This document shows positions 1 through 64,000 of a stretch of DNA of 64,000 bases, one piece after another. A program made the position numbers and the translations under genes. Origin of the DNA: Bacteroidia bacterium (lineage in GTDB: Bacteria; Bacteroidota; Bacteroidia; B-17B0; Aurantibacillaceae); assembly GCA_020846025.1 (NCBI GenBank), contig JADLER010000240.1:1-64000 (forward strand). The letters are read 5' to 3'. Below the pieces are notes generated by a model. That model was given only the letters and a program-made list of their open reading frames with translations, was not told where the DNA came from and did not search any database. Each line of letters opens with the position of its first letter. Within the stretch, counting starts at the first letter, position 1.

Positions 1-1714
1 CTTTCAGCAATTCTATTTGAGTTAATATTCTTTTAGAAATATCTTTGAGTATTGGATAAAAATAATGTTTTGCGGCTTGATGCCTTTCTGTAATTTGCTT
101 TAAGTAATCACCTTCATGGCTTTCAAATAAACGCATGAGTTGATTAGAAAATTTACCAGCATTTTGTGCTAATGGTTTAAAAAGTTCATGTATTTGTTCT
201 GCCCACAACTTATGTTTTTGTTTATTCGATTTATTTTCATCTAACTGATAGCTTTCAATATGTTTCAAAAATTGAGTATCAATCCATGTATAATTATATG
301 TTTTAAGCAAGTAATCTCTTAAAAATAATTTTCGTTCATTCTGTATATTTTGCTGTAGATCACTATTAACTGGTTTATCATCCACATAGTTAAGCAATGT
401 TTTATCTTGCTGAATGCTTTGAAATTGAATGGGAGTAGTTAAAACCAAACCTTGTAAAGATTTTAAGCGAGATAATGCAACATATACTTGCCCTGGTGCA
501 AACGCTCTATTAATATCTAAAATGGCATTTTCAAAAGTTAATCCTTGACTCTTATGAACGGTTATTGCCCATGCAGTTTTTATAGGAAATTGTTTAAAGA
601 TGCCTATTTCAATTTCATCTACTTCATTTGTAATGGTATTTAATTCGTATTTAATATTTTTCCATTCGTATCTAGTAATTTCAAATGGCTTACTGCCATC
701 TTTAAAATCTACTTCAATAGTTTCATCGGTTAATTTAGACACAACTGCAAGTTTCCCATTAAAAAATAATTGCTGTCCGCTTGGATCATTTTTCACAAAC
801 ATAATTTGTGCTCCAACTTTTAATTCCAACGAATACTCAACTGGGTAAGCCGATTCACTAAACTCATCTTCCACCTCTGCTCGATAGAAGAAAGATTTAC
901 CACTTAATTGTTGTAATGCCGTTTTATTCATTTCGTCGGCTTTATAATTATGGGTAGTAAGTGTTATTGTATTTAAAGCTTTTGAAGCATCGAAATTTGG
1001 TTTGTAAAAAGTATTTAACAAGTCAATATCAGCTTGTGTAACTTTATTATTTCTTAAATGATTTAACAAATCAATAAAAACAATATCGGATTGCCGATAA
1101 ATTTTATCTAGTTCAATATAAACAGGTTTATGTTGTTTTAACGCAAGAGCATCAAAAAAATAAATACTTTGATAATAACGGTTTAAAACATGCCACTCAT
1201 CTTCTTTTACAACAGGTGGCAACTGCATTAAATCACCAATAAACAGTACCTGCACTCCACCAAATGCCTTATGCTGTTGTCGTCTAATATGCTTTAATAC
1301 AAAATCAATCATGTCCAACAAATCAGCACGAAGCATACTTACCTCATCAATAATTAAAAGCTCCAATTCTTGCAACAATCGGCGCTTTTGTTCGCGCATG
1401 TTTAAATGTTTGATAAGCGTAAAAGGCGTATTTACTTTAACATTAAATTCAGTGATTTGAAAAGTGCTATCAGGCACAAATGAGCCAAATGGCAAGCCAA
1501 ATTGTGAGTGAATGGTTACACCTCCAGCATTAATAGCAGCAATGCCTGTGGGTGCTACAATTATTGCATTTTTAAGAGTATGCTCAATAATTTTTCTTAA
1601 AAAAGTAGTTTTACCAGTTCCAGCCTTACCAGTTAAAAAAACCGGACAGTTCGTTTGATTAATATATTTGGCTGCAATTTCTGCAGGTTCTAATTCAATC
1701 TGCGAATTTTTCAT
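1..1714 (-). CDS. PIF1-like ATP-dependent DNA helicase (3' end outside window)
   Basis: The reverse strand is open from an ATG at 1714 to the window edge, giving 571 residues without a stop. The N-terminus has a Walker A motif GKAGTGKT (residues 29-36), followed by the helicase Ia-like APTGIAAINAGG. Further on are the Walker B-like LLIIDEVSML, the motif FIGDLMQLPPV, and the superfamily 1 motif TVHKSQGLTF followed by VYVALSRL. This order is that of PIF1/RecD2-type SF1B helicases, which unwind DNA 5' to 3'. The visible part already exceeds the helicase core; Bacteroidota members usually carry extra C-terminal domains, which would lie beyond the edge. It starts 14 bases after the stop of the HD protein gene and is probably cotranscribed with it. 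The family is certain; the substrate is unknown. Confidence 0.9.
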   Translation of the reverse strand, partial: MKNSQIELEPAEIAAKYINQTNCPVFLTGKAGTGKTTFLRKIIEHTLKNAIIVAPTGIAAINAGGVTIHSQFGLPFGSFVPDSTFQITEFNVKVNTPFTLIKHLNMREQKRRLLQELELLIIDEVSMLRADLLDMIDFVLKHIRRQQHKAFGGVQVLFIGDLMQLPPVVKEDEWHVLNRYYQSIYFFDALALKQHKPVYIELDKIYRQSDIVFIDLLNHLRNNKVTQADIDLLNTFYKPNFDASKALNTITLTTHNYKADEMNKTALQQLSGKSFFYRAEVEDEFSESAYPVEYSLELKVGAQIMFVKNDPSGQQLFFNGKLAVVSKLTDETIEVDFKDGSKPFEITRYEWKNIKYELNTITNEVDEIEIGIFKQFPIKTAWAITVHKSQGLTFENAILDINRAFAPGQVYVALSRLKSLQGLVLTTPIQFQSIQQDKTLLNYVDDKPVNSDLQQNIQNERKLFLRDYLLKTYNYTWIDTQFLKHIESYQLDENKSNKQKHKLWAEQIHELFKPLAQNAGKFSNQLMRLFESHEGDYLKQITERHQAAKHYFYPILKDISKRILTQIELLK

Positions 1715-1728
1715 TTAATACAAGTAGC

Positions 1729-2952
1729 TTAGTCTTTAGGGTAACAAATAAAATACTTAACTACCTTTTTACTAAGCATTTTTATATTCAATTGATCGGA
1801 TGCTTTGGCAACATCTATTAAAGTACCATCTTTTTGAAGTATTTTAATTTGTGAATGAGTATTATAAGCGCTATTATTTACCGCCTCACTAAAAACAAAG
1901 TAGCCCACTTCTTGTTTATCAAGTTTATATTTTTTCATTATCTTTTCACGGATAGATTGCTCATAAGCTTGACTAAATTTTTTCTGTTGTATTTCAATCT
2001 TGTATAATTTTCTGTTCAACAAATTTTGACATAAAGTTGATAGTACCACATCTTGATATGAAGCCCACACCTTTACTGATGCCATAATATCGTAGTCATC
2101 CAACAAAATGAATTGAGCTATTAGTTCAGGTTTATTAATAAAATCCTTCTTAGTAAAATTATTTTTAAGAAATAACGAAAGTGCTGGTGTGGCAAACAAA
2201 TCAGTACCTTGTAATGATAAATCTTTAGCCCGCTTTAAAATATTTACTAATAATTTTTCGGCACTTAAAACAGTTTTATGCAAATAAACTTGCCAATACA
2301 TCAATCGTCGAGCAATCAAAAAATTTTCCACACTATAAATGCCCTTAGCCTCAATTACCAATTCTCCATTTTTCACGTTCAGCATTTTTATAATTCGGTC
2401 GTTACTCACCACACCTTCCGATACGCCAGTAAAAAAGCTGTCTCTGTTTAGATAATCAAGTCTATCCATATCCAATTGACTAGACACCAATTGATGAAGA
2501 AACTTTTTAGGATATTGATTTTTAAATATTTTTATAGCTAAAGATAATTTCCCTTTAAATTGTTTATTCAGTTCATCCATCAGCATTGCCGAAATATCTT
2601 CATGGTGAACGCCTTTTACAATGCTATGTTCTAAAGCATGAGAAAAAGGACCATGACCAATATCATGCAACAAAATGGCAATAATAGCTGCATCACTTTC
2701 TTCTTCGGAAATTTGAATATTTTTAGATTTTAATATCTGTAAAGCATCGGTCATTAGATGCATAGCCCCAATGGCATGGTGAAAACGAGTATGTAATGCA
2801 CCAGGGTACACTAAATTAGTGAGTCCTAATTGTTTAATCCGTCTTAAGCGTTGAAAAGTAGGGTGATTAATTAAATCGTGTACAATATCATTGGGAATCG
2901 TAACAAAACCATATACTGGGTCGTTGATTATTTTTCGCTTATTTATTGTCAT
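1729..2952 (-). CDS. HD domain phosphohydrolase (COG1078 family)
   Basis: A 407-residue protein with the metal-binding HD signature: RFHHAIGAMH near residues 56-65, LLHDIGHGPFSHALEH near 94-109, and DMDRLDYLNRDSF near 161-173. The N-terminal part (DPVYGFVTIPNDIVHDLINH) and the spacing match the COG1078 HD proteins related to dGTP triphosphohydrolases. By family it is a metal-dependent nucleotide phosphohydrolase, but the substrate cannot be told from sequence. The start at 2952 lies 13 bases downstream of a TAAATTTG -7 box. It is divergent from the aminotransferase gene and precedes the PIF1-like helicase gene by 14 bases, so it is likely the first gene of a two-gene operon. Confidence 0.88.
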   Translation of the reverse strand: MTINKRKIINDPVYGFVTIPNDIVHDLINHPTFQRLRRIKQLGLTNLVYPGALHTRFHHAIGAMHLMTDALQILKSKNIQISEEESDAAIIAILLHDIGHGPFSHALEHSIVKGVHHEDISAMLMDELNKQFKGKLSLAIKIFKNQYPKKFLHQLVSSQLDMDRLDYLNRDSFFTGVSEGVVSNDRIIKMLNVKNGELVIEAKGIYSVENFLIARRLMYWQVYLHKTVLSAEKLLVNILKRAKDLSLQGTDLFATPALSLFLKNNFTKKDFINKPELIAQFILLDDYDIMASVKVWASYQDVVLSTLCQNLLNRKLYKIEIQQKKFSQAYEQSIREKIMKKYKLDKQEVGYFVFSEAVNNSAYNTHSQIKILQKDGTLIDVAKASDQLNIKMLSKKVVKYFICYPKD

Positions 2953-2965
2953 AAGAGTATTTAAG

Positions 2966-2973
2966 CAAATTTA
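2966..2973 (-). promoter_or_regulatory. -7 promoter box for the HD phosphohydrolase gene
   Basis: On the minus strand this reads TAAATTTG, a full match to the Bacteroidota -7 consensus TAnnTTTG, 13 bases before the start codon. No clear -33 TTTG was found at the usual distance. It sits back to back with the promoter of the aminotransferase gene. Confidence 0.55.
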
Positions 2974-2995
2974 CACTTTTACTCATAAAAATGAC

Positions 2996-3003
2996 TATTT
3001 TTG
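2996..3003 (+). promoter_or_regulatory. -7 promoter box for the aminotransferase gene
   Basis: Reads TATTTTTG, a full match to TAnnTTTG, ending 24 bases before the ATG at 3028. It overlaps an in-frame TTG at 3001. That rules out the TTG as start if this promoter is used and supports the ATG at 3028. Confidence 0.65.
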
Positions 3004-3027
3004 CGCAACTATACAAATAAAACAATT

Positions 3028-4227
3028 ATGCCTAAAATTTCTGTGAAGGCTAATGAAATGCCTTCTTCACCAATACGTAAATTAGTACCTTTTGCTGATG
3101 CAGCTAAAAAGAAAGGAACTAAAATATATCACTTAAATATTGGGCAACCAGATATTGAAACTCCATCTACTTTCTTAAAAGCAGTACAAACAGCCGATAT
3201 TAAAGTTTTAGAATACAGTCATAGTGCAGGTAACGAAAGCTATCGTAAAAAATTAGCAGGTTATTACCAATCTTATCAAATTGCCGTAGATGCCTCTGAA
3301 ATTATTGTAACTTGCGGTGGCTCCGAAGCTATTGAAATTGCAATGCTTACCTGTTTTAATGCAGGAGACGAGGTTATTATTCCTGAACCATTTTATGCCA
3401 ATTACAATGGTTTTTCAAGAGCCTCTGATGTAACCATTGTTCCTGTAAGAAGTTATATTGAAACCGGATTTGCTTTACCTTCTATCAGCGATTTTGAAAA
3501 AGTGATTACGCCTAAAACAAAAGGGATTATGATTTGTAATCCTGGTAATCCAACAGGCTATTTATATACCAAAGCCGAGCTTGAAGCCTTAAAAGAATTG
3601 GTAAAAAAGTACGACTTATTTTTATTAAGCGACGAAGTATATCGTGAGTTTTGTTATGATGGAAAAGAATATGTATCTGTTATGCACCTCACTGGTATTG
3701 AGAACAATGTAGTGTTACTCGATTCAATCTCAAAACGCTATAGCGCTTGTGGTGCTCGTATTGGTGCTATGATAACTAAAAACAAAGAAGTAATGGCGGC
3801 GGCTATGAAATTTGCACAAGCTCGACTATCACCACCAAGTTACGGGCAGATAGGTGCAGAAGCTGCCCTTGACACACCTACTTCGTACTTTGAAGGTGTT
3901 AAAAAAGAATACATTGAAAGACGAAATTTCTTAGTAGATGAACTAAATAAAATTGAAGGCGTTTTTTGCCCTAAACCTAGTGGCGCCTTTTATTGTATTG
4001 CTCAATTGCCGATTGATGATTCCGATAAATTTTGTCAATGGCTGTTAGAATCGTTTAATTACAATAACCAAACTGTCATGATGGCTCCAGCATCAGGTTT
4101 TTATTCAACCAAAGGGGCTGGAACCAACGAAGTGAGATTAGCTTATGTACTAAACAAAGAAGATTTAAAAAATGCCATTATTTGTTTAAAAGAAGCATTA
4201 AAAATCTATCCTGGAAAAACAAATTAG
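3028..4227 (+). CDS. PLP-dependent aminotransferase (class I/II, AspC-like)
   Basis: A 399-residue fold-type I aminotransferase. Visible landmarks are HLNIGQPDIETP near the start, the cofactor-contacting region VTCGGSEAIEIAM, the substrate/PLP motif CNPGNPTGYLYT, SDEVYREF with the conserved Asp and Tyr, and the lysine segment LDSISKRYSACGARIG, where the Lys would form the Schiff base with PLP. The C-terminal domain keeps the conserved arginine in NEVRLAYV. The family transfers amino groups between amino acids and 2-oxoacids; aspartate, aromatic or alanine specificity cannot be decided here. The reading frame extends upstream to a TTG at 3001, but that codon overlaps the -7 box, so I use the ATG at 3028. 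It converges with the glycosyltransferase gene 5 bases away. Confidence 0.92.
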   Translation: MPKISVKANEMPSSPIRKLVPFADAAKKKGTKIYHLNIGQPDIETPSTFLKAVQTADIKVLEYSHSAGNESYRKKLAGYYQSYQIAVDASEIIVTCGGSEAIEIAMLTCFNAGDEVIIPEPFYANYNGFSRASDVTIVPVRSYIETGFALPSISDFEKVITPKTKGIMICNPGNPTGYLYTKAELEALKELVKKYDLFLLSDEVYREFCYDGKEYVSVMHLTGIENNVVLLDSISKRYSACGARIGAMITKNKEVMAAAMKFAQARLSPPSYGQIGAEAALDTPTSYFEGVKKEYIERRNFLVDELNKIEGVFCPKPSGAFYCIAQLPIDDSDKFCQWLLESFNYNNQTVMMAPASGFYSTKGAGTNEVRLAYVLNKEDLKNAIICLKEALKIYPGKTN

Positions 4228-4232
4228 TTTGA

Positions 4233-5348
4233 TTATTGTGTAATAAGCTGAATTAACTTTTGCCTTTCTTGATCCCAATTATTCTCTACTGCAGCAATAA
4301 TGGTATTACTTTTATATTCGAGGTAATTTTGACTATTTATTAATTCGATTATTTTCTCAGCAATATGTGAAGGTTGGTGATTGTGAATAAACAATCCAAT
4401 TTTATATCTATCAATAAGCATCTGAATTTCTGGTAACTGAGTAGCTAAAATTGGAATACCCGAATGAATATAATCGAATACTTTATTTGGTAATGAAAAA
4501 TGGTAATTCAAATTCGTATCCTTATCAATGGTTATTCCTATATTTGCATTAGCAGTATAATGGCGTAACGAGGTTGCAGACATTTTATCAAGAAACATTA
4601 CTTTTGTGCTTAATTGTAACGAAATCACCATATTTTTCAAAGTTGAGATTACATCACCACTGCCAATAATTAAAAGTAAATACGTATCATCTAAATACTT
4701 AAAAGATTCTACTAATTCCTCTGCACCTCTTTGCACATTTATACCTGCACCTTGAAATATGATTATCTTTTTTCCATAAGGAAGCTTTAACTCCTCTCTC
4801 GTTTTTATGGTTTGAAGTTTGGGATATTGCGGAATATTCCTCACAAAAATAAATGGCACCTGGTATTTATTTGTAAAATAATTGGCAATACTTTTATTTA
4901 CAGTAATACATTTATTAAGTTTTGGTACAATCCACGATTCAATCCACTCCCAAATTTTCTTCTTAAATGAATTTTTTTGTAACTCAGGAACTTCGCAAAA
5001 AATCTCATGACTATCATAAATTAAAGGTATGTGTTTTATTTTTGATACTAAATAGTTAGGTAGTAAGGTATCAAGGTCGTTTGAAAATAAAACATCAGCC
5101 TTATTAAATAGCAAAACAAAAAATAACCGAATATTAAACCAAAAGTAAAAGACTGGGCCTTGTTCAAAAAGCAAAGACATGCGTTTACAAATGTAAGGTC
5201 TTTTCTCGAGTGGACTGGAATGCTTCAGTTTTCTCCCAACCAACAACACATCATAATCTAAATCTACAAATACCTGGCAAGTACGCGCAACACGTTGATC
5301 GGTTGCTAAATCATTAATTACAGAAACTATCACTCTTTTCTTTACCAT
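4233..5348 (-). CDS. glycosyltransferase family 4-like protein
   Basis: A 371-residue protein with the two-Rossmann layout of GT-B enzymes. The N-terminal half has NDLATDQRVARTCQVF and the acceptor-side NDLDTLLPNYL and YDSHEIFCEVPEL. The C-terminal half has IIFQGAGINVQRGAEELVES, LLIIGSGD and a donor-binding region LPNKVFDYIHSGIPILATQLPEI with the conserved Glu. The family moves sugars from nucleotide donors to lipid or polysaccharide acceptors at the inner membrane. No polysaccharide gene cluster surrounds it, so the product is unknown. It begins 32 bases after the stop of the MeaB gene on the same strand and is probably cotranscribed with it. Confidence 0.85.
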   Translation of the reverse strand: MVKKRVIVSVINDLATDQRVARTCQVFVDLDYDVLLVGRKLKHSSPLEKRPYICKRMSLLFEQGPVFYFWFNIRLFFVLLFNKADVLFSNDLDTLLPNYLVSKIKHIPLIYDSHEIFCEVPELQKNSFKKKIWEWIESWIVPKLNKCITVNKSIANYFTNKYQVPFIFVRNIPQYPKLQTIKTREELKLPYGKKIIIFQGAGINVQRGAEELVESFKYLDDTYLLLIIGSGDVISTLKNMVISLQLSTKVMFLDKMSATSLRHYTANANIGITIDKDTNLNYHFSLPNKVFDYIHSGIPILATQLPEIQMLIDRYKIGLFIHNHQPSHIAEKIIELINSQNYLEYKSNTIIAAVENNWDQERQKLIQLITQ

Positions 5349-5380
5349 TTAAAACTAGAATTCTAGAACCAAATTATTAA

Positions 5381-6361
5381 TCAACTTATTTTCTTTAACA
5401 AATCCATAGCTAATTGATAAGGATTAACGTTTTGTTGTAATAATTGTTTTTCCATTTTTATCAACTCGGTTTTTACTTTTGAATTTGAGTAGAAGCGTTC
5501 AATTAGTTCATCATGAATAGTTTGGTGAAGCCATTGCACATTTTGAGACGTTCTCTTATGTTCAAAAAAACGATTATTTAACGTATGATGCTTGTATTTT
5601 TCTATCATATCGTACACTTCCTTAATACCAGTTTGCTCTGTACTCGAACACGTTAACACCTGAGGCTTCCATAAACTATCAGTTGGTGGAAATAGATGAA
5701 GTGCTCTTGCATATTCAGTTTTGGCATGTTTAGCTTTTTCAATATTTGAACCATCAGCCTTGGTAATAACCATACCATCAGCCATCTCCATTATTCCTCG
5801 TTTTATTCCTTGTAATTCATCGCCTGCACCCGCCAACATTAATAATAAAAAAAAGTCGGTAAGTTGATGAACTGCTGTTTCGCTTTGCCCTACTCCCACA
5901 GTTTCAACTATAATATAATCAAAACCTGCTGCTTCACAAATGATAATACTTTCTTTGGTTTTACGGGTAACACCTCCTAAACTTCCTGCACTAGGTGATG
6001 GACGAATAAAAGCTTTAGGATGAATCGATAGTTGCTCCATTCGAGTTTTATCTCCTAAAATACTTCCTTTACTTTTTTGTGAACTTGGATCAATAGCCAA
6101 AACAGCCAGCTTATGTCCCCGATTAACAACTTCTAGGCCAAAACTCTCAATAAAAGTACTTTTACCAACACCAGGAACACCAGTTATTCCCAAGCGAAAT
6201 GAAGAAACGGAATGTTTTAATAACTGATTAATAATTTGTTGAGCTTGTTCCTGATGCTCAGGTTTTGTAGATTCGACTAAAGTTATTGCCCTGCCAACAT
6301 ATGTAATATTTGATGTTAAGATACCATCAACATATTCGTTTATTTGAAAAGATTTACTCAT
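5381..6361 (-). CDS. meaB: methylmalonyl-CoA mutase-associated GTPase MeaB (ArgK family)
   Basis: A 326-residue G3E P-loop GTPase. Motifs are GVPGVGKSTF (Walker A, about residues 60-69), AIDPSSQKSKGSILGDKTRM (switch region), IVETVGVGQSE (Walker B/G3), and DELQGIKRGIMEMAD followed by VITKADGSN, where TKAD is the base-recognition motif. MeaB loads and protects adenosylcobalamin in methylmalonyl-CoA mutase. The mutase subunit genes are not in this window, so the partner is inferred from the family. The start is 11 bases downstream of a good promoter. The ArgK name is historical; a kinase role is unlikely. Confidence 0.92.
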   Translation of the reverse strand: MSKSFQINEYVDGILTSNITYVGRAITLVESTKPEHQEQAQQIINQLLKHSVSSFRLGITGVPGVGKSTFIESFGLEVVNRGHKLAVLAIDPSSQKSKGSILGDKTRMEQLSIHPKAFIRPSPSAGSLGGVTRKTKESIIICEAAGFDYIIVETVGVGQSETAVHQLTDFFLLLMLAGAGDELQGIKRGIMEMADGMVITKADGSNIEKAKHAKTEYARALHLFPPTDSLWKPQVLTCSSTEQTGIKEVYDMIEKYKHHTLNNRFFEHKRTSQNVQWLHQTIHDELIERFYSNSKVKTELIKMEKQLLQQNVNPYQLAMDLLKKIS

Positions 6362-6372
6362 TTTTCACATAA

Positions 6373-6401
6373 CAAAAATAGGGTTTAATTTTTGTTTACA
6401 A
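6373..6401 (-). promoter_or_regulatory. promoter of meaB
   Basis: On the minus strand the -7 box TATTTTTG occupies 6380-6373, and a TTG matching the -33 element lies at 6401-6399. They are separated by 18 bases. The box ends 11 bases before the meaB start. Confidence 0.65.
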
Positions 6402-6458
6402 GGATAGATTTTATACAAATTTAATTACCTTTAATTTTAGAAAAGTTTAAATTTTTAA

Positions 6459-6857
6459 ATGCGCACTTCTACTTTATTAGTTATCATCATTTTTTTAACT
6501 TTAGGTTGTAATAATTGGAAACATAGTACTAATTTCAGTTATCATGAACTAAATTATATAGAATTCGAAAAACAACTCAAACTAGACAGTAATTATCTAT
6601 TAATTGACGTTCGTACCCCTAGAGAATACCTTAAAGGTCACATAAAGAATGCAATTAACATGAGTTATTTTCACTCATGGTTTACAGATAGCATTCAAAA
6701 ACTTGATAAGAGCAAAACTATATATATGTATTGCCAAACACAACATAGAAGTCCATTAGCATCTAAAAAAATGAAAAAAATGGGTTTTAAAAAAATAGTT
6801 GATCTTCAAGGTGGATTTGTAAAGTGGGAGAAGAATCAATTAGCTATACAGAAGTAA
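6459..6857 (+). CDS. rhodanese-like domain lipoprotein
   Basis: A 132-residue protein with an N-terminal signal and lipobox LTLGC (Cys17), so it is probably a lipid-anchored envelope protein. The rest is a single rhodanese domain: LLIDVRTPREYLKGHI near residues 47-62, then the active-site loop CQTQHRS starting at Cys92, and the C-terminal VDLQGGFVKWEKN. The catalytic cysteine is present, so sulfurtransferase or sulfur-binding activity is plausible; the acceptor is unknown. It converges with the beta-barrel gene, with 10 bases between stop codons. The nearest promoter-like element, TACCTTTA, is one base off consensus. Confidence 0.85.
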   Translation: MRTSTLLVIIIFLTLGCNNWKHSTNFSYHELNYIEFEKQLKLDSNYLLIDVRTPREYLKGHIKNAINMSYFHSWFTDSIQKLDKSKTIYMYCQTQHRSPLASKKMKKMGFKKIVDLQGGFVKWEKNQLAIQK

Positions 6858-6867
6858 CGAAGTAATT

Positions 6868-7620
6868 TTAATAGTAGTACATATCTTTAGTACGCTTGTA
6901 TAAAGGCAATATCCAACCAAATCGGAAACCTACTAAAATATCCATACGTTGTTTATTGTCAAACAAGCCGGTATCATAATTGTAGCCTCTTAAACTTTTT
7001 GTAAATGCTTCATAAAATTCAAAACCAGCATAGAAATTTACTAAGCGTGTATTTCCAAAATATTTATAGCCAATAAATTGACTTAATCCAAATCCGCCTG
7101 TAAGTCTATCATAGCCTTTTTTTAAGTCGCCATTTATAGCTGCAATTTTCTTATTTGTATCGTACAATTTTACTTTATGTTGAGTCCAACCTGCCCCTAT
7201 AGTTACAAAAACACCCGAATTAGGATTATGTCCCAATTTATTAATTAAATACCCTGCATTCGCATAAAAATTCCAACCTCTTTCGGTAACTCGTAAATCA
7301 GCAGGATAACCTTCATTATCGGTGATATGTCCATCATCTGTTCTTAGATTAGATAACACATCTTCTTTAACATTAGAACCAAAAAAATAACTTCCCTCTA
7401 CACCAAATAAAATATTGTGTTTGGTTTTCCACACAAAATTTGCTCCAGCATTTAAGTTTTCTCCAAATCGTTTTTGTAAATCGCCAAATGGAACTTGCCC
7501 TCCAAAATGAACGCCAACCATTAGTATACGAAAACTCGAATCTTTAACTGATTGTGCCTTTGCATATAAAACAGCTAATGAACAAATAAAAACGAATTGG
7601 TATTTAATTTTATGAAGCAT
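6868..7620 (-). CDS. outer membrane beta-barrel protein, function unknown
   Basis: A 250-residue protein with a signal peptide (residues 1 to about 22, ending AKAQ). It then has alternating aromatic and glycine-rich strands such as ILFGVEGSYFFGS, WNFYANAGYLINKLG and FVTIGAGWTQHKV. The pattern and length fit an 8- to 10-stranded outer membrane barrel of the type widespread in Bacteroidota. No motif identifies a ligand. It lies just after the terminator of sucD and must have its own start of transcription or depend on readthrough. Confidence 0.7.
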   Translation of the reverse strand: MLHKIKYQFVFICSLAVLYAKAQSVKDSSFRILMVGVHFGGQVPFGDLQKRFGENLNAGANFVWKTKHNILFGVEGSYFFGSNVKEDVLSNLRTDDGHITDNEGYPADLRVTERGWNFYANAGYLINKLGHNPNSGVFVTIGAGWTQHKVKLYDTNKKIAAINGDLKKGYDRLTGGFGLSQFIGYKYFGNTRLVNFYAGFEFYEAFTKSLRGYNYDTGLFDNKQRMDILVGFRFGWILPLYKRTKDMYYY

Positions 7621-7633
7621 AATATTTCATATT

Positions 7634-7669
7634 CAAAAAAAAAGCTGTCTTATATAACTACAGACAGCT
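7634..7669 (-). terminator. Rho-independent terminator of sucD
   Basis: On the minus strand an 8-bp perfect stem (AGCTGTCT with AGACAGCT, loop of 11 bases) is followed by a run of nine T. It lies 25 bases after the sucD stop. Confidence 0.85.
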
Positions 7670-7693
7670 CTTATACTCTTTATTATTTACCTA

Positions 7694-8578
7694 TTACGCA
7701 TTTACGCCTTTTAATACCTGAGCCATAGTTTTTCCGATTGCAGCCGGACTATCTACCACATGCAATCCACATTCACGCATAATAGCCATTTTAGCTTGAG
7801 CTGTATCATCATGTCCACCAACAATGGCACCTGCATGTCCCATTGTACGACCTTTTGGCGCTGTTTGCCCAGCAATAAATCCAACAACTGGTTTTTTATT
7901 ACCATTAGCTTTAATCCAACGAGCAGCATCTGCTTCATAATTTCCACCAATTTCACCAATCATCACAATTGCATCGGTTTCAGGATCGTTCATTAATAAT
8001 TCAACAGCATCGCGAGTAGGTGTTCCAATTATTGGATCACCACCAATACCAATTGCTGTACTTACGCCTAAGCCTGCTTTAGCTACTTGATCAGCTGCTT
8101 CATAAGTTAATGTTCCAGATTTAGAAACAATACCAACACGTCCTTTTTTAAATACAAATCCAGGCATAATACCTACTTTAGCCTCCTCGGCTGTAATTAC
8201 ACCTGGGCAGTTAGGACCTATTAAACGGCAATTTTTTCCTTTAATATATTCCTTAGCGGCAATCATATCTTTAACTGGAATGCCTTCTGTAATACAAATA
8301 ATTACTTTAATTCCAGCGTCAGCCGCTTCCATTACAGCATCAGCAGCAAAAGCAGCTGGTACAAAAATTATAGAAGTATCAGCGCCTGCTTTATCTACAG
8401 CTTCTTTTACTGTATTAAAAACGGGTCTATCAAGATGTTTTGTTCCTCCTTTACCAGGCGTTACACCACCTACAACATTGGTACCATACTCTATCATTTG
8501 AGTAGCATGAAAAGTTCCTTCTCCGCCTGTAAACCCTTGAACGATTACTTTTGAATTTTTTCCGACTAATACGCCCAT
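7694..8578 (-). CDS. sucD: succinyl-CoA synthetase alpha subunit (ADP-forming)
   Basis: At 294 residues this has the standard length for SucD. The N-terminal CoA-binding Rossmann region includes [20 protein letters not shown] and GGVTPGKGG. The middle has [20 protein letters not shown] and [13 protein letters not shown]. The ligase domain has [14 protein letters not shown] and [13 protein letters not shown], whose His is the one phosphorylated in the family. It forms succinyl-CoA synthetase with SucC in the TCA cycle. The sucC gene is not in the window. The upstream gap is 98 bases and I found no full promoter consensus there; the gene ends in its own terminator. Confidence 0.97.
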
Positions 8579-8676
8579 AATATTATTTTTTTAGTTACTG
8601 TTTATTTTTGATGCGCTAATTTACTGATAAAAATTTATTAAAATACTCTATTTGCCTTTAATTTTTATAAATAAAC

Positions 8677-9471
8677 TCATTTTTTGTAATATTTTAAAGC
8701 CTCGGGCATAAATGCCTTTAAATTAGCTATACGAGTTGCATCACTTGGATGAGTACTTAATATTTCAGGAGGGGTAGCGCCTCCAACACTTGCCATTCTT
8801 TCCCAAAAACCAACTGCTACTTCTGGATTATATCCACCCATTGCTGCAAAAACTAAACCCATTTTATCGGCTTCGGTTTCATGGTTACGACTAAATTTAA
8901 GCATACCTAATTGCGAGCCAATACCAAATGATTGCATAAATAATTGTTGAGTTAATTGAGGCTTAGTTTGTAATGCTACGCCTAAGGCCATTCCACCTGT
9001 TTGTACTAACATAGCGTTACTCATACGTTCACTTCCATGACGTGCTACTGCGTGAGCTATTTCGTGTCCCATAACAATGGCAAGGCTGGCTTCATCTTTG
9101 GTAATTGGTAAAATACCTGTGTAAACTACCACTTTTCCACCTGGCATACACCAAGCGTTTACTTCATTACTCTGTACAACATTAAATGTCCATTGAAAGC
9201 CATTTAATTCGGAACTAAGACCTCTTTCGGAATAATATTTTTCAACTGCACCTTTAATCTTCATACCAATATTTCGTACCATTATTACATCTTTGTTATT
9301 ATCAGGTAATGGTTTGTTTTCTAATAAAAATTTATCATACTCCGAAAAACTAAGTGACATCATTTCAGACTCTGGAACTAAGTTTAAAGAACGACGACCA
9401 GTAATTGCATTTTTTTGACAAGCTAAAAATAGTAACAAAGAACTACTTGTCAATATGAAGAACTTTTTCAT
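8677..9471 (-). CDS. M48 family metallopeptidase lipoprotein
   Basis: A 264-residue protein with a lipobox ending in Cys18 (LFLAC). The zinc site HEIAHAVARH starts at residue 136 and a second acidic element HETEADKMG near 197 supplies the third ligand. The arrangement matches periplasmic M48 peptidases of the LoiP/BepA type, which take part in outer membrane protein quality control. No TPR domain is present, so it resembles LoiP more than BepA. It sits 33 bases after the preceding lipoprotein gene and about 100 bases before sucD on the same strand. Confidence 0.9.
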   Translation of the reverse strand: MKKFFILTSSSLLLFLACQKNAITGRRSLNLVPESEMMSLSFSEYDKFLLENKPLPDNNKDVIMVRNIGMKIKGAVEKYYSERGLSSELNGFQWTFNVVQSNEVNAWCMPGGKVVVYTGILPITKDEASLAIVMGHEIAHAVARHGSERMSNAMLVQTGGMALGVALQTKPQLTQQLFMQSFGIGSQLGMLKFSRNHETEADKMGLVFAAMGGYNPEVAVGFWERMASVGGATPPEILSTHPSDATRIANLKAFMPEALKYYKK

Positions 9472-9504
9472 GGAAGAACTTGATATAATATTTTTATTTT
9501 TAAA

Positions 9505-10503
9505 TTAATATTGAACTTTTGGAATCATACCTCTAATACCCATATCTACCGGATTTTCATTTCCATTTTCAGGTTGATAATAACCATCTCCATTAGGATC
9601 GGTAAACTCAAAACTTTTATTAGTTGATAAAGAAACTGTTACCACTATATCACTTGTTTCGCTACCTGTAATGGTAAGCAGTTGATTTGCTCCAGCCATA
9701 TCAGCAAACTGAGCAGTTACCACACAACTTCCTGCAGGAATTGGTGAATTAGTAAAATTAGGATTAACAACCGTTGTTGCCCCAGCTGGAGCTTGCCCAT
9801 CTGCCCACCAAAAACCATAACCTGGTATCTCGGTACCAAACCCCCAATAGCCTTGTGGATGAATAGCACTAGGCCCACCTACACTTGAAGAAGGAACAAT
9901 TTCGTGAGTACCTATCATATATTTAGTAACATAATTTCTAAAACCAACAAACGAAGCAACGGTTCCAGTACCAATATGATTGCCTGGTAAAGCATTAGCC
10001 TTATAAGGAATATCATAATTTTGATACGCCAACGACAAGCGTAACCATTTATAAGTACCAGGTGTAACCTGACTTAATGGTACAGCATAAAAAACTACAT
10101 TTTCACGTACTACAACCGATTTACTAAATCTAATTGCATTTTGTCCAGCAATGGTTACTTCTTCTGCTCTATACAATACTTTACCTTTACCTAAACTATC
10201 AAAATCAGTAGGAGCTAATTCAATGTAATGTGAAGACATTAAATTAAATTTTGGAGAATAAGCACTATGACCAGATGGAATCGTAGATGGATTGCCAAAA
10301 TTATCCAATCGAACCTGCGTAGAATCAAACTTGAATTTAAATATAAGATGTGGACCATTTCCTGTTTTATTCCAAACTGTGTCTGGAAAACCTTCTGTAG
10401 GTGTAGTTGGTGTAGTTTCTTCAGGCATTATTTCTTCATCCACTTTTTTCTTACATGAGAAAATAATGGATGCTAATAATAATAAAATTGTTATTTTTTT
10501 CAT
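9505..10503 (-). CDS. hypothetical lipoprotein
   Basis: A 332-residue protein with a short signal and lipobox IIFSC, then a Lys/Glu/Thr-rich linker and a single beta-rich domain. Distinct stretches are HLIFKFKFDSTQVRLDN, GTYKWLRLSLAYQNYDIPY and a glycine/tryptophan-rich part (PQGYWGFGTEIPGYGFWW). I do not recognise the family and give no function. The context is a run of minus-strand envelope genes, with the M48 protease gene 33 bases downstream. Confidence 0.75.
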   Translation of the reverse strand: MKKITILLLLASIIFSCKKKVDEEIMPEETTPTTPTEGFPDTVWNKTGNGPHLIFKFKFDSTQVRLDNFGNPSTIPSGHSAYSPKFNLMSSHYIELAPTDFDSLGKGKVLYRAEEVTIAGQNAIRFSKSVVVRENVVFYAVPLSQVTPGTYKWLRLSLAYQNYDIPYKANALPGNHIGTGTVASFVGFRNYVTKYMIGTHEIVPSSSVGGPSAIHPQGYWGFGTEIPGYGFWWADGQAPAGATTVVNPNFTNSPIPAGSCVVTAQFADMAGANQLLTITGSETSDIVVTVSLSTNKSFEFTDPNGDGYYQPENGNENPVDMGIRGMIPKVQY

Positions 10504-10565
10504 TTTATATTGTCGTTTAGATTATCGAATTTACAAATGCTTTCATTATTAACCAAATACCACAA

Positions 10566-11525
10566 CTAATATTTAACTTTTTGGGCCACCACAATCATTT
10601 CTTCACCGATATTTAAAAATTCTAAAGTTTTATAAATGAGGTTATGAATTTTCATATACAACTTTAATTTCCACATTGGTTTTTGTGTAAACGAGTTAAA
10701 ATATTGTTGTCTTTCAGAAGCCTTAATATTTTTATTAACCTCTTGTTGTGTTTGATGTTTGTTACCTTTTAAACGTTTTATAAAAGGCAAAATTGTGTAC
10801 ATGATAAATAGCTTGATTTCAAATGAAGATTTAATAGTTTTTACTTCATAGCCATTATTTTTAAGTAATTGAGTAATGGTTTTTTTACCAAAATAATTAA
10901 CATGATCTATGCTCATCATTTTCCAATTATCTCTATGTTTCTTAGCAAAATAAGAATCAATTTGTGGAACTTGAATAACAATAAACCCATTTGGATTGGT
11001 AATTCGAGCACACTTTTTAATAACGTCATCTGCTTTATCAATATGTTCAAGAACATCCCACATGGTTATAATATCAAACTTTCGATCTTCACTCATTTTA
11101 AAGAAATCAATGTGCTCAACAGGTAGCTTTAAATCATGTTTTGAGTATAAAAAAGGTTGTTCTGAAATCTCAATTCCATATACCTCATAACCCAATGTTT
11201 TTCCGGTGAGCATAAAGTGTCCCCAACCAGCTCCTAAATCAAATAAAGAACCATTTGGTTTATATTTTTTAATAAGATTATAACGTAATTTATGACGTTC
11301 AAACTTCACGTAATTATTTCCATTTCTTACAGCTTCGGTTACTTTTTCATCTTTATAATTATCGTATTTTACTTGTTTACGAAAGTATGGAGGAATAAAT
11401 GTAAATGAACACTTATTACACTCAAGTACCGTGTAATCATCTTTTTCGTATAATTTTCTAAAATCTGAAGGGGTTGAGTTATTGCAAACACAACAGTTTA
11501 CATCCTCAAATATATTAGGTGCCAT
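10566..11525 (-). CDS. class I SAM-dependent methyltransferase with N-terminal zinc-ribbon-like segment
   Basis: A 319-residue protein. Cysteines CCVC near residues 11-14 and CNKC near 36-39 form a probable zinc-binding pair. The Rossmann methyltransferase core follows: LFDLGAGWGHFM as motif I, then FDIITMWDVLEHI and GFIVIQVPQ. The combination is typical of Methyltransf_13/23-type enzymes found with surface-sugar genes, so a carbohydrate or small-molecule acceptor is likelier than a nucleic acid. This is inference. It starts 3 bases after the stop of the coiled-coil repeat protein gene and is clearly cotranscribed with it. Confidence 0.83.
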   Translation of the reverse strand: MAPNIFEDVNCCVCNNSTPSDFRKLYEKDDYTVLECNKCSFTFIPPYFRKQVKYDNYKDEKVTEAVRNGNNYVKFERHKLRYNLIKKYKPNGSLFDLGAGWGHFMLTGKTLGYEVYGIEISEQPFLYSKHDLKLPVEHIDFFKMSEDRKFDIITMWDVLEHIDKADDVIKKCARITNPNGFIVIQVPQIDSYFAKKHRDNWKMMSIDHVNYFGKKTITQLLKNNGYEVKTIKSSFEIKLFIMYTILPFIKRLKGNKHQTQQEVNKNIKASERQQYFNSFTQKPMWKLKLYMKIHNLIYKTLEFLNIGEEMIVVAQKVKY

Positions 11526-11528
11526 AAA

Positions 11529-13247
11529 TTAAGGTTTGGTTTCTTGTTCGAAGATCAATTCGGTAATTGGTTTTGAGTCTCTAAAAAATGCTGTTCCACC
11601 CCAACTAAACATCTTTTTTTGATATACATAAGCATTTGTTTCAGTAACTACTACTCGTTGTAAAACGACTACTCCTGGTCCGGTTAAGGTTTCTTCGGTA
11701 ACACCCAAAGGATACTTAGCCATTAACTCTTTTTGACGAGCATCAACATTACTTGCTGTAGCAACATCTGATTTTAAAAGTTTTTCAATTTCTATTAATT
11801 TATTTTTCACATACGAATCTCCAGGTTTATGTACTAATGCTTCTTCAAAAGCAGTTTTGGCGTCTTTATATTTTTTTTCATTTAACAATTTGTCACCTTT
11901 ATCTTTAGCTAATTTGTATTTATCTTGCACTAAAGGTTGAGGGGTAGATTTAGCTTTATTTTCCGCATCAGCTTTTACCTTCGCTTCTCTTTCTGCTTTT
12001 TCCTTTGCTAGTCTTTCTGCCTCTTGCTTTGCTTTTGCTTCAGCATCCGCCTTGGATTTTGCTTCTTGCTCTGCTTTTTCTTTAGCTAGTCGTTCTGCTT
12101 CTGCCTTGGATTTTGCTTCTTGCTCTGCTTTTTCTTTTGCTAGTCGTTCTGCTTCTGCCTTGGATTTGGCCTCTTGTTCTGCTTTTTCTTTTGCTAAACG
12201 TTCTGCTTCTGCCTTAGTTTTGGCTTCTTGATCTGCTTTCGCCTTTGCTTCTTGTTCCGCTTTTTCTTTAGCTAAACGTTCTGCCTCTTGCTTTGCCTTT
12301 GCTTCAGCATCTGCTTTGGCTTTAGCTTCTTGTTCTGCTTTTTCTTTTGCTAATCGTTCTGCTTCTGCCTTGGCTTTGGCTTCTTGCTCTGCTTTTTCTT
12401 TTGCTAATCGTTCTGCTTCTGCCTTAGCTTCTTGCTCTGCTTTCGCCTTAGCTTCTTGCTCTGCTTTCGCCTTAGCTTCAGCCTCTGCTTTGGCTTTTGC
12501 TTCTGCTTCCGCTTTGGCCTTTGCCTCTGCCGCTGCTTTTTCAGCTTCTAATTTTTTATTTAAAGCTTCTTGATCTTTAATAATTACATCTATTTGAGCA
12601 AGTTGATCTTTAGGATATAATTCATTTGGTTTTAATGTCAAAGCTTGATTATAATTAGCCTTGGCGGTTGCCCAATCTTTTTTCTGAAATGCTTTATCAG
12701 CCGTTTTTATCGCATTTGAATAATTAGCCTCTAATTCCTTAGCCTTAGTTATGGCATCTAACTCAAGCTGTTTTAATTTTTGTAAAGCAGATAACATTTG
12801 GTTACTATACGCCTCGTCATAATCAAAGTTATCCTTAGTGGCATCATACGCTACTTTCACCAAAGGCTGGTTTAAAACCGAATAATCAATATTAGGAAGC
12901 GGTTCAAATAAACTTATTGATTCGATATTAAACCCTTTAAAATCACCTTGTTTTTTATCTTCAGGAACTCCACGAGTTGATACCGTAAATTTTTTAGTAC
13001 AATGACCTGGTTTAGTAACAGTAACCAAGAAATCACCATTTGCTGGAATTTGGATTTTAAACGCCCCATCATCACCTGTCATAGTTTGTATTACTTGTTT
13101 CCCACCTTGCGTAACCGTTATAATCGCTCCTTGTAATTTTTTGCCGCTTTTTTCAATTCTACTTGAAAAAGGCAAAGTCCATTCTTGAGCAATTGAACTA
13201 ATATGTAAAATAAATATTGAAATTATTAAAAGAAAATTCCGCATCAT
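11529..13247 (-). CDS. secreted CarboxypepD_reg / TPR protein with long Ala-Lys-Glu coiled-coil repeat
   Basis: A 572-residue protein with a signal peptide ending SIAQ. Residues about 25-85 form a carboxypeptidase-regulatory-like beta sandwich (GKKLQGAIITVTQGG, DDGAFKIQIPANGDF). A TPR-like segment follows (AFQKKDWATAKANYNQALTLKPN). About 200 residues are low-complexity charged helix built on AERLAKEKAEQEAKSKAE (18 residues). A second TPR-like stretch (LLNEKKYKDAKTAFEEALV) and a conserved C-terminal beta part (GPGVVVLQRVVVTETNAYV) complete it. The central helix resembles TolA-like periplasm-spanning rods. A structural role bridging envelope layers is inferred, not shown. A start at the second Met (13244) is equally possible. 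Confidence 0.8.
   Translation of the reverse strand: MMRNFLLIISIFILHISSIAQEWTLPFSSRIEKSGKKLQGAIITVTQGGKQVIQTMTGDDGAFKIQIPANGDFLVTVTKPGHCTKKFTVSTRGVPEDKKQGDFKGFNIESISLFEPLPNIDYSVLNQPLVKVAYDATKDNFDYDEAYSNQMLSALQKLKQLELDAITKAKELEANYSNAIKTADKAFQKKDWATAKANYNQALTLKPNELYPKDQLAQIDVIIKDQEALNKKLEAEKAAAEAKAKAEAEAKAKAEAEAKAKAEQEAKAKAEQEAKAEAERLAKEKAEQEAKAKAEAERLAKEKAEQEAKAKADAEAKAKQEAERLAKEKAEQEAKAKADQEAKTKAEAERLAKEKAEQEAKSKAEAERLAKEKAEQEAKSKAEAERLAKEKAEQEAKSKADAEAKAKQEAERLAKEKAEREAKVKADAENKAKSTPQPLVQDKYKLAKDKGDKLLNEKKYKDAKTAFEEALVHKPGDSYVKNKLIEIEKLLKSDVATASNVDARQKELMAKYPLGVTEETLTGPGVVVLQRVVVTETNAYVYQKKMFSWGGTAFFRDSKPITELIFEQETKP
11960..12540 (-). repeat. degenerate in-frame 54-bp tandem repeat
   Basis: The coiled-coil part of the gene at 11529-13247 is made of imperfect copies of a 54-bp unit coding for AERLAKEKAEQEAKSKAE, with shorter insertions such as ADAEAKAKQE. 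Several neighbouring copies are almost identical in DNA, so copy number may vary between strains. Confidence 0.8.
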
Positions 13248-13316
13248 AACACAAATCCTTAGTTTTGTATAAGGACTTAAAGATAAGAAAAATTCACACT
13301 CGTATAATTAAAATTT

Positions 13317-14462
13317 ATGCACAACACTTTACATTCACAATTTAGTTTTTGGGAAACTCAAACCTATTTTAACAATATAGATTTAGCTGTTATTGGTAGT
13401 GGAATAGTAGGTTTAAATGCTGCAATTCATTTTAAAAAGAAACATCCAAAAGCAAAAGTAGTTGTGCTAGAAAGAGGCATTTTACCAAACGGAGCAAGTA
13501 CAAAAAATGCTGGCTTTGCCTGTTTTGGTAGTGTATCAGAGCTTCAGACTGATTTAGAAAAAAATAACGAAAATGATGTTTGGCATACTGTTGAAATGCG
13601 TATTAAAGGCCTAGAATTGCTTAGAAAAACCATAGGCGATAAACATCTCCATTTTCAGAGATTAGGAGGTTACGAACTATTTACTTCGAAACAATTATTT
13701 GAAAAAGCTTGTTCGAGTATTGATGATTTTAACAAAAAAATAAAAAGTTTAACAAAATCCAGTAATACCTATCAAGTTTCAAATAAACATATTAGTCGTT
13801 TTGGTTTTAAAAGCATAGAAGGCATCATTCTAAACCAAGAAGAAGGTCAATTAGATACTGGAAATATGATGCAATATTTATTACAATATGCGATGAGTCT
13901 TGGTGTTATTGTACTTAACAATATTTCAGTTTCAAAAATTAACGACCTAGGAAATAAAGTTATCTTAAATACAAATATTGGCTCTATTTACTCTAAGCTT
14001 GTAATTGTTGCTAATAACGGATTTGCAAAACAATTATTAAAACTTAAAGATGTAAAACCAGCAAGGGCACAAGTTTTGATAACAAAACCTGTAAAAAATT
14101 TAACTATAAAAGGAACTTTTCATTATGATGAGGGGTTTTATTATTTTAGAAATGTAGGCGATCGGATTTTATTGGGTGGTGGACGTAACTTAGATTTTGA
14201 GACTGAAACAACCCACGAGTTTGCATTTAATCATAAAATTCACCAACAGCTTGATAAACTTTTAAAAGATATGATTTTACCTCATTCTTCTTTTGAAATA
14301 GAACAGCGCTGGTGTGGCATTATGGGAGTTGGAAGCGAAAAAAAACCTATTATAGAAAAAATATCACCTCATGTTGTTTGTGCTGTTAGAATGGGTGGTA
14401 TGGGAGTTGCTATTGGTTCGTTAGTTGGAAAATTAGCGATTGAAAAGTTAAAGAAAGTATAA
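13317..14462 (+). CDS. FAD-dependent oxidoreductase (DAO/GlcD-like)
   Basis: A 381-residue flavoprotein. The ADP-binding motif LAVIGSGIVGLNAAIHF is near residues 23-39, followed by the acidic VVVLERG. The conserved stretch GASTKNAGFACFGS contacts FAD in the DAO family. The C-terminal part has a substrate-domain strand GTFHYDEGFYYFRNVGDRIL, the flavin-closing GGGRNLDFE, and CAVRMGGMGVAIGS. The family oxidises amines or amino and hydroxy acids; the substrate cannot be read here. It is divergent from the coiled-coil repeat protein gene and converges on the beta-helix lipoprotein gene with 29 bases between. Confidence 0.85.
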   Translation: MHNTLHSQFSFWETQTYFNNIDLAVIGSGIVGLNAAIHFKKKHPKAKVVVLERGILPNGASTKNAGFACFGSVSELQTDLEKNNENDVWHTVEMRIKGLELLRKTIGDKHLHFQRLGGYELFTSKQLFEKACSSIDDFNKKIKSLTKSSNTYQVSNKHISRFGFKSIEGIILNQEEGQLDTGNMMQYLLQYAMSLGVIVLNNISVSKINDLGNKVILNTNIGSIYSKLVIVANNGFAKQLLKLKDVKPARAQVLITKPVKNLTIKGTFHYDEGFYYFRNVGDRILLGGGRNLDFETETTHEFAFNHKIHQQLDKLLKDMILPHSSFEIEQRWCGIMGVGSEKKPIIEKISPHVVCAVRMGGMGVAIGSLVGKLAIEKLKKV

Positions 14463-14491
14463 ATAATCAACTCCTTATTTAATCAATTTCA

Positions 14492-15976
14492 TTATTGAAA
14501 ATGATAGGCACCTGCAGAAATTGTTCCAGTTCTAGTAACACCAATAATATCAGGAATACAAATTGGATAACCCGAAACAGTTGGTATATTAACATCTCCG
14601 ATGCCAATGGCTGCTGACCCTGATTTTATTTTAAAATTATAAGACGACGGATCTTCAAAATTAATACTTCCTGAAGTTACATTGGCATTAGCTGTAATTA
14701 AAGTTGTTGTTGGTATTGAACCATTAATATAGTTATTGTTAATTTTTACTGTATGATAACTTGGATAATCATAAATCTCTGTTTCAAATTCATTACCCCT
14801 AGAACCATCAATTATTGTATTGGCGATATAAAAACTATCAGGCCATGCATCAGTTCCATCATAATTACCTAAATAAAAAGAAGCTTGATCTGCCCTTCCT
14901 CCATCTTGATTATAATAATTAGCAAATGTATTGTGCAATAATGTACAATTACCTCCCAGTGTAATAGCGGCACAATATTCTTTACAATTTGCCACTACAT
15001 TGTTTGCAGCCCAAATGTTATAAGCCTGTGTATATAAGCCCCATTTCGAACAATTTTTAATTATCGTATTTGTTAATTTTAAGTGAGTTGGTTGATTAGG
15101 ATTCAGTAAAATACTAGCTTGAATACCTATAAAACTATTCTTAATAATGGCATAATTAATTTTGTTATCTGTACTTCCTTCATTAATCCAAATCCTATCC
15201 CATTGTCCAGGCATATCTAAGTAATCCTGCTCACGTCTATCACCTTGAAAAGTTACTTCATTACCATAAGTTCCATTTACCTGTAGGGTTCCATAACGAT
15301 AAACCCACAAACCAGCATTTTGATGAAAATAAACTTTAACACCCGGATTAATAATTAATTTTTGTGTAGAATCTACTACTAACCATCCATAAATTACATG
15401 TGGTTTATCATCATCTGGTTGCCCTAGTGCTCCACCGCCCCACACCATTGTTGTATTTGTATTGGACGATAAAGTTGAATAAGGTAAATAACCATTTTTA
15501 TATTGAATGGCTTGATTTGGAAAATGATAATGCGCATCTTGACCCCACGCCTCTAATGCCACACTTTGTTGATTTCCATTTACTTCTACAATTATTTTAT
15601 CTTGAATTATTAATGGACTAAGAGCACTTGTGGGATTAACATTTACTTGAATAAATACATAAACACTATCATTTGCTAAAATTTCAACATCATTCACTTC
15701 TCTACCAGGTGTACCATCTACATTTAAAAAAAAAGGCGATGAAGAACCTCCTTCCAAACGAACGGATGAAAGCTTAATTTTTTGTTTGTTTTTGTTAATG
15801 ATTCTAATATTTCGAGTGGCTGAACCTATGGTTGTAAAAACAGTATCAAACAAAACCGAATCTTGTGAGAATGAAACGGTTGCTGAAGAGTCTGTTAATA
15901 ATTTATCTTTCTTACAGGAATTAAAACATATTGATAAACAAATGGTTACAAAAACAAAAGAAAAAAAACACCTCAT
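14492..15976 (-). CDS. right-handed beta-helix repeat lipoprotein, function unknown
   Basis: About 494 residues from the ATG at 15976. The reading frame extends 12 codons further, but a -7 box lies at 15981-15988, inside that extension, so the downstream ATG is preferred. The signal peptide ends in a lipobox-like FNSCKKD. Next comes an Ig-like domain (VLFDTVFTTIGSATRNIRI), then a parallel beta-helix region with NTIIKNCSKWGLY, NNVVANCKEYCAAI and NTIIDGSRG. Such helices often bind or cleave polysaccharides, but no catalytic motif is visible. The family looks conserved in Bacteroidota; function not assigned. Confidence 0.8.
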   Translation of the reverse strand: MRCFFSFVFVTICLSICFNSCKKDKLLTDSSATVSFSQDSVLFDTVFTTIGSATRNIRIINKNKQKIKLSSVRLEGGSSSPFFLNVDGTPGREVNDVEILANDSVYVFIQVNVNPTSALSPLIIQDKIIVEVNGNQQSVALEAWGQDAHYHFPNQAIQYKNGYLPYSTLSSNTNTTMVWGGGALGQPDDDKPHVIYGWLVVDSTQKLIINPGVKVYFHQNAGLWVYRYGTLQVNGTYGNEVTFQGDRREQDYLDMPGQWDRIWINEGSTDNKINYAIIKNSFIGIQASILLNPNQPTHLKLTNTIIKNCSKWGLYTQAYNIWAANNVVANCKEYCAAITLGGNCTLLHNTFANYYNQDGGRADQASFYLGNYDGTDAWPDSFYIANTIIDGSRGNEFETEIYDYPSYHTVKINNNYINGSIPTTTLITANANVTSGSINFEDPSSYNFKIKSGSAAIGIGDVNIPTVSGYPICIPDIIGVTRTGTISAGAYHFQ

Positions 15977-15980
15977 AAAA

Positions 15981-16013
15981 CAAATGTATGTGATTATAAC
16001 GAAAAAGCACAAA
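15981..16013 (-). promoter_or_regulatory. promoter of the beta-helix lipoprotein gene, 4 bases from ATG
   Basis: On the minus strand the -7 box TACATTTG lies at 15988-15981 and ends exactly 4 bases before the ATG at 15976. A TTTG at 16013-16010 could serve as the -33 element with 21 bases between. Transcription would begin at or next to the ATG, so the mRNA may be leaderless. Confidence 0.55.
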
Positions 16014-16040
16014 AAATATTATCTTTTTACAAAAATTTAC

Positions 16041-16069
16041 TTGTAGTTATAAGAAATTTACTATCTTTG
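16041..16069 (+). promoter_or_regulatory. promoter of rpmE
   Basis: TTG at 16041-16043, an 18-base spacer, then TATCTTTG at 16062-16069. This is the best match to the Bacteroidota TTTG/TAnnTTTG promoter in the window. It leaves a leader of roughly 35 bases before the ATG at 16109. Confidence 0.75.
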
Positions 16070-16108
16070 CCTTCCAAAAAAATTGAACCTTACTAAATTA
16101 AGAATATA

Positions 16109-16357
16109 ATGAAAGCAGAAATTCATCCAGAAAATTACAGATTGTGTGTATTTAAAGACATGTCTAATGGTTATTCATTTTTAACTAAATCTTGTGCTGA
16201 AACAAAAGATACGATTGTTCACGAAGACGGTAATGAGTACCCTTTAGTAAAATTAGATATTTCAATGACTTCTCACCCTTTTTATACTGGTAAGCAAGTA
16301 TTAGTTGATACAGCGGGACGTATTGATAAATTCAAATCTCGTTACGCTAAAAAATAA
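16109..16357 (+). CDS. rpmE2: 50S ribosomal protein L31, type B
   Basis: An 82-residue protein with [17 protein letters not shown] at the start, [14 protein letters not shown] in the middle and [14 protein letters not shown] at the end. It lacks the CxxC zinc pairs of type A L31 and matches the type B (YkgM-like) form, which is the normal L31 in Bacteroidota. It binds the 50S central protuberance. It is monocistronic, with a strong promoter upstream and a strong terminator downstream. Confidence 0.95.
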
Positions 16358-16380
16358 TTTCAACTTTATAATGATTATTT

Positions 16381-16413
16381 AAAATCCAAATACTAAAGTA
16401 TTTGGATTTTTTT
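16381..16413 (+). terminator. Rho-independent terminator of rpmE
   Basis: A 13-bp perfect stem (16381-16393 with 16398-16410) closes a TAAA loop and runs straight into T residues. It lies 23 bases after the rpmE stop. Confidence 0.88.
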
Positions 16414-16433
16414 ATTTGTAATTTTAAAGCGGA

Positions 16434-17474
16434 ATGAAATTTGTTTTTTTATATACGGAGATAGCAGAATATTTCTTAGCCTGTTGTAAAGAACTAGCAA
16501 AACACGGTGAAGTGCATGTTATTAGATGGCCTGTTAATAAAGAAGCACCTTTTGAATTTAATACTCATCAAATTAAATTATACCAAAAAAACGATTATTC
16601 CTTCCAGCAACTACAATCTTTAATTAAAAACATTAATCCAAATATTATTATCTGCAGTGGCTGGGTAGATAAAGATTATTTAAAACTCACAAAGCCTTAT
16701 TTTAAAAAAATTCCAACGGTAATGAGTTGCGATACCCATTGGAAAGGTAATTTAAAACAAAGATTAGCCACCATCATTAGTAGGTTTACTTTATTAAAAA
16801 TCTTCTCGCACGCTTGGGTTCCTGGAAAAATACAACAACAATATGTTTTAAATTTAGGGTTTAAACTTCAAAACATTGAAACAGGATTTTACAGTTGCGA
16901 CCTAACTCATTTTGAGAATATTTTTCAAAAGCAAAAAGCTCTTAAAGAAAAAGAATTCCCTAAACGATTTCTTTATGTTGGTCGTTACTATGATTTTAAA
17001 GGTGTTAACGAATTGTGGCAAGCTTTTATTCAACTCCAAGAAGAACAAAAAAATGATTGGGAACTATGGTGCTTAGGCGTTGGCGACATGACACCGATTG
17101 AACATCCAAAGATCAAACATTTTGGATTTATCCAACCAAAAGATTTATCTAATTACACTTCACAAACAGGAGTATTTATCCTCCCAAGCCGTTTTGAGCC
17201 ATGGGGTGTAGTAGTGCATGAGTTTACAGCTTCTGGTTTCCCTATCATATTAAGTAGTGCTGTAGGCGCAAAAGAAGCCTTCTTACAACAGGGAAAAAAT
17301 GGTTTTGAGTTTGAAGCTCGAAATGTTACTTCCTTAAAAAATGCCATGAAAAAAATGATTGATTTGTCTAATGAGCAATTAATTCAAATGGGAAAACATT
17401 CACATCAATTAGCTCAACAAATTTCTCCAATCACTTGGGCTAATTCCATTTTAAAAATACTAGCAGATAAATAA
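16434..17474 (+). CDS. glycosyltransferase family 4-like protein
   Basis: A 346-residue GT-B protein. The N-terminal half is divergent (FLYTEIAEYFLACCKELAK, NIIICSGWVDKDYL). The C-terminal half has the donor domain: RFLYVGRYYDFKGVNELWQA, ELWCLGVGD, and FILPSRFEPWGVVVHEFTAS with the two conserved Glu of the EX7E motif, then GFPIILSSAVGAKE. The first domain is shorter than in most GT4 enzymes. Acceptor unknown. It follows the rpmE terminator by 20 bases and I saw no full promoter box. It converges on the CocE-type gene with 3 bases between stops. Confidence 0.85.
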   Translation: MKFVFLYTEIAEYFLACCKELAKHGEVHVIRWPVNKEAPFEFNTHQIKLYQKNDYSFQQLQSLIKNINPNIIICSGWVDKDYLKLTKPYFKKIPTVMSCDTHWKGNLKQRLATIISRFTLLKIFSHAWVPGKIQQQYVLNLGFKLQNIETGFYSCDLTHFENIFQKQKALKEKEFPKRFLYVGRYYDFKGVNELWQAFIQLQEEQKNDWELWCLGVGDMTPIEHPKIKHFGFIQPKDLSNYTSQTGVFILPSRFEPWGVVVHEFTASGFPIILSSAVGAKEAFLQQGKNGFEFEARNVTSLKNAMKKMIDLSNEQLIQMGKHSHQLAQQISPITWANSILKILADK

Positions 17475-17477
17475 ACC

Positions 17478-19355
17478 TTATTTTAAGTTTATGATTGGAA
17501 GTACTATACTAGAGGCGTTATTAGCATCGTGATATAGTTTAATTTCTGCTTTTATAAAATCTTTATCATCGCAATGATAAATATCTATAAATTGTTGTGG
17601 GTTTCTATCTGCTAAAGGAAACCAAGAACTCTGCACCTGAATCATGATTCTATGGCCTTTTTTAAAAGTGTGTGCCACATCTGGTAATTCATATTTAACT
17701 GTTGTAACTTCATTAGGAATAAAAGCTTCGGGTTTTTCAAAACTATTTCTAAAACGCCCTCTCATAATTTCGGCACGTACTAACATCTCATAAGCATCCA
17801 TTATATAGCCTTTACCATCGCCAATAATTGTGGAGTCGTATGTGAATCCATCTGGAAACACATCAATCAATTTCACTACAAAATCAGCATCTGTGGTAGA
17901 AATAGCTACCTTTAAATCGGCTATAACAGTTCCTGCTAGTGTAATATCTTCTTTTAACACATCTGTTTTAAATGTAATAACATCGGGTCTTCTACTCGCA
18001 AAGCGTTGGTCGTCGGTCATGTATTCTCTCGTTCGATGATCTAAAACATCTTCGGTATAAGGCACAGGCATTGCAGGGTCACTTACATAAGATGTAAAAG
18101 CATTGGCAGTTATAGGTTTATCAAAAGTTAAACTTCCGTTTTCTTTAAAGTAAATAGGTGTTGGTCTCATATTTTTAGGAGGCCACTCACTCATGTTTTT
18201 CCATTTATTTTCGCCTGTAAAAAATATGGTAGCTTCTGCTAAATGATTAATTTGATTTTTTCCTTTTAAATAATAATTAAAAAAAGGTAATTCAATACTA
18301 TCTTGATAATATAAAGATGTTTTACTTTCAAAACGAACATTCCCTAAATAACTTCCTTCACTTCTTGTCCAAGCACCATGAAACCAAGGTCCCATTACAA
18401 TTTTATTATTCGTTTGAGGGCTTTGTTTTTCTATAGCTTCATAAGTACGCCAAGCACCAAAACAATCTTCGGCATCAAACAAGCCACCTACCACTAATAC
18501 GGCAGGCTTTATATTTTTACAAGCCACTCGAGCATTTCGTGCTTTCCACCATTCATCATAATTAGGATGCTGCATAATTTCATTCCAAAATTGAATGCTA
18601 TCGCCTAATTTTTTGGTAAGATTTTTTATAGCGCCTGCTTCTAAAAAATATTTATAACGATCTTTCGTATAAAACTCAAATTCCTTAGGCTCTAACGTAG
18701 TTGGTTTAGGACGAGGCTGTCCGAAATTAGAATAAAAAGCAAAGGCATCACCAAACATAAACGCACCATTGTGATGAAAATCATCGCCCATAAACCAATC
18801 GGTAACTGGAGCTTGAGGGCTAACTGCTTTGATAGCAGGATGTGCGCTCACGGCAGCCATTGTTGCATAAAAACCTGGATAAGAAATACCAAATACACCT
18901 ACATTACCATTATTATTTGGCACATTTTTCACTAGCCAATCCACAGCATCGTAGGTATCACTCGCTTCATCAATATCTTGTTTTGTTTTTTTATTAAAAT
19001 TAAAGGGGCGAACATCCATAAATGTTCCTTCGCTCATCCAACGTCCGCGTACATCTTGAATAACCATAATATACCCCTCTAATAAATATTTTGACCAATG
19101 TGTTTTATACAATCGGGTTGAAAATTCGTTTTCACCATAAGGAGCACAGGAATAAGGTGTACGCATTAGTAAAATGGGATGTTTTTCAGAATTATTTTTA
19201 GGTGCATACACCGTCGTAAATAATTTTATGCCATCACGCATTTTTATTTGGTATTCCTTTTTAGTATAATGTTCTATAACCCATTGCTTATCTACTGATT
19301 GAGCAAATGAAAAATATGTAGAAGCCAAAAGGAGAAGAAAAAAGTACTTATTCAT
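17478..19355 (-). CDS. CocE/NonD family hydrolase (X-Pro dipeptidyl-peptidase S15 fold)
   Basis: A 625-residue secreted protein with a signal peptide ending SFAQ. The alpha/beta hydrolase core shows RTPYSCAPYG, VIQDVRGRWMSEG and the nucleophile elbow GISYPG with Ser158. The probable acid is in VVGGLFDAEDCFGAW and the His in MGPWFHGAW. The C-terminal half is the beta-sandwich typical of S15/CocE proteins. The family hydrolyses esters or acyl-amino substrates, including glutaryl-7-ACA; specificity here is unknown. Export suggests extracellular nutrient processing. It is divergent from the DUF2147 gene. Confidence 0.92.
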   Translation of the reverse strand: MNKYFFLLLLASTYFSFAQSVDKQWVIEHYTKKEYQIKMRDGIKLFTTVYAPKNNSEKHPILLMRTPYSCAPYGENEFSTRLYKTHWSKYLLEGYIMVIQDVRGRWMSEGTFMDVRPFNFNKKTKQDIDEASDTYDAVDWLVKNVPNNNGNVGVFGISYPGFYATMAAVSAHPAIKAVSPQAPVTDWFMGDDFHHNGAFMFGDAFAFYSNFGQPRPKPTTLEPKEFEFYTKDRYKYFLEAGAIKNLTKKLGDSIQFWNEIMQHPNYDEWWKARNARVACKNIKPAVLVVGGLFDAEDCFGAWRTYEAIEKQSPQTNNKIVMGPWFHGAWTRSEGSYLGNVRFESKTSLYYQDSIELPFFNYYLKGKNQINHLAEATIFFTGENKWKNMSEWPPKNMRPTPIYFKENGSLTFDKPITANAFTSYVSDPAMPVPYTEDVLDHRTREYMTDDQRFASRRPDVITFKTDVLKEDITLAGTVIADLKVAISTTDADFVVKLIDVFPDGFTYDSTIIGDGKGYIMDAYEMLVRAEIMRGRFRNSFEKPEAFIPNEVTTVKYELPDVAHTFKKGHRIMIQVQSSWFPLADRNPQQFIDIYHCDDKDFIKAEIKLYHDANNASSIVLPIINLK

Positions 19356-19412
19356 GAAAAATATTTTTATGCAATATAAATAATAATTATATTTATCTAA
19401 AGATATAAAACT

Positions 19413-19829
19413 ATGAAAAAAATAATCTTATTACTATTTACATTCATTACTATTTCTGTATTTGGACAAACCAATGCAGATGACCTAATTGGCACCTATA
19501 TGACAGACAAAAATGAAGGTATGGTTGTCATCTCTAAAAAAAATGAAAAATATTACGGTACGCTTACTTGGACAAAAACTCCTGGAAAATTAGATGCCAA
19601 TAATCCAGACCCCAAACAACAAACAGAAAAACTAGCTGGAAAAGAAATTTTAAAAGATTTTGTTTTTAATGGAAAAGACACATGGCATGATGGTACAATT
19701 TATGATCCTAAAAATGGAAAAACATACAATTGCAAAATAACTCGCGACGAAAAAGGCAACTTAAATGTTAGAGGTTACATTGGTGTGTCTATGCTAGGTA
19801 GAACCACTTTTTGGGTAAAAGTGAAATAG
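19413..19829 (+). CDS. DUF2147 domain secreted protein
   Basis: A 138-residue protein with a signal peptide ending VFGQ. It then has one small beta-barrel domain: DLIGTYMTDKNEGMVVISKK, YYGTLTWTKTPGK, and the C-terminal GKTYNCKITRDEKGNLNVRG followed by LGRTTFWVKVK. This matches DUF2147, a family of periplasmic proteins of unknown biochemical role. It lies 57 bases from the divergent hydrolase gene and converges on the E1 gene. Confidence 0.88.
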   Translation: MKKIILLLFTFITISVFGQTNADDLIGTYMTDKNEGMVVISKKNEKYYGTLTWTKTPGKLDANNPDPKQQTEKLAGKEILKDFVFNGKDTWHDGTIYDPKNGKTYNCKITRDEKGNLNVRGYIGVSMLGRTTFWVKVK

Positions 19830-19846
19830 AAAGGCGAAACATCTAA

Positions 19847-21940
19847 CTAATACTCCAATAATTTTTGGAAAGCTTGTTCAACCTTATCAGCATTTGGCAG
19901 CATTGTTTTTTCTAAAGTAGAGTTAAGCGGTATGGCTGGCATATTTTCGGCACCAATAACTTTAACAGGTGCATCAAGGTTTTTAAAACAGTTTTCGGAA
20001 ATACGTGCGGCAATACTTTGCGCAAAACCATTATGTACTGGTTCTTCGGTTAATACAAGGCATTTACCATGTTTTTGCACACTTTCAAAAATTAACGCTT
20101 CATCAATTGGAGCCAAAGTTCTTAAATCAATAATTTCAACTTGTCCTGTAAATTTCTTAGCTGCCGATTTAGCCCAATACACACCCATTCCATACGTAAT
20201 TACAGTCATGGAATTTCCTTTATTTATATAATCCTCTTCGGCATTTATCACTACTCTACCCTTTCCAAATGGTATCACATAATCCTCATCTGGCTCAGTT
20301 GTTTTAGCATCTTCGGTTCCTTTTATTTTACTCCAGTACAAGCCTTTATGCTCTAACATCACTACTGGGTTAGGATCATAAAATGCGGCTTTCATTAATC
20401 CTTTTAAATCGGCACCCGTACTTGGATATGCAATTTTAATTCCTTTAATATTCGCTAACACGCTTTCTACCGAACTTGAATGGTAAGGACCTCCACTACC
20501 ATACGCACCAATAGGAACACGAATAACACAACTCACAGGCCATTTACCATTACTTAAATAACATGAACGACTAACCTCAGTAAATAACTGATTTAATCCT
20601 GGCCAAATATAATCGGCAAACTGAACCTCAACTATTGGTTTTAATCCCACAGCACTCATACCTACTGTACTACCAATAATAAAGGATTCTTGAATTGGTG
20701 TATTAAATACTCTATTATCGCCAAAAGTTTGGGCTAAGGTTGCTGCCTCTCTAAATACACCTCCCAAACGTCGTCCTACATCTTGTCCGTATAATAAAGC
20801 CTCTGGATGATTTTCCATAATCTCACGAATAGCAAACAAGGCGCTATCTACCATAACGGTTTTTTCTTTTCCATTTGGTGAACGTTCTCCTTTTTCTTCA
20901 GTAATTGGTGTGGGCGCAAAATCATGCAACAATAAATCTTCGGGGCGTGGATCTTCTTCTAATAAAGCTCTTTGATATTCAGCCTCTACAAACTGTTGAG
21001 CCTGTTCTTCAATATTTTTTAACTCGGATGCCTCTACTCCATTAATAATAAGTTGGTTTCTTAAGCGAGGTAATGGATCTCTTTTTGCAGCTTCTTCTAA
21101 ATCATCTCTATACCATTCCTTACGAACACCTGATGTGTGGTGGTTTAATAACGGCACTTTGGCATGAACCAACATGGGTCTTCGTTCTTTACGAATGATA
21201 CCTATACATTCATGAATGGTTTTATAGGATAGAATAAAATCAGTACCATCAATCGTACGCGTTTCTAATCCTTTAAATCCTTTTGCATAATCGCTTATAT
21301 CTTGCGAACGAATTTCTTTTGCATGTGCCGAAATATCCCATTCGTTATCTTGTACTAAATATAGGATAGGCAATTTTTTTAACACAGCCATCTGAAATGC
21401 CTCTGCTACCTCGCCTTCTGTACAACTAGCATCTCCTAACGAACATACTGATATTGGATTTAATCCATTAAAATCTTTTTGTAAATTATTGAGTTCTAAA
21501 TATTGTAACCCCATGGCCACGCCAGTAGTAGGAATAGCTTGCATACCCGTAGCACTACTTTGATGCGGAATTTTGGGCATATCATCTCTTCTTAAACTTG
21601 GATGAGAATAATAGGTTCTTCCACCCGAAAACGGATCGTTTCGTTTAGCTAAAAGTTGCAACATGAGTTCAAATGGTGTCATGCCAATAGCTAACAAAAT
21701 ACTATCATCACGGTAATAAGGACTCACAAAATCTTGTGGCAATAATTGTAAGCCCAATGCAATTTGAATTGCCTCATGCCCGCGCGAGGTTGCATGTACA
21801 TATTTAGCCGTAATTTCTTTGTTTGCTTCATAAAGCTCAGCCATGCTTTTGGCTGTACACATTAAGGTGTAAGCTTTTTTAAGAGTTTCAACAGATACTT
21901 TTTCTTTCACGCTTGTAGGGTCTAATATAGTAGTGGCCAT
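19847..21940 (-). CDS. 2-oxoacid dehydrogenase E1, fused alpha and beta subunits
   Basis: A 697-residue protein joining E1-alpha (about residues 15-345) and E1-beta (about 360-697). The thiamine diphosphate motif begins GDASCTEGEVAEAF at 169 and ends QDNEWDIS near 197, with a conserved HQSSATGMQAIP before it. The beta part has LYGQDVGRRLGGVF, NTPIQESFIIGSTVGM, QFADYIWPGLNQL and LRTLAPIDEALI. The fused form is common in Bacteroidota and is annotated as branched-chain or pyruvate/2-oxoisovalerate dehydrogenase E1; the substrate is not certain. E2 and E3 genes are not adjacent. It follows gatB by 126 bases. Confidence 0.92.
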   Translation of the reverse strand: MATTILDPTSVKEKVSVETLKKAYTLMCTAKSMAELYEANKEITAKYVHATSRGHEAIQIALGLQLLPQDFVSPYYRDDSILLAIGMTPFELMLQLLAKRNDPFSGGRTYYSHPSLRRDDMPKIPHQSSATGMQAIPTTGVAMGLQYLELNNLQKDFNGLNPISVCSLGDASCTEGEVAEAFQMAVLKKLPILYLVQDNEWDISAHAKEIRSQDISDYAKGFKGLETRTIDGTDFILSYKTIHECIGIIRKERRPMLVHAKVPLLNHHTSGVRKEWYRDDLEEAAKRDPLPRLRNQLIINGVEASELKNIEEQAQQFVEAEYQRALLEEDPRPEDLLLHDFAPTPITEEKGERSPNGKEKTVMVDSALFAIREIMENHPEALLYGQDVGRRLGGVFREAATLAQTFGDNRVFNTPIQESFIIGSTVGMSAVGLKPIVEVQFADYIWPGLNQLFTEVSRSCYLSNGKWPVSCVIRVPIGAYGSGGPYHSSSVESVLANIKGIKIAYPSTGADLKGLMKAAFYDPNPVVMLEHKGLYWSKIKGTEDAKTTEPDEDYVIPFGKGRVVINAEEDYINKGNSMTVITYGMGVYWAKSAAKKFTGQVEIIDLRTLAPIDEALIFESVQKHGKCLVLTEEPVHNGFAQSIAARISENCFKNLDAPVKVIGAENMPAIPLNSTLEKTMLPNADKVEQAFQKLLEY

Positions 21941-22066
21941 ATTGTAAATTAAAGTTCAAACTATTAGGATAAATATAGTAATTAAAGTTGATTAAACATC
22001 AAAAATAAGCCTTAAAAATACCTAGTTGGTCTAATTGTTTGTTTGATATAGGTCAAAAAAAAATAA

Positions 22067-23518
22067 TTATTTTTCTAAGGCCTCTTTTACAAGTTGATTG
22101 GCGAGTTTTGGGTCTGCCTTTCCTTTTCCTAGTTTCATCACTTCGCCTACAAATAAGCCCAGTAAAGCTGTTTTCCCGTTTTTGTATTCTGTAATTTTTT
22201 CAGGATATTTTGCCAAAGCTTGATTTACTAATTCTTGTAAAGCACCCGTATCTTTACTTTGTATGATGTCTAATTTTTGTGCAATATCCAATGGTTTTTC
22301 ATTGGGTTGTAGTAATAATTGCGGAAATAATTTATGCGTAGCCGAAGCGTTACTTATTTTATCTTCATCAATTAAGGCAATAATTTCAGCAATAGTTTTC
22401 GGTTTTATTTGAAATTGCTCAATAGTTATGGCGTTTTCATTTAAAAAAGATTTTACACTTCCCATTACCCAATTAGCCGCCGCTTTGTAATTTTTAGTAT
22501 GTTCGGTTAGTTCATTAAAATATAGTGCTATCCCTTTGGTATCTGTTAAGTTAGTGGCATCATAATCAGACAAAGCGTAGTCATTTACAAATTTTTTATA
22601 CAAGTCATTAGGCAATGCTGGCATGTGTTTTTTAACCTCGGCAATATAATCTTGCGTTACATAAACAGGTTGTAAATCTGGTTCTGGGAAATAGCGATAA
22701 TCATTAGCATTTTCTTTACTTCTTAATGCAAATGTAGTTCCGTTAGTTGCATCAAAACTACGAGTTTCGCCTTCTACTTTTCCGCCCAATTCTATTAAAT
22801 CTATTTGGCGTTTTATTTCAAAATCAATCGCACGTTGCACATTTCTAAAAGAGTTCATGTTTTTAACCTCCACTTTCTTTCCATACACTTTAGCATCTTT
22901 AAGCATCACCGAAATATTAGCATCGCAACGCAAAGAGCCTTCTTCCATATTACCATCACAAATATCCAAGTAACGAACTAATTTTCTAATTTCAGTAAGA
23001 TAAGCGTAAGCATCTTCGCCACCTGTAAAATCGGGTTCGGTAACAATTTCTAATAATGGAGTGCCTGCACGATTCAAATCAATTAAGGAATCAAAAGGAT
23101 CTATATCGTGTGTACTCTTTCCTGCATCTTCCTCCATGTGAATACGAGTAAGATTAATGCGTTTTTCTTGACCATCTTTTAATTTAATATCTACATATCC
23201 GCCCGTACAAATAGGTGTTTTGTCTTGCGTTATTTGGTAGCCTTTAGGTAAATCGGCATAAAAATAATTTTTACGAGCAAATTGATTTTCTTCTCTAATA
23301 TCTGCATGTGTAGCTACACCCAACTTAATGGCAAACTCAATGGCACGTTTATTTACTTTAGGCAAAGTACCTGGATGCCCAAGTGTAATCACACTCACAT
23401 TAGAATTGGGCATTGCTCCATATTCGGCAACATCATTACTATACATTTTGGTTTTAGTTAGTAACTGAATGTGACACTCTAAACCAATTACCGCTTTATA
23501 TTTATCGTAAACAGACAT
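22067..23518 (-). CDS. gatB: Asp-tRNA(Asn)/Glu-tRNA(Gln) amidotransferase subunit B
   Basis: A 483-residue protein of standard GatB length. Landmarks are VIGLECHIQLLTKTKMYSND at the start, NYFYADLPKGYQITQ, RIHMEEDAGKS, NRAGTPLLEIVTEPD, EEGSLRCDANISV and DYRYFPEPDLQPV in the catalytic cradle. The C-terminal YqeY-like helical domain ends GKADPKLANQLVKEALEK. GatB activates misacylated tRNA for amidation within GatCAB. The gatA and gatC genes are not here. An A/T-only palindrome overlaps the stop codon; it may be a weak terminator. Confidence 0.97.
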   Translation of the reverse strand: MSVYDKYKAVIGLECHIQLLTKTKMYSNDVAEYGAMPNSNVSVITLGHPGTLPKVNKRAIEFAIKLGVATHADIREENQFARKNYFYADLPKGYQITQDKTPICTGGYVDIKLKDGQEKRINLTRIHMEEDAGKSTHDIDPFDSLIDLNRAGTPLLEIVTEPDFTGGEDAYAYLTEIRKLVRYLDICDGNMEEGSLRCDANISVMLKDAKVYGKKVEVKNMNSFRNVQRAIDFEIKRQIDLIELGGKVEGETRSFDATNGTTFALRSKENANDYRYFPEPDLQPVYVTQDYIAEVKKHMPALPNDLYKKFVNDYALSDYDATNLTDTKGIALYFNELTEHTKNYKAAANWVMGSVKSFLNENAITIEQFQIKPKTIAEIIALIDEDKISNASATHKLFPQLLLQPNEKPLDIAQKLDIIQSKDTGALQELVNQALAKYPEKITEYKNGKTALLGLFVGEVMKLGKGKADPKLANQLVKEALEK

Positions 23519-23642
23519 CTTAATTTCGAAGTTAAAAAATGAACAGCAATCTTTAATTTTAAAGGGTAAAGATACTGAATTTATAAAGAAAAAAGAGTAT
23601 CAACTAATTATTTATTCAGGCAATTTGCTTTGCTTTTAGGCA

Positions 23643-24635
23643 TTAAAATCTTGACACGCGTTTATGGCAATATGGGGTTCCTCCACCTTTTTCATAATAC
23701 TGCTGATGATAATCTTCAGCTGGCCAAAACTTTTCGACTGGGCGCAATTTAGTTGCTATTTTGTTGCCTTTTGTTTCAAGTTGATTAATTAATTTTTCAG
23801 CCGTTTCTTTTTGAGCCGCATCAAAATAAAATATCTCCGATAGGTATTGCGGTCCTATATCATTCCCCTGCCCATTCGTTTGTGTTGGATCATGTATCTC
23901 AAAAAATAATTTGGCTAACTCTTCATAAGTAGTTTGAATTGGATCAAAAACAATTTCCATTGCTTCAACATGACCAGTTGTGTGGCTACACACCTCTTTA
24001 TAAGTTGGATTATCTTTTGTACCTCCAATATATCCAACCTGAGTTTTAATAACACCTTTTGCGTGTTGAAAGTAATATTCTACACCCCAAAAACAACCTC
24101 CTGCAAAAATTGCTTTCTGTGTAGTAACCGTACTATTTTGCTCAGGAACAAATTTCATAGAAATTGAATTTACACAATGGCGTGTATCTTTATTCGTAAA
24201 TCCTTCTCCGTAAAATACATGCCCCAAATGTCCGCCACACTTGGCACAAACAATTTCCGTTCTTCTACCATCTGCATCAGGTAATTTTTTCACAGCATCT
24301 TTAATTTCATCATCAAAACTTGGCCAACCGCATCCTGAATGAAACTTAGAGGATGACTGATACAGTGGGTTATCACATTGCTTGCAAATATATGTACCCT
24401 TTTCAAAGTCATCTGTATATTCTCCAGTAAAAGGCCGTTCTGTTCCTTTATCTAATATGACATGTTTTTCATTTTCAGTTAATGGATTAAGTTTCATAGC
24501 AGTTGATGATTTAATTGAATGATTAGATTGATTATTGGAATTTTGACATTGAGTGGTGTATGCTAAAGTAAATAATGACAATCCTGCCATTAGCATTTTA
24601 CTATATTTTGAAAACAAGTTTAACATACACTCCAT
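23643..24635 (-). CDS. msrBA: fused peptide-methionine sulfoxide reductase MsrB-MsrA, exported
   Basis: A 330-residue protein in the order MsrB then MsrA. MsrB (about 50-165) has SKFHSGCGWPSFDDEI, two CxxC zinc pairs (CKQC, CAKC) and the catalytic RHCVNSISM. MsrA (about 170-330) has the active-site AIFAGGCFWGVEYYFQ and HDPTQTNGQGNDIGPQY. It reduces both R and S methionine sulfoxides. A hydrophobic N-terminal segment with a Cys at residue 30 suggests export; the lipobox is poor because the residue before Cys is Gln, so a cleaved signal or membrane anchor is also possible. The upstream side faces the inverted repeat at 24731-24903. Confidence 0.94.
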   Translation of the reverse strand: MECMLNLFSKYSKMLMAGLSLFTLAYTTQCQNSNNQSNHSIKSSTAMKLNPLTENEKHVILDKGTERPFTGEYTDDFEKGTYICKQCDNPLYQSSSKFHSGCGWPSFDDEIKDAVKKLPDADGRRTEIVCAKCGGHLGHVFYGEGFTNKDTRHCVNSISMKFVPEQNSTVTTQKAIFAGGCFWGVEYYFQHAKGVIKTQVGYIGGTKDNPTYKEVCSHTTGHVEAMEIVFDPIQTTYEELAKLFFEIHDPTQTNGQGNDIGPQYLSEIFYFDAAQKETAEKLINQLETKGNKIATKLRPVEKFWPAEDYHQQYYEKGGGTPYCHKRVSRF

Positions 24636-24975
24636 TTAATATTTTAAAATTACATATTTCAATTAAATTATTCATCTGCAATTCTATTATGTATTAACAA
24701 TTATTAATTTTTTTATTCAGCTACACACTTAATTCCAGATTATGCATTAGCAATTCTATTACGAGCTAAAATCCCTGCAAAATATGTAGCTTCGCAACTT
24801 TTTCTCTTTCACCGTAGCAGTGGCTATGCTTCTTTCGTAAAAGTTCATATTTTATAGGGCTTTTAACTCTCACTACTAATTTCTAACGCACAATCTGGGT
24901 TAATTATTACATCGTTTTAACAGATTTTATATCCTAATTTTTTATAAGCATTATTTTTTAATGTAACTTAAAGGT
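24636..24975. other. 340-base intergenic region containing a MITE-like hairpin
   Basis: No reading frame is supported here. The region is AT-rich and holds the inverted-repeat element at 24731-24903. A 14-base near-repeat occurs as GCAATTCTATTATG at 24678-24691 and GCAATTCTATTACG at 24750-24763. The last part precedes the NlpC/P60 gene; no full TAnnTTTG box was seen there. Confidence 0.6.
24731..24903. repeat. imperfect long inverted repeat (MITE-like, about 165 bp)
   Basis: The left arm starts CCAGATTATGCATTAG at 24735 and the right arm ends with its near-complement CTAACGCACAATCTGG at 24883-24898. Pairing resumes between GAGCTAAAATCCCTGCAAAA (from 24763) and TTTTATAGGGCTTTTAACTC (ending 24869). 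A small central stem TAGC/GCTA with an AGTG loop lies at 24815-24826. The whole folds into one long hairpin with scattered mismatches and a few unpaired bases. It carries no reading frame. Size and structure fit a miniature inverted-repeat element, but no other copy was noticed in the window. Confidence 0.6.
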
Positions 24976-25470
24976 GTGGTAAAATTTAGGATATTAATAT
25001 TATGTTGTAGCTTAATGTTTTGTTTAGACATACGAACACAAACAGTATCTGATAGTGTTCCAAATTTTAATACCGACTCTTTAATTTCATTTTCAAAACA
25101 GTTTATTGGCACTAAATATCGCTATGCAACATGCAACCCAAAACTTGGTTTCGATTGCTCTGGTTTTGTATATTATGTTTACTCCCAATTTGGCATTAAA
25201 GTTCCACGTTCATCCTACGACTTTAATAGATTTGGTGTAAAAATTCCCCGCGATTCGTGCAAATCAGGAGATGTTATCGTATTTACAGGCACTAACGCTG
25301 CAAATAGAGCGCCTGGACATGTAGGTATTATCATTTCGAATATTAATAATGAAATACGCTTTATTCATAGTTCGTCTAATAAAAAACACTCAGGAGTAAA
25401 AATTTCTTCGTTTAAAGAGTCTCCGTACTATGAGAAAAGATTCTTAAAAATTGTACGAATTCCGCACTAA
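24976..25470 (+). CDS. NlpC/P60 family cell-wall hydrolase
   Basis: A 164-residue protein with a short hydrophobic N-terminus and one NlpC/P60 domain. The catalytic Cys61 is in GFDCSGFVYYVYSQ, His115 is in GHVGIIIS, and a third polar residue is supplied by FIHSSSN. The preceding YRYATCNPK matches the family. It should cleave peptide bonds in peptidoglycan stems, acting in the periplasm. The start is GTG at 24976; the only near ATG (25015) would remove the signal peptide, and an ATG at 24961 is followed at once by a stop. The stop overlaps the convergent membrane protein gene by 4 bases. Confidence 0.88.
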   Translation: MVKFRILILCCSLMFCLDIRTQTVSDSVPNFNTDSLISFSKQFIGTKYRYATCNPKLGFDCSGFVYYVYSQFGIKVPRSSYDFNRFGVKIPRDSCKSGDVIVFTGTNAANRAPGHVGIIISNINNEIRFIHSSSNKKHSGVKISSFKESPYYEKRFLKIVRIPH

Positions 25471-26933
25471 TACCTATCATTAACCCGATTCTGGACAATG
25501 AGCGTTCCTGTTTCGGGATAATACTTAATGGGATTGAGGTGAATATTTTTGCCATAATAGAACTTTAAATTGTAGGGCGGAAATAGCACTAAATAGTCGT
25601 ATTTATAAATAGCATTGGCGTCAAAGTTATCTCTTAAGACAACATCTGTATTAAGAATTTCGGCACTAAATGGATATTTAAAATGTTCTGTCATTTGATA
25701 ATAATTCCGATACACTCCAAATATTTCGCCATTTAAGCCAACCTGTTTAGCGCCTATGGATTGTAGGTCGGTTAAACACTGCTTAGAATTTTCTTGATGA
25801 TAATAATCGAATGTTTTAGAAAAATTGGTACAGGATATAAAATGAAAAGCGCTCTCAATAAATACAATATAACATATAAGGTGGTGTGCTTTTTTAGGAA
25901 GTTTAAGGCTAGTCATAAATCCAATAATAATTAAACCTATTAAAGGATAAAACATAAGGGTTGTACGATAAGTTGGATATAGCACCTGTAAGCACCATTT
26001 ATTAAACACGCATAAAAACATCATTATTAAAAATAAGATGGATGAATAAGTGTAGCATTTATTTTGATGTTTTCTATATTTATAAATGCCATAAACCGAC
26101 ATGATTACTAAAGCACTAAATAATAAATAAGCTAAACCATTTATTGTAGTGTTATTGAGTTGATATTGCCCATACATATATGTATCAATATAACCAAAGA
26201 AGATTGAATTGATTAATTCCTGTCCGCCATACTCGCCAATATCGTTAGAACATAAAGTAATAAATTTTAAAGCCTTTAAAACCAAAACAATAATGCCTAA
26301 AGTGAAAATAATTTCAATATAAAATATGGCTTGCTTTAAGCATTGAGGAAATATTTTTATATACCTTAATGGAAAATAAATGAAGCAAAATGCGGTAAAA
26401 AAATAAAAGAAATTAAAATTGGCAATAGCCGATACGCCTGCCATGAGCAAAGAGAGCAAGCCTAAACGCTTATCTTGAAATTTAAAATACAACATTAATA
26501 ACAATAAACTTAATGACTGAAAAGTAAGACCAGCCGCATAGCCTCGAGCTAAGGAAAGATAATCAACTAAATAAGGATTTAATAATAAAATACTAAAGGC
26601 AACTAATTTTGTAGGTAAATCTTGTAAGGATTTTAACCATATATAAATAACCGTTAAGAAAACGCCAGAACACAATACCGTAAACCACCTCAACTGACTT
26701 GCTTTTTCAAAGCCAAGCAAAACAGCCGTTTTAATAGCTAAAAAATTAAACCAATGCGTGTTACCCGTACACAAAGTTTCTACATACCAAAAATGTTTTA
26801 CATTATAAAAAGAATAGGCTTCATCGTGTGTTATTACTAAAGTGATGGCTCTAATGATAATATAAGCCATTACTACATACACTAAAAAAAAGCATAGCAG
26901 ATTATTTATAAAACGAGATTTAATAGTTTGCAC
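25467..26933 (-). CDS. GT39-like (ArnT/PMT-type) multispanning membrane glycosyltransferase
   Basis: A 488-residue integral membrane protein with about ten or more hydrophobic segments. The first periplasmic loop carries THDEAYSFYN, the acidic motif typical of GT39/GT-C enzymes that use polyprenyl-phosphate sugars. A conserved RGYAAGLTFQSLSLL follows. The C-terminal soluble part is short. The family adds sugars to lipid A, proteins or polymers on the periplasmic face; the acceptor is unknown. The start is GTG at 26933; the overlapping ATG at 26935 is in another frame. It lies directly after the terminator of the PPIase operon. Confidence 0.75.
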   Translation of the reverse strand: MQTIKSRFINNLLCFFLVYVVMAYIIIRAITLVITHDEAYSFYNVKHFWYVETLCTGNTHWFNFLAIKTAVLLGFEKASQLRWFTVLCSGVFLTVIYIWLKSLQDLPTKLVAFSILLLNPYLVDYLSLARGYAAGLTFQSLSLLLLMLYFKFQDKRLGLLSLLMAGVSAIANFNFFYFFTAFCFIYFPLRYIKIFPQCLKQAIFYIEIIFTLGIIVLVLKALKFITLCSNDIGEYGGQELINSIFFGYIDTYMYGQYQLNNTTINGLAYLLFSALVIMSVYGIYKYRKHQNKCYTYSSILFLIMMFLCVFNKWCLQVLYPTYRTTLMFYPLIGLIIIGFMTSLKLPKKAHHLICYIVFIESAFHFISCTNFSKTFDYYHQENSKQCLTDLQSIGAKQVGLNGEIFGVYRNYYQMTEHFKYPFSAEILNTDVVLRDNFDANAIYKYDYLVLFPPYNLKFYYGKNIHLNPIKYYPETGTLIVQNRVNDRY

Positions 26934-26944
26934 ATATAAATATA

Positions 26945-26978
26945 AAAAAAAGACTTCTTGTTGGAGAAGTCTTTTTAA
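26945..26978 (-). terminator. Rho-independent terminator of the PPIase operon
   Basis: A stem AGACTTCT (26951-26958) with AGAAGTCT (26965-26972), flanked by A and T runs that lengthen the stem, with a 6-base loop. On the minus strand it is followed by T residues, just after the last isomerase gene. Confidence 0.82.
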
Positions 26979-26994
26979 AGTAACGTGTAAAAAT

Positions 26995-28101
26995 TTATTG
27001 TGCTTTTAATACATCTACATCAAATATTAACCAAGAATTTGGCGGAATGGTTGGAGGCATCCCATTAACACCATAGCCTAAATTAGGAGGGATAATTAAT
27101 TTTATTTTTCCACCTTGTTTAACTAAAGCGATACCTTCTTCCATTCCTGGAATTAAACGAGGACTCACACCTAATTCAAGAGGAATAGGTTGTCCGCTAT
27201 CGTATGATGACCAAAATTTTGTACCATCTAATAAATAACCTGTGCAATGAACAGGAATTTTATCGCCTGTTTTTAATTCAGGTCCATCACCAGCATTTTC
27301 AATAATATATTTTAAGCCACTTGCTGTAACTTGCGTATTAGCAAATTTTTCATTTAGAAGTTTATCGGTTTTTTCTTGAGTAGCTTTTTCTTGAGCAGCT
27401 TTTTTAGCAGCAAAATTTGCCTTTTCAGTTTCAAAGGTTTTAGCAGCATCATACGCTTCAGCCTCTTTTCCTTTTCTTAAAACAATTACATGCAAAATCG
27501 TTTGATCTATATTTGGTAAGTCATTTTGTCCTCTAGGCGTTGCTATTATTGAATCTACCACTTCAATTCCTTTAATTACATTACCAAAGATAGCGTAGCT
27601 ATAAGGTAATGGATAATCTTTATGCATTATAAAAAACTGACTTCCATTTGTATTTGGTCCACGATTAGCCATGGCTAAAATACCACGTTTGTAGCCTTGT
27701 TTAGCAATTTCATTTTCCTTGTCAAATTCATCTTCAAATGAATAACCAGGGTCGCCAGAGCCATTACCATTTGGGCAACCACCCTGAATCATAAAACCTG
27801 GAATGATACGATGAAATTTTAAACTATCGTAATATGGCTTACCATCGGCTTTAGCCTTGTTTTTAATTTTACCTTCGGCTAAGCCAATAAAATTAGCCAC
27901 TGTCATAGGTGCTAACTGAGGATAAAACTCAACATATATATTTCCACGATTTGTCTCAAATTTAGCATACAAGCCATCTCTTTGTTGAGCTAAAAATTCT
28001 TTGTCCTCCTTACTTATTTTAGCAGGCTTTGATTTTTTTTGTGCTTGAATGGTAAAGCTTATTAATGATAAGCTAGCAATAAAAACAAATAATTTTTTCA
28101 T
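26995..28101 (-). CDS. exported cyclophilin-FKBP fusion peptidyl-prolyl isomerase
   Basis: A 368-residue protein with a signal peptide ending IQAQ. A cyclophilin domain spans about 48-215: YYDSLKFHRIIPGFMIQGG with the catalytic Arg, NGSQFFIM, and YAIFGNVIKGIEVVDS. A charged helix of about 40 residues follows. An FKBP domain spans about 255-368: VHCTGYLLDGTKFWSSYDSG, LIPGMEEGIALVKQGGK and PPNLGYGVNG. Both domains catalyse proline isomerisation, here in the periplasm. It is the last gene of a run of five isomerase genes and is a paralogue of its upstream neighbour, probably by tandem duplication. Confidence 0.92.
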   Translation of the reverse strand: MKKLFVFIASLSLISFTIQAQKKSKPAKISKEDKEFLAQQRDGLYAKFETNRGNIYVEFYPQLAPMTVANFIGLAEGKIKNKAKADGKPYYDSLKFHRIIPGFMIQGGCPNGNGSGDPGYSFEDEFDKENEIAKQGYKRGILAMANRGPNTNGSQFFIMHKDYPLPYSYAIFGNVIKGIEVVDSIIATPRGQNDLPNIDQTILHVIVLRKGKEAEAYDAAKTFETEKANFAAKKAAQEKATQEKTDKLLNEKFANTQVTASGLKYIIENAGDGPELKTGDKIPVHCTGYLLDGTKFWSSYDSGQPIPLELGVSPRLIPGMEEGIALVKQGGKIKLIIPPNLGYGVNGMPPTIPPNSWLIFDVDVLKAQ

Positions 28102-28119
28102 TAAATTGTATTTTAATTT

Positions 28120-29088
28120 TTAATTAACTTTTATTAATTCTACTTCAAAAACTAAATCGCTTTTTGGAGGAATAACGCCTGGATAACCTCTTTCTCCATA
28201 AGCTAAATGATAAGGAATGTAAAAAACAGCTTTCCCATTTGGTTTCATTAATTGTAAGCCTTCTGTCCAACCTGGGATAACTTGATTTAAACCAAAGGAA
28301 ATTGGATTACCTCCAAAATTTCCATCAAATTGTTCACCATTTGTAAAAGTACCTCTGTAAAATACGGTAACATTATCACTCGCTTTAGGCGAATTACCGT
28401 TACCTTCTTTCTCTATAATATATTTTAAACCAGAAGCAGTGCTTTTACCATTTTCAAATTTTTTTAGTGCAACTGCATTTGCCTGTATTCGTGCTTCTTC
28501 TTCGGCTTTTGCTCTTGCTTCGGCTTTTGCACCAGCATTAGCTTTTTCTGTTTCAAATACTTTAGCTGCATCAAAATCTTCGGCCTCTTTTCCTTTTCTT
28601 AAAATAACTAACTTATTAATAGTATCATTACCTACGATTTTATCTACTACATCTTGTCCTTCTATCACATGGCCAAATACTGTATGTTTACCATCTAACC
28701 ATTCAGTTTTTACGTGAGTTATAAAAAACTGAGAACCATTTGTTCCAGGACCGGCATTAGCCATGCTTAAAATACCAGGCCCTGTATGTTTTAAACTATT
28801 ATCAAATTCATCAGCAAATTTATACCCTGGGTCTCCAGTTCCAGTTCCTAATGGACAACCACCTTGAATCATAAAATTAGGAATTACACGGTGAAATTTT
28901 AAACCATCATAATATGGTACACCATCGGCTTTGGCTTTGTTTTTAATTTTACCTTCTGCTAAACCAATAAAATTGGCAACCGTCATGGGTGTTTTTTGAT
29001 GTTCTAATACTAAATAAATATCGCCTTTTGATGTTTCAAATTTGGCATAAATACCATCGGCTTGTTTGCTTAAAAATTCTGTGCTCAT
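28120..29088 (-). CDS. cyclophilin-FKBP fusion peptidyl-prolyl isomerase without signal peptide
   Basis: A 322-residue protein with the same two-domain order as the next gene downstream. The cyclophilin part has LKFHRVIPNFMIQGGCPLG, NGSQFFITHVKTEWLDGKH and TVFGHVIEGQDVVDKI. The linker is an Ala/Glu-rich helix. The FKBP part has VFYRGTFTNGEQFDGNFGG, QVIPGWTEGLQLM and YHLAYGERGYPGVIPP. There is no signal sequence from the ATG at 29088, so it is probably cytoplasmic; the frame extends to a TTG at 29100, which would not add one. It sits 25 bases after the upstream FKBP lipoprotein gene. Confidence 0.9.
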   Translation of the reverse strand: MSTEFLSKQADGIYAKFETSKGDIYLVLEHQKTPMTVANFIGLAEGKIKNKAKADGVPYYDGLKFHRVIPNFMIQGGCPLGTGTGDPGYKFADEFDNSLKHTGPGILSMANAGPGTNGSQFFITHVKTEWLDGKHTVFGHVIEGQDVVDKIVGNDTINKLVILRKGKEAEDFDAAKVFETEKANAGAKAEARAKAEEEARIQANAVALKKFENGKSTASGLKYIIEKEGNGNSPKASDNVTVFYRGTFTNGEQFDGNFGGNPISFGLNQVIPGWTEGLQLMKPNGKAVFYIPYHLAYGERGYPGVIPPKSDLVFEVELIKVN

Positions 29089-29113
29089 TTTTTCTATCAA
29101 TAATATCTTTTAT

Positions 29114-30028
29114 TTACTGTGCAGCAGGTGCTGGTTTAAAATCAATTAATTCTACATCAAATACTACAGTAGAAAATGGAGGTATTTTATCTCCAGCACC
29201 TCTAGCTCCCCAACCTAAACTTGATGGAATAATTAATTTTGCTTTGCTACCTTTAGTCATTAATTGTAAGCCTTCCGTCCAACCTGGTATTACTTGTGTT
29301 AGAGAAAATGTTGCAGGCTCACCTCTTTGTACAGAGCTGTCAAAAGGCTCGGTACCATTTAATACTGTTCCTGTATAATGTACGGTTACTTCATCTGTCA
29401 TTCCAGGATGCGCTGTTCCTTTTCCTTTTTGAGTCTCAATAAATATTAATCCGCTAGCAGTAGGAGTTACCGTAATATTATTTGCTTTAAGATATGCTTC
29501 TAATTCTACGCCTTCGTTTTTTTCGCGATTAGCCATCTCTTCTTCCTGTTTCTTTTGATTTGCGTCTAACTCTTTTTTAGTTATAATGTCTAATAAAGTT
29601 ACAGTAATTTGAAGTTTATCTCCTGGTTTTACAAAAGGTGGTAAAGCCTCCATACGATTAGTACGCAAAAAGAAAGAATCTGCACTAATAATAAAAGCAG
29701 CGCTATCTTTTTTACTCATTAAAGTAAGAGCATCTTCTAAACTTCCACTAAATGATGATTTTGGCAATACGTATCTTACAATACCAGTACCATCTTGAGA
29801 TTGCAAACGTGAATCAAACAATACTGAATCTTTTGGTGTACCCTTTAAAGTATATACAATTCGCATGCTAATACCATCTCCAATTTGTGCATTTTGACCA
29901 GTTGAATCAGTAAAAAACTGATAATATAAGCCATTATCTGCCTTGGTAAATCCATCGTATTCCGATTTGTTACATGAAAAAAGTCCTAACATAAGAGTAG
30001 AACCTAATAGTAAATTTAATTTAGTCAT
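29114..30028 (-). CDS. FKBP-type peptidyl-prolyl isomerase lipoprotein
   Basis: A 304-residue protein with lipobox LGLFSC. The C-terminal FKBP domain (about 200-304) has VHYTGTVLNGTEPFDSSVQR, TQVIPGWTEGLQLMTKGSKA and SSLGWGARGAGDKIPP, all normal for active FKBP. The N-terminal half resembles a second, degraded FKBP-like fold (SMRIVYTLKGTPKDSVLFDS, PPFVKPGDKLQITVTLLDI). It would sit on the periplasmic side of a membrane as a chaperone-isomerase. It starts 6 bases after the preceding isomerase gene, so cotranscription is almost certain. Confidence 0.88.
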   Translation of the reverse strand: MTKLNLLLGSTLMLGLFSCNKSEYDGFTKADNGLYYQFFTDSTGQNAQIGDGISMRIVYTLKGTPKDSVLFDSRLQSQDGTGIVRYVLPKSSFSGSLEDALTLMSKKDSAAFIISADSFFLRTNRMEALPPFVKPGDKLQITVTLLDIITKKELDANQKKQEEEMANREKNEGVELEAYLKANNITVTPTASGLIFIETQKGKGTAHPGMTDEVTVHYTGTVLNGTEPFDSSVQRGEPATFSLTQVIPGWTEGLQLMTKGSKAKLIIPSSLGWGARGAGDKIPPFSTVVFDVELIDFKPAPAAQ

Positions 30029-30034
30029 TTTGTT

Positions 30035-30916
30035 TTATTGTATATCTGTTATTTTTAAGTTATAAAGTATTGGTGTGTATGGTTGTACTGAACCATTACT
30101 ACTCCCGTGTTCACCAAAAGCCATCCGCGAAGGTAATATTATTTTTGCATTTTCACCTTTTTTTAAGAAAGCAATAACAATATTTAACCCTTGTATAAGT
30201 TGGTCGGGGGTACCATAAATAAACTCCATTTTTTGTGGCTGTTTATCGAGTGGCCTTCCATCTAAAAAGAACCCTTGAAATTCTATTGATACTTTATTAC
30301 CTTTAATTATTGGCGCATTATTAGTTATTGTTTTTTCAAGTATATAAATCCCATTTGCATCAGCCTTTACATTTGGATAATTATTAGTTAAATAACTATC
30401 TATTCGTTGCAATTCTTGTAGTTCGGTATCTTCACGTTCTACACTTTCAGCGGTTTGTTGCATAGCCTGATATTCAGCAACTGAAATTATTTGTGAAAGT
30501 TTTACATCAACTTTTGTTAAAGTATCATGTATACAAAAGTTAGGAACAATTGTGTCAAAAAATACTTTAAAGAATGTTTTAGTTGGCATCATAAAACTAA
30601 CACTATCCCCTTCAACCATATTTTTGAAATAAGCTAGACAGCTAGCTTTTAATTCTGTATTATTTAATTGAACATACAAGCCATTGGGAGAATCGTGCCC
30701 TGTATCCCAAAAAACAGAATCGTTTTGAGTGCGCATAACGGCATCTAATACTACTACATGATCGTTAGTTGGATTTTCAGAGCCATCACCAATGGCAATA
30801 AGTTTATAATAAAACCCATTAGCATGTATGCTATAACCATCTTTAAATTGATTTTTTTGTTTGCATGCATAAGATAAAAATATCATTATAAAAAGAATAA
30901 AAATCTTCTTATACAT
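30035..30916 (-). CDS. FKBP-like lipoprotein
   Basis: About 293 residues from the ATG at 30916. The frame extends 10 codons to a TTG, but the compact signal MYKKIFILFIMIFLSYAC favours the ATG. It shares the plan of the downstream FKBP lipoprotein: a degraded N-terminal FKBP-like half (NDHVVVLDAVMRTQNDSVFW) and a C-terminal FKBP domain (VSIEFQGFFLDGRPLDK, LIQGLNIVIAFLKKGENAKI, PSRMAFGEHGSSNG). Several active-site aromatic residues differ from canonical FKBPs, so isomerase activity may be weak or lost. It is in the middle of the tatA-PPIase run. Confidence 0.82.
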   Translation of the reverse strand: MYKKIFILFIMIFLSYACKQKNQFKDGYSIHANGFYYKLIAIGDGSENPTNDHVVVLDAVMRTQNDSVFWDTGHDSPNGLYVQLNNTELKASCLAYFKNMVEGDSVSFMMPTKTFFKVFFDTIVPNFCIHDTLTKVDVKLSQIISVAEYQAMQQTAESVEREDTELQELQRIDSYLTNNYPNVKADANGIYILEKTITNNAPIIKGNKVSIEFQGFFLDGRPLDKQPQKMEFIYGTPDQLIQGLNIVIAFLKKGENAKIILPSRMAFGEHGSSNGSVQPYTPILYNLKITDIQ

Positions 30917-30956
30917 TCTAATAGTATGGTAATTGTATTTTATCAAACTATTAAAA

Positions 30957-31508
30957 TTAATGTTTTACCGAAAGAATTTCAACTTCATAAAGTATAGGCG
31001 ATTGAGGAGGGATTTTTTTTGAGTCGCCAAGTAACCCATGGGCTAATTGTGATGGGATTAAAATAAATGCCTTATCTCCATCTTTTAAGTATAACATTGC
31101 TTTATGTAAGCCACTTTCAATATCTTCCATACCTACTTTAAACTCTTTTGGGCCATCTTTTTGGGAAGAATAACATACAGTGCCATCTAATAAAGACACT
31201 TTATAATTCATTTTTACAATATCATCTGTTTTTATCGAATCGCCTTTTACAGATGGTTTATAAACGTAATAACGAATGCCTTCTGATGTTTTCACAAATG
31301 GCATTTGATGTGATTTTTGAAAATAATCCATCTCGTCACTTTCTTTTATCACCACTTTTTTATTGGCCTCTATAAACTGTTTTTTTACTTTGGTTTCATT
31401 AAAAACTTTTTGTTCGGGCTTTGTAGAAGATTGGCATGCCAGCATGTTTAAACAAACTAACACCACAATGACACGAAAAAACACAATAGATTTATTTAGA
31501 TTTATCAT
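30957..31508 (-). CDS. FKBP-type isomerase lipoprotein, GldI-like
   Basis: A 183-residue lipoprotein (lipobox NMLAC). The single FKBP domain has IVKMNYKVSLLDGTVCYSS, MEDIESGLHKAMLYLKDGDK and PSQLAHGLLGDSKKIPPQ. Size and sequence pattern resemble GldI, the lipoprotein isomerase needed for gliding in Flavobacterium. That match is from memory of the family, so I give no symbol. Its start overlaps the end of tatA by 17 bases, pointing to translational coupling. Confidence 0.8.
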   Translation of the reverse strand: MINLNKSIVFFRVIVVLVCLNMLACQSSTKPEQKVFNETKVKKQFIEANKKVVIKESDEMDYFQKSHQMPFVKTSEGIRYYVYKPSVKGDSIKTDDIVKMNYKVSLLDGTVCYSSQKDGPKEFKVGMEDIESGLHKAMLYLKDGDKAFILIPSQLAHGLLGDSKKIPPQSPILYEVEILSVKH

Positions 31509-31758
31509 CGGTTAATTTGTCCACTTCTTTTTTTACTTCTTGAATGTGTTCGTTAATGGTTTGCGTAATTCCCCCTGTATTTTTCATTACATCGCGCTGC
31601 ACACCATCGGCGGCATCTTTAAACTCTCTAATGCCCTTACCAAGCGCACGAGCAATATTTGGAACACCTTTGCCACCAAATAATAAAAGTATAACAATGA
31701 GAATAAGAATTACCTCGCTACCACCAAGATTTAAGAATAAAACAAAAAGTGCATTCAT
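31492..31758 (-). CDS. tatA: Sec-independent protein translocase TatA
   Basis: An 88-residue protein: one N-terminal membrane helix (LGGSEVILILIVILLLFGG), the hinge and amphipathic helix (KGVPNIARALGKGIREFKDA), then a polar coiled tail. This is the TatA/E pattern; TatA forms the pore for folded, twin-arginine substrates. The frame extends to a TTG at 31773, but a -7 box sits at 31763-31770, so the ATG at 31758 is the likely start. It heads the isomerase operon and overlaps the GldI-like gene by 17 bases. No tatC is nearby. Confidence 0.92.
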   Translation of the reverse strand: MNALFVLFLNLGGSEVILILIVILLLFGGKGVPNIARALGKGIREFKDAADGVQRDVMKNTGGITQTINEHIQEVKKEVDKLTDDKSK

Positions 31759-31762
31759 GTTA

Positions 31763-31770
31763 CAAACATA
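31763..31770 (-). promoter_or_regulatory. -7 box of the tatA-PPIase operon, 4 bases from ATG
   Basis: Minus strand TATGTTTG, a full match to TAnnTTTG, ends exactly 4 bases before the tatA ATG at 31758. No -33 TTTG is obvious. The spacing suggests a leaderless or nearly leaderless mRNA. Confidence 0.5.
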
Positions 31771-31853
31771 CAAAATATGTTAGTAATAATTGTAGCCCTT
31801 CGTATTTGTCAAAATTAATTTTAGGATTTATTTCAATAAGCCCTTTCAATATG

Positions 31854-31861
31854 TATCTTTG
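31854..31861 (+). promoter_or_regulatory. -7 box of smpB
   Basis: TATCTTTG, a full consensus match, ends 20 bases before the TTG start codon of smpB and supports that start, because no ATG or GTG lies between. Confidence 0.6.
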
Positions 31862-31881
31862 AACGCGTTAAATTATACCAC

Positions 31882-32340
31882 TTGAAATCCAATATACAAC
31901 AAAAAGTATCCATAAAAAATCGAAGAGCGAGCTTTGATTATAGCTTTATTGAAAAATATATTGCGGGTATTGTATTAGTTGGCACCGAGATAAAAGCCAT
32001 CCGCGAAGGAAAAGCCTCTTTAGTAGATAGCTATTGTTTTTTTAAAAACGACGAATTATTTATTAAAAATTTGAATATTAGTCATTATACCGAAGGGAAC
32101 GTATATAACCACGAGCCAACCAGAGAACGAAAATTATTATTAAACAGACAAGAATTAATAAAAATTAAGAAAAAACTGACTGATAAAGGCATAACAATTG
32201 TACCAACCTTGTTGTTTACTTCGGATAGTGGCTATGCCAAACTAGAAATAGCCTTAGCAAAAGGTAAAAAACTATATGATAAAAGAGAAGATTTGAAAAC
32301 CAAGGACTTAAATAGAGAAATGAATCGTAAATTCAAGTAA
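31882..32340 (+). CDS. smpB: SsrA-binding protein SmpB
   Basis: A 152-residue protein with the family hallmarks VLVGTEIKAIREGKASLVDS, NHEPTRERKLLLNRQE and LEIALAKGKKLYDKRE. The basic C-terminal tail follows. SmpB binds tmRNA and delivers it to stalled ribosomes. The start is a TTG at 31882: it gives the normal N-terminus (a few residues, then IKNRRASFDY), and the promoter box just upstream leaves no other start. The ssrA gene itself was not found in this window. Confidence 0.95.
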   Translation: MKSNIQQKVSIKNRRASFDYSFIEKYIAGIVLVGTEIKAIREGKASLVDSYCFFKNDELFIKNLNISHYTEGNVYNHEPTRERKLLLNRQELIKIKKKLTDKGITIVPTLLFTSDSGYAKLEIALAKGKKLYDKREDLKTKDLNREMNRKFK

Positions 32341-32377
32341 TTTTTTGTTAATTTTAATTCCATTAAACCCATAAACT

Positions 32378-32797
32378 ATGAACAAAATATTTTTTCTAGC
32401 GGCAATTTTAAGTTTGAGTTGTAGTTCTTGTAAATCAAAAAAAGAAACTACCACAACATCAGCTACTAATAATAATAGTAATAGCACTACTACAAGTGCT
32501 CCGAGCGAAAAACCACTCACCTATCGTTTAGTGGTTTCATTTATTAGTAAAGGTGGTGGTCCAGACCACCAAAAATTGGAAGCCTTTTTAAATTTTGTGA
32601 AGTCGCATCCTAAGAATCCTGTTTATGAAACATTCCTTTGGGGAAGAGAAGGAGAATCAGACATGTGTTTTCAACTTACTGAATTTAAAACAGATAAGGA
32701 AAAATCAGACTTTGTAAACGAAATAAAAAAGATTTCAGGTGGAAGCGATATGATGCTAATAAATGAAAATACAGAATATAAGAAGAAAGGAAAATAA
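32378..32797 (+). CDS. hypothetical lipoprotein
   Basis: A 139-residue protein with a signal and lipobox LSCSSC, a Thr/Ser/Asn-rich linker (residues 25-48), then a small alpha/beta domain (TYRLVVSFISKGGGPDHQKL, FKTDKEKSDFVNEIKKI). The pattern resembles a compact ferredoxin-like fold, but no catalytic residues stand out. I do not recognise the family. It is 37 bases after smpB and ends before the palindromic terminator at 32881. Confidence 0.72.
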   Translation: MNKIFFLAAILSLSCSSCKSKKETTTTSATNNNSNSTTTSAPSEKPLTYRLVVSFISKGGGPDHQKLEAFLNFVKSHPKNPVYETFLWGREGESDMCFQLTEFKTDKEKSDFVNEIKKISGGSDMMLINENTEYKKKGK

Positions 32798-32880
32798 TGC
32801 AGTATTTTATGAATTTTAGAGATGATAAGTCTTTAAAATTTATCAACAAATAGTTTAAAATTTATCGTCAAATTATAAAA

Positions 32881-32908
32881 ATCGAGCCAAAAATGGCTCG
32901 ATTTTTTC
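32881..32908 (+). terminator. perfect palindrome: terminator of the lipoprotein gene and possible pckA operator
   Basis: A perfect 9-bp stem ATCGAGCCA / TGGCTCGAT closes an AAAA loop and is followed by TTTTT. It serves as a terminator for the upstream gene. It also occupies the -33 region of the pckA promoter and could bind a dimeric regulator. Confidence 0.75.
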
Positions 32909-32909
32909 G

Positions 32910-32917
32910 TATTTTTG
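32910..32917 (+). promoter_or_regulatory. -7 box of pckA
   Basis: TATTTTTG, full consensus, 34 bases before the pckA ATG and 7 bases after the palindrome at 32881-32902. Confidence 0.65.
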
Positions 32918-32951
32918 CAGTCTATTAAATTATAAACCTAATTTTAAAAAT

Positions 32952-34565
32952 ATGAACGAAATTGGATTAAAAGCACAAGATGCTTCAGTTGCACAATTAG
33001 GCCTTGCACATGTAGAAATGGCTTATTGGAATTTGAATCCTTCTGAACTTGTAGAAGAAACTATAATGAGAGGGCAAGGAACTTTAACAGATGTTGGGGC
33101 ATTGGCTGTTGATACTGGAGAATTTACCGGACGTTCACCAAAAGATAAATTTGTAGTGTATGACGAAAACACTAAAGATAGTGTGTGGTGGGGTGATGTA
33201 AATAATCGTTTTGAAGCTGATAAATTTGATGCGCTTCATAACCGAATGTTAGCTTATCTTAGCGGAAAAGAAATTTGGGTGCGTGATGCTTATGCTTGTG
33301 CCGATCCTCAATTCAGAATTAATATTCGTGTAGTGAATGAATATCCATGGAGTAACTTATTTTCTTACAATTTATTTTTACGCCCAACTGCCGATGAAAT
33401 TAAAACATTTAAGCACGATTGGGTAATTATAAATGCTCCAGGTTTTATGGCCGATCCAAAAATAGATGGAACCCGCCAACACAACTTTGCTATTATTAAC
33501 TTTACTAAAAAAACCATTTTAATAGGTGGTACTGCATACACTGGCGAAATTAAAAAATCAATTTTTGCTGTTTTAAACTACATCTTACCTCACGAAAAGA
33601 AAGTACTTTCTATGCACTGTTCGGCTAATATTGGTAAAAATGGCGACACAGCTATCTTTTTTGGTTTATCAGGTACTGGAAAAACAACATTATCAGCCGA
33701 TCCGAACCGTAAATTAATTGGTGATGATGAGCATGGATGGTCAGAAAAATCAGTATTTAACTTTGAAGGTGGATGTTATGCAAAATGTGTAAATCTTTCT
33801 GCTGAAAAAGAGCCTCAAATTTTTAATGCGATTAAGTTTGGCTCTTTATTAGAAAACATAAACTGTTACGAAGGAACCACTACAGTAAATTATGATGATA
33901 TTTCTCGTACAGAAAACACACGCGTAAGTTATCCTTCTAACTATATTGATAATGCAGTTACACCAGCTGTGGGCGATATCCCTAAAAACATCTTCTTTTT
34001 AACTTGCGATGCGTTTGGTGTTTTACCTCCTATATCTAAGTTAACTACCGGGCAAGCAATGTATCATTTTATCTCTGGATATAAAGCTAAAGTTGCAGGA
34101 ACAGAAATGGGAATTACTGAGCCAACTACTACATTCTCTGCTTGTTTTGGTAAAGCTTTTTTACCATTACACCCTACAAAATATGCTGAATTATTAGGAG
34201 AAAAACTTAAAAAACATAATGTTAATGTTTGGTTACTAAATACAGGCTGGGTTGGCGGAAGCTACGGAGTTGGTAGTCGTATTAAATTATCATATACTCG
34301 TGCATTAATTACTGCAGCTCTTAGTGGCGAATTAGATAAAGTAGAATATGGTGAAACACCTTATTTTGGCTTAAATTTCCCAAAAGCATGTGCAGGTGTA
34401 CCAACTGAGATTTTAGAACCTAAATCAGCATGGGCTGATAAAAATGATTATGATAAAAAAGCTCAAAATTTAGCAGGGCAGTTCACTAAAAATTTTGAAC
34501 AATATGCTTCAGCAGCTAATGATGAGATTTTATCAGCAGCACCAAAAGTTGCAGCTAAGGCATAA
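32952..34565 (+). CDS. pckA: phosphoenolpyruvate carboxykinase (ATP)
   Basis: A 537-residue protein of normal length. It has TGEFTGRSPKDKFVV for oxaloacetate binding, MHCSANIGKNGDTAIFFG, the kinase P-loop GLSGTGKTTLSADP near residue 236, the metal-binding LIGDDEHGW, and YTGEIKKSIF and NTGWVGGSYGVGSRIKL in the C-terminal domain. It converts oxaloacetate and ATP to PEP and CO2 in gluconeogenesis, or runs in reverse. The gene is monocistronic: its own promoter lies upstream and a strong terminator at 34585-34624. The palindrome over the promoter suggests regulation. Confidence 0.98.
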   Translation: MNEIGLKAQDASVAQLGLAHVEMAYWNLNPSELVEETIMRGQGTLTDVGALAVDTGEFTGRSPKDKFVVYDENTKDSVWWGDVNNRFEADKFDALHNRMLAYLSGKEIWVRDAYACADPQFRINIRVVNEYPWSNLFSYNLFLRPTADEIKTFKHDWVIINAPGFMADPKIDGTRQHNFAIINFTKKTILIGGTAYTGEIKKSIFAVLNYILPHEKKVLSMHCSANIGKNGDTAIFFGLSGTGKTTLSADPNRKLIGDDEHGWSEKSVFNFEGGCYAKCVNLSAEKEPQIFNAIKFGSLLENINCYEGTTTVNYDDISRTENTRVSYPSNYIDNAVTPAVGDIPKNIFFLTCDAFGVLPPISKLTTGQAMYHFISGYKAKVAGTEMGITEPTTTFSACFGKAFLPLHPTKYAELLGEKLKKHNVNVWLLNTGWVGGSYGVGSRIKLSYTRALITAALSGELDKVEYGETPYFGLNFPKACAGVPTEILEPKSAWADKNDYDKKAQNLAGQFTKNFEQYASAANDEILSAAPKVAAKA

Positions 34566-34584
34566 TATTTATTCATATACTTTT

Positions 34585-34624
34585 AAAAAAACACCTCTAT
34601 ACGATTAGATAGAGGTGTTTTTTA
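34585..34624. terminator. bidirectional terminator between pckA and the GH18 gene
   Basis: A near-perfect stem AACACCTCTAT / ATAGAGGTGTT with an 8-base loop, flanked by an A run on the left and a T run on the right. The flanks allow termination of both converging genes. Confidence 0.85.
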
Positions 34625-34637
34625 TTTGAATATTATC

Positions 34638-37628
34638 CTACTCTTTAATAAGTTTAAGATTAACCACTGTTTTACCATCTTGTAAAATAGTGAGTGTATA
34701 AGCTCCTCCAGATAAATGTGAAATATCAACTGGAGTGGTTTTAGTAAATATATTTTGTTCAATTACAATAGCACCCAATACATTCATTATCTCAAGGCTT
34801 GTATTTTCTTGCACATCTTGCAATTCATATTCCAAATAAAATAATCCTTTACTAGGATTAGGATAAATCTTAAAACTACGACTCAAATTAATATTCTTTA
34901 CGTCTGTTGGCATCAAATATAATACACCATCACACACCACGCTATCGCTCATTATTCCAGCGCCATTCATCACTTTCACAGAAACATAATACAACTGATT
35001 ATTCTGCAAATTTAATCCTGTTTTTGTTGCTGATGTATTAAGACTATTATTAGTCCAAGGCGAAATATCTTGTCCGCCAGGTGTAGTTCCTATGGCATAA
35101 TAATAAGCATTAATGGCAGAGTTAGTATCTTTTGCTACTGTATAATTCAAGTCTAATTGTGTTGCAATATAAGTAGTATCTATATCGGTAGCAGTTCCAT
35201 TATTTACGATTAAAGAAGTAGTTATAGGTTTAGTCCAATCAATATTTAAAGTTTGAGAGGCGATGCTTGATAAGTTATTGGCATTATCTTTTACGATACT
35301 GGCAATTTTTCCCGCAGGTAATAAAGGCGATGGATTTTCATTTCTTAAATCATTGGTATTAGCCGCACCCACTAAAATGGTATGTGAAGCTGCTCTAGAA
35401 CGAAATACTTTAAAATCGTCAATCTTAAAATTACAGTTCCCACTTCTAAACGATACATAACTTCCAGAGGCAAAAGGCGAGGAGTCAATCCAAGATGTTA
35501 TAAATGTATCATTAATCCACAGTTGTAATTCACCTAATATTCTATCATAAGAAATTTTATAATCATAAGTTGTGCCAGCGTTTATGGCATAAGTAACTGT
35601 TTTTACAACACCTAACACATCATTTACATTTTTATACAGCTCAATAGTGCCTTGGTCTGGTCTCATCCATATTAAATAATTATTTCCTCGATTGGTTTGA
35701 GTTGGGTTATCGCAAAAAATATGAATACCTGCTCTTCTACTTGGTTGGCTACCGGTTATTGTTCCTTTAAAACAATATAAGTAGCGGTTAGATAAACTTT
35801 GTGTAACAGCTGCATATAAATTTGTATTACTGTTTGTTTCATCACTTTGTACTACAGCATTTGAAACTATACTCCATGTACCAACCGAATTTGTCCAATC
35901 GCTGTGAATGTTGGCAGTATTAAAATCATCATTAAAAAAACCTCTATTGCCATTTGCTCTCCATTCAATGCCATTAAAATAACTAGCCTGATAAAAACTT
36001 TTCTCTATTCCGCTTCCACCCGAATTATCGGCATCTGTGTATGTAGTCGTAAAATTTTGAGTTATCCATGTACTTGGTGTATTAATCTGAGTTGTTGGAT
36101 TCATATTATCTTGAATACATTGCCAAACGGCTTTATATCCTTGACGATTAGTTGCTCCATCAGATTTGAATTTTATAGTTACACTAGGTGTTGTAGAGGT
36201 TAAAGTAAAACTTGTATTGGTAGTTCCTGTAAAAACACCTAGTGTTGGAGAGGCAACAGTAGCCCCATCAAACACATATAGGGTATCGTAATTACTTTCT
36301 GTGATGGCATAACTAAAGTTTAATTTTACCTGGTTAGCGCCAGTTGGTGCAATAGTATAAACATAATTTTCGTTATCGTAATAATTACGAGATGGTCCAC
36401 CCATATCAAAAATGCTATCCGTACAAGCTGTGGTGGCACAGGTAGAAAATTTTTGTTGTATTAAATCCCATAAATCGGTATATCCATCATCATAACCTAA
36501 AGCCCAAATTCCGATACCACCAATTCCACGCTGATTTACCATATCAAACTTACGGCTATAACTATAAATATCATCTATCCAACACTGGCGCCAATTCCCA
36601 GATACTTGATATGAATAATATGGGTTAAAACAGATGGACTCCCAGTTTTTATTTGCTACAGAATAAATAGCTGGATTATTTTTCACATAACTATATGTTC
36701 TTGACGAAGTAAAACCACCAGTTGTATTAGATGGTGCAGTGCTTCCATTTGTTTCCCATTCTCTACCATACCATGGTAAACCTAATAATAATTTGTTTTT
36801 TGAAGCACCCTGCTTTAAATAGTAGGTGATTGATTTTGATAATGTGTAATTATAACTAGTTTGAAAGTTATAAAGTGGAGCCTCTGGTCCTGCTGTAGAT
36901 GAACCAGAGTAATAATAATCATAACCCATTATAATAAAATTATCTACTAAACTATTTAAAGCAGGGATATCAAAACTAGTACTCCAATCTACTGCATACA
37001 GCGCCATTGTTACTTTATAATTTGGGTTAGCAGCATGAACTTGATTACATAAATTCGTCATAAAAGTTGTAAATGGAACTTTATCGCTCGAGCCCATACC
37101 TTCAAAATCAATATTAATGCCGTTACTACCAGGACGTGAATTTAAAAGATTAATTGCATTGGTAATAAATGTTTGTTGTGCAGTTGGGTTTCCCCAAAAT
37201 GTAGAATGACTACTAAATAAAGTTGCACAAAAATGCACATTAATACTATGGCTAATAGCCGCTGTAACTGCAGCACTAGTTGCCCATGCAAAAGAACCAT
37301 TCGTGTTATTGCCAGTTGTAGGGCTTACAGAATAATCAAAATAACAGAAATCACTGAGCATATCCCAGTTATAGTTATTATATACCGAGCCTACCCAATA
37401 CGGATGCCAACCGTATACCTTTTTAGTCAAAGTACAATTACTCATACTTTTATTTGCTAAGTTGTTTTGATAGATTTGTCCAGTTTCAGCAGTATTTAAA
37501 CTATCCCATTGTGTATCCTTGGTATATTGAAATTTTTTATAATGCAAACTTTGTTCATGAACTGTAGAGGGTTGAGCTAAAAAGTTTAGGGGTAATAAAA
37601 GCGAAAATAGAATAAGTCGTTTCATCAT
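34638..37628 (-). CDS. secreted GH18-family protein with CUB-like domain and T9SS sorting domain
   Basis: A 996-residue protein with a signal peptide ending FLAQ. The GH18 barrel (about 68-385) starts KVYGWHPYWVG. The catalytic strand reads NGINIDFEGM, with Asp174 and catalytic Glu176 kept while the two earlier Asp of DGxDxDxE are Asn. Later barrel motifs are FIIMGYDYYYSG and LLLGLPWYGREWE. A CUB-like domain (about 398-505) follows, then a lectin-like sandwich and a fibronectin-like part. The end is a type A T9SS domain (KIYPNPSKGLFYLEYEL, SGGAYTLTILQ). It probably binds or cleaves chitin or peptidoglycan glycans outside the cell; activity is uncertain. Confidence 0.87.
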   Translation of the reverse strand: MMKRLILFSLLLPLNFLAQPSTVHEQSLHYKKFQYTKDTQWDSLNTAETGQIYQNNLANKSMSNCTLTKKVYGWHPYWVGSVYNNYNWDMLSDFCYFDYSVSPTTGNNTNGSFAWATSAAVTAAISHSINVHFCATLFSSHSTFWGNPTAQQTFITNAINLLNSRPGSNGINIDFEGMGSSDKVPFTTFMTNLCNQVHAANPNYKVTMALYAVDWSTSFDIPALNSLVDNFIIMGYDYYYSGSSTAGPEAPLYNFQTSYNYTLSKSITYYLKQGASKNKLLLGLPWYGREWETNGSTAPSNTTGGFTSSRTYSYVKNNPAIYSVANKNWESICFNPYYSYQVSGNWRQCWIDDIYSYSRKFDMVNQRGIGGIGIWALGYDDGYTDLWDLIQQKFSTCATTACTDSIFDMGGPSRNYYDNENYVYTIAPTGANQVKLNFSYAITESNYDTLYVFDGATVASPTLGVFTGTTNTSFTLTSTTPSVTIKFKSDGATNRQGYKAVWQCIQDNMNPTTQINTPSTWITQNFTTTYTDADNSGGSGIEKSFYQASYFNGIEWRANGNRGFFNDDFNTANIHSDWTNSVGTWSIVSNAVVQSDETNSNTNLYAAVTQSLSNRYLYCFKGTITGSQPSRRAGIHIFCDNPTQTNRGNNYLIWMRPDQGTIELYKNVNDVLGVVKTVTYAINAGTTYDYKISYDRILGELQLWINDTFITSWIDSSPFASGSYVSFRSGNCNFKIDDFKVFRSRAASHTILVGAANTNDLRNENPSPLLPAGKIASIVKDNANNLSSIASQTLNIDWTKPITTSLIVNNGTATDIDTTYIATQLDLNYTVAKDTNSAINAYYYAIGTTPGGQDISPWTNNSLNTSATKTGLNLQNNQLYYVSVKVMNGAGIMSDSVVCDGVLYLMPTDVKNINLSRSFKIYPNPSKGLFYLEYELQDVQENTSLEIMNVLGAIVIEQNIFTKTTPVDISHLSGGAYTLTILQDGKTVVNLKLIKE

Positions 37629-37665
37629 GGTGCTAAATTTAGTATCAATTGAGAAGTAAATATAG

Positions 37666-37697
37666 CAAAAAAGCCACTCTATGATTGAGTAGCTTTG
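37666..37697 (-). terminator. Rho-independent terminator of rpmH
   Basis: Minus strand stem AGCTACTC / GAGTGGCT (one G-U pair, 7-base loop) followed by six T. The wobble pair forms only in the minus-strand RNA, which fits the direction of rpmH. Confidence 0.75.
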
Positions 37698-37732
37698 TTA
37701 AAAAAGTGAGCTAAATTGCTTTAGCCGGTTAA

Positions 37733-37888
37733 TTATTTATGAGTTTTTTCGCTTGATACAGTTAATTTCTTACGACCTCTAGCTCTACGAGCCGCTAACA
37801 CTCGGCGACCGTTTGGAGAAGCCATACGCTCACGAAAACCGTGTTTATTTCTTCTTTTACGTTGCGATGGTTGAAATGTGCGTTTCAT
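37733..37888 (-). CDS. rpmH: 50S ribosomal protein L34
   Basis: A 51-residue protein: [20 protein letters not shown] at the start, then [20 protein letters not shown] and a short tail SEKTHK. This is the standard L34 sequence with the usual highly basic composition. It is part of the 50S subunit. Neither dnaA nor rnpA is adjacent, as is common in Bacteroidota. It has its own promoter 45 bases upstream and a terminator 36 bases downstream. Confidence 0.97.
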
Positions 37889-37933
37889 AATATTATAATT
37901 AAAAAGTTATTTATTTCTAAAAATTTTGGAGTG

Positions 37934-37964
37934 CAAATATAGTGTATTTTTTGTTTACCACAAA
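37934..37964 (-). promoter_or_regulatory. promoter of rpmH
   Basis: Minus strand TTTG at 37964-37961, a 19-base spacer, then TATATTTG at 37941-37934. Both elements match the Bacteroidota consensus fully. Confidence 0.75.
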
Positions 37965-38024
37965 TTTTTATGATTTTTTCTCATTAAAATAGTCAATTTT
38001 CGGATTAAAAATGGCTCAAAAATG

Positions 38025-38032
38025 TACATTTG
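38025..38032 (+). promoter_or_regulatory. -7 box of the ABC transporter gene
   Basis: TACATTTG, full consensus, 28 bases before the ATG at 38061. The 11 bases AAAAATGGCTC just upstream (38007-38017) also occur at the pckA promoter. Confidence 0.6.
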
Positions 38033-38060
38033 TTTCCTATAATAATGATCTTATAATAAA

Positions 38061-39890
38061 ATGGCTAAAGGTGCGCGAGTAAAATATAAGGAAAAAGATG
38101 ATGCCCCAAAAGCAAAACTAAATGCTGAAAATCTAAAAAAATCACTTGGACTATTTAATTACTTAGGTAAACAGAAATGGATGTTTGTAGTGGGTATGTT
38201 TTTCTTATTAGGAAGTGCTGCTGTTGGTCTTTATTTTCCAATGATTTCCGGGAAACTATTTGGAGTGTTTGGTGATTCAAGCATGGCTAACGAAGAATTA
38301 ATGATAAAATTGAAAGAAACAGGCATTATCTTATTAATTGTGTTAAGTTTTCAGGGTGTATTTTCTTTTTGTAGAGTTTATTTTTTTACTCGCGTTACCG
38401 AAAATATTTTGTTTGGATTAAGAAAAGATGCTTTCTCAAAACTCATACAAATGCCCATGAGTTTTTTCTCAAAAAGTCAGGCAGCAGAATTGAGTGGACG
38501 TGTTGCTACCGATATTACCATGGTTTCGGATGCGTTTACTGTAAATATTGCCGAAGTAATTAGACAATCAATTGTAGGAATTGGAGGATTAGGTGTAATT
38601 GTATTTAGTACACCTTGGGAAATAGCTCGTTTATTCTTAATGATTATTCCTCCAATATCAATCATTACCATATTTTATGCTCGAAAAATCAGAAGTTTTT
38701 CAAAAGAAATGCAAGAAAAAATTTCAGAATCTAATATTATAGTAAATGAAGCCCTAGTGGGCATCAATAGCGTAAAATCATATACTAATGACGCGTTTGA
38801 GATTAATCGTTATGAAGATAAAATTGCTGCAGCAAAAAAATACGGCATAAAATATGGGATTTTACGAGGCGTTTTTTTCACATTTGTTATCTCTGTTTTA
38901 TTTGGTTCCATATTTTATATTTTGTATCAAATGATTCATCTTAAAATTGAAGGTAAAATCAGTTCTGAGGAGTTTGGTACCTTTATGATGTTATCATTGT
39001 TTGTAGCAACTTCATTAGGTGGATTACCCGAGCAAATTGCTTCAGTACAAAGGGCTTTAGGTGCAACTGACCGTATCTTTGAATTTATAAATGGCAATAT
39101 CGAAAGTATCAACTTACTTTATCCAACTCATCAAAATAAAAATAGAGTAAAAGGAGATATTGAACTAAAAAATATTAGTTTTACTTATCCAACACGCGAT
39201 AACTACCAAGTTTTAAAAAATGTATCGTTTTCTGCTAAAGCAGGCGAAACAATTGCACTAGTAGGAAGCAGTGGAAGTGGAAAATCTACAATTGCATCTT
39301 TAATATTACGTTTTTATGACCCCACTTCTGGCGAATACCTTATTGACGGTAAAAAATCAACAGATTATGAACTAACAGAATTAAGAGATCAAATGGCGAT
39401 TGTACCTCAAGATGTTTTATTACTTGGAGGAAGCATTCGTGAAAATATCTTATACGGACGACCAAACGCCACTGAAGAGGAAATTATAGAAGCGGCTAAA
39501 CAAGCCAATGCCTACGATTTTATTATGAGTTTCCCTGACAAATTTAATACCATTGTAGGAGACAGAGGAATCCAATTATCGGGAGGTCAACGACAACGAG
39601 TGGCCATTGCTAGAGCGGTTTTAAAAAATCCTTCTATACTTATCCTAGACGAAGCAACATCTTCATTAGATAGTGAAAGTGAACGATTAGTTCAAGAAGC
39701 CTTAGACAAATTAATGATTGGGCGTACCTCTATTGTTATTGCACATCGCTTATCTACCATTCGTAATGCCGATAAAATTGTGGTATTACAAAAAGGAGAA
39801 GTGGTAGAAATGGGAACGCATCAAATGTTAATGAATAATGATTCGGGGTTATATCACAAACTCAGCAAACTTCAATTTGAATTAAACTAG
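38061..39890 (+). CDS. ABC transporter, fused permease and ATP-binding protein (MsbA-like)
   Basis: A 609-residue half-transporter. The membrane domain (about 45-345) has six hydrophobic helices and MSFFSKSQAAELSGRVATD in the coupling region. The nucleotide-binding domain has Walker A GSSGSGKST, Q-loop IVPQDVLLLGGSIRENILYG, signature LSGGQRQRVAIARA, Walker B SILILDEATSSLD and the switch IAHRLST. It acts as a homodimer. The family includes MsbA lipid flippases and multidrug exporters; in Bacteroidota the MsbA role is plausible but unproved. An AT-rich hairpin at 39896-39926 follows. Confidence 0.92.
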   Translation: MAKGARVKYKEKDDAPKAKLNAENLKKSLGLFNYLGKQKWMFVVGMFFLLGSAAVGLYFPMISGKLFGVFGDSSMANEELMIKLKETGIILLIVLSFQGVFSFCRVYFFTRVTENILFGLRKDAFSKLIQMPMSFFSKSQAAELSGRVATDITMVSDAFTVNIAEVIRQSIVGIGGLGVIVFSTPWEIARLFLMIIPPISIITIFYARKIRSFSKEMQEKISESNIIVNEALVGINSVKSYTNDAFEINRYEDKIAAAKKYGIKYGILRGVFFTFVISVLFGSIFYILYQMIHLKIEGKISSEEFGTFMMLSLFVATSLGGLPEQIASVQRALGATDRIFEFINGNIESINLLYPTHQNKNRVKGDIELKNISFTYPTRDNYQVLKNVSFSAKAGETIALVGSSGSGKSTIASLILRFYDPTSGEYLIDGKKSTDYELTELRDQMAIVPQDVLLLGGSIRENILYGRPNATEEEIIEAAKQANAYDFIMSFPDKFNTIVGDRGIQLSGGQRQRVAIARAVLKNPSILILDEATSSLDSESERLVQEALDKLMIGRTSIVIAHRLSTIRNADKIVVLQKGEVVEMGTHQMLMNNDSGLYHKLSKLQFELN

Positions 39891-39895
39891 CCTAA

Positions 39896-39930
39896 AAAAT
39901 ACTTATAATAATTAACTAAGTATTTTCATT
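39896..39930 (+). terminator. probable weak terminator after the ABC transporter gene
   Basis: A 10-bp stem AAAATACTTA / TAAGTATTTT with an 11-base loop. The stem is AT-rich, so strength is doubtful. Confidence 0.45.
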
Positions 39931-39977
39931 TTACTAGGATTTTATTATCTTTAAAATCGTAATATTAAAATACAGTT

Positions 39978-41027
39978 ATGCAAAAAAGTATCTTAGTGTG
40001 TTTAAGTTGGCTTTGTTTAAATTCATTTGCCCAAGACACCGTAAAGGTTAAAACAGCCCTTACTCCCGATCAAGAAGCTGAAAATGCTTATAATGTTGGA
40101 TTAGAATTTATTGGTAAAAAAGATTACAATATGGCTATTGAACAATTTTCAAAAGCTATTACCCTTAAACCCAATTTTGATAAAGCATTTGCGAATAGAG
40201 GCTTTGCACGTTATGAATCAAAAAATTATGATAATGCCTTGCTGGATTACAATCAGGCTTTAACATTTAATCCATTAAATACAGATGCCTTGTTTGGCAA
40301 AGCCCAAATTTTTTATACGCAAGGCAAAAAAGATTCTTGTCGTTCTTATTTAGGTAAAGTTACTTTAGTTGATGAGAGTTATGCTAAAGCATTTTATTTA
40401 TCAGGCCAATTAAAATTTGAAGAACAAGAATACAAAGACGCTATTACTGATTATGATAAAGCCATTACCGCAAATAAAAATTATGCTTATGCCTATAATG
40501 ATAGGGCATCGGCTAAAAAAATGTTAGGCGATGAAGCTGGAGCCATTGTCGATTACGAAAAAGCCATTGCTATCGACTCTAAATTGTTTTTTGTTTACAA
40601 TAACTTAGGTTCTTGCAAACGTAATAAAGGAGACAATGCAGGCGCTATTGAAGCATACAATAAAGCCATAAGCCTTAAACCCGATTATTATATTGCTTTA
40701 AATAACAGAGGTACAGCTAGGTTAAACATGAATGATATTACTGCTGCAATATCAGATTTTGATGCAGCTTTAAAACACAAAGCTAATTATACATTAGCTA
40801 TGAACAATATGGCATCTGCTTATATAAAAAAGAAAGATTATAAGGCAGCAGCCGATTGGGCAACAAAAGCAATTCAGGTTGATTCAAAATTAGGAGCTGC
40901 TTATGTAAATAGAGGTATTGCTAAACAAATGCTAAAAGACGAGGAAGGTGCTTGTGCAGATTGGAAAAAAGCCTCAGAACTAGGTGTTAGCGAGGGCAAA
41001 CGATATAATTCTGGCTTCTGTAATTAA
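39978..41027 (+). CDS. secreted tetratricopeptide repeat protein
   Basis: A 349-residue protein with a signal peptide ending SFAQ. About nine TPR units fill the rest, each with the usual small-large alternation, for example KKDYNMAIEQFSKAITLKPN, QEYKDAITDYDKAITANKNY and GDNAGAIEAYNKAISLKPDY. TPRs form protein-binding superhelices; the partner is probably in the periplasm. It ends 23 bases before the PorE-like gene on the same strand, suggesting that the two work together in the envelope. Confidence 0.88.
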   Translation: MQKSILVCLSWLCLNSFAQDTVKVKTALTPDQEAENAYNVGLEFIGKKDYNMAIEQFSKAITLKPNFDKAFANRGFARYESKNYDNALLDYNQALTFNPLNTDALFGKAQIFYTQGKKDSCRSYLGKVTLVDESYAKAFYLSGQLKFEEQEYKDAITDYDKAITANKNYAYAYNDRASAKKMLGDEAGAIVDYEKAIAIDSKLFFVYNNLGSCKRNKGDNAGAIEAYNKAISLKPDYYIALNNRGTARLNMNDITAAISDFDAALKHKANYTLAMNNMASAYIKKKDYKAAADWATKAIQVDSKLGAAYVNRGIAKQMLKDEEGACADWKKASELGVSEGKRYNSGFCN

Positions 41028-41050
41028 TTTTTAATTTAAAAAAGATATTT

Positions 41051-43204
41051 ATGAATAAGTTTCTAAAAATAACCACCCTATTATTTAGCATTTGTACCAC
41101 AACATTTGCTCAAAATATAGAATTTGAGAAATCTAATTTTCCTGATAAAAAAGACCAATTAAAAGAAGCAAAGAAAAACTTAGAAGAAGGGAAAGAAGCT
41201 TTTGAAATAGGTAAAAAGGAATATGACTTTGTATTAGAAGGCTTTGTAGCAAAAAACAAGTATTTACCTGTTAGTCGTAAAGACTATCAAAGAGCTGGAG
41301 ATATTTATTTTAAACAAGCACAACCTTTTTTAATGAAAGCTCAAGAATTTAATTCAAATAATGCTTATTTAAATTATATGTTAGGTGTTATTAGTTTTAA
41401 CCTAGATCCTCAAGGAGATATGGCTTGTAAATATTTTGAAAAAGCAGTGGCACTTAATACGGGTAAATTACCAGATGATGTTACTTATTTGGCAGGCTGG
41501 GCTAATCAATTTCAAATGAAATGGGATGAGGCCATTAAATATTATCAAATGGCTTTAACGCAATTAAGTAAAGATGCTAAAGAAAATGCTGCTGCTATTG
41601 AGGATGTAAATAAAAAAATTGGAGAATGTAATGTAGGAAAGAAAGAAACGGCTAATCCACAACGCGTATTTGTTGATAACTTAGGAGCAAGTATCAATTC
41701 GGCCTATCCAGATTATAGTGCATTTATCTCGGCTGACGAATCAATGATGGTGTTTACATCGCGAAGAGATAACTCCACTGGTGGTAAATTAGATGAAGGT
41801 GATAAATGGCCTTTTGAGGATTTATACCAATCTTTTAAAGTAAATGGCAAATGGTCGCCTGCACAAAATTTTGGTCCTATCGTAAACTCTCCAGAACATG
41901 ATGCTACAGCTGGTTTATCAAGTGATGGAACCACAATGTTTATTTTTAAATATAAAGAAAAAGATGGTGGAGACATCTATCAAAGCAACTTAACAGGTAA
42001 TACATGGTCAAAACCAGAACACTTAAATAAGAATGTAAACTCTAAATGGCATGAATCATCAGTGAGTTTATCATTTGACGGAAGAAGAATTTATTTTATT
42101 AGTGATCGAGATGGAGGGATTGGTGCAGGTGATATTTATTATTGTGATAAAGACGCTAAAAATGATTGGGGGCCGGCTGTAAATATTGGGCCTTCATTAA
42201 ACACAAAATATGGCGAAGAAGGTGTGTTTATTCATCCTGATAGTAAAACCATCTATTTTAGTTCAAAAGGTCATGGCACCATGGGTGGTTATGATATTTT
42301 TAAATCAGTTTTTGAGAATGGTAAATGGAGTACACCAATTAATCTTGGTTATCCAATTAATGGCCCTGATGACGATGTATTTTTTGTAATTAGTGGAAAT
42401 GGTAATCATGGTTATTTTGCTTCATCAAAACAAGGTGGTTTTGGAGATAAAGATATTTATCGTATCACATTTTTAGGTCCTGAAAAACCACCAGTAGTTA
42501 TGAATGAAGATAATTTATTAGCAAGTGTAGCTGCGCCTGTTAGTGAATTTAAAGCTGAAAAAATTGCTAGTAGCGGTCCTAAAATGACGATTTTAAAAGG
42601 AACTATCTCTGATGCCAAAACTTATAAACTATTAGAAGCTTTAGTAGAATTAGTAGATAACTCTTTAAATGAAGTTATTGCAACCTTTAAATCAAATAGT
42701 ACAACCGGTAAATACTTAGTTTCATTACCTAGCGGTAAAAATTACGGTATTGCTGTTAAGAAAGATGGATACTTATTCCATTCAGAAAACTTCGATTTAA
42801 AACAGTCTGATGAGTTTCAAGAAGTAGAGATTAACATTAAATTAAAACCAATTGAAGTTGGTCAAGCTATTGTTCTTAAAAACATCTTCTTTGATTTTGA
42901 TAAATCTACTATTCGTCCAGAATCTGCTAACGAATTGGACCGTTTAATTAAATTATTAACCGAAAACCCAACTATTAAAATTGAATTAGGTAGCCACACC
43001 GATAGTAAAGGTAGCGATGAGTATAATATGAAATTATCGCAATCTCGTTCGCAATCTGTGGTAACTTATTTAATTGGTAAAGGCATTAGCACCGATAGAC
43101 TTGTAGCAAAAGGCTATGGTGAAACTACACCTATTGCATCAAACGATAATGACGAAGGAAGGCAACAAAATAGACGTACAGAATTTAAAATTTTAAGTAA
43201 ATAA
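41051..43204 (+). CDS. TPR-PD40-CarboxypepD_reg-OmpA protein, PorE-like
   Basis: A 717-residue exported protein (signal ending TFAQ). The order is a TPR region (about 30-200), WD40-like PD40 beta-propeller repeats (about 215-470; YFISDRDGGIGAGDIYY, YFSSKGHGTMGGYDIFK), a carboxypeptidase-regulatory-like domain (about 520-600; ILKGTISDAKTYKLLEAL) and a C-terminal OmpA domain (about 610-717; FFDFDKSTIRPES, SHTDSKGSDEYN). This four-domain order is that described for PorE, a T9SS component that binds peptidoglycan. Many Bacteroidota carry several such proteins, so paralogy is possible and no symbol is given. Confidence 0.87.
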   Translation: MNKFLKITTLLFSICTTTFAQNIEFEKSNFPDKKDQLKEAKKNLEEGKEAFEIGKKEYDFVLEGFVAKNKYLPVSRKDYQRAGDIYFKQAQPFLMKAQEFNSNNAYLNYMLGVISFNLDPQGDMACKYFEKAVALNTGKLPDDVTYLAGWANQFQMKWDEAIKYYQMALTQLSKDAKENAAAIEDVNKKIGECNVGKKETANPQRVFVDNLGASINSAYPDYSAFISADESMMVFTSRRDNSTGGKLDEGDKWPFEDLYQSFKVNGKWSPAQNFGPIVNSPEHDATAGLSSDGTTMFIFKYKEKDGGDIYQSNLTGNTWSKPEHLNKNVNSKWHESSVSLSFDGRRIYFISDRDGGIGAGDIYYCDKDAKNDWGPAVNIGPSLNTKYGEEGVFIHPDSKTIYFSSKGHGTMGGYDIFKSVFENGKWSTPINLGYPINGPDDDVFFVISGNGNHGYFASSKQGGFGDKDIYRITFLGPEKPPVVMNEDNLLASVAAPVSEFKAEKIASSGPKMTILKGTISDAKTYKLLEALVELVDNSLNEVIATFKSNSTTGKYLVSLPSGKNYGIAVKKDGYLFHSENFDLKQSDEFQEVEINIKLKPIEVGQAIVLKNIFFDFDKSTIRPESANELDRLIKLLTENPTIKIELGSHTDSKGSDEYNMKLSQSRSQSVVTYLIGKGISTDRLVAKGYGETTPIASNDNDEGRQQNRRTEFKILSK

Positions 43205-43291
43205 TTTAACAGAATTTTAGCCTCAGTCTATTTAATATTTTAACGCATTCTCTTTAAATTCGCAACCCATTTATATTTTATAAAAACAGCT

Positions 43292-46114
43292 ATGAGCTCA
43301 ACACAAAAAAAGAAAAGTCTATTTAGTCGAATTATGAAATGGTCAGGCATTTCAGTGTTAGTATTAATTATATTAATCATTATTGCCCCATTTTTATTTA
43401 AAGATAAAATTGTAGCAATTGTAAAAGAAGAAGCTAATAAGAACTTGAATGCAAAAGTTGATTTTGGCGATTTCGACCTAACACTTTTTTCATCATTCCC
43501 TGATTTTAGATTTAAAATTCAAAATGTAAGTATTATTAATGTTGAGCCATTTAAAGGAGACACTTTAGCCTATATTAAAGAACTTTCGTTCGATTTAAAC
43601 TTAATGAGTGTTATTAGTGGTAGCCAGTATCAAGTTAATTCATTAATCATTAATGAACCAAAAATAAATGGCATTGTGATGCATGATGGTAAGGCAAACT
43701 GGGATATTACAAAACCAAGTAGTGATACTACCACTACTCAACCAACTAGCGATGAACCAACTAAATTTGCTTTAAAATTAAAGTTACTTGAAATTGCACA
43801 TGCCAACATAAAGTACGATGACATGCAAGGCAATATGTTAGCTATAATTAAAGACATGAATTATACCATGAGTGGCGATTTTACTCAAGATGTTTTTACG
43901 ATGAAAAACTTGCTAGAAATTGCTGAAATAACATATAAAATGGATGGCGTAGGCTATTTAACAAAAGCTAAAACTCGCTTTAAAGCCAATTTAGATATGG
44001 ATATGCCTAAAATGAAATTTACGTTTAAAGAAAATGAGTTTGGCATTAATGATTTATTATTAGCCTTTGATGGTTTTGTTGAAATGCCTAAAGAAGATAT
44101 TACTATGGATTTAAAATTTGCTACTAAACAAACAGAGTTTAAATCTATTTTATCTTTAATTCCAAGTGTATATTCAAAAGATTTTGCCAATGTTAAAACA
44201 GAAGGTAAATTAAAATTAGATGGATTTGCGAAAGGTACATTACATAGCGAAAAAGATAGTACCAAAAACACTTATCCAAGTTTTGATTTAAAGTTATTGA
44301 TAGCCGATGCGATGTTTAAATATCCATCATTACCAAAATCAGTTAATAACATAAACATAGATGTGCATGTAGCTAATGAGAAAAATTATTTAGATGCTAC
44401 GACAATTGATGTTAATAAATTTCATATTGAAATGGCAGGAAATCCGGTTGATTTTTGGGCACATGTTAAAACACCAATTTCTGATCCTGCTGTTGATGCG
44501 AATATTAAAGGAATTATTAATTTATCATCTGTAAAAGAATTTATTCCGTTAGAAAAAGGTGATGAAATGAGTGGTATTATCAAAGCTGATATTTCAGCAG
44601 CTGGTAAAATGAGTAGCCTTGATAGAAAAGAATATGATAAATTTAAAATGGGAGGTAGCTTAGAAATTGACAAAATGAACTATAAAACAACTTCCCTACC
44701 CTATGATGTATTGCTAAATACTTTGAAAATGAATTTCACTAATCAATATGTAGAACTTGCTGCATTTGATGCCTTAATGGGAAAATCCGATGTGAAAGCT
44801 AATGGAAAAATAGAAAACTTTATGCAATATGTATTTAAAGATTCATTAATAAAAGGTGCATTTAATGTGCAATCTAACTTAATGGATCTAAATCAATTAA
44901 TGGCATCAGATGCTAGTACCACCACCACGCAAACTCCTGCAACTGAAGACACTTCAGCTATGAGTGTAATAGAAGTTCCTGGCAATATTGATTTTACATT
45001 AAATGCACAACTAGCAAAGGTATTATACGATAATCTTACTATTGATAACATGCTAGGTAACATAGTTATAAGAAATAAAAAAGTAGATATGACAAACTTA
45101 AAGTTGGGTTTATTAGGCGGTAATGTATTAATGAATGGTTATTATGAAACTTCTAATCCTAAGAAGCCATCCGTTGATCTAACTTTTAAGGTTGATAATT
45201 TCGACATTCAAAAAACATTTAATGCCTTTAATACCGTACAAAAACTGGCTCCAATTGGCCAATATGCTAAAGGAATGTTTACAGCTACCTTAGAAAACTT
45301 TAAAGCAGATTTAGACCACACAATGTCTCCAATCTTATCAACACTAAAAGGAAATGGTGTATTTAAAACAAATAGCGTCTCCGTAGGAGGCTTTCCATCT
45401 TTTGTAAAACTTGGAGAAGCACTTAAAATTGAACAATTAAAAAATATGACGATACAAAATGTAGTAGCGGATTATGAATTTAAAGATGGTAGAGTCGCGC
45501 TTAGAAATCCTGTAAAAGTAAAAATAGATAAGATTAATGCAGATATTACTGGATCTACTGGCTTTGATCAAACAATAGACTATAATTGGAAAATGGATGT
45601 ACCAACTGAGATATTTGGATCACAAGCAAATACTGTAGCAGCTGGATTATTAGGGCAAGCCAATGCTGCATTGGGTTCAAATGTAGCATTACCTAAAAAC
45701 ATTAAAGTAAATGTAGGATTTGGCGGTACAGTAACTAATCCAACTATTAAAACTGGAACTAAAGCAGGTGAAGGTGCTACCACATTAAAAGACCAAGTAG
45801 TAAGCAATGTAAAAGATAAAGCAAACGAGGAAGCCCAAAAGATATTAGCCGATGCTCAAGCCCAAGTTGCAAAAATGAAAGCCGATGCTCAAGCCGCTGC
45901 CGATAAATTAAAAGCAGAAGCTTATGCCGAAGCAGACAAACAAGTTGAACAAGTAACAAATCCATTAGCTAAAATTGCAGCAAAAAAAGCTGCAGAAGTT
46001 GCTAAAAAAGAAGCGGATAAAAAAGCGCAAAAGATATTGGACGATGCCGAAGCAAAAAGCCAAAAAACATTAGAAGATGCTAAGGCAAGGAGTGCTGCAG
46101 CTGCTGGTAAATAG
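43292..46114 (+). CDS. AsmA-like membrane protein with coiled-coil tail
   Basis: A 940-residue protein with one N-terminal membrane helix (SGISVLVLIILIIIAPFLF) followed by the AsmA N-terminal pattern VDFGDFDLTLFSSFPDFRFK. The long middle is repetitive beta structure, with a conserved AsmA_2-type region TATLENFKADLDHTMSP and IDYNWKMDVPTE. About 100 C-terminal residues are Ala/Lys/Glu/Asp-rich helix (ANEEAQKILADAQAQVAKMK). AsmA-family proteins span the periplasm and are thought to move lipids to the outer membrane. The helical tail is extra relative to classic AsmA. It converges with the next gene, with 2 bases between stops. Confidence 0.88.
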   Translation: MSSTQKKKSLFSRIMKWSGISVLVLIILIIIAPFLFKDKIVAIVKEEANKNLNAKVDFGDFDLTLFSSFPDFRFKIQNVSIINVEPFKGDTLAYIKELSFDLNLMSVISGSQYQVNSLIINEPKINGIVMHDGKANWDITKPSSDTTTTQPTSDEPTKFALKLKLLEIAHANIKYDDMQGNMLAIIKDMNYTMSGDFTQDVFTMKNLLEIAEITYKMDGVGYLTKAKTRFKANLDMDMPKMKFTFKENEFGINDLLLAFDGFVEMPKEDITMDLKFATKQTEFKSILSLIPSVYSKDFANVKTEGKLKLDGFAKGTLHSEKDSTKNTYPSFDLKLLIADAMFKYPSLPKSVNNINIDVHVANEKNYLDATTIDVNKFHIEMAGNPVDFWAHVKTPISDPAVDANIKGIINLSSVKEFIPLEKGDEMSGIIKADISAAGKMSSLDRKEYDKFKMGGSLEIDKMNYKTTSLPYDVLLNTLKMNFTNQYVELAAFDALMGKSDVKANGKIENFMQYVFKDSLIKGAFNVQSNLMDLNQLMASDASTTTTQTPATEDTSAMSVIEVPGNIDFTLNAQLAKVLYDNLTIDNMLGNIVIRNKKVDMTNLKLGLLGGNVLMNGYYETSNPKKPSVDLTFKVDNFDIQKTFNAFNTVQKLAPIGQYAKGMFTATLENFKADLDHTMSPILSTLKGNGVFKTNSVSVGGFPSFVKLGEALKIEQLKNMTIQNVVADYEFKDGRVALRNPVKVKIDKINADITGSTGFDQTIDYNWKMDVPTEIFGSQANTVAAGLLGQANAALGSNVALPKNIKVNVGFGGTVTNPTIKTGTKAGEGATTLKDQVVSNVKDKANEEAQKILADAQAQVAKMKADAQAAADKLKAEAYAEADKQVEQVTNPLAKIAAKKAAEVAKKEADKKAQKILDDAEAKSQKTLEDAKARSAAAAGK

Positions 46115-46116
46115 TT

Positions 46117-47127
46117 CTAGTAATACTGGTAATCTAATTTAATTATACGCATGGTTTTATTATTCGTATCGCGAATAATATACGAGGTTAGTTTTTTATT
46201 GGCATCGGTTATATAACTTATTTCTTTTTGTAAAACACCATTTCTAAATTGCTTTTCTGTTAATAAACAATCGTTATTATCGTATTCATATGTACGACTC
46301 AATTCCAATTCCCCATTGCTATTACTTTTATAAACTGCAGACGTGAGCTGACCTTTAGAGTTATATATGAACTGACTATTTTGCATTATCCATGTTACAG
46401 TATATTGCTCATTTATTGAAGTAATTTTACCTGCTTCATTTGTATTATAAATGATCTCTTTATAAGAACGCCCTTCGTTATTCTGATATATTTTCTTAAA
46501 TTGATTTTTTCCTGTAGTTTGATACTTAAATGTTTCTTCACTTAATATAAATTGCCCACCCAACTTAAATTCTGATTTTATTTCCGACACATTGGTTTCT
46601 TTACAACGCTTTTCCTTTTCCAACTTACCGTCCAATGAATAATCGTAATAATAACTCTCATAATATGGCCCATCATTGTAGCGTTTTAATTTTAAGTGGC
46701 TGCTATCATTATAAAAATATACCGTAGATGTTGTGTCATAGAGGTATTCATTTTTAGTATAAGTATAGCCATTACTTATTCTTCGATGATTCCTATATAC
46801 AGGAGCCACATGGTATTCTTTTTCAATAGTTTTAATAATTGTTGTATAATAAAAACGACTTAATAAACCCTTTTGATTAAATTCATAAAAGTGTGTTAAG
46901 CCTTTTTCTTCGGCCACTTGCATGTCTTTTTTATCAATAATTTGGAATGTGATTGATTTTATTTTTTGCGATTGGATATATTGACGATTAAATGGTAATT
47001 GACTTTCAAAAGCAGATTCGGCATTAGGCAATAATGTTTGTGAAACAATTGGATGACAAATGTATGTTATTATAAAAATAATAATTAATTTATAGTACCA
47101 ATTTAAGTTATGTGATTGATTTTTCAA
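46117..47127 (-). CDS. hypothetical secreted protein with YD/toxB-like strand repeats
   Basis: A 336-residue protein with an N-terminal hydrophobic segment and a probable signal ending IVSQ. The rest is a series of short beta hairpins of the type YNSKGQLTSAVYKSNSNG and YDNNDCLLTEKQFRNGVLQK, as seen in antitoxin-like and YD-repeat proteins of Bacteroidota. No catalytic motif is visible and I give no function. The 143 bases upstream hold no promoter consensus that I could find. Confidence 0.7.
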   Translation of the reverse strand: MKNQSHNLNWYYKLIIIFIITYICHPIVSQTLLPNAESAFESQLPFNRQYIQSQKIKSITFQIIDKKDMQVAEEKGLTHFYEFNQKGLLSRFYYTTIIKTIEKEYHVAPVYRNHRRISNGYTYTKNEYLYDTTSTVYFYNDSSHLKLKRYNDGPYYESYYYDYSLDGKLEKEKRCKETNVSEIKSEFKLGGQFILSEETFKYQTTGKNQFKKIYQNNEGRSYKEIIYNTNEAGKITSINEQYTVTWIMQNSQFIYNSKGQLTSAVYKSNSNGELELSRTYEYDNNDCLLTEKQFRNGVLQKEISYITDANKKLTSYIIRDTNNKTMRIIKLDYQYY

Positions 47128-47270
47128 TATCCAAAACTTAACCTTTTTTTATTTTTAGTTTAAATTGTAATAAGGTGGTTAAGTAAAACAAATATCTCAT
47201 TAGATATAATTCAATTGTACCAAAGTTTATAAAGTCATTAACACTTTTACCAACAATAAAAAATGATTGT

Positions 47271-47897
47271 TTACAAAGGATAATACACTACTTTTTTTGT
47301 TTCAAAAAAAGGCTCTTCGAAATAATCTTGTAGGTTATAGAATTTAGCTTTATAGAAAAACTTACCAAATTCTTCTTTTAAATCACCTCCTTTTAAATAA
47401 AGTATGCCATTAGGTAAGTCATTAAAGTTATTTTTAGAGGCTTTTGTACGAACCCAATTATAAAACTCAGGAAAAGCCGTTACTGCTCTACTAATTATAA
47501 AATCGTAAGTGTTTTTTATTTTCTCGGCACGTTCGTGTTGTGCGGTTAAATTAGTTAATCCAATGCCTGTTGCTACTTCATTCACTACCTTAATTTTCTT
47601 TCCAATCGAATCCACTAGATGAAATGAACACTCAGGAAATAAAATAGCTAATGGAATACCTGGGAATCCTCCGCCACATCCTACATCTAGAAGGCGAGTG
47701 TGAGGTTTAAATTGAATAACTTTAGCAATGCCTAGAGAGTGCAACACATGATGTTCATATAATAGTTCACTATCTTTTCTCGAAATTACATTAATCTGTG
47801 CATTCCAGTGTATATACAAATCATACAATTGCTCAAACTGTTGCTGTTGTACTAAAGATAATTGAGGAAAATATTTGAAGATAATATCGGCTTTCAC
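47271..47897 (-). CDS. rsmG: 16S rRNA (guanine527-N7)-methyltransferase RsmG
   Basis: A 208-residue protein with LYDLYIHWNAQINVISRKDS, the SAM motif LLDVGCGGGFPGIPLAI, LVDSIGKKIKVVNEVA and FIISRAVTAFPEFYNW, as in RsmG/GidB. It methylates G527 of 16S rRNA; in other bacteria loss of the enzyme gives low-level streptomycin resistance. The start is GTG at 47897, 23 bases after the sigma factor stop, so it belongs to the glycosyltransferase-sigma-rsmG operon. Confidence 0.95.
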   Translation of the reverse strand: MKADIIFKYFPQLSLVQQQQFEQLYDLYIHWNAQINVISRKDSELLYEHHVLHSLGIAKVIQFKPHTRLLDVGCGGGFPGIPLAILFPECSFHLVDSIGKKIKVVNEVATGIGLTNLTAQHERAEKIKNTYDFIISRAVTAFPEFYNWVRTKASKNNFNDLPNGILYLKGGDLKEEFGKFFYKAKFYNLQDYFEEPFFETKKVVYYPL

Positions 47898-47920
47898 AAA
47901 AAAGAGTTCAATGTCATGTA

Positions 47921-48538
47921 TTACATTTTATTTTCTTGATTTTTTAAAATGTTATATAAAAAATCTCTAGCCCTAAATAATTGTGCTTTTACTGTACCAA
48001 CTGGTAAATCAAGCTTTACAGCAATTTCTTCATAACTCAACTCTTCATAATAGCGCATCTTTACCAATTCTTTATATCGAGGTTTTAATTTTTCTACAAC
48101 CTCTCTCAACATTTCTACTTTTTGTTTTTTTATAATATGTTCTTCGGGGTCGAGTGTAGATGCTTTTATATTTTTAGAAAACTCTTGTCCCTCTTCATTC
48201 TCTGTTTTAGAGTCGAGGGACATGGCTGTATTTTTTTTCTTATTTCTTAAAAAATCAATAGCATTATTTGAGGCAATTTTAAATAACCATGTACTAAAAG
48301 CATAAGTTGGCGTGTATTGTTCTAATCTTTTAAATGCTCTTCCAAAGGCTTCAATGGTTAAATCTTCGGCATCATCTTTATTGTTACACATCCGCAACAT
48401 AGTAAAATAAACCGACTCACGATAACGCTGCAACAACTCGGCATACGCTTTTTGGTCGCCCAATTGCAACGCACGCTGAATGAGTTTATAATCATAAACC
48501 GCCTTAGTTGTTAACTTTTCTGGATCTAGTTCTTCCAT
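47921..48538 (-). CDS. RNA polymerase sigma factor, sigma-70 family (ECF-like)
   Basis: A 205-residue protein. Region 2 has AYAELLQRYRESVYFTMLRM, DDAEDLTIEAFGRAFKRLEQ and STWLFKIASNNAIDFLRNK. A linker of about 45 residues follows, then region 4 with LKPRYKELVKMRYYEELSYE and EIAVKLDLPVGTVKAQLFRA. No anti-sigma factor gene is adjacent, so control must come from elsewhere. The gene starts inside the end of the glycosyltransferase gene (13-base overlap), which implies coupled translation. Targets unknown. Confidence 0.92.
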   Translation of the reverse strand: MEELDPEKLTTKAVYDYKLIQRALQLGDQKAYAELLQRYRESVYFTMLRMCNNKDDAEDLTIEAFGRAFKRLEQYTPTYAFSTWLFKIASNNAIDFLRNKKKNTAMSLDSKTENEEGQEFSKNIKASTLDPEEHIIKKQKVEMLREVVEKLKPRYKELVKMRYYEELSYEEIAVKLDLPVGTVKAQLFRARDFLYNILKNQENKM

Positions 48539-49668
48539 TTGTTTGTTTTATAGAACATTTTACTAATATGAATAACAGGATACACAACTAATAAAACAAC
48601 TTCGTAAAAAAATGCTAACACCCACAAATTGCCTTCATTAAGTTTCTTACAAGTTTTACTAAAGATAATCATTTGTATGAATATTTTCAACACTAATCCA
48701 ATTCCGGCTGAAATTAAAGTGCTCTTAAGAAAACACATGCTTATTAACGAAAATAAGAAAAAGTATTGAATGAAGTATGACATCCCAATTCTCATTCTTG
48801 TACGTGAATTATACAAAGGAGCAGTTGTTAAATGTCTTTGTTTTTGATGTTTCCAGTCTTTAAATGTTTTTTTAGGAACCGAATAAGTAATTGCTTGATG
48901 AGATATAACTACATTTGTATTTTCGGTATTACTAGCTTGATTGATAAACAAATCATCATCACCCGACTCAATATGGTAATGCGTTGAAAAACCTTTTTGT
49001 TTAAAAAATAAAGATTTTTTGTACGCTAAATTCCTTCCAACACCCATATAGGCTTTACCTTTAATAGCCGCCGACAAATAATTAGCGGCAATGATAAATG
49101 TATCAAATCTAATTAAGCAATTTAAAAATCCTGATGTTTTTTGGTAAGCACCGTAGCCCAATACAATTTCGCGCTTGTTCACAAAACCACTACTCATATC
49201 TCGAAGCCAAAACTCATCTGATGGGTAACAATCTGCATCGGTAAATAATAAATTTTCGTACTTAGTTCCCTTAATTCCCACCATCACCGCAAATTTTTTA
49301 CCGTGCTTGTAATAATCATCTTCGTGTATATTTATCTTACGCAGATTGGGGAAAATTTTAGCAAACTCATCAATCACATGTTCTGTATTATCAAATGAAC
49401 AATCATTTACAACAATAACTTCAAACTCAGGATAGTTTTGAACTAATATTTTAGGCAAATACTCCGTTAAATTATCATCTTCGTTTTTAGCACAAATAAT
49501 AATAGATACTGGCTCTTGAATGGATGATTGTTCTAATGCAGATGATTTTAATCTGCCTATAGGTAAAATATTTATAAGGTATTGAATGACTATTGACAAA
49601 AATGCCGCTGCAAACACAATGAGCAGAATCTCATCCACTCCTATTTCTACAAAATCAGGAAAATACAT
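48526..49668 (-). CDS. glycosyltransferase family 2 membrane protein
   Basis: A 380-residue protein with an N-terminal membrane helix (ILLIVFAAAFLSIVIQYLIN). A GT-A domain follows (about 50-280): SIIICAKNEDDNLTEYLPKI, VIVVNDCSFDNTEHV, the DxD-like FTDADCYPSDEFW and the KDWKHQKQRHLTTAP motif, comparable to the Q(Q/R)xRW motif of processive enzymes. Two or three C-terminal helices end it. A role in envelope polysaccharide is likely; the sugar is unknown. It heads the operon with the sigma factor and rsmG. The -7 box ends 4 bases before the ATG. Confidence 0.87.
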   Translation of the reverse strand: MYFPDFVEIGVDEILLIVFAAAFLSIVIQYLINILPIGRLKSSALEQSSIQEPVSIIICAKNEDDNLTEYLPKILVQNYPEFEVIVVNDCSFDNTEHVIDEFAKIFPNLRKINIHEDDYYKHGKKFAVMVGIKGTKYENLLFTDADCYPSDEFWLRDMSSGFVNKREIVLGYGAYQKTSGFLNCLIRFDTFIIAANYLSAAIKGKAYMGVGRNLAYKKSLFFKQKGFSTHYHIESGDDDLFINQASNTENTNVVISHQAITYSVPKKTFKDWKHQKQRHLTTAPLYNSRTRMRIGMSYFIQYFFLFSLISMCFLKSTLISAGIGLVLKIFIQMIIFSKTCKKLNEGNLWVLAFFYEVVLLVVYPVIHISKMFYKTNKWKN

Positions 49669-49672
49669 ACAA

Positions 49673-49680
49673 CAAAAATA
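49673..49680 (-). promoter_or_regulatory. -7 box of the glycosyltransferase-sigma-rsmG operon, 4 bases from ATG
   Basis: Minus strand TATTTTTG, full consensus, ends exactly 4 bases before the ATG at 49668. No -33 element is clear. Possible leaderless start. Confidence 0.5.
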
Positions 49681-49706
49681 CCAAGCTAAACACTAAGTAA
49701 TTAGCT

Positions 49707-49714
49707 TATATTTG
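49707..49714 (+). promoter_or_regulatory. -7 box of the HAD phosphatase gene
   Basis: TATATTTG, full consensus, 25 bases before the ATG at 49740, back to back with the minus-strand box at 49673-49680. Confidence 0.6.
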
Positions 49715-49739
49715 CAACTATTAAACAAAGAAATTAACA

Positions 49740-50387
49740 ATGTTGCGAGGAATAAAGGCTGTTATTTTTGATATGGATGGTGTTTTAATTGACTCAGAAC
49801 CTTTATGGCGTAGAGTTATGATTCAGAGTTTTAATGAAATTGGGATTCCACTAACCGAAGAAGATTGTAAAACCACCACAGGCAGTCGTTTTATAGAGGT
49901 TATTAAATATTGGTTTGAGAAATACCAATTCCATACCCTGAATCCGAAGGATTTTGAAGACCTTGTTGTATCTCGGCTTTGTGAACTTATTAAAATCGAA
50001 GGTAAATTAATGCCGGGGGTTATTAAGGTGTTGGATTTTCTAAAAAACAAATCTTTCAAATTAGCAATTGCCACTTCTTCTAACGAAAAACTATTAAAAA
50101 CAGTTATTACTGAGCTAAACATTCAATCTTATTTTCACACAACATGTTCAGCAGAATATTTAAAATATGGCAAACCTCATCCAGAGGTTTTCCTGAATTG
50201 CGCAAACAATTTAGGGGTAATACCTAGTCAATGCTTAGTTATAGAAGATTCAGTAAACGGTGTCATTGCCGCAAAAGCTGCTCAAATGAAAGTAATAGTA
50301 GTTCCAGATGAACACAATTTCAATAACCCAAAATTTTCTATTGCTGATTATAAATTACCCAGCCTTACATTATTCATATCGAATTAA
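49740..50387 (+). CDS. HAD superfamily sugar phosphatase / beta-phosphoglucomutase-like hydrolase
   Basis: A 215-residue HAD subfamily IA protein. Motif I is FDMDGVLIDSEPLW with the nucleophile Asp, motif II is IATSS, motif III is the Lys in YGKPHPEVF and motif IV is VIEDSVNGVIAA. The helical cap between motifs I and II is of C1 type. The sequence around motif I is closest to hexitol/2-deoxyglucose-6-phosphate phosphatases (HxpB), but beta-phosphoglucomutases look similar. It is monocistronic and converges on metK. Confidence 0.88.
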   Translation: MLRGIKAVIFDMDGVLIDSEPLWRRVMIQSFNEIGIPLTEEDCKTTTGSRFIEVIKYWFEKYQFHTLNPKDFEDLVVSRLCELIKIEGKLMPGVIKVLDFLKNKSFKLAIATSSNEKLLKTVITELNIQSYFHTTCSAEYLKYGKPHPEVFLNCANNLGVIPSQCLVIEDSVNGVIAAKAAQMKVIVVPDEHNFNNPKFSIADYKLPSLTLFISN

Positions 50388-50430
50388 TCATTTATAGCAA
50401 AAAGAAAGTGTAAAAATGCTTTTGCAAACA

Positions 50431-50463
50431 AAAAAAAAGCTACCTCAACTGAGATAGCTTTTT
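50431..50463 (-). terminator. Rho-independent terminator of metK
   Basis: Minus strand stem AGCTATCTC / GAGGTAGCT with one U-G pair and a 4-base loop, followed by a long T run. On the plus strand the same position would be a C-A mismatch, so it works best for metK. Confidence 0.82.
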
Positions 50464-50481
50464 AGTTATTTCAACAGAAAA

Positions 50482-51735
50482 TTATTTTAATTTAAAAGCT
50501 GCTTTTACTTTACTTACGTAATCTAATTTTTCCCAAGTAAACAATTCAACTTTCATAGTTTTAGTTTTTCCATCAGGCGACTTAAAAGTCTTAGTTACCG
50601 TTTCATTTTTACGTCCCATGTGTCCGTAGGCTGCTGTTTCGCTGTACATTGGTGTACGTAATTTTAAACGTTGCTCAATAAAGTAAGGACGCATATCAAA
50701 AACATTCTCAACTATTTTAGCAATTTGCCCATCCGTCATTTTTACTTTAGCTGTACCATAGGTGTTAATATAAATACCCATAGGTTGTGCTACACCAATT
50801 GCATAAGATACTTGCACTAAAACCTCGCTGCATACACCTGCAGCCACTAAGTTTTTAGCAATGTGACGAGTAGCATAAGCAGCTGAACGATCAACTTTTG
50901 ATGGATCTTTTCCTGAAAATGCACCTCCACCATGTGCGCCTTTTCCACCATAAGTATCCACAATAATTTTACGACCTGTTAACCCAGTATCGCCATGCGG
51001 GCCACCAATTACAAATTTACCTGTAGGGTTGATATGGTATGCAATTTTGTTGTTGAATAAATGAGCGTATTTAGGGTAGTTCTTTTTAACACGAGGAATT
51101 AAAATCTCTACAATGTCTTTTTTAATTTTAGCTAACATCTTAGCCTCTGTATCAAAATCATCATGCTGAGTTGAAACAACAATGGCATCAATACGCACTG
51201 GTTTATTATTATCATCGTACTCTAATGTTACTTGAGATTTTGCATCAGGGCGTAAATATTTTATTTGTTTGTTCTCACGACGTAAAGCAGCAAGTTCTAA
51301 TAAAATGGCATGAGCTAAATCTAATGCTAATGGCATATAGTTAGCGGTTTCGTTAGTTGCATAACCAAACATCATACCTTGGTCACCAGCACCTTGTTCT
51401 TCTTTTTTCTTTCTGTCAACACCTTGATTAATATCAGAAGATTGCTCATGAATAGCCGAAAGAATTCCACAAGAATTAGCTTCAAACATGTATTCCGACT
51501 TAGTGTATCCAATTTTACGAATTACACCACGTGCAATTTCTTGCACATCTAAATATGCCTTTGATTTAACTTCACCAGCTAATACCACTTGCCCTGTAGT
51601 TACTAATGTTTCGCAAGCTACTTTACTATTTGGATCGAAAGCTAAAAAATTATCAATTAATGCGTCTGAAATTTGATCGGCAACCTTGTCTGGATGCCCT
51701 TCTGATACTGATTCGGAAGTGAAAAGATATCCCAT
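50482..51735 (-). CDS. metK: S-adenosylmethionine synthetase
   Basis: A 417-residue protein with the N-terminal [20 protein letters not shown], the ATP-binding [15 protein letters not shown], and the P-loop-like [39 protein letters not shown] and the C-terminal AYGHMGRK complete the core. It makes SAM from methionine and ATP. It is slightly longer than the E. coli enzyme because of insertions, as is common in Bacteroidota. The 5' leader is about 40 bases and no SAM riboswitch structure is evident in it. It has its own promoter and terminator. Confidence 0.98.
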
Positions 51736-51775
51736 AATGTAATATTAGTTTTAAGTTGTTTTTTTTGAAGTGCAA

Positions 51776-51783
51776 CAAATTTA
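51776..51783 (-). promoter_or_regulatory. -7 box of metK
   Basis: Minus strand TAAATTTG, full consensus, 40 bases before the metK ATG. It leaves a leader too short for a known SAM riboswitch. Confidence 0.55.
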
Positions 51784-51843
51784 AAGGTTTAGGGCGGGAT
51801 TAAAAAAAATGTTTTGAACAATTTTAAATTTGGGTTGATTCTA

Positions 51844-51876
51844 TAAAAAAAGGCTATCAATTACTGACAGCCTTTT
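51844..51876 (-). terminator. Rho-independent terminator of ilvE
   Basis: Minus strand stem AGGCTGTCA / TGATAGCCT with one G-U pair and a 5-base loop, followed by a T run. It lies 23 bases after the ilvE stop. Confidence 0.82.
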
Positions 51877-51898
51877 ATACTTAATATAGAAAAATCAT

Positions 51899-52966
51899 TT
51901 AATTGATTTTATACATCCAATTAAACTTATCGGCTACTTTTCCTTTTCTTATATTTCTTAAAGTTTCATCTACTTTATTAGAGAATTGGCGCTCTGCAAC
52001 CGGAGGCAATGGATAATAATTATCCTCATGACCTATACCAATAATTTGAGCAATTGTAGCTGCTGTTCCGCAGCCAAATGCTTCTTTTAAAGTGCCAGCT
52101 GCATGTGCCTCTTGCATTTCTTTTATTGAAATTTTACGTTCTTCAACTTTCATGCCCCAATCTCTAGCTAATGCCAATACACTTCTTCTAGTGATACCAT
52201 CAAGTATGGTATCGCTAAGCGCTGGTGTAACTAAAGTATCGCCAATAACAAACATTAAATTCATAGTACCCGATTCCTCAAGATAAGAATGAGTAGCGCC
52301 ATCCGTCCAAATGACTTGTTGATAACCCTTTTGCTGTGCTAATTTTGCAGGATATAAACTTCTACCATAATTCCCAGCTGCTTTCACAAATCCTATTCCT
52401 CCTTGTACGGCACGTATGTAGTTAGTTTCAATTAATACTTTAATTGGTTCTGCATAATACTTTCCAGCAGGGCATGTAATAATAATAAATTTATAAGTTT
52501 CACTTGGTTTAACACCAATGGCCTCGTCAGTTGAAATTAAAAACGGGCGAATATATAATGAACCTGTTTCAGCCGTAGGTACCCAAGCAGCGTCTAATTT
52601 TAACAACTCGTTAAGTCCACCCATAAAAATTTCTTCAGGAACTTCGGGCATTGCCATACGAACCGCCGACTTATTTAAACGATTAAAATTATCTAATGGT
52701 CTAAAAATGCTTACTTCGCCTGCTTCATTTTTATATGCTTTCATTCCTTCAAAAATGGCTTGCCCATAATGTAAGGCTGATGTAGCATAACTCATCGGTA
52801 CATCTTGATAAGGCATTATATATGTTTTTTCCCATTGTCCATTAGCATACTCAGCCACAAACATGTGATCTGAAAAACATTTCCCGAATGGTACATTGTT
52901 TACATCTTGCTCCAACACTCTACTACGAGTCGCCTTTTCAATTTTAATATCAACACTTGTCGTCAT
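51899..52966 (-). CDS. ilvE: branched-chain amino acid aminotransferase
   Basis: About 355 residues from the ATG at 52966; the frame extends two codons to a GTG. Fold-type IV signatures are SALHYGQAIFEGMKAY, the PLP-lysine region GGIGFVKAAGNYGRSL, YLEESGTMNLMFVIGD and the C-terminal EAFGCGTAATIAQI. The length and the KCFSDHMFVAEYANGQW opening match the long (eukaryote/Bacteroidota-type) BCAT group. It catalyses the last step of leucine, isoleucine and valine synthesis or the first of their breakdown. It has its own terminator. Confidence 0.95.
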   Translation of the reverse strand: MTTSVDIKIEKATRSRVLEQDVNNVPFGKCFSDHMFVAEYANGQWEKTYIMPYQDVPMSYATSALHYGQAIFEGMKAYKNEAGEVSIFRPLDNFNRLNKSAVRMAMPEVPEEIFMGGLNELLKLDAAWVPTAETGSLYIRPFLISTDEAIGVKPSETYKFIIITCPAGKYYAEPIKVLIETNYIRAVQGGIGFVKAAGNYGRSLYPAKLAQQKGYQQVIWTDGATHSYLEESGTMNLMFVIGDTLVTPALSDTILDGITRRSVLALARDWGMKVEERKISIKEMQEAHAAGTLKEAFGCGTAATIAQIIGIGHEDNYYPLPPVAERQFSNKVDETLRNIRKGKVADKFNWMYKIN

Positions 52967-53123
52967 AATCACTAATTAATTGGTTTTAACAAATTAGCAC
53001 ATTATTTTATTTAAAACAAACTAATTAGTCGATTTTTTTAGGAAATTAAAGGAAAATCTGTAAAAAGTCTATAATAATTCGAAGTTTCTTAAAAATTACT
53101 ATTTTCGTAAACTTATCAACAAA

Positions 53124-54074
53124 ATGAAGTTTAAAGTTTACATATTATTATTACTTCTGTTTATTCCTGTTTTTTTAACGGCAAAAGGCGAGCCTCAAAA
53201 AGACACCATTCGATCGTTAGCTATAAAAACTAAAATCACAAAATTACAACTTATAAAAATTATCGATTCTTTATTAGACTTAGATAATATTGATAGCGAA
53301 CAAGTTGAGTTAATAAGCTATTACAGTAGCATCATACATTCAAATGATAAATCAACTATTATTACTCATTGCAACAATATTCCTGCTACCAATTTTTATG
53401 ATGATTTTGATGAAAGCACCGTATTTCAAGTTACTGCTCCAAATGAATTCCCTGAATCGCAGGTTATTACAATTCAAAGTGATTCTTTAGGCAACTATGT
53501 TCATCCTCGAATAGGACAAATTAACTCGAAATTTGGTTGGAGAGATGGCCGTATGCACAAAGGCATAGATATAAACTTACACAGAGGTGATGCCGTAGTT
53601 GCCGCATTTGACGGCATGGTGCGTATTGCTAATGTAAAAGGAGCTTACGGAAAAGTAATTATTATAAGGCATTATAACGGTCTTGAAACAGTTTATGCAC
53701 ACCTTTCTAAAATAAAAGTGAAGCAAGGACAAGTAGTATTAGCAGGACAAGTTATTGGTCAGGGAGGCAGTACAGGGCGAAGTTCTGGTCCGCATTTACA
53801 TTTTGAGGTGCGTTTTAAAGGACAGGCTTTAAATCCAGCAGCTATTATTTCGTTTACCGAACATAAATTACTACACGATAGCATTGTTATTAAACGCTCT
53901 AAATATGGAATTTGCGCTTATCCAAGCAATGCCACATTACATACAGTGGAGAAAGGCGATACTTGGTATGAAATAGCTAAACGATACGGACACACCGTGA
54001 AAGAACTTTGCATTTTAAATAATACCGACAAACGCTACTATTTAAAACCAGGGCAAAAACTTCGTGTCAATTAA
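53124..54074 (+). CDS. M23 family peptidase with C-terminal LysM domain
   Basis: A 316-residue exported protein (signal MKFKVYILLLLLFIPVFLTA). The M23 domain (about 128-245) has NSKFGWRDGRMHKGIDINLH, the start of the zinc site, AHLSKIKVKQGQVVLAGQVI, and SSGPHLHFEVR with the other ligands. A LysM domain (about 270-316) has HTVEKGDTWYEIAKRYGHTV and YYLKPGQKLRV. The zinc residues are all present, so it is probably an active peptidoglycan endopeptidase, with LysM binding glycan chains. Confidence 0.92.
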   Translation: MKFKVYILLLLLFIPVFLTAKGEPQKDTIRSLAIKTKITKLQLIKIIDSLLDLDNIDSEQVELISYYSSIIHSNDKSTIITHCNNIPATNFYDDFDESTVFQVTAPNEFPESQVITIQSDSLGNYVHPRIGQINSKFGWRDGRMHKGIDINLHRGDAVVAAFDGMVRIANVKGAYGKVIIIRHYNGLETVYAHLSKIKVKQGQVVLAGQVIGQGGSTGRSSGPHLHFEVRFKGQALNPAAIISFTEHKLLHDSIVIKRSKYGICAYPSNATLHTVEKGDTWYEIAKRYGHTVKELCILNNTDKRYYLKPGQKLRVN

Positions 54075-54125
54075 TGATACGCCCTCCTTTTACATAATTT
54101 AAGTTTAGGTTTAATACATATATCT

Positions 54126-54133
54126 TACATTTG
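54126..54133 (+). promoter_or_regulatory. -7 box of the DedA gene, 4 bases from ATG
   Basis: TACATTTG, full consensus, ends exactly 4 bases before the ATG at 54138. The next in-frame Met is far inside the protein, so either the mRNA is leaderless or this box is unused. Confidence 0.5.
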
Positions 54134-54137
54134 TATA

Positions 54138-54761
54138 ATGTTCGATTTCTTAAAACAACTCACCGACCCGCAAAGCATTATACAATATGGTGGTTTATGG
54201 CTTTTACTATTTGTAGTTTTTGCCGAAACAGGTTTGTTGGTAGGATTTTTTTTACCGGGCGATTCTCTCATTTTTATTTCGGGTTTGTTGTGTGCAACTA
54301 AGCCTCACTTGCTAAATGTATCGTTTCCAGTACTGGTTGCTTTATTAATTACTGCCGCTGTTATTGGTAACATGTTTGGCTATTGGTTTGGTAAAAAAGC
54401 AGGCGAAACACTTTATAAAAAAAAGGACAGCATCTTGTTTAAACAACAGCATTTAATTACCACCAAAGCTTTTTATGAAAAGCATGGCGGTAAAACTCTT
54501 ATACTAGGACGTTTTCTACCCATCATCCGAACCTTTGCCCCTATTTTAGCAGGTGTTATAAAAATAGATTTTAAACTTTTTATGTTTTATAATTTTAGCG
54601 GAGCCTTAGCTTGGATACTGGGCATCGGAGGTATTGGTTATTTTTTAGGAAAACGATTTCCACAAGTAGAAAGCTATTTAGGTTGGATTGTGATTGGTTT
54701 AATTATTATTACAGCTATCCCTGTTATTATTACCTATTTTAAAAACAAACAAAAAGCGTAG
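54138..54761 (+). CDS. DedA family inner membrane protein
   Basis: A 207-residue protein with about five hydrophobic segments and the DedA signatures ETGLLVGFFLPGDSLIFISG and GRFLPIIRTFAPILAGV, which holds the conserved Arg residues. DedA proteins flip or recycle polyprenyl phosphate and phospholipids across the inner membrane. The next gene, for a DgkA-type lipid kinase, starts 6 bases downstream, so the two probably act on related lipid carriers. Confidence 0.93.
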   Translation: MFDFLKQLTDPQSIIQYGGLWLLLFVVFAETGLLVGFFLPGDSLIFISGLLCATKPHLLNVSFPVLVALLITAAVIGNMFGYWFGKKAGETLYKKKDSILFKQQHLITTKAFYEKHGGKTLILGRFLPIIRTFAPILAGVIKIDFKLFMFYNFSGALAWILGIGGIGYFLGKRFPQVESYLGWIVIGLIIITAIPVIITYFKNKQKA

Positions 54762-54767
54762 TGAAAG

Positions 54768-55127
54768 ATGGGGGCATTTTTTAAATCATTTGTATTTGCC
54801 TATAAAGGCATTAAAGAAGGAGCTAAACAAAGAAACCTCAAAATTCATTTTCTATTTTCTATTCTGTCTATCTTACTGGGGTTTTACTTTTCTATATCAA
54901 TTACCGAGTGGCTTATGGTGTGCTTGTGCATTGGTTTTGTTATTTCGGTAGAGCTTATTAATACAGCTATTGAATATTTAGTAAACTGGATAAGCCCCGA
55001 ACAACACCCAATGGCAGGAAAAATAAAAGACCTTGGGGCAGGCGCTGTGCTTGTAGCTGCTATTACGGCTATTATGATTGGTATAGTAATTTTTGGAAAA
55101 TATATAATAGCTTTGTGTAACCATTAA
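54768..55127 (+). CDS. dgkA: diacylglycerol/undecaprenol kinase (DgkA family)
   Basis: A 119-residue membrane protein with three hydrophobic helices. The start has AYKGIKEGAKQRNLKIHFLF, and the active-site helix reads ISVELINTAIEYLVNWI with the conserved Glu and Asn, followed by KIKDLGAGAVLVAAI. Gram-positive and Bacteroidota members phosphorylate undecaprenol or diacylglycerol. It lies between the DedA and nucleoside phosphorylase genes with short gaps (6 and 13 bases). Confidence 0.92.
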   Translation: MGAFFKSFVFAYKGIKEGAKQRNLKIHFLFSILSILLGFYFSISITEWLMVCLCIGFVISVELINTAIEYLVNWISPEQHPMAGKIKDLGAGAVLVAAITAIMIGIVIFGKYIIALCNH

Positions 55128-55140
55128 AAAAAGAAAAATT

Positions 55141-56013
55141 ATGGCTCAATTTCCTGAAACCGAATTAATCCTCACAAAAGATAATAGGGTTTATCATATT
55201 AACTTATTAGCCGAAAATATTGCCGATGATGTGATAGTGGTAGGCGACCAAAACCGAGTAAAACAAATTTCGAAGCTTTTTAGTAAAATAGAGTTTACTA
55301 CCGAACATAGAGAATTTGTAACTCACACAGGGCTTTTTAACGGTAAAAGAATAACGGTACTTTCTACAGGTATTGGCACCGATAATATTGACATTGTAAT
55401 GAATGAACTAGATGCCGCCGTTAATATTAATCCTATAACCCGAGAATTAAACCCTATACAAAAATCACTGAATATTGTGCGCTTAGGCACAAGTGGCTCA
55501 TTACACGCCGATATTCCAGTAAATGGCATTGTGGTAAGCGCTTATGGTTTAGGGCTTGATGGCTTATTAAATTTTTATCAAAACTGGGAAGAAGTAGCCG
55601 AAATGGATATTAGCGAAGCTTTTATACAACATGCGGGTTGGCTTACTAATTTACCTTATCCTTATTGTGTTAAAGCATCTGAACGTTTATTGAATAAATT
55701 TAGCGAAGGAACCCATATTGGCATTACAGCTACAGCGCCTGGTTTTTATGGCCCACAAGGACGACAAATTAAGTTAAAAGCAGCCATGCCTCAGTTAAAT
55801 GAACTATTAGCTAGTTTTAAATACGAAAACTATAAAATTACCAACTTTGAAATGGAAACATCGGCTTTATATGGTTTAGGAAAGTTATTAAAACACCATT
55901 GTTTAACAGCCTGCGTAATTATAGCAAACCGCGCCAGTAAAGAGTTTACCAAGGACTACAACCAAAGTGTTGAGATATTAATACAAGAAAGTTTACAACG
56001 ATTAACAGCATAA
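55141..56013 (+). CDS. nucleoside phosphorylase (uridine phosphorylase-like)
   Basis: A 290-residue PNP/UDP family protein. VIVVGDQNRVKQIS at the start binds phosphate, STGIGTDNIDIVMNELDAAV and VRLGTSGSLHADIP form the core, and TNFEMETSALYGLGKL near 240 contacts the ribose. It is longer than E. coli Udp by some 35 residues and may be specific for uridine or another nucleoside. It probably belongs to one operon with the two upstream membrane protein genes, although its function is unrelated. Confidence 0.9.
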   Translation: MAQFPETELILTKDNRVYHINLLAENIADDVIVVGDQNRVKQISKLFSKIEFTTEHREFVTHTGLFNGKRITVLSTGIGTDNIDIVMNELDAAVNINPITRELNPIQKSLNIVRLGTSGSLHADIPVNGIVVSAYGLGLDGLLNFYQNWEEVAEMDISEAFIQHAGWLTNLPYPYCVKASERLLNKFSEGTHIGITATAPGFYGPQGRQIKLKAAMPQLNELLASFKYENYKITNFEMETSALYGLGKLLKHHCLTACVIIANRASKEFTKDYNQSVEILIQESLQRLTA

Positions 56014-56061
56014 TTGTTAAGAAAATCTAATTAAGGGATTAAATTGGCTTCTATTCAGAAC

Positions 56062-56069
56062 TATTTTTG
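56062..56069 (+). promoter_or_regulatory. -7 box of the SirB1-like gene
   Basis: TATTTTTG, full consensus, lies after the TTG at 56044 and 7 bases before the ATG at 56077. It argues that translation starts at 56077 or 56098. Confidence 0.45.
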
Positions 56070-56076
56070 TTTTTGT

Positions 56077-56967
56077 ATGAGGCCAAAGAAAAACGAAATG
56101 AACCTAAAAGAAGTAATTGCATTAATTACTTTATTAGATGACCCCGATGATAGTATTTATTCGGAAGTTAAAAATAGGTTTATCATGTTAGGACCACCCG
56201 CCGTTCCTCACCTTGAAACCGCTTGGGAGAACAGCTTTGATGCTCTGATGCAAAAACGCATTGAAGGCATTATTCATACCATACAATTTAAAGCACTGCA
56301 AAATGCCTTATCGTTTTGGGCAGAAAACGAACAAGATGATTTACTAAAGGCTTGTATTATAATTTCGAGGTATCAATACCCCGATTTAGACGAGAATAAA
56401 ATAAAAAAACAGCTACAACAAATTAAACAAGATGTGTGGCTTGAGCTACACGACGACCTAACAGCACTTGAAAAAGTAAAAATACTAAATCATATTTTAT
56501 TTGAGGTGCACCAGTTTAGCGGCAATATTGCTAATTATCATGCTCCTCAAAATTCTTTTATAAATGTAGTTCTCGAAACTAAAAAAGGCAACCCAGTAAT
56601 GCTTAGTGTTATTTATGCCTTAATATGTAAAGAGCTTAATATTCCTATATATGGCGTAAATTTACCACAGCATTTTGTACTTGCTTACGTGAATGATTTT
56701 GCTAATTTGTTTGACCCCTCGCACAAGAGCCTATCTGATAATATTTTGTTTTATGTTAACCCATTTAGCAAGGGCTTAATTTTTAATCAGGGCGATGTAG
56801 ATGCTTTTTTAAAGCAACTTAATATTGAGCCCGACACAAAATATTACCTCCCTTGCTCAAACCTAGATATTGTGAAACGAATGATACAAAACCTTATTTT
56901 TTCTTTTAACAAACTAGGCTACGCCGAAAAAGTAAATGAATTAAAAGAACTAGAAAAAAGTCTTTAA
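56077..56967 (+). CDS. transglutaminase-like / SirB1-type protein
   Basis: About 296 residues from the ATG at 56077 (289 from 56098; the frame reaches a TTG at 56044, upstream of the promoter box). It has a helical HEAT-like N-terminal part (LGPPAVPHLETAWENSFDAL), then the SirB1/transglutaminase-like core NYHAPQNSFINVVLETKKGN, PVMLSVIYALICKELNIPIY and GVNLPQHFVLAY. The family has a papain-like fold, but enzymatic activity has not been shown to my knowledge. It follows the phosphorylase gene. Confidence 0.85.
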   Translation: MRPKKNEMNLKEVIALITLLDDPDDSIYSEVKNRFIMLGPPAVPHLETAWENSFDALMQKRIEGIIHTIQFKALQNALSFWAENEQDDLLKACIIISRYQYPDLDENKIKKQLQQIKQDVWLELHDDLTALEKVKILNHILFEVHQFSGNIANYHAPQNSFINVVLETKKGNPVMLSVIYALICKELNIPIYGVNLPQHFVLAYVNDFANLFDPSHKSLSDNILFYVNPFSKGLIFNQGDVDAFLKQLNIEPDTKYYLPCSNLDIVKRMIQNLIFSFNKLGYAEKVNELKELEKSL

Positions 56968-57039
56968 TTTTTTCTAGATATATCCATTTTTATTACTACA
57001 TCTACTTACAAAAGGAAATAGCTATAAAAAACAAAAGGG

Positions 57040-57267
57040 TTAATTATCAGTAAAAAATTCCTTTATATGTACATTTAGTACCTCAGCTAGAATAAGTAGA
57101 GTAGAAACACCCGTATTTATCTCGCCACGCTCTATTCGCGAAATTTGGTTTTTTGAAATACCCGATTCAAAAGAGAGTTGATCTTGCGAAATTTTTTGCT
57201 GAAGTCTTATCTCCTTTATTTTATTCCCAAGCCTTTTTAAACCTTTATTATGGCGTACATAAACCAT
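57040..57267 (-). CDS. small XRE-family helix-turn-helix protein
   Basis: A 75-residue protein that is almost entirely one Cro/C1-type HTH: LGNKIKEIRLQQKISQDQLS, then FESGISKNQISRIERGEINT and GVSTLLILAEVLNVHIKEFF. It is probably a DNA-binding regulator. No toxin gene or prophage lies nearby. It is divergent from the 1539-residue T9SS gene, with 104 bases between, so it may act on that promoter region; this is inference. Confidence 0.85.
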   Translation of the reverse strand: MVYVRHNKGLKRLGNKIKEIRLQQKISQDQLSFESGISKNQISRIERGEINTGVSTLLILAEVLNVHIKEFFTDN

Positions 57268-57304
57268 AGGTTAAATTTGCTTGTATGTAAAAATATTTTA
57301 TCAA

Positions 57305-57312
57305 CAAATTTA
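57305..57312 (-). promoter_or_regulatory. -7 box of the HTH gene
   Basis: Minus strand TAAATTTG, full consensus, 37 bases before the HTH start at 57267. Confidence 0.45.
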
Positions 57313-57371
57313 TATACAAAGTATTTTTTTAATAAATTGGTAAAAATTATGACTTATTAAATATTTACTCT

Positions 57372-60300
57372 ATGAAAAAATTAGCCAAAACCATCTTATT
57401 AATTGCTATATATGCTATAAGTACTTTCAACCTAAGTGCCCAAAAAGGCATTAGTTGTGATAGTGCTGAAGTATTAACCTATCCAATTAATACTACCGTA
57501 ACCAGTTATACAAGCGATGTTTACTGGCTAAAAGTAACTTTGAATACGGGTGATTTTAATATTAAGGTAACCAACTACCCTGGAATAGGTAAGATTGTTA
57601 GAGGATCTGTTTATTCAGGTACTTGCACTTCCTTATCATTGGTAGGAACAGACTCTTTGCATACTCCTACCGACACTGCTTTTAATATCAATATTCATAA
57701 CGATATAAATGGCGCTATTTATTATGTCAAATTATTTAACAGAGGTGGAAGCATTACATTCAACCAAATAATGGCTTCAAATGTTTATATTGTTGGGCAA
57801 GTTGGTTTTTGCCCAGGTCAGCAAATAACATTAAATGCATATCCATCAAATGCTAATGGTGCGCAAACCTACACTTGGCAACCAGGTAATCTAAATACAG
57901 GTTCTATTACATTCATTCCATCAAACACAATCTCCCCTACAACATATACTTTAACTTATCATGACTCTGGTGGAACATTGACAACTACGGTAAATATTTT
58001 TCCTCTTACACCAGCCCAATGTAAAAATTGTGAACAGGTACAAAATGGGCATTTCGAATGGTATAACAGTAATCCCATAGCACCATATACAACCAACAGC
58101 GCTCAATATTATTTTAACCCAAACACCTATGCAACGCCCGACTATATTAATGGTTTAGGAACAGCTTTCACGCCAGCTCCAAACAGTGGCAATGCTTATG
58201 CTGGCATTTATATATATAACGCAAATGGACCTTATAGCTGGAGAGAATACTTGCAAAACCAGCTAAAATGCGCCCTAGTTCCAGGTCAAAAATATGACGT
58301 GAGTTTCTATGCTCGCTTATCGCCTCTCTCATATAAGGCTAGTAATCATATAGGAGCCTACCTGAGCCAGAACCTTATTGTTAGTAATGTTACTCCTGTT
58401 AATAATTTAAATTATACCCCTCAGGTTGACAGAACTACTGTTCTTAATTATTCAGGAACATCAACTTGGACCCAAATATCAGGTACCATAACAGGAAATA
58501 ATGAACAGTATATCACAATCGGTAATTTTTATAATAACGCCAATACAACTACTGTTACATCAACAAGTTCATCAACGGATATGATAGACGCAGCGTATTA
58601 TCACATTGATGACATAAGTGTTACTCCTGTAACTCCTACTCTTTCTGCATCAACAAATACCGTTAACTGTAATTCAGCCACAACAATAACCTTAACATCT
58701 ATTGGCTCATCATCAGTTTACACTACATGGACAGATGGTATTACTACTTACTCGGGTTCTATTGTTAATGTTCCTACACCTACAACTACTACAACATATA
58801 CTTGTAACGTAAATTTACCTTGTTCAACTTGTTTACCAATTATACAAACAATAACAATTACATTTAATAATAATTTAAACTTAACCGCTAGTGCAAATCC
58901 ATCGGCAATTTGTGCAGGGCAAAGCTCAACGCTTACTGCTAGTGGTGCAAGTACTTATACTTGGAGCACTGGTGCTACATCGCCTAGCATTGTTGTTACA
59001 CCATCGGTTAGTACCATATACACAGTTACTGGCGCCAACTCTAACTGTACAGCTACTCAAACGGTGTTAGTTGCTATTAGCGGACAGTATTGCTGCCAAT
59101 CTCCTATTTTTACAATAGGAACTGCCTCTTTATCTAATACTAACTATGCTAGTAACTCAAACGGTGGTGGCTCTGTAATTGACATATTAGGCACAATTAC
59201 CTTTACAGCTAATAGTAATATGAGCAACTACATTATTAGAATGGCGCCCACTGCCTCTATCAACATAAACACTGGCGTTACCGTTACCTTTAGTAATTGT
59301 ACCATTTTTTCATGTACACAACTTTGGGGTGGTATATTTATAAAAGACGGAGTTGGCACACCTGGCACAATAAATATTTTAAATTCGCGACTCGAAGATA
59401 TGTATATGGGTATTGTGCATAAAGGACAAAACGGCTCGGCTACTGGCTCGGCTAATTTTATAAATGTTAGTAATTCGGTACTTAATAATAACTATATTTC
59501 TATTCAACTTAGAAATTATCCAAGAGCAAATGCTACTAATGGAAGGCAAGGCTTATCTGTTACCGGCTCCACCATTTCAAGCCAATATAGTTCTACTTCT
59601 CCGCAAAATACCTTAAAGTCAAGTTCTACTTACACCTACGAGTATAATAACATTAGTAATACAAGTATTCCTTACGTTAATTTTCCAAGAGGAATAGCAG
59701 GCATATACTTATATAATTTAGAAGAGATTCCTGTTATTGTAGGTGATAGCACAGGTACTGCGGGCACTAATCGTTTTGAGAATTTAGACTTTGGTATATA
59801 TGGCGAAAACGCTTCGATTAAAGCATTTAATAACCATTTTATTTCTATTACAGGAAGCGCTAAACATTACATTCTTGGCGGTTTTCCACCACCGCCACCG
59901 CCAGCAGGCCCTGATGAAATAGGCGTGGGTATTTATGCTATTGTAACTAGCTCCGAAAATCCTTATTGGTTTCGTGTGGGAAAAGTAGCAGGCACTACAA
60001 CGCCTACCTCTGGAAACCCGTTTCCTAGTGGCAATAAATTTGAAGATTGTAATAAAGGTATTGCTGTTAACAACTACAAAGAGCCTTTTATTAAGGGCAA
60101 TGTGTTTACTACCGCTAATACTAGCATTCCGCCTTCAATAACACCATCCACACTTTATAGTTATTACAAAGCTCAAAGCGGTGTTTATATCAAAGAAATA
60201 AAATGTAATGCTACTGTTTCCTACAATTATGTTTTAAATCATAGTTCTGGTGTTTACACCTCTCATAATATTAATACATCATTTGGCTTACCAAACTTTG

Positions 60301-61991
60301 TAAAAATAGAAAACAACCTTGTGGAAGCTCCTGGCACTAACGGCTATTGCCGACAAGCAATACAGGTTGAGCAACCTTTAAGTACAGTAAATTTAGGTAC
60401 TGGCTTATTAACCGTAAAAAATAATACCTTACAAAATGTGTATAATGGTATTAAGGCTTATAATGTAAAAGGTGGTTTACAAATAAATGATAACCCTACC
60501 ATTAACCTATCGGCAAGCAAAATGCTGGGTGTGCCGGGCATTACAAATGCACAAAAATATAATTATGCCCGTACTGGTATATATGTGCAAAGCTGCCAAG
60601 ATGCCGTAGTAGCTAATAACTCTAATATTACCAGCAATGGCACTATTAATGCCTCTTACTACACCGCTGTAAAAGGTATTTGGTTTAATGCCAGTAGTGG
60701 CACCACAGGACAAGTTAATTGCAATGTAATTAGAAACATGGGGCGTTGCCTACAATTTAGTGGTACTAGCTTAAACAAAGTGGCTAAAAATGTAATGAAT
60801 GGCAACGGCGACTACCAGGGTTTTGTATTAGCGTTGAATGGTGTTATCGGCGACCAAGGTCATACAACAAATACAACTCATGATAACGAATGGAACGGCT
60901 TTACAGGTGGTTCTGCTCAGTACGCTGAAACCTATACTGAAAACAGTAATACTGCAAATACTAATTCAAGATTCTATGTTAAATCAGGCTCACCTTTTCA
61001 ACCTACTCAAAATTATTCAAACAATGGGAATCCATACGTAACACTTCCCGCTTGGGGCATTGATGTAAAAAGTGGATTATCTGGCGAAAATTGCTTAGCT
61101 TTGCGAATGATGGGTGGCGATGATAATTCAAACACCAATAATAAGAATAATGCCATGCGGACGGCATTTGATGTTGATACAACGAATGCGGATGTGTTTG
61201 AAGCATTAGCATCAGATACTACTTTTTATGAAGTGTATCAAAACGAAACCCAATACCGTAATAAACAATTGGTATATGAGCTAATTAATAAGCAAAGCAT
61301 TGATGCAACGCACACGCTTAATGAATTTTACAATAATAATCAAAACTCTAATTACCAAACCTTAACTACTATTAATGATGCCTTTGCTAATGCCGATTAT
61401 CAAACCGCACAAACTATTAATAGTAGCTTAACGGCGAATAACTTAATTGAGGAATATCAAAAACGTGTTAATGAGTTATTGATTAAATACATCAACTATC
61501 AATCTCAGCCAGTTGATTCAAACGCAACACCATTTACATACAAAACACCTGTATTTGATGGAATAGAGTTAGCAGAATTATCTACGATTGCTAATAGTTG
61601 TTTTGATAAGTATGGTAGCGTTATTACTCAAGCCAGAGTATTGATGAATAACGTAAGCAATACATTAATTGAATTTGAGGAAAACTGTAAGCCTGAGTTT
61701 AATCAACGAAAAAAACAAATCAGCAATTCAGTTGCGTCAAACGTTAATGTAAAATTATACCCTAATCCAAATAAAGGTTTAATGCAATTAGATTATGATT
61801 TAGGAAATAGCCAGCACGCCACTATAAAATTATATGATATAAATGGTAAATTAATCAGTTCATATAAATTAGATAGCAATAAGGGAATCTTACAAATGAA
61901 TGAGCAAAATTTAAACAATGGTATTTATTTTTATCATATCTTAGTAGGAGAGAAAACTATTAAAACAGATAAAGTTGTTATCATTAAATAA
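57372..61991 (+). CDS. large secreted beta-helix protein with T9SS type A sorting domain
   Basis: A 1539-residue protein with signal MKKLAKTILLIAIYAISTFN to about residue 24. In order: a pre-peptidase-like domain (25-130), an Ig/PKD-like domain (140-215), a jelly-roll module with NGHFE and QYITIGNF (218-420), two Ig-like domains (425-570), a parallel beta-helix (about 580-1290) with a polyproline insert FPPPPPPAGP, a helical part (1300-1450) and a T9SS sorting domain (KLYPNPNKGLMQLDYDL, NGIYFYHIL). It is likely anchored on or released from the cell surface. The last 236 residues are duplicated downstream. A strong terminator follows the stop. Confidence 0.88.
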   Translation: MKKLAKTILLIAIYAISTFNLSAQKGISCDSAEVLTYPINTTVTSYTSDVYWLKVTLNTGDFNIKVTNYPGIGKIVRGSVYSGTCTSLSLVGTDSLHTPTDTAFNINIHNDINGAIYYVKLFNRGGSITFNQIMASNVYIVGQVGFCPGQQITLNAYPSNANGAQTYTWQPGNLNTGSITFIPSNTISPTTYTLTYHDSGGTLTTTVNIFPLTPAQCKNCEQVQNGHFEWYNSNPIAPYTTNSAQYYFNPNTYATPDYINGLGTAFTPAPNSGNAYAGIYIYNANGPYSWREYLQNQLKCALVPGQKYDVSFYARLSPLSYKASNHIGAYLSQNLIVSNVTPVNNLNYTPQVDRTTVLNYSGTSTWTQISGTITGNNEQYITIGNFYNNANTTTVTSTSSSTDMIDAAYYHIDDISVTPVTPTLSASTNTVNCNSATTITLTSIGSSSVYTTWTDGITTYSGSIVNVPTPTTTTTYTCNVNLPCSTCLPIIQTITITFNNNLNLTASANPSAICAGQSSTLTASGASTYTWSTGATSPSIVVTPSVSTIYTVTGANSNCTATQTVLVAISGQYCCQSPIFTIGTASLSNTNYASNSNGGGSVIDILGTITFTANSNMSNYIIRMAPTASININTGVTVTFSNCTIFSCTQLWGGIFIKDGVGTPGTINILNSRLEDMYMGIVHKGQNGSATGSANFINVSNSVLNNNYISIQLRNYPRANATNGRQGLSVTGSTISSQYSSTSPQNTLKSSSTYTYEYNNISNTSIPYVNFPRGIAGIYLYNLEEIPVIVGDSTGTAGTNRFENLDFGIYGENASIKAFNNHFISITGSAKHYILGGFPPPPPPAGPDEIGVGIYAIVTSSENPYWFRVGKVAGTTTPTSGNPFPSGNKFEDCNKGIAVNNYKEPFIKGNVFTTANTSIPPSITPSTLYSYYKAQSGVYIKEIKCNATVSYNYVLNHSSGVYTSHNINTSFGLPNFVKIENNLVEAPGTNGYCRQAIQVEQPLSTVNLGTGLLTVKNNTLQNVYNGIKAYNVKGGLQINDNPTINLSASKMLGVPGITNAQKYNYARTGIYVQSCQDAVVANNSNITSNGTINASYYTAVKGIWFNASSGTTGQVNCNVIRNMGRCLQFSGTSLNKVAKNVMNGNGDYQGFVLALNGVIGDQGHTTNTTHDNEWNGFTGGSAQYAETYTENSNTANTNSRFYVKSGSPFQPTQNYSNNGNPYVTLPAWGIDVKSGLSGENCLALRMMGGDDNSNTNNKNNAMRTAFDVDTTNADVFEALASDTTFYEVYQNETQYRNKQLVYELINKQSIDATHTLNEFYNNNQNSNYQTLTTINDAFANADYQTAQTINSSLTANNLIEEYQKRVNELLIKYINYQSQPVDSNATPFTYKTPVFDGIELAELSTIANSCFDKYGSVITQARVLMNNVSNTLIEFEENCKPEFNQRKKQISNSVASNVNVKLYPNPNKGLMQLDYDLGNSQHATIKLYDINGKLISSYKLDSNKGILQMNEQNLNNGIYFYHILVGEKTIKTDKVVIIK

Positions 61992-62961
61992 TATCTATTT
62001 AAAAGTAATAAGGCTTACAGCCTTATTACTTTTATTTAAAAGTAGTTTATTATTAAACAGTCAAAATTTAATTAACAATGGCAACTTTGAAAGCTATTCG
62101 GTTAGTACATATGGCTGTGCTTATAATTTTTCAATGGTAACCGTTTGGCAACAAATAAATTCACCCGATCATTTCACTACTTTATGTACACTTAGTAATT
62201 ATGGTGTTCCAAATAATGATTTCGGCTCCTTATTTCCAAAAAATGGCAACGCTTATATTGGTATAAGTTGTTATAATTTTGGTATTGAAGGAAAAGAATA
62301 TATCTATCAACAACTAACAAATCCACTTATTTTAGGTAAATCTTATTACACAAGTTTTTTTCTTTCAAAATCTGATAGAGCAAGAATTGCCACAGAAAAA
62401 ATTGGAGCATACTTTTCTGTTTCTCAACCAACAGTTGCATCTTCTATGGATGCATTTCTTGCAACACCACAAGTAGAAAATCACTCAGGTTTTTTAACAG
62501 ATACAGTTAATTGGGTTAAAATTGAAGGCTATTTTACAGCACAGGGAGGGGAGCAATATATAACTATTGGTAATTTTAACAGCAATGCAGATACAGATAC
62601 TTTACATACAGGAACAACTAATCCTTTTTTTATGGATGCAGGCACAGCTTATTACTACATAGATAGCGTAAGTTTATATGATAGCTTGGATTATGCTCTA
62701 ATTACTAATATTAAAAAAATGGAGGATAATTTTAAAGTAAATCTATATCCTAATCCTACCACAAGTAAATTAAAATTATCAATTCAAAATTTAAAAAATG
62801 AGCAGTTGGGTATAAAAATAACAGATGTATTGGGTAGGGAAGTAAAAACTTTAGAATACGAAGAAGAAATTGATTTATCAGATTTAGAAAATGGTATTTA
62901 TTTTTTATCGCTTTATCAAAACAAGCAAGTGCTAACTACCAAAAAAATTATTAAACAATAA
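61975..62961 (+). CDS. jelly-roll T9SS sorting-domain protein without a normal start
   Basis: An open frame of 328 codons that overlaps the end of the large gene. It has no ATG at its 5' end; the best start is TTG at 61975. The body is one jelly-roll module (NLINNGNFESYS, KNGNAYIGISCYNF, GGEQYITIGNFNSNADTDT) homologous to residues 218-420 of the large protein, then a sorting domain (NLYPNPTTSKLKLSIQNLKN, NGIYFLSLYQNK). The hydrophobic N-terminus (RLTALLLLFKSSLLLNSQNL) is partly coded by the terminator hairpin at 62001-62033, so it may not be a real signal peptide. No promoter was seen. It could be a 5'-truncated copy. Confidence 0.65.
   Translation: MLSLNNIYLKVIRLTALLLLFKSSLLLNSQNLINNGNFESYSVSTYGCAYNFSMVTVWQQINSPDHFTTLCTLSNYGVPNNDFGSLFPKNGNAYIGISCYNFGIEGKEYIYQQLTNPLILGKSYYTSFFLSKSDRARIATEKIGAYFSVSQPTVASSMDAFLATPQVENHSGFLTDTVNWVKIEGYFTAQGGEQYITIGNFNSNADTDTLHTGTTNPFFMDAGTAYYYIDSVSLYDSLDYALITNIKKMEDNFKVNLYPNPTTSKLKLSIQNLKNEQLGIKITDVLGREVKTLEYEEEIDLSDLENGIYFLSLYQNKQVLTTKKIIKQ
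62001..62036 (+). terminator. strong terminator after the large T9SS gene
   Basis: A perfect 14-bp stem AAAAGTAATAAGGC / GCCTTATTACTTTT with a TTACA loop, 9 bases after the stop codon at 61991. It lies inside the 5' end of the frame at 61975-62961. Confidence 0.88.
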
Positions 62962-62968
62962 CAAAAAA

Positions 62969-63691
62969 ATGGGTAGTAAAGATAATACCAAAAGCATTGA
63001 TGCAACGCAAACGCTTAATGAGTTTTATAATGATAATCAAAATTCAAATTACCAAACCATCATAAACATTAATGATGCCTTTGCTAATGCCGATTATCAA
63101 ACCGCACAAACTATTAATAGTAACTTAACATCTAATAACTTAATTGAAGCCTACCAAAAACGCGTGAACGAATTATTGATTAAATACATTAGCTATCAGG
63201 CTCAACCTATTGATACGAATGCAGCACCATTTACTAATAAAGCGCCCGTATTAGATGCTACTGAACTAGCCGATTTATATACGATTGCCAATAGCTGTTT
63301 TGATAAATATGGACATGTGATTACACAAGCCAGAGTGCTAATGAATAATGTGAGCAATACATTGATTGAATTTGAAGAAAACTGTACACCTGAATTTAAT
63401 CAACGCAAAGCAGTTACAAAAAGCAATAAATTATCAAGTACTGTTTGGACAGTAATTTATCCTAATCCTAATAATGGAGATATGCGTTTAGATTATAAGT
63501 TAGGTGGTTATGCAAAAGCTGAATTTAAGCTATTTGATGTTACTGGTAAATTAGTATCTAAATATGATATTGTAAGTAATGAGGGTAGTATAGATATTAA
63601 TGAGCAAAATTTAAACAATGGTGTTTATTTTTATCGTATCTTAGTAGAAGAAAAAACTATTAAAATTGATAAAATTGTTATTATTAAATAA
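62969..63691 (+). CDS. 5'-truncated T9SS sorting-domain protein (duplicate of large-gene C-terminus)
   Basis: A 240-residue frame starting at ATG 62969. It has no signal peptide. From residue 9 on (SIDATQTLNEFY, NDAFANADYQTAQTINSNLT, NNVSNTLIEFEENC) it copies residues about 1310-1539 of the large protein at high identity, ending with a full sorting domain (IYPNPNNGDMRLDYKLGGYA, NGVYFYRILVEEK). A sorting domain without a Sec signal cannot be exported by the T9SS route, so it is probably non-functional as is, or a recombination donor. It follows the previous stop by 7 bases and has no promoter. Confidence 0.7.
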   Translation: MGSKDNTKSIDATQTLNEFYNDNQNSNYQTIININDAFANADYQTAQTINSNLTSNNLIEAYQKRVNELLIKYISYQAQPIDTNAAPFTNKAPVLDATELADLYTIANSCFDKYGHVITQARVLMNNVSNTLIEFEENCTPEFNQRKAVTKSNKLSSTVWTVIYPNPNNGDMRLDYKLGGYAKAEFKLFDVTGKLVSKYDIVSNEGSIDINEQNLNNGVYFYRILVEEKTIKIDKIVIIK

Positions 63692-64000
63692 ATATATAAA
63701 AATAATATTCTATCACAGAATTTAATTCAAAATGGAAATTTTGAAAACTATACGGAAGATGTAGGTACTTCTCATTGCGTTACTAATTTTTCATCTATGT
63801 TTAATTGGCAACAAATAATTTCTCCTGACATTTTTGTAAAATCATGTACCTTTGTCAATCATTATGGAGTTCCTAGCAATACTTTTGGTTTTTCATATCC
63901 TAAAAATGGTAATGCATATATTGGATTGGGTCTTCTAAATTTGCCATACGAAACAAAAGAATATATTTACCAACAATTAACAGTACCCTTAATTACTGGT
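63692..64000 (+). pseudogene. headless jelly-roll module, second copy (runs off window)
   Basis: The stretch is open to the edge in the frame of the upstream stop codon, with no ATG before the module. It encodes ILSQNLIQNGNFENY, then FNWQQIISPDIF and PKNGNAYIGLGLLNLPYETK, clearly homologous to the frame at 61975-62961. No signal peptide or promoter is visible. Either it is a truncated remnant or a cassette expressed only after recombination. Confidence 0.65.

Follow-up and report, generated by a model that had tools for sequence, protein, structure and literature searches.

T9SS surface-protein genes arranged in tandem in a Bacteroidota genome, with a possible hairpin-encoded leader and two apparently beheaded copies

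We describe an array of related surface-protein genes at the end of the window, i.e. the whole 64,000-base stretch of DNA analysed here, which comprises bases 1–64000 of a contig that spans to position 74032. The contig belongs to a Bacteroidota metagenome-assembled genome (MAG; 3.24 Mb in 241 contigs, estimated contamination 6.4%). Four genes lie in the order A–B1–A'–B2, with start-to-start spacings of 1660–1700 bases, and the features of the locus are as follows:

57372..61991, + strand: gene A, an intact 1539-aa T9SS type A cargo gene encoding a signal peptide, an internal jelly-roll, and, at the C-terminus, a helical region and the sorting domain
61371..61425 and 63068..63122, + strand: 55-base blocks, exactly identical
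61975..62961, + strand: gene B1, a 328-aa frame with a putative TTG start overlapping the end of A and a mature start at about 62062; predicted signal peptide, jelly-roll, and T9SS sorting domain
62001..62033, + strand: terminator-like hairpin, a perfect 15-bp stem (arms 62001–62015 and 62019–62033)
62660..62993, + strand: apparently recently shared tract that covers the sorting domain of B1 and ~30 bases of its 3' flank; contig positions 64320–64655 (B2) are near-identical
62969..63691, + strand: A', a headless copy, 240 aa long, of A's C-terminal part, with homology from about 62993
63692..64000, + strand: first part of B2, a headless jelly-roll plus sorting domain, continuing to contig position 64621

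This anatomy bears out the alternating module order and period of about 1.7 kb described in an earlier note on this DNA, as well as the intactness of the 1539-residue cargo gene (A carries a signal peptide, MKKLAKTILLIAIYAISTFNLSAQ, and a sorting domain above cutoff) and the exact identity of the 55-base blocks; signal peptides were judged by sequence inspection. The copies also keep open frames and sorting domains, as had been claimed: A, B1, A', and B2 all score above the curated cutoffs for the T9SS type A sorting domain (TIGR04183/PF18962), the feature that all four array proteins have in common with known T9SS type A cargo. They differ from such cargo in that A' and B2 lack a signal peptide and in that the start of B1 is apparently not an ATG and overlaps the upstream gene.

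Three repeat frames are present, which agrees with the number given in the earlier note, but its ‘at least’ falls away: B2, with its stop at contig position 64621, is the last member of the array, and when the sequence was extended to the right, as the note had proposed, no further modules were found 3' of B2 on the contig to 74032. Sugar-biosynthesis genes come next, with a DegT aminotransferase gene followed by a PKD/T9SS gene on the opposite strand and, further 3', an ABC-2 exporter pair, an FdtA-like gene, and a hexapeptide transferase gene. Because the array ends after B2, the locus holds a single extra unit (A tail plus B) and not an open-ended array.

All repeat frames had been described as headless. 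This is correct for A' and B2, which have no signal peptide, but B1 has a signal-peptide-like head, MLSLNNIYLKVIRLTALLLLFKSSLLLNSQ/NLINNG (the slash marks the mature start), readable from a TTG at 61975 that lies within the last codons of A. If this TTG is the start, B1 has an N-terminal signal peptide (by inspection), and its leader is encoded by the hairpin. A suitably placed ATG was sought for B at the hairpin junctions described below and was not found; an in-frame TTG lies 14–17 bases before the upstream stop at these junctions. The conservation of this TTG counts for little as evidence, because it follows from the Ile-Val codons of the upstream sorting domain. Initiation at TTG is nonetheless plausible: six other T9SS cargo frames have TTG as their first codon following an in-frame stop, about 20 codons ahead of the mature start. 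As the hairpin starts 6–9 bases after the stop and the B frame is +1 to that of A, a +1 frameshift fusing A to B1 was also considered; it was set aside because the fusion would bury the sorting domain of A inside the protein.

B1 thus probably has a head and probably starts at TTG, and from its sequence it is probably a real, small secreted protein with a jelly-roll-like domain. Its AlphaFold model is poor outside the sorting domain (mean pLDDT 62), and a sequence search of solved structures returned mostly relatives of the sorting domain. Fold matches of B1 (CBM4, glucuronidases, and the Epf adhesin) reached TM-scores of about 0.3 at most and were not relied on.

The hairpin in the window, which lies among the codons for the B1 signal peptide and starts 9 bases past the stop of A, is one of seven such elements that we compared, from the window, contig C63 of the same genome, relative G018 (three junctions), and relative G016 (two junctions). 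In all seven, a perfect or near-perfect stem of 14–18 bp begins 6–9 bases after the upstream stop. The stems differ between copies, and yet 96.9% of cells are paired and 9 of the 14 pairs have changed on both sides; none of 500 shuffles reached the observed value, and slid controls dropped to 38–49% paired. The conserved stem-loop is followed by a T-rich tail (TTTTATTT), as in an intrinsic terminator, and a generic terminator scan did not list the hairpin site. A covariance model built from the seven stems, with protein information excluded, gave as its best hits outside the training set two new A–hairpin–B junctions (G012 and, in another genus, G098; E about 1e-6), and a pattern search found a hairpin-coded leader in a further genus (G080), where the TTG stands directly after the upstream TAA. 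Junctions of this type were found at about ten sites in all. Weaker hits of the model within the genus (E >= 5e-5), those inspected, looked like ordinary terminators elsewhere.

At all seven junctions, the B frame (+1 relative to the upstream gene) passes through the hairpin without a stop, and the distance from the stop to the mature start is always 1 mod 3 although the lengths vary from 58 to 70. Translated, the leaders have a Lys-containing start, a Leu-rich core, and an xxQ/N end. When hairpins with randomized stems were generated, the probability of an open frame with equal hydrophobicity was p 0.001–0.055 per element, values that are not independent because the hairpin elements are related; the G012 hairpin, which was unseen in training, gave p = 0.008. 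All this could still be the by-product of plain terminators of the upstream genes, through which the B frames are open by chance, with a start-less B being silent or using other starts. An A-rich up-arm with a T-rich tail tends to read as Lys followed by Leu or Phe, and about 60% of random stems would have an open frame in any case. Chance of this kind does not account for a frame phase that stays constant while length varies, nor for hydrophobicity above that of random stems in all tested elements and in the unseen one. It also sits poorly with the distribution of the hairpin: the element is missing after the last gene of arrays, and G016 has kept it together with about 60 bases of the end of A, A itself being gone, which suggests that the stem serves B and not only A. 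We consider the plain-terminator reading rather unlikely, if a serious contender. A candidate promoter (TATCTTAG) inside the end of A is kept in the 60-base remnant of G016; this is suggestive only, as motif counts in the window are too noisy.

What follows on expression, here and for A, B1, A', and B2 in general, we infer from the DNA sequence. Translation of B1 would probably begin at the TTG within the last codons of A, and ribosomes finishing A, or starting B1, would hold the hairpin open, so that RNA polymerase could read into B1; were there no translation, transcription would be ended or damped at the stem. The placement of the stem 6–9 bases from the stop, where it is itself part of the B leader, fits such translation-coupled read-through. 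In Escherichia coli, repression is almost complete when a Rho-independent terminator lies a few bases beyond a gene, translation near the gene end being what represses terminators (PMC4824070). In Streptococcus gallolyticus, the pilus genes are switched on when a leader is translated into a terminator (PMC3894217). The pil1 attenuator of that species resembles the present case in that a leader frame runs into or through a stem-loop terminator, the opening of which was demonstrated there; it differs in that the stem described here encodes the downstream signal peptide, that the window locus has no repeat tract, and that our case is known from sequence alone (PMC3894217).

We put forward, as a tentative proposal that may well prove wrong, a hitherto undescribed kind of dual-coding hairpin: a stem that encodes the signal peptide of the downstream gene, read from a TTG that overlaps or touches the upstream stop, and that acts as a terminator opened by translation, thus gating the next surface protein. 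Sister species have slippable simple repeats at this position instead, which would make loci of this type a surface-expression switch. If dual coding is real, one terminator can take on the added roles of signal peptide and of a switch that depends on translation, and gene callers would overlook or cut short a class of secreted proteins, misled by their TTG starts, their overlap with the previous gene, and their burial in an apparent terminator.

The repeats in question were found in 867 kb of non-redundant loci, where about half of the distinct simple-repeat tracts fall in signal-peptide codons of B-like genes. They include (GTTTT)8 in G003, (GTTTT)4 in G004, (TGTTT)4 in G005, and (TTTA)n, (T7G)n, and (AT)10 in G008. 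Among 87 genomes of the family, perfect tracts of (GTTTT)4 or longer occur only at the G003 and G004 sites, and at a tract of this kind in another B gene of G004, the ATG and the remainder of the gene are in different frames. A simple repeat tract is absent from the window locus. Phase variation of the opa type in Neisseria depends on pentamer repeats within signal-peptide codons, and the tracts of the sister species resemble it in their position, within the codons for the signal peptides of related cargo genes in tandem. The repeat units differ (GTTTT, TTTA, AT, and T7G), and the likeness holds for the sequences of G003, G004, G005, and G008, not for the window.

The second unit of the array, A' plus B2, has a different history. 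Between A and A', codon comparison gave dS 0.81, dN 0.18, and dN/dS (w) 0.23, with w 0.12 in the helical part; between the jelly-rolls of B1 and B2, dS was 1.00, dN 0.28, and w 0.28. The sorting domains of B1 and B2, in contrast, have dS 0.033, the shift in divergence being abrupt near base 62660. Divergence is thus far from uniform across the duplicated unit, and the 30-fold contrast (dS 0.8–1.0 versus 0.033) rules out a plain one-step 1.7-kb tandem duplication. The earlier note had suggested aligning the modules for mosaic patterns, and these exist: identity between modules is very uneven, the strongest tract being the B sorting domain with its 3' flank, where the longest unchanged run among codons capable of silent change is 39 (p = 0.00045), and a weaker second tract surrounds the 55-base block (p = 0.011). 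The near-identical B1/B2 tract takes in ~30 bases of 3' flank and stops exactly where A' begins.

One recombination event could account for both the tract and the A' junction. Recently, the sorting domain and flank of B2 would have replaced those of B1, with homology on the left side, and the same event would have joined the right side to the middle of a second A gene, removing its head; in B2, the hairpin and the signal peptide would have been lost separately. A literature search on illegitimate recombination gave nothing usable. The exact end of the tract at the A' junction could also speak for a misjoin of repeats during metagenome assembly, in a MAG of 241 contigs with 6.4% contamination, as could the fact that such a hairpin marks the end of a contig in a relative. 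Only CAAA, however, is common to both sides of the junction, too short for a misjoin, and the near-identical tracts of B1 and B2 differ at >10 positions, which makes them two sequences and not one collapsed repeat. An assembly artefact is therefore very unlikely in our judgement.

A' and B2 look like recently beheaded relics of a second, old copy, and should now be unsecreted. A' begins with MGSKDNTKSID and has no signal peptide. It is preceded by a 30-base leader (TAACAAAAAAATGGGTAGT...) that recurs after B2, there without an A tail; as an ATG also stands at that place with no gene behind it, the ATG of A' at 62969 is probably incidental. The claim that two frames lack an ATG thus holds for B1 and B2, with the qualification that the ATG of A' may count for nothing. 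The B2 frame begins immediately behind the A' stop, and none of its 7 codons ahead of the mature start is ATG, GTG, or TTG. The jelly-roll of B2 is better conserved towards the first B gene of G018 (78% identity, w 0.14) than that of B1 (65% identity, w 0.31), which suggests that B2 was constrained until recently and that its signal peptide was probably lost late. Simple decay of tandem duplicates, the other reading offered earlier, fits A' and B2 in outcome, but the decapitation looks recent and unlike a slow accumulation of stops. Frames free of internal stops, as both are, and intact at dS 0.8–1.0 with w 0.12–0.28 would also be expected if A' and B2 were still functional, translated without export or exported by another route, and kept by selection. 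We regard this as improbable: neither has a signal peptide, B2 has none of the three start codons before its mature start, and the low w can predate the decapitation, given the youth of the junction tract (dS 0.03). Relics of this sort have a precedent in G009, where an A tail without a head stands isolated.

Silent cassette arrays beside one expressed locus drive surface variation in several bacteria, and the headless modules had been proposed as a reservoir of this kind, recombining into the expressed A to vary a surface protein. Headless A' and B2 do adjoin an intact gene, the 55-base block is identical, and mosaic tracts exist between copies. The reservoir would nevertheless consist of a single extra unit where several cassettes would be expected, and its modules are not homologous to the exposed, variable part of A: homology with A is limited to its C-terminal ~230 residues, one third of them sorting domain. 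The B modules have no DNA match to the jelly-roll of A (37% protein identity), which would make recombination into its exposed part difficult. The recent exchange that stands out most clearly runs from B to B and concerns the sorting domain, and in relative G018 the genes behind A at this place are three intact B genes that all have leaders of their own. The dN/dS check advised in the earlier note revealed purifying, not diversifying, selection (w 0.12–0.28 outside the converted tract). A silent-cassette reservoir is highly improbable on this evidence.

On balance, we favour an old tandem cluster of T9SS surface-protein genes in which B1 has a hairpin-coded leader and A' and B2 are relics, not a cassette reservoir. 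That a frame in a tandem surface-gene array looks headless does not make it a silent cassette: of the three here, one has a head after all, and the other two look like recent recombination casualties. The kgp/rgpA/hagA genes of Porphyromonas gingivalis are comparable as T9SS surface proteins with duplicated modules and mosaic exchange (PMC5266723), but there the exposed adhesin domains vary among strains, whereas here the clear tract is the sorting domain and the comparison set holds one genome per species. The tandem LRR genes of Flavobacterium psychrophilum (PMC8400371) are likewise consecutive paralogous surface-protein genes of changeable number; they belong to another protein family and are complete copies, whereas here the second unit is beheaded. 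The relatives of the array genes that bear names come from uncultured Bacteroidota MAGs, many of them from groundwater or lakes.

In sister species, T9SS cargo genes that lie in tandem carry simple repeats (GTTTT, TGTTT, AT, TTTA and T7G) within the codons for their signal peptides; the sites are as follows (L numbers are fetched loci, with coordinates counted within each; G numbers are related genomes):

L148:10677-10716, repeat in signal-peptide codons, G003
L052:12101-12122, repeat in signal-peptide codons, G004
L052:13622-14614, minus strand, simple-repeat T9SS cargo site, G004
L150:11469-11488, repeat in signal-peptide codons, G005
L152:6127-6146, repeat in signal-peptide codons, G008
L153:2290-2320 and 4882-4912, repeats in signal-peptide codons, G008

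In one of these genes the ATG is out of frame. By analogy with Neisseria opa, the repeats are likely a phase-variation device.

The final codons of A-type sorting domains (TATCTTAGTAGGAG...ATTAAATAA) look near-identical across paralogues and species, and of A, the large cargo gene, G016 retains upstream of the small cargo gene B only this last piece of about 60 bases, which could possibly be an embedded promoter or leader for B. A solitary headless A tail in G009, a 184-codon frame without a signal peptide, is apparently a relic. The end of contig G019:C239 coincides exactly with a further hairpin of the B type (ATACTGGCTATTGCTAGCCAGTAT); it looks as though the assembly had been broken by the palindrome.

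Window 61935-61991 (also L048, L049, L050, L195), examples of the ~60-base 3' end of A-type sorting-domain sequences
L155:9323-9877, minus strand, solitary A-tail copy, G009
L140 / L156 (G019:C239), B hairpin at contig end
Window 57058-57267, minus strand, small HTH_3 (Cro/C1-type) regulator gene
L007:9746-19032 (contig 64746-74032), genes downstream of the array

The regulator gene lies directly upstream of A and points away from it. The array is followed by genes for sugar-nucleotide aminotransferases, an ABC-2 polysaccharide-type exporter pair, an FdtA-like protein and a hexapeptide transferase, which may concern the surface glycan that anchors T9SS type A proteins.
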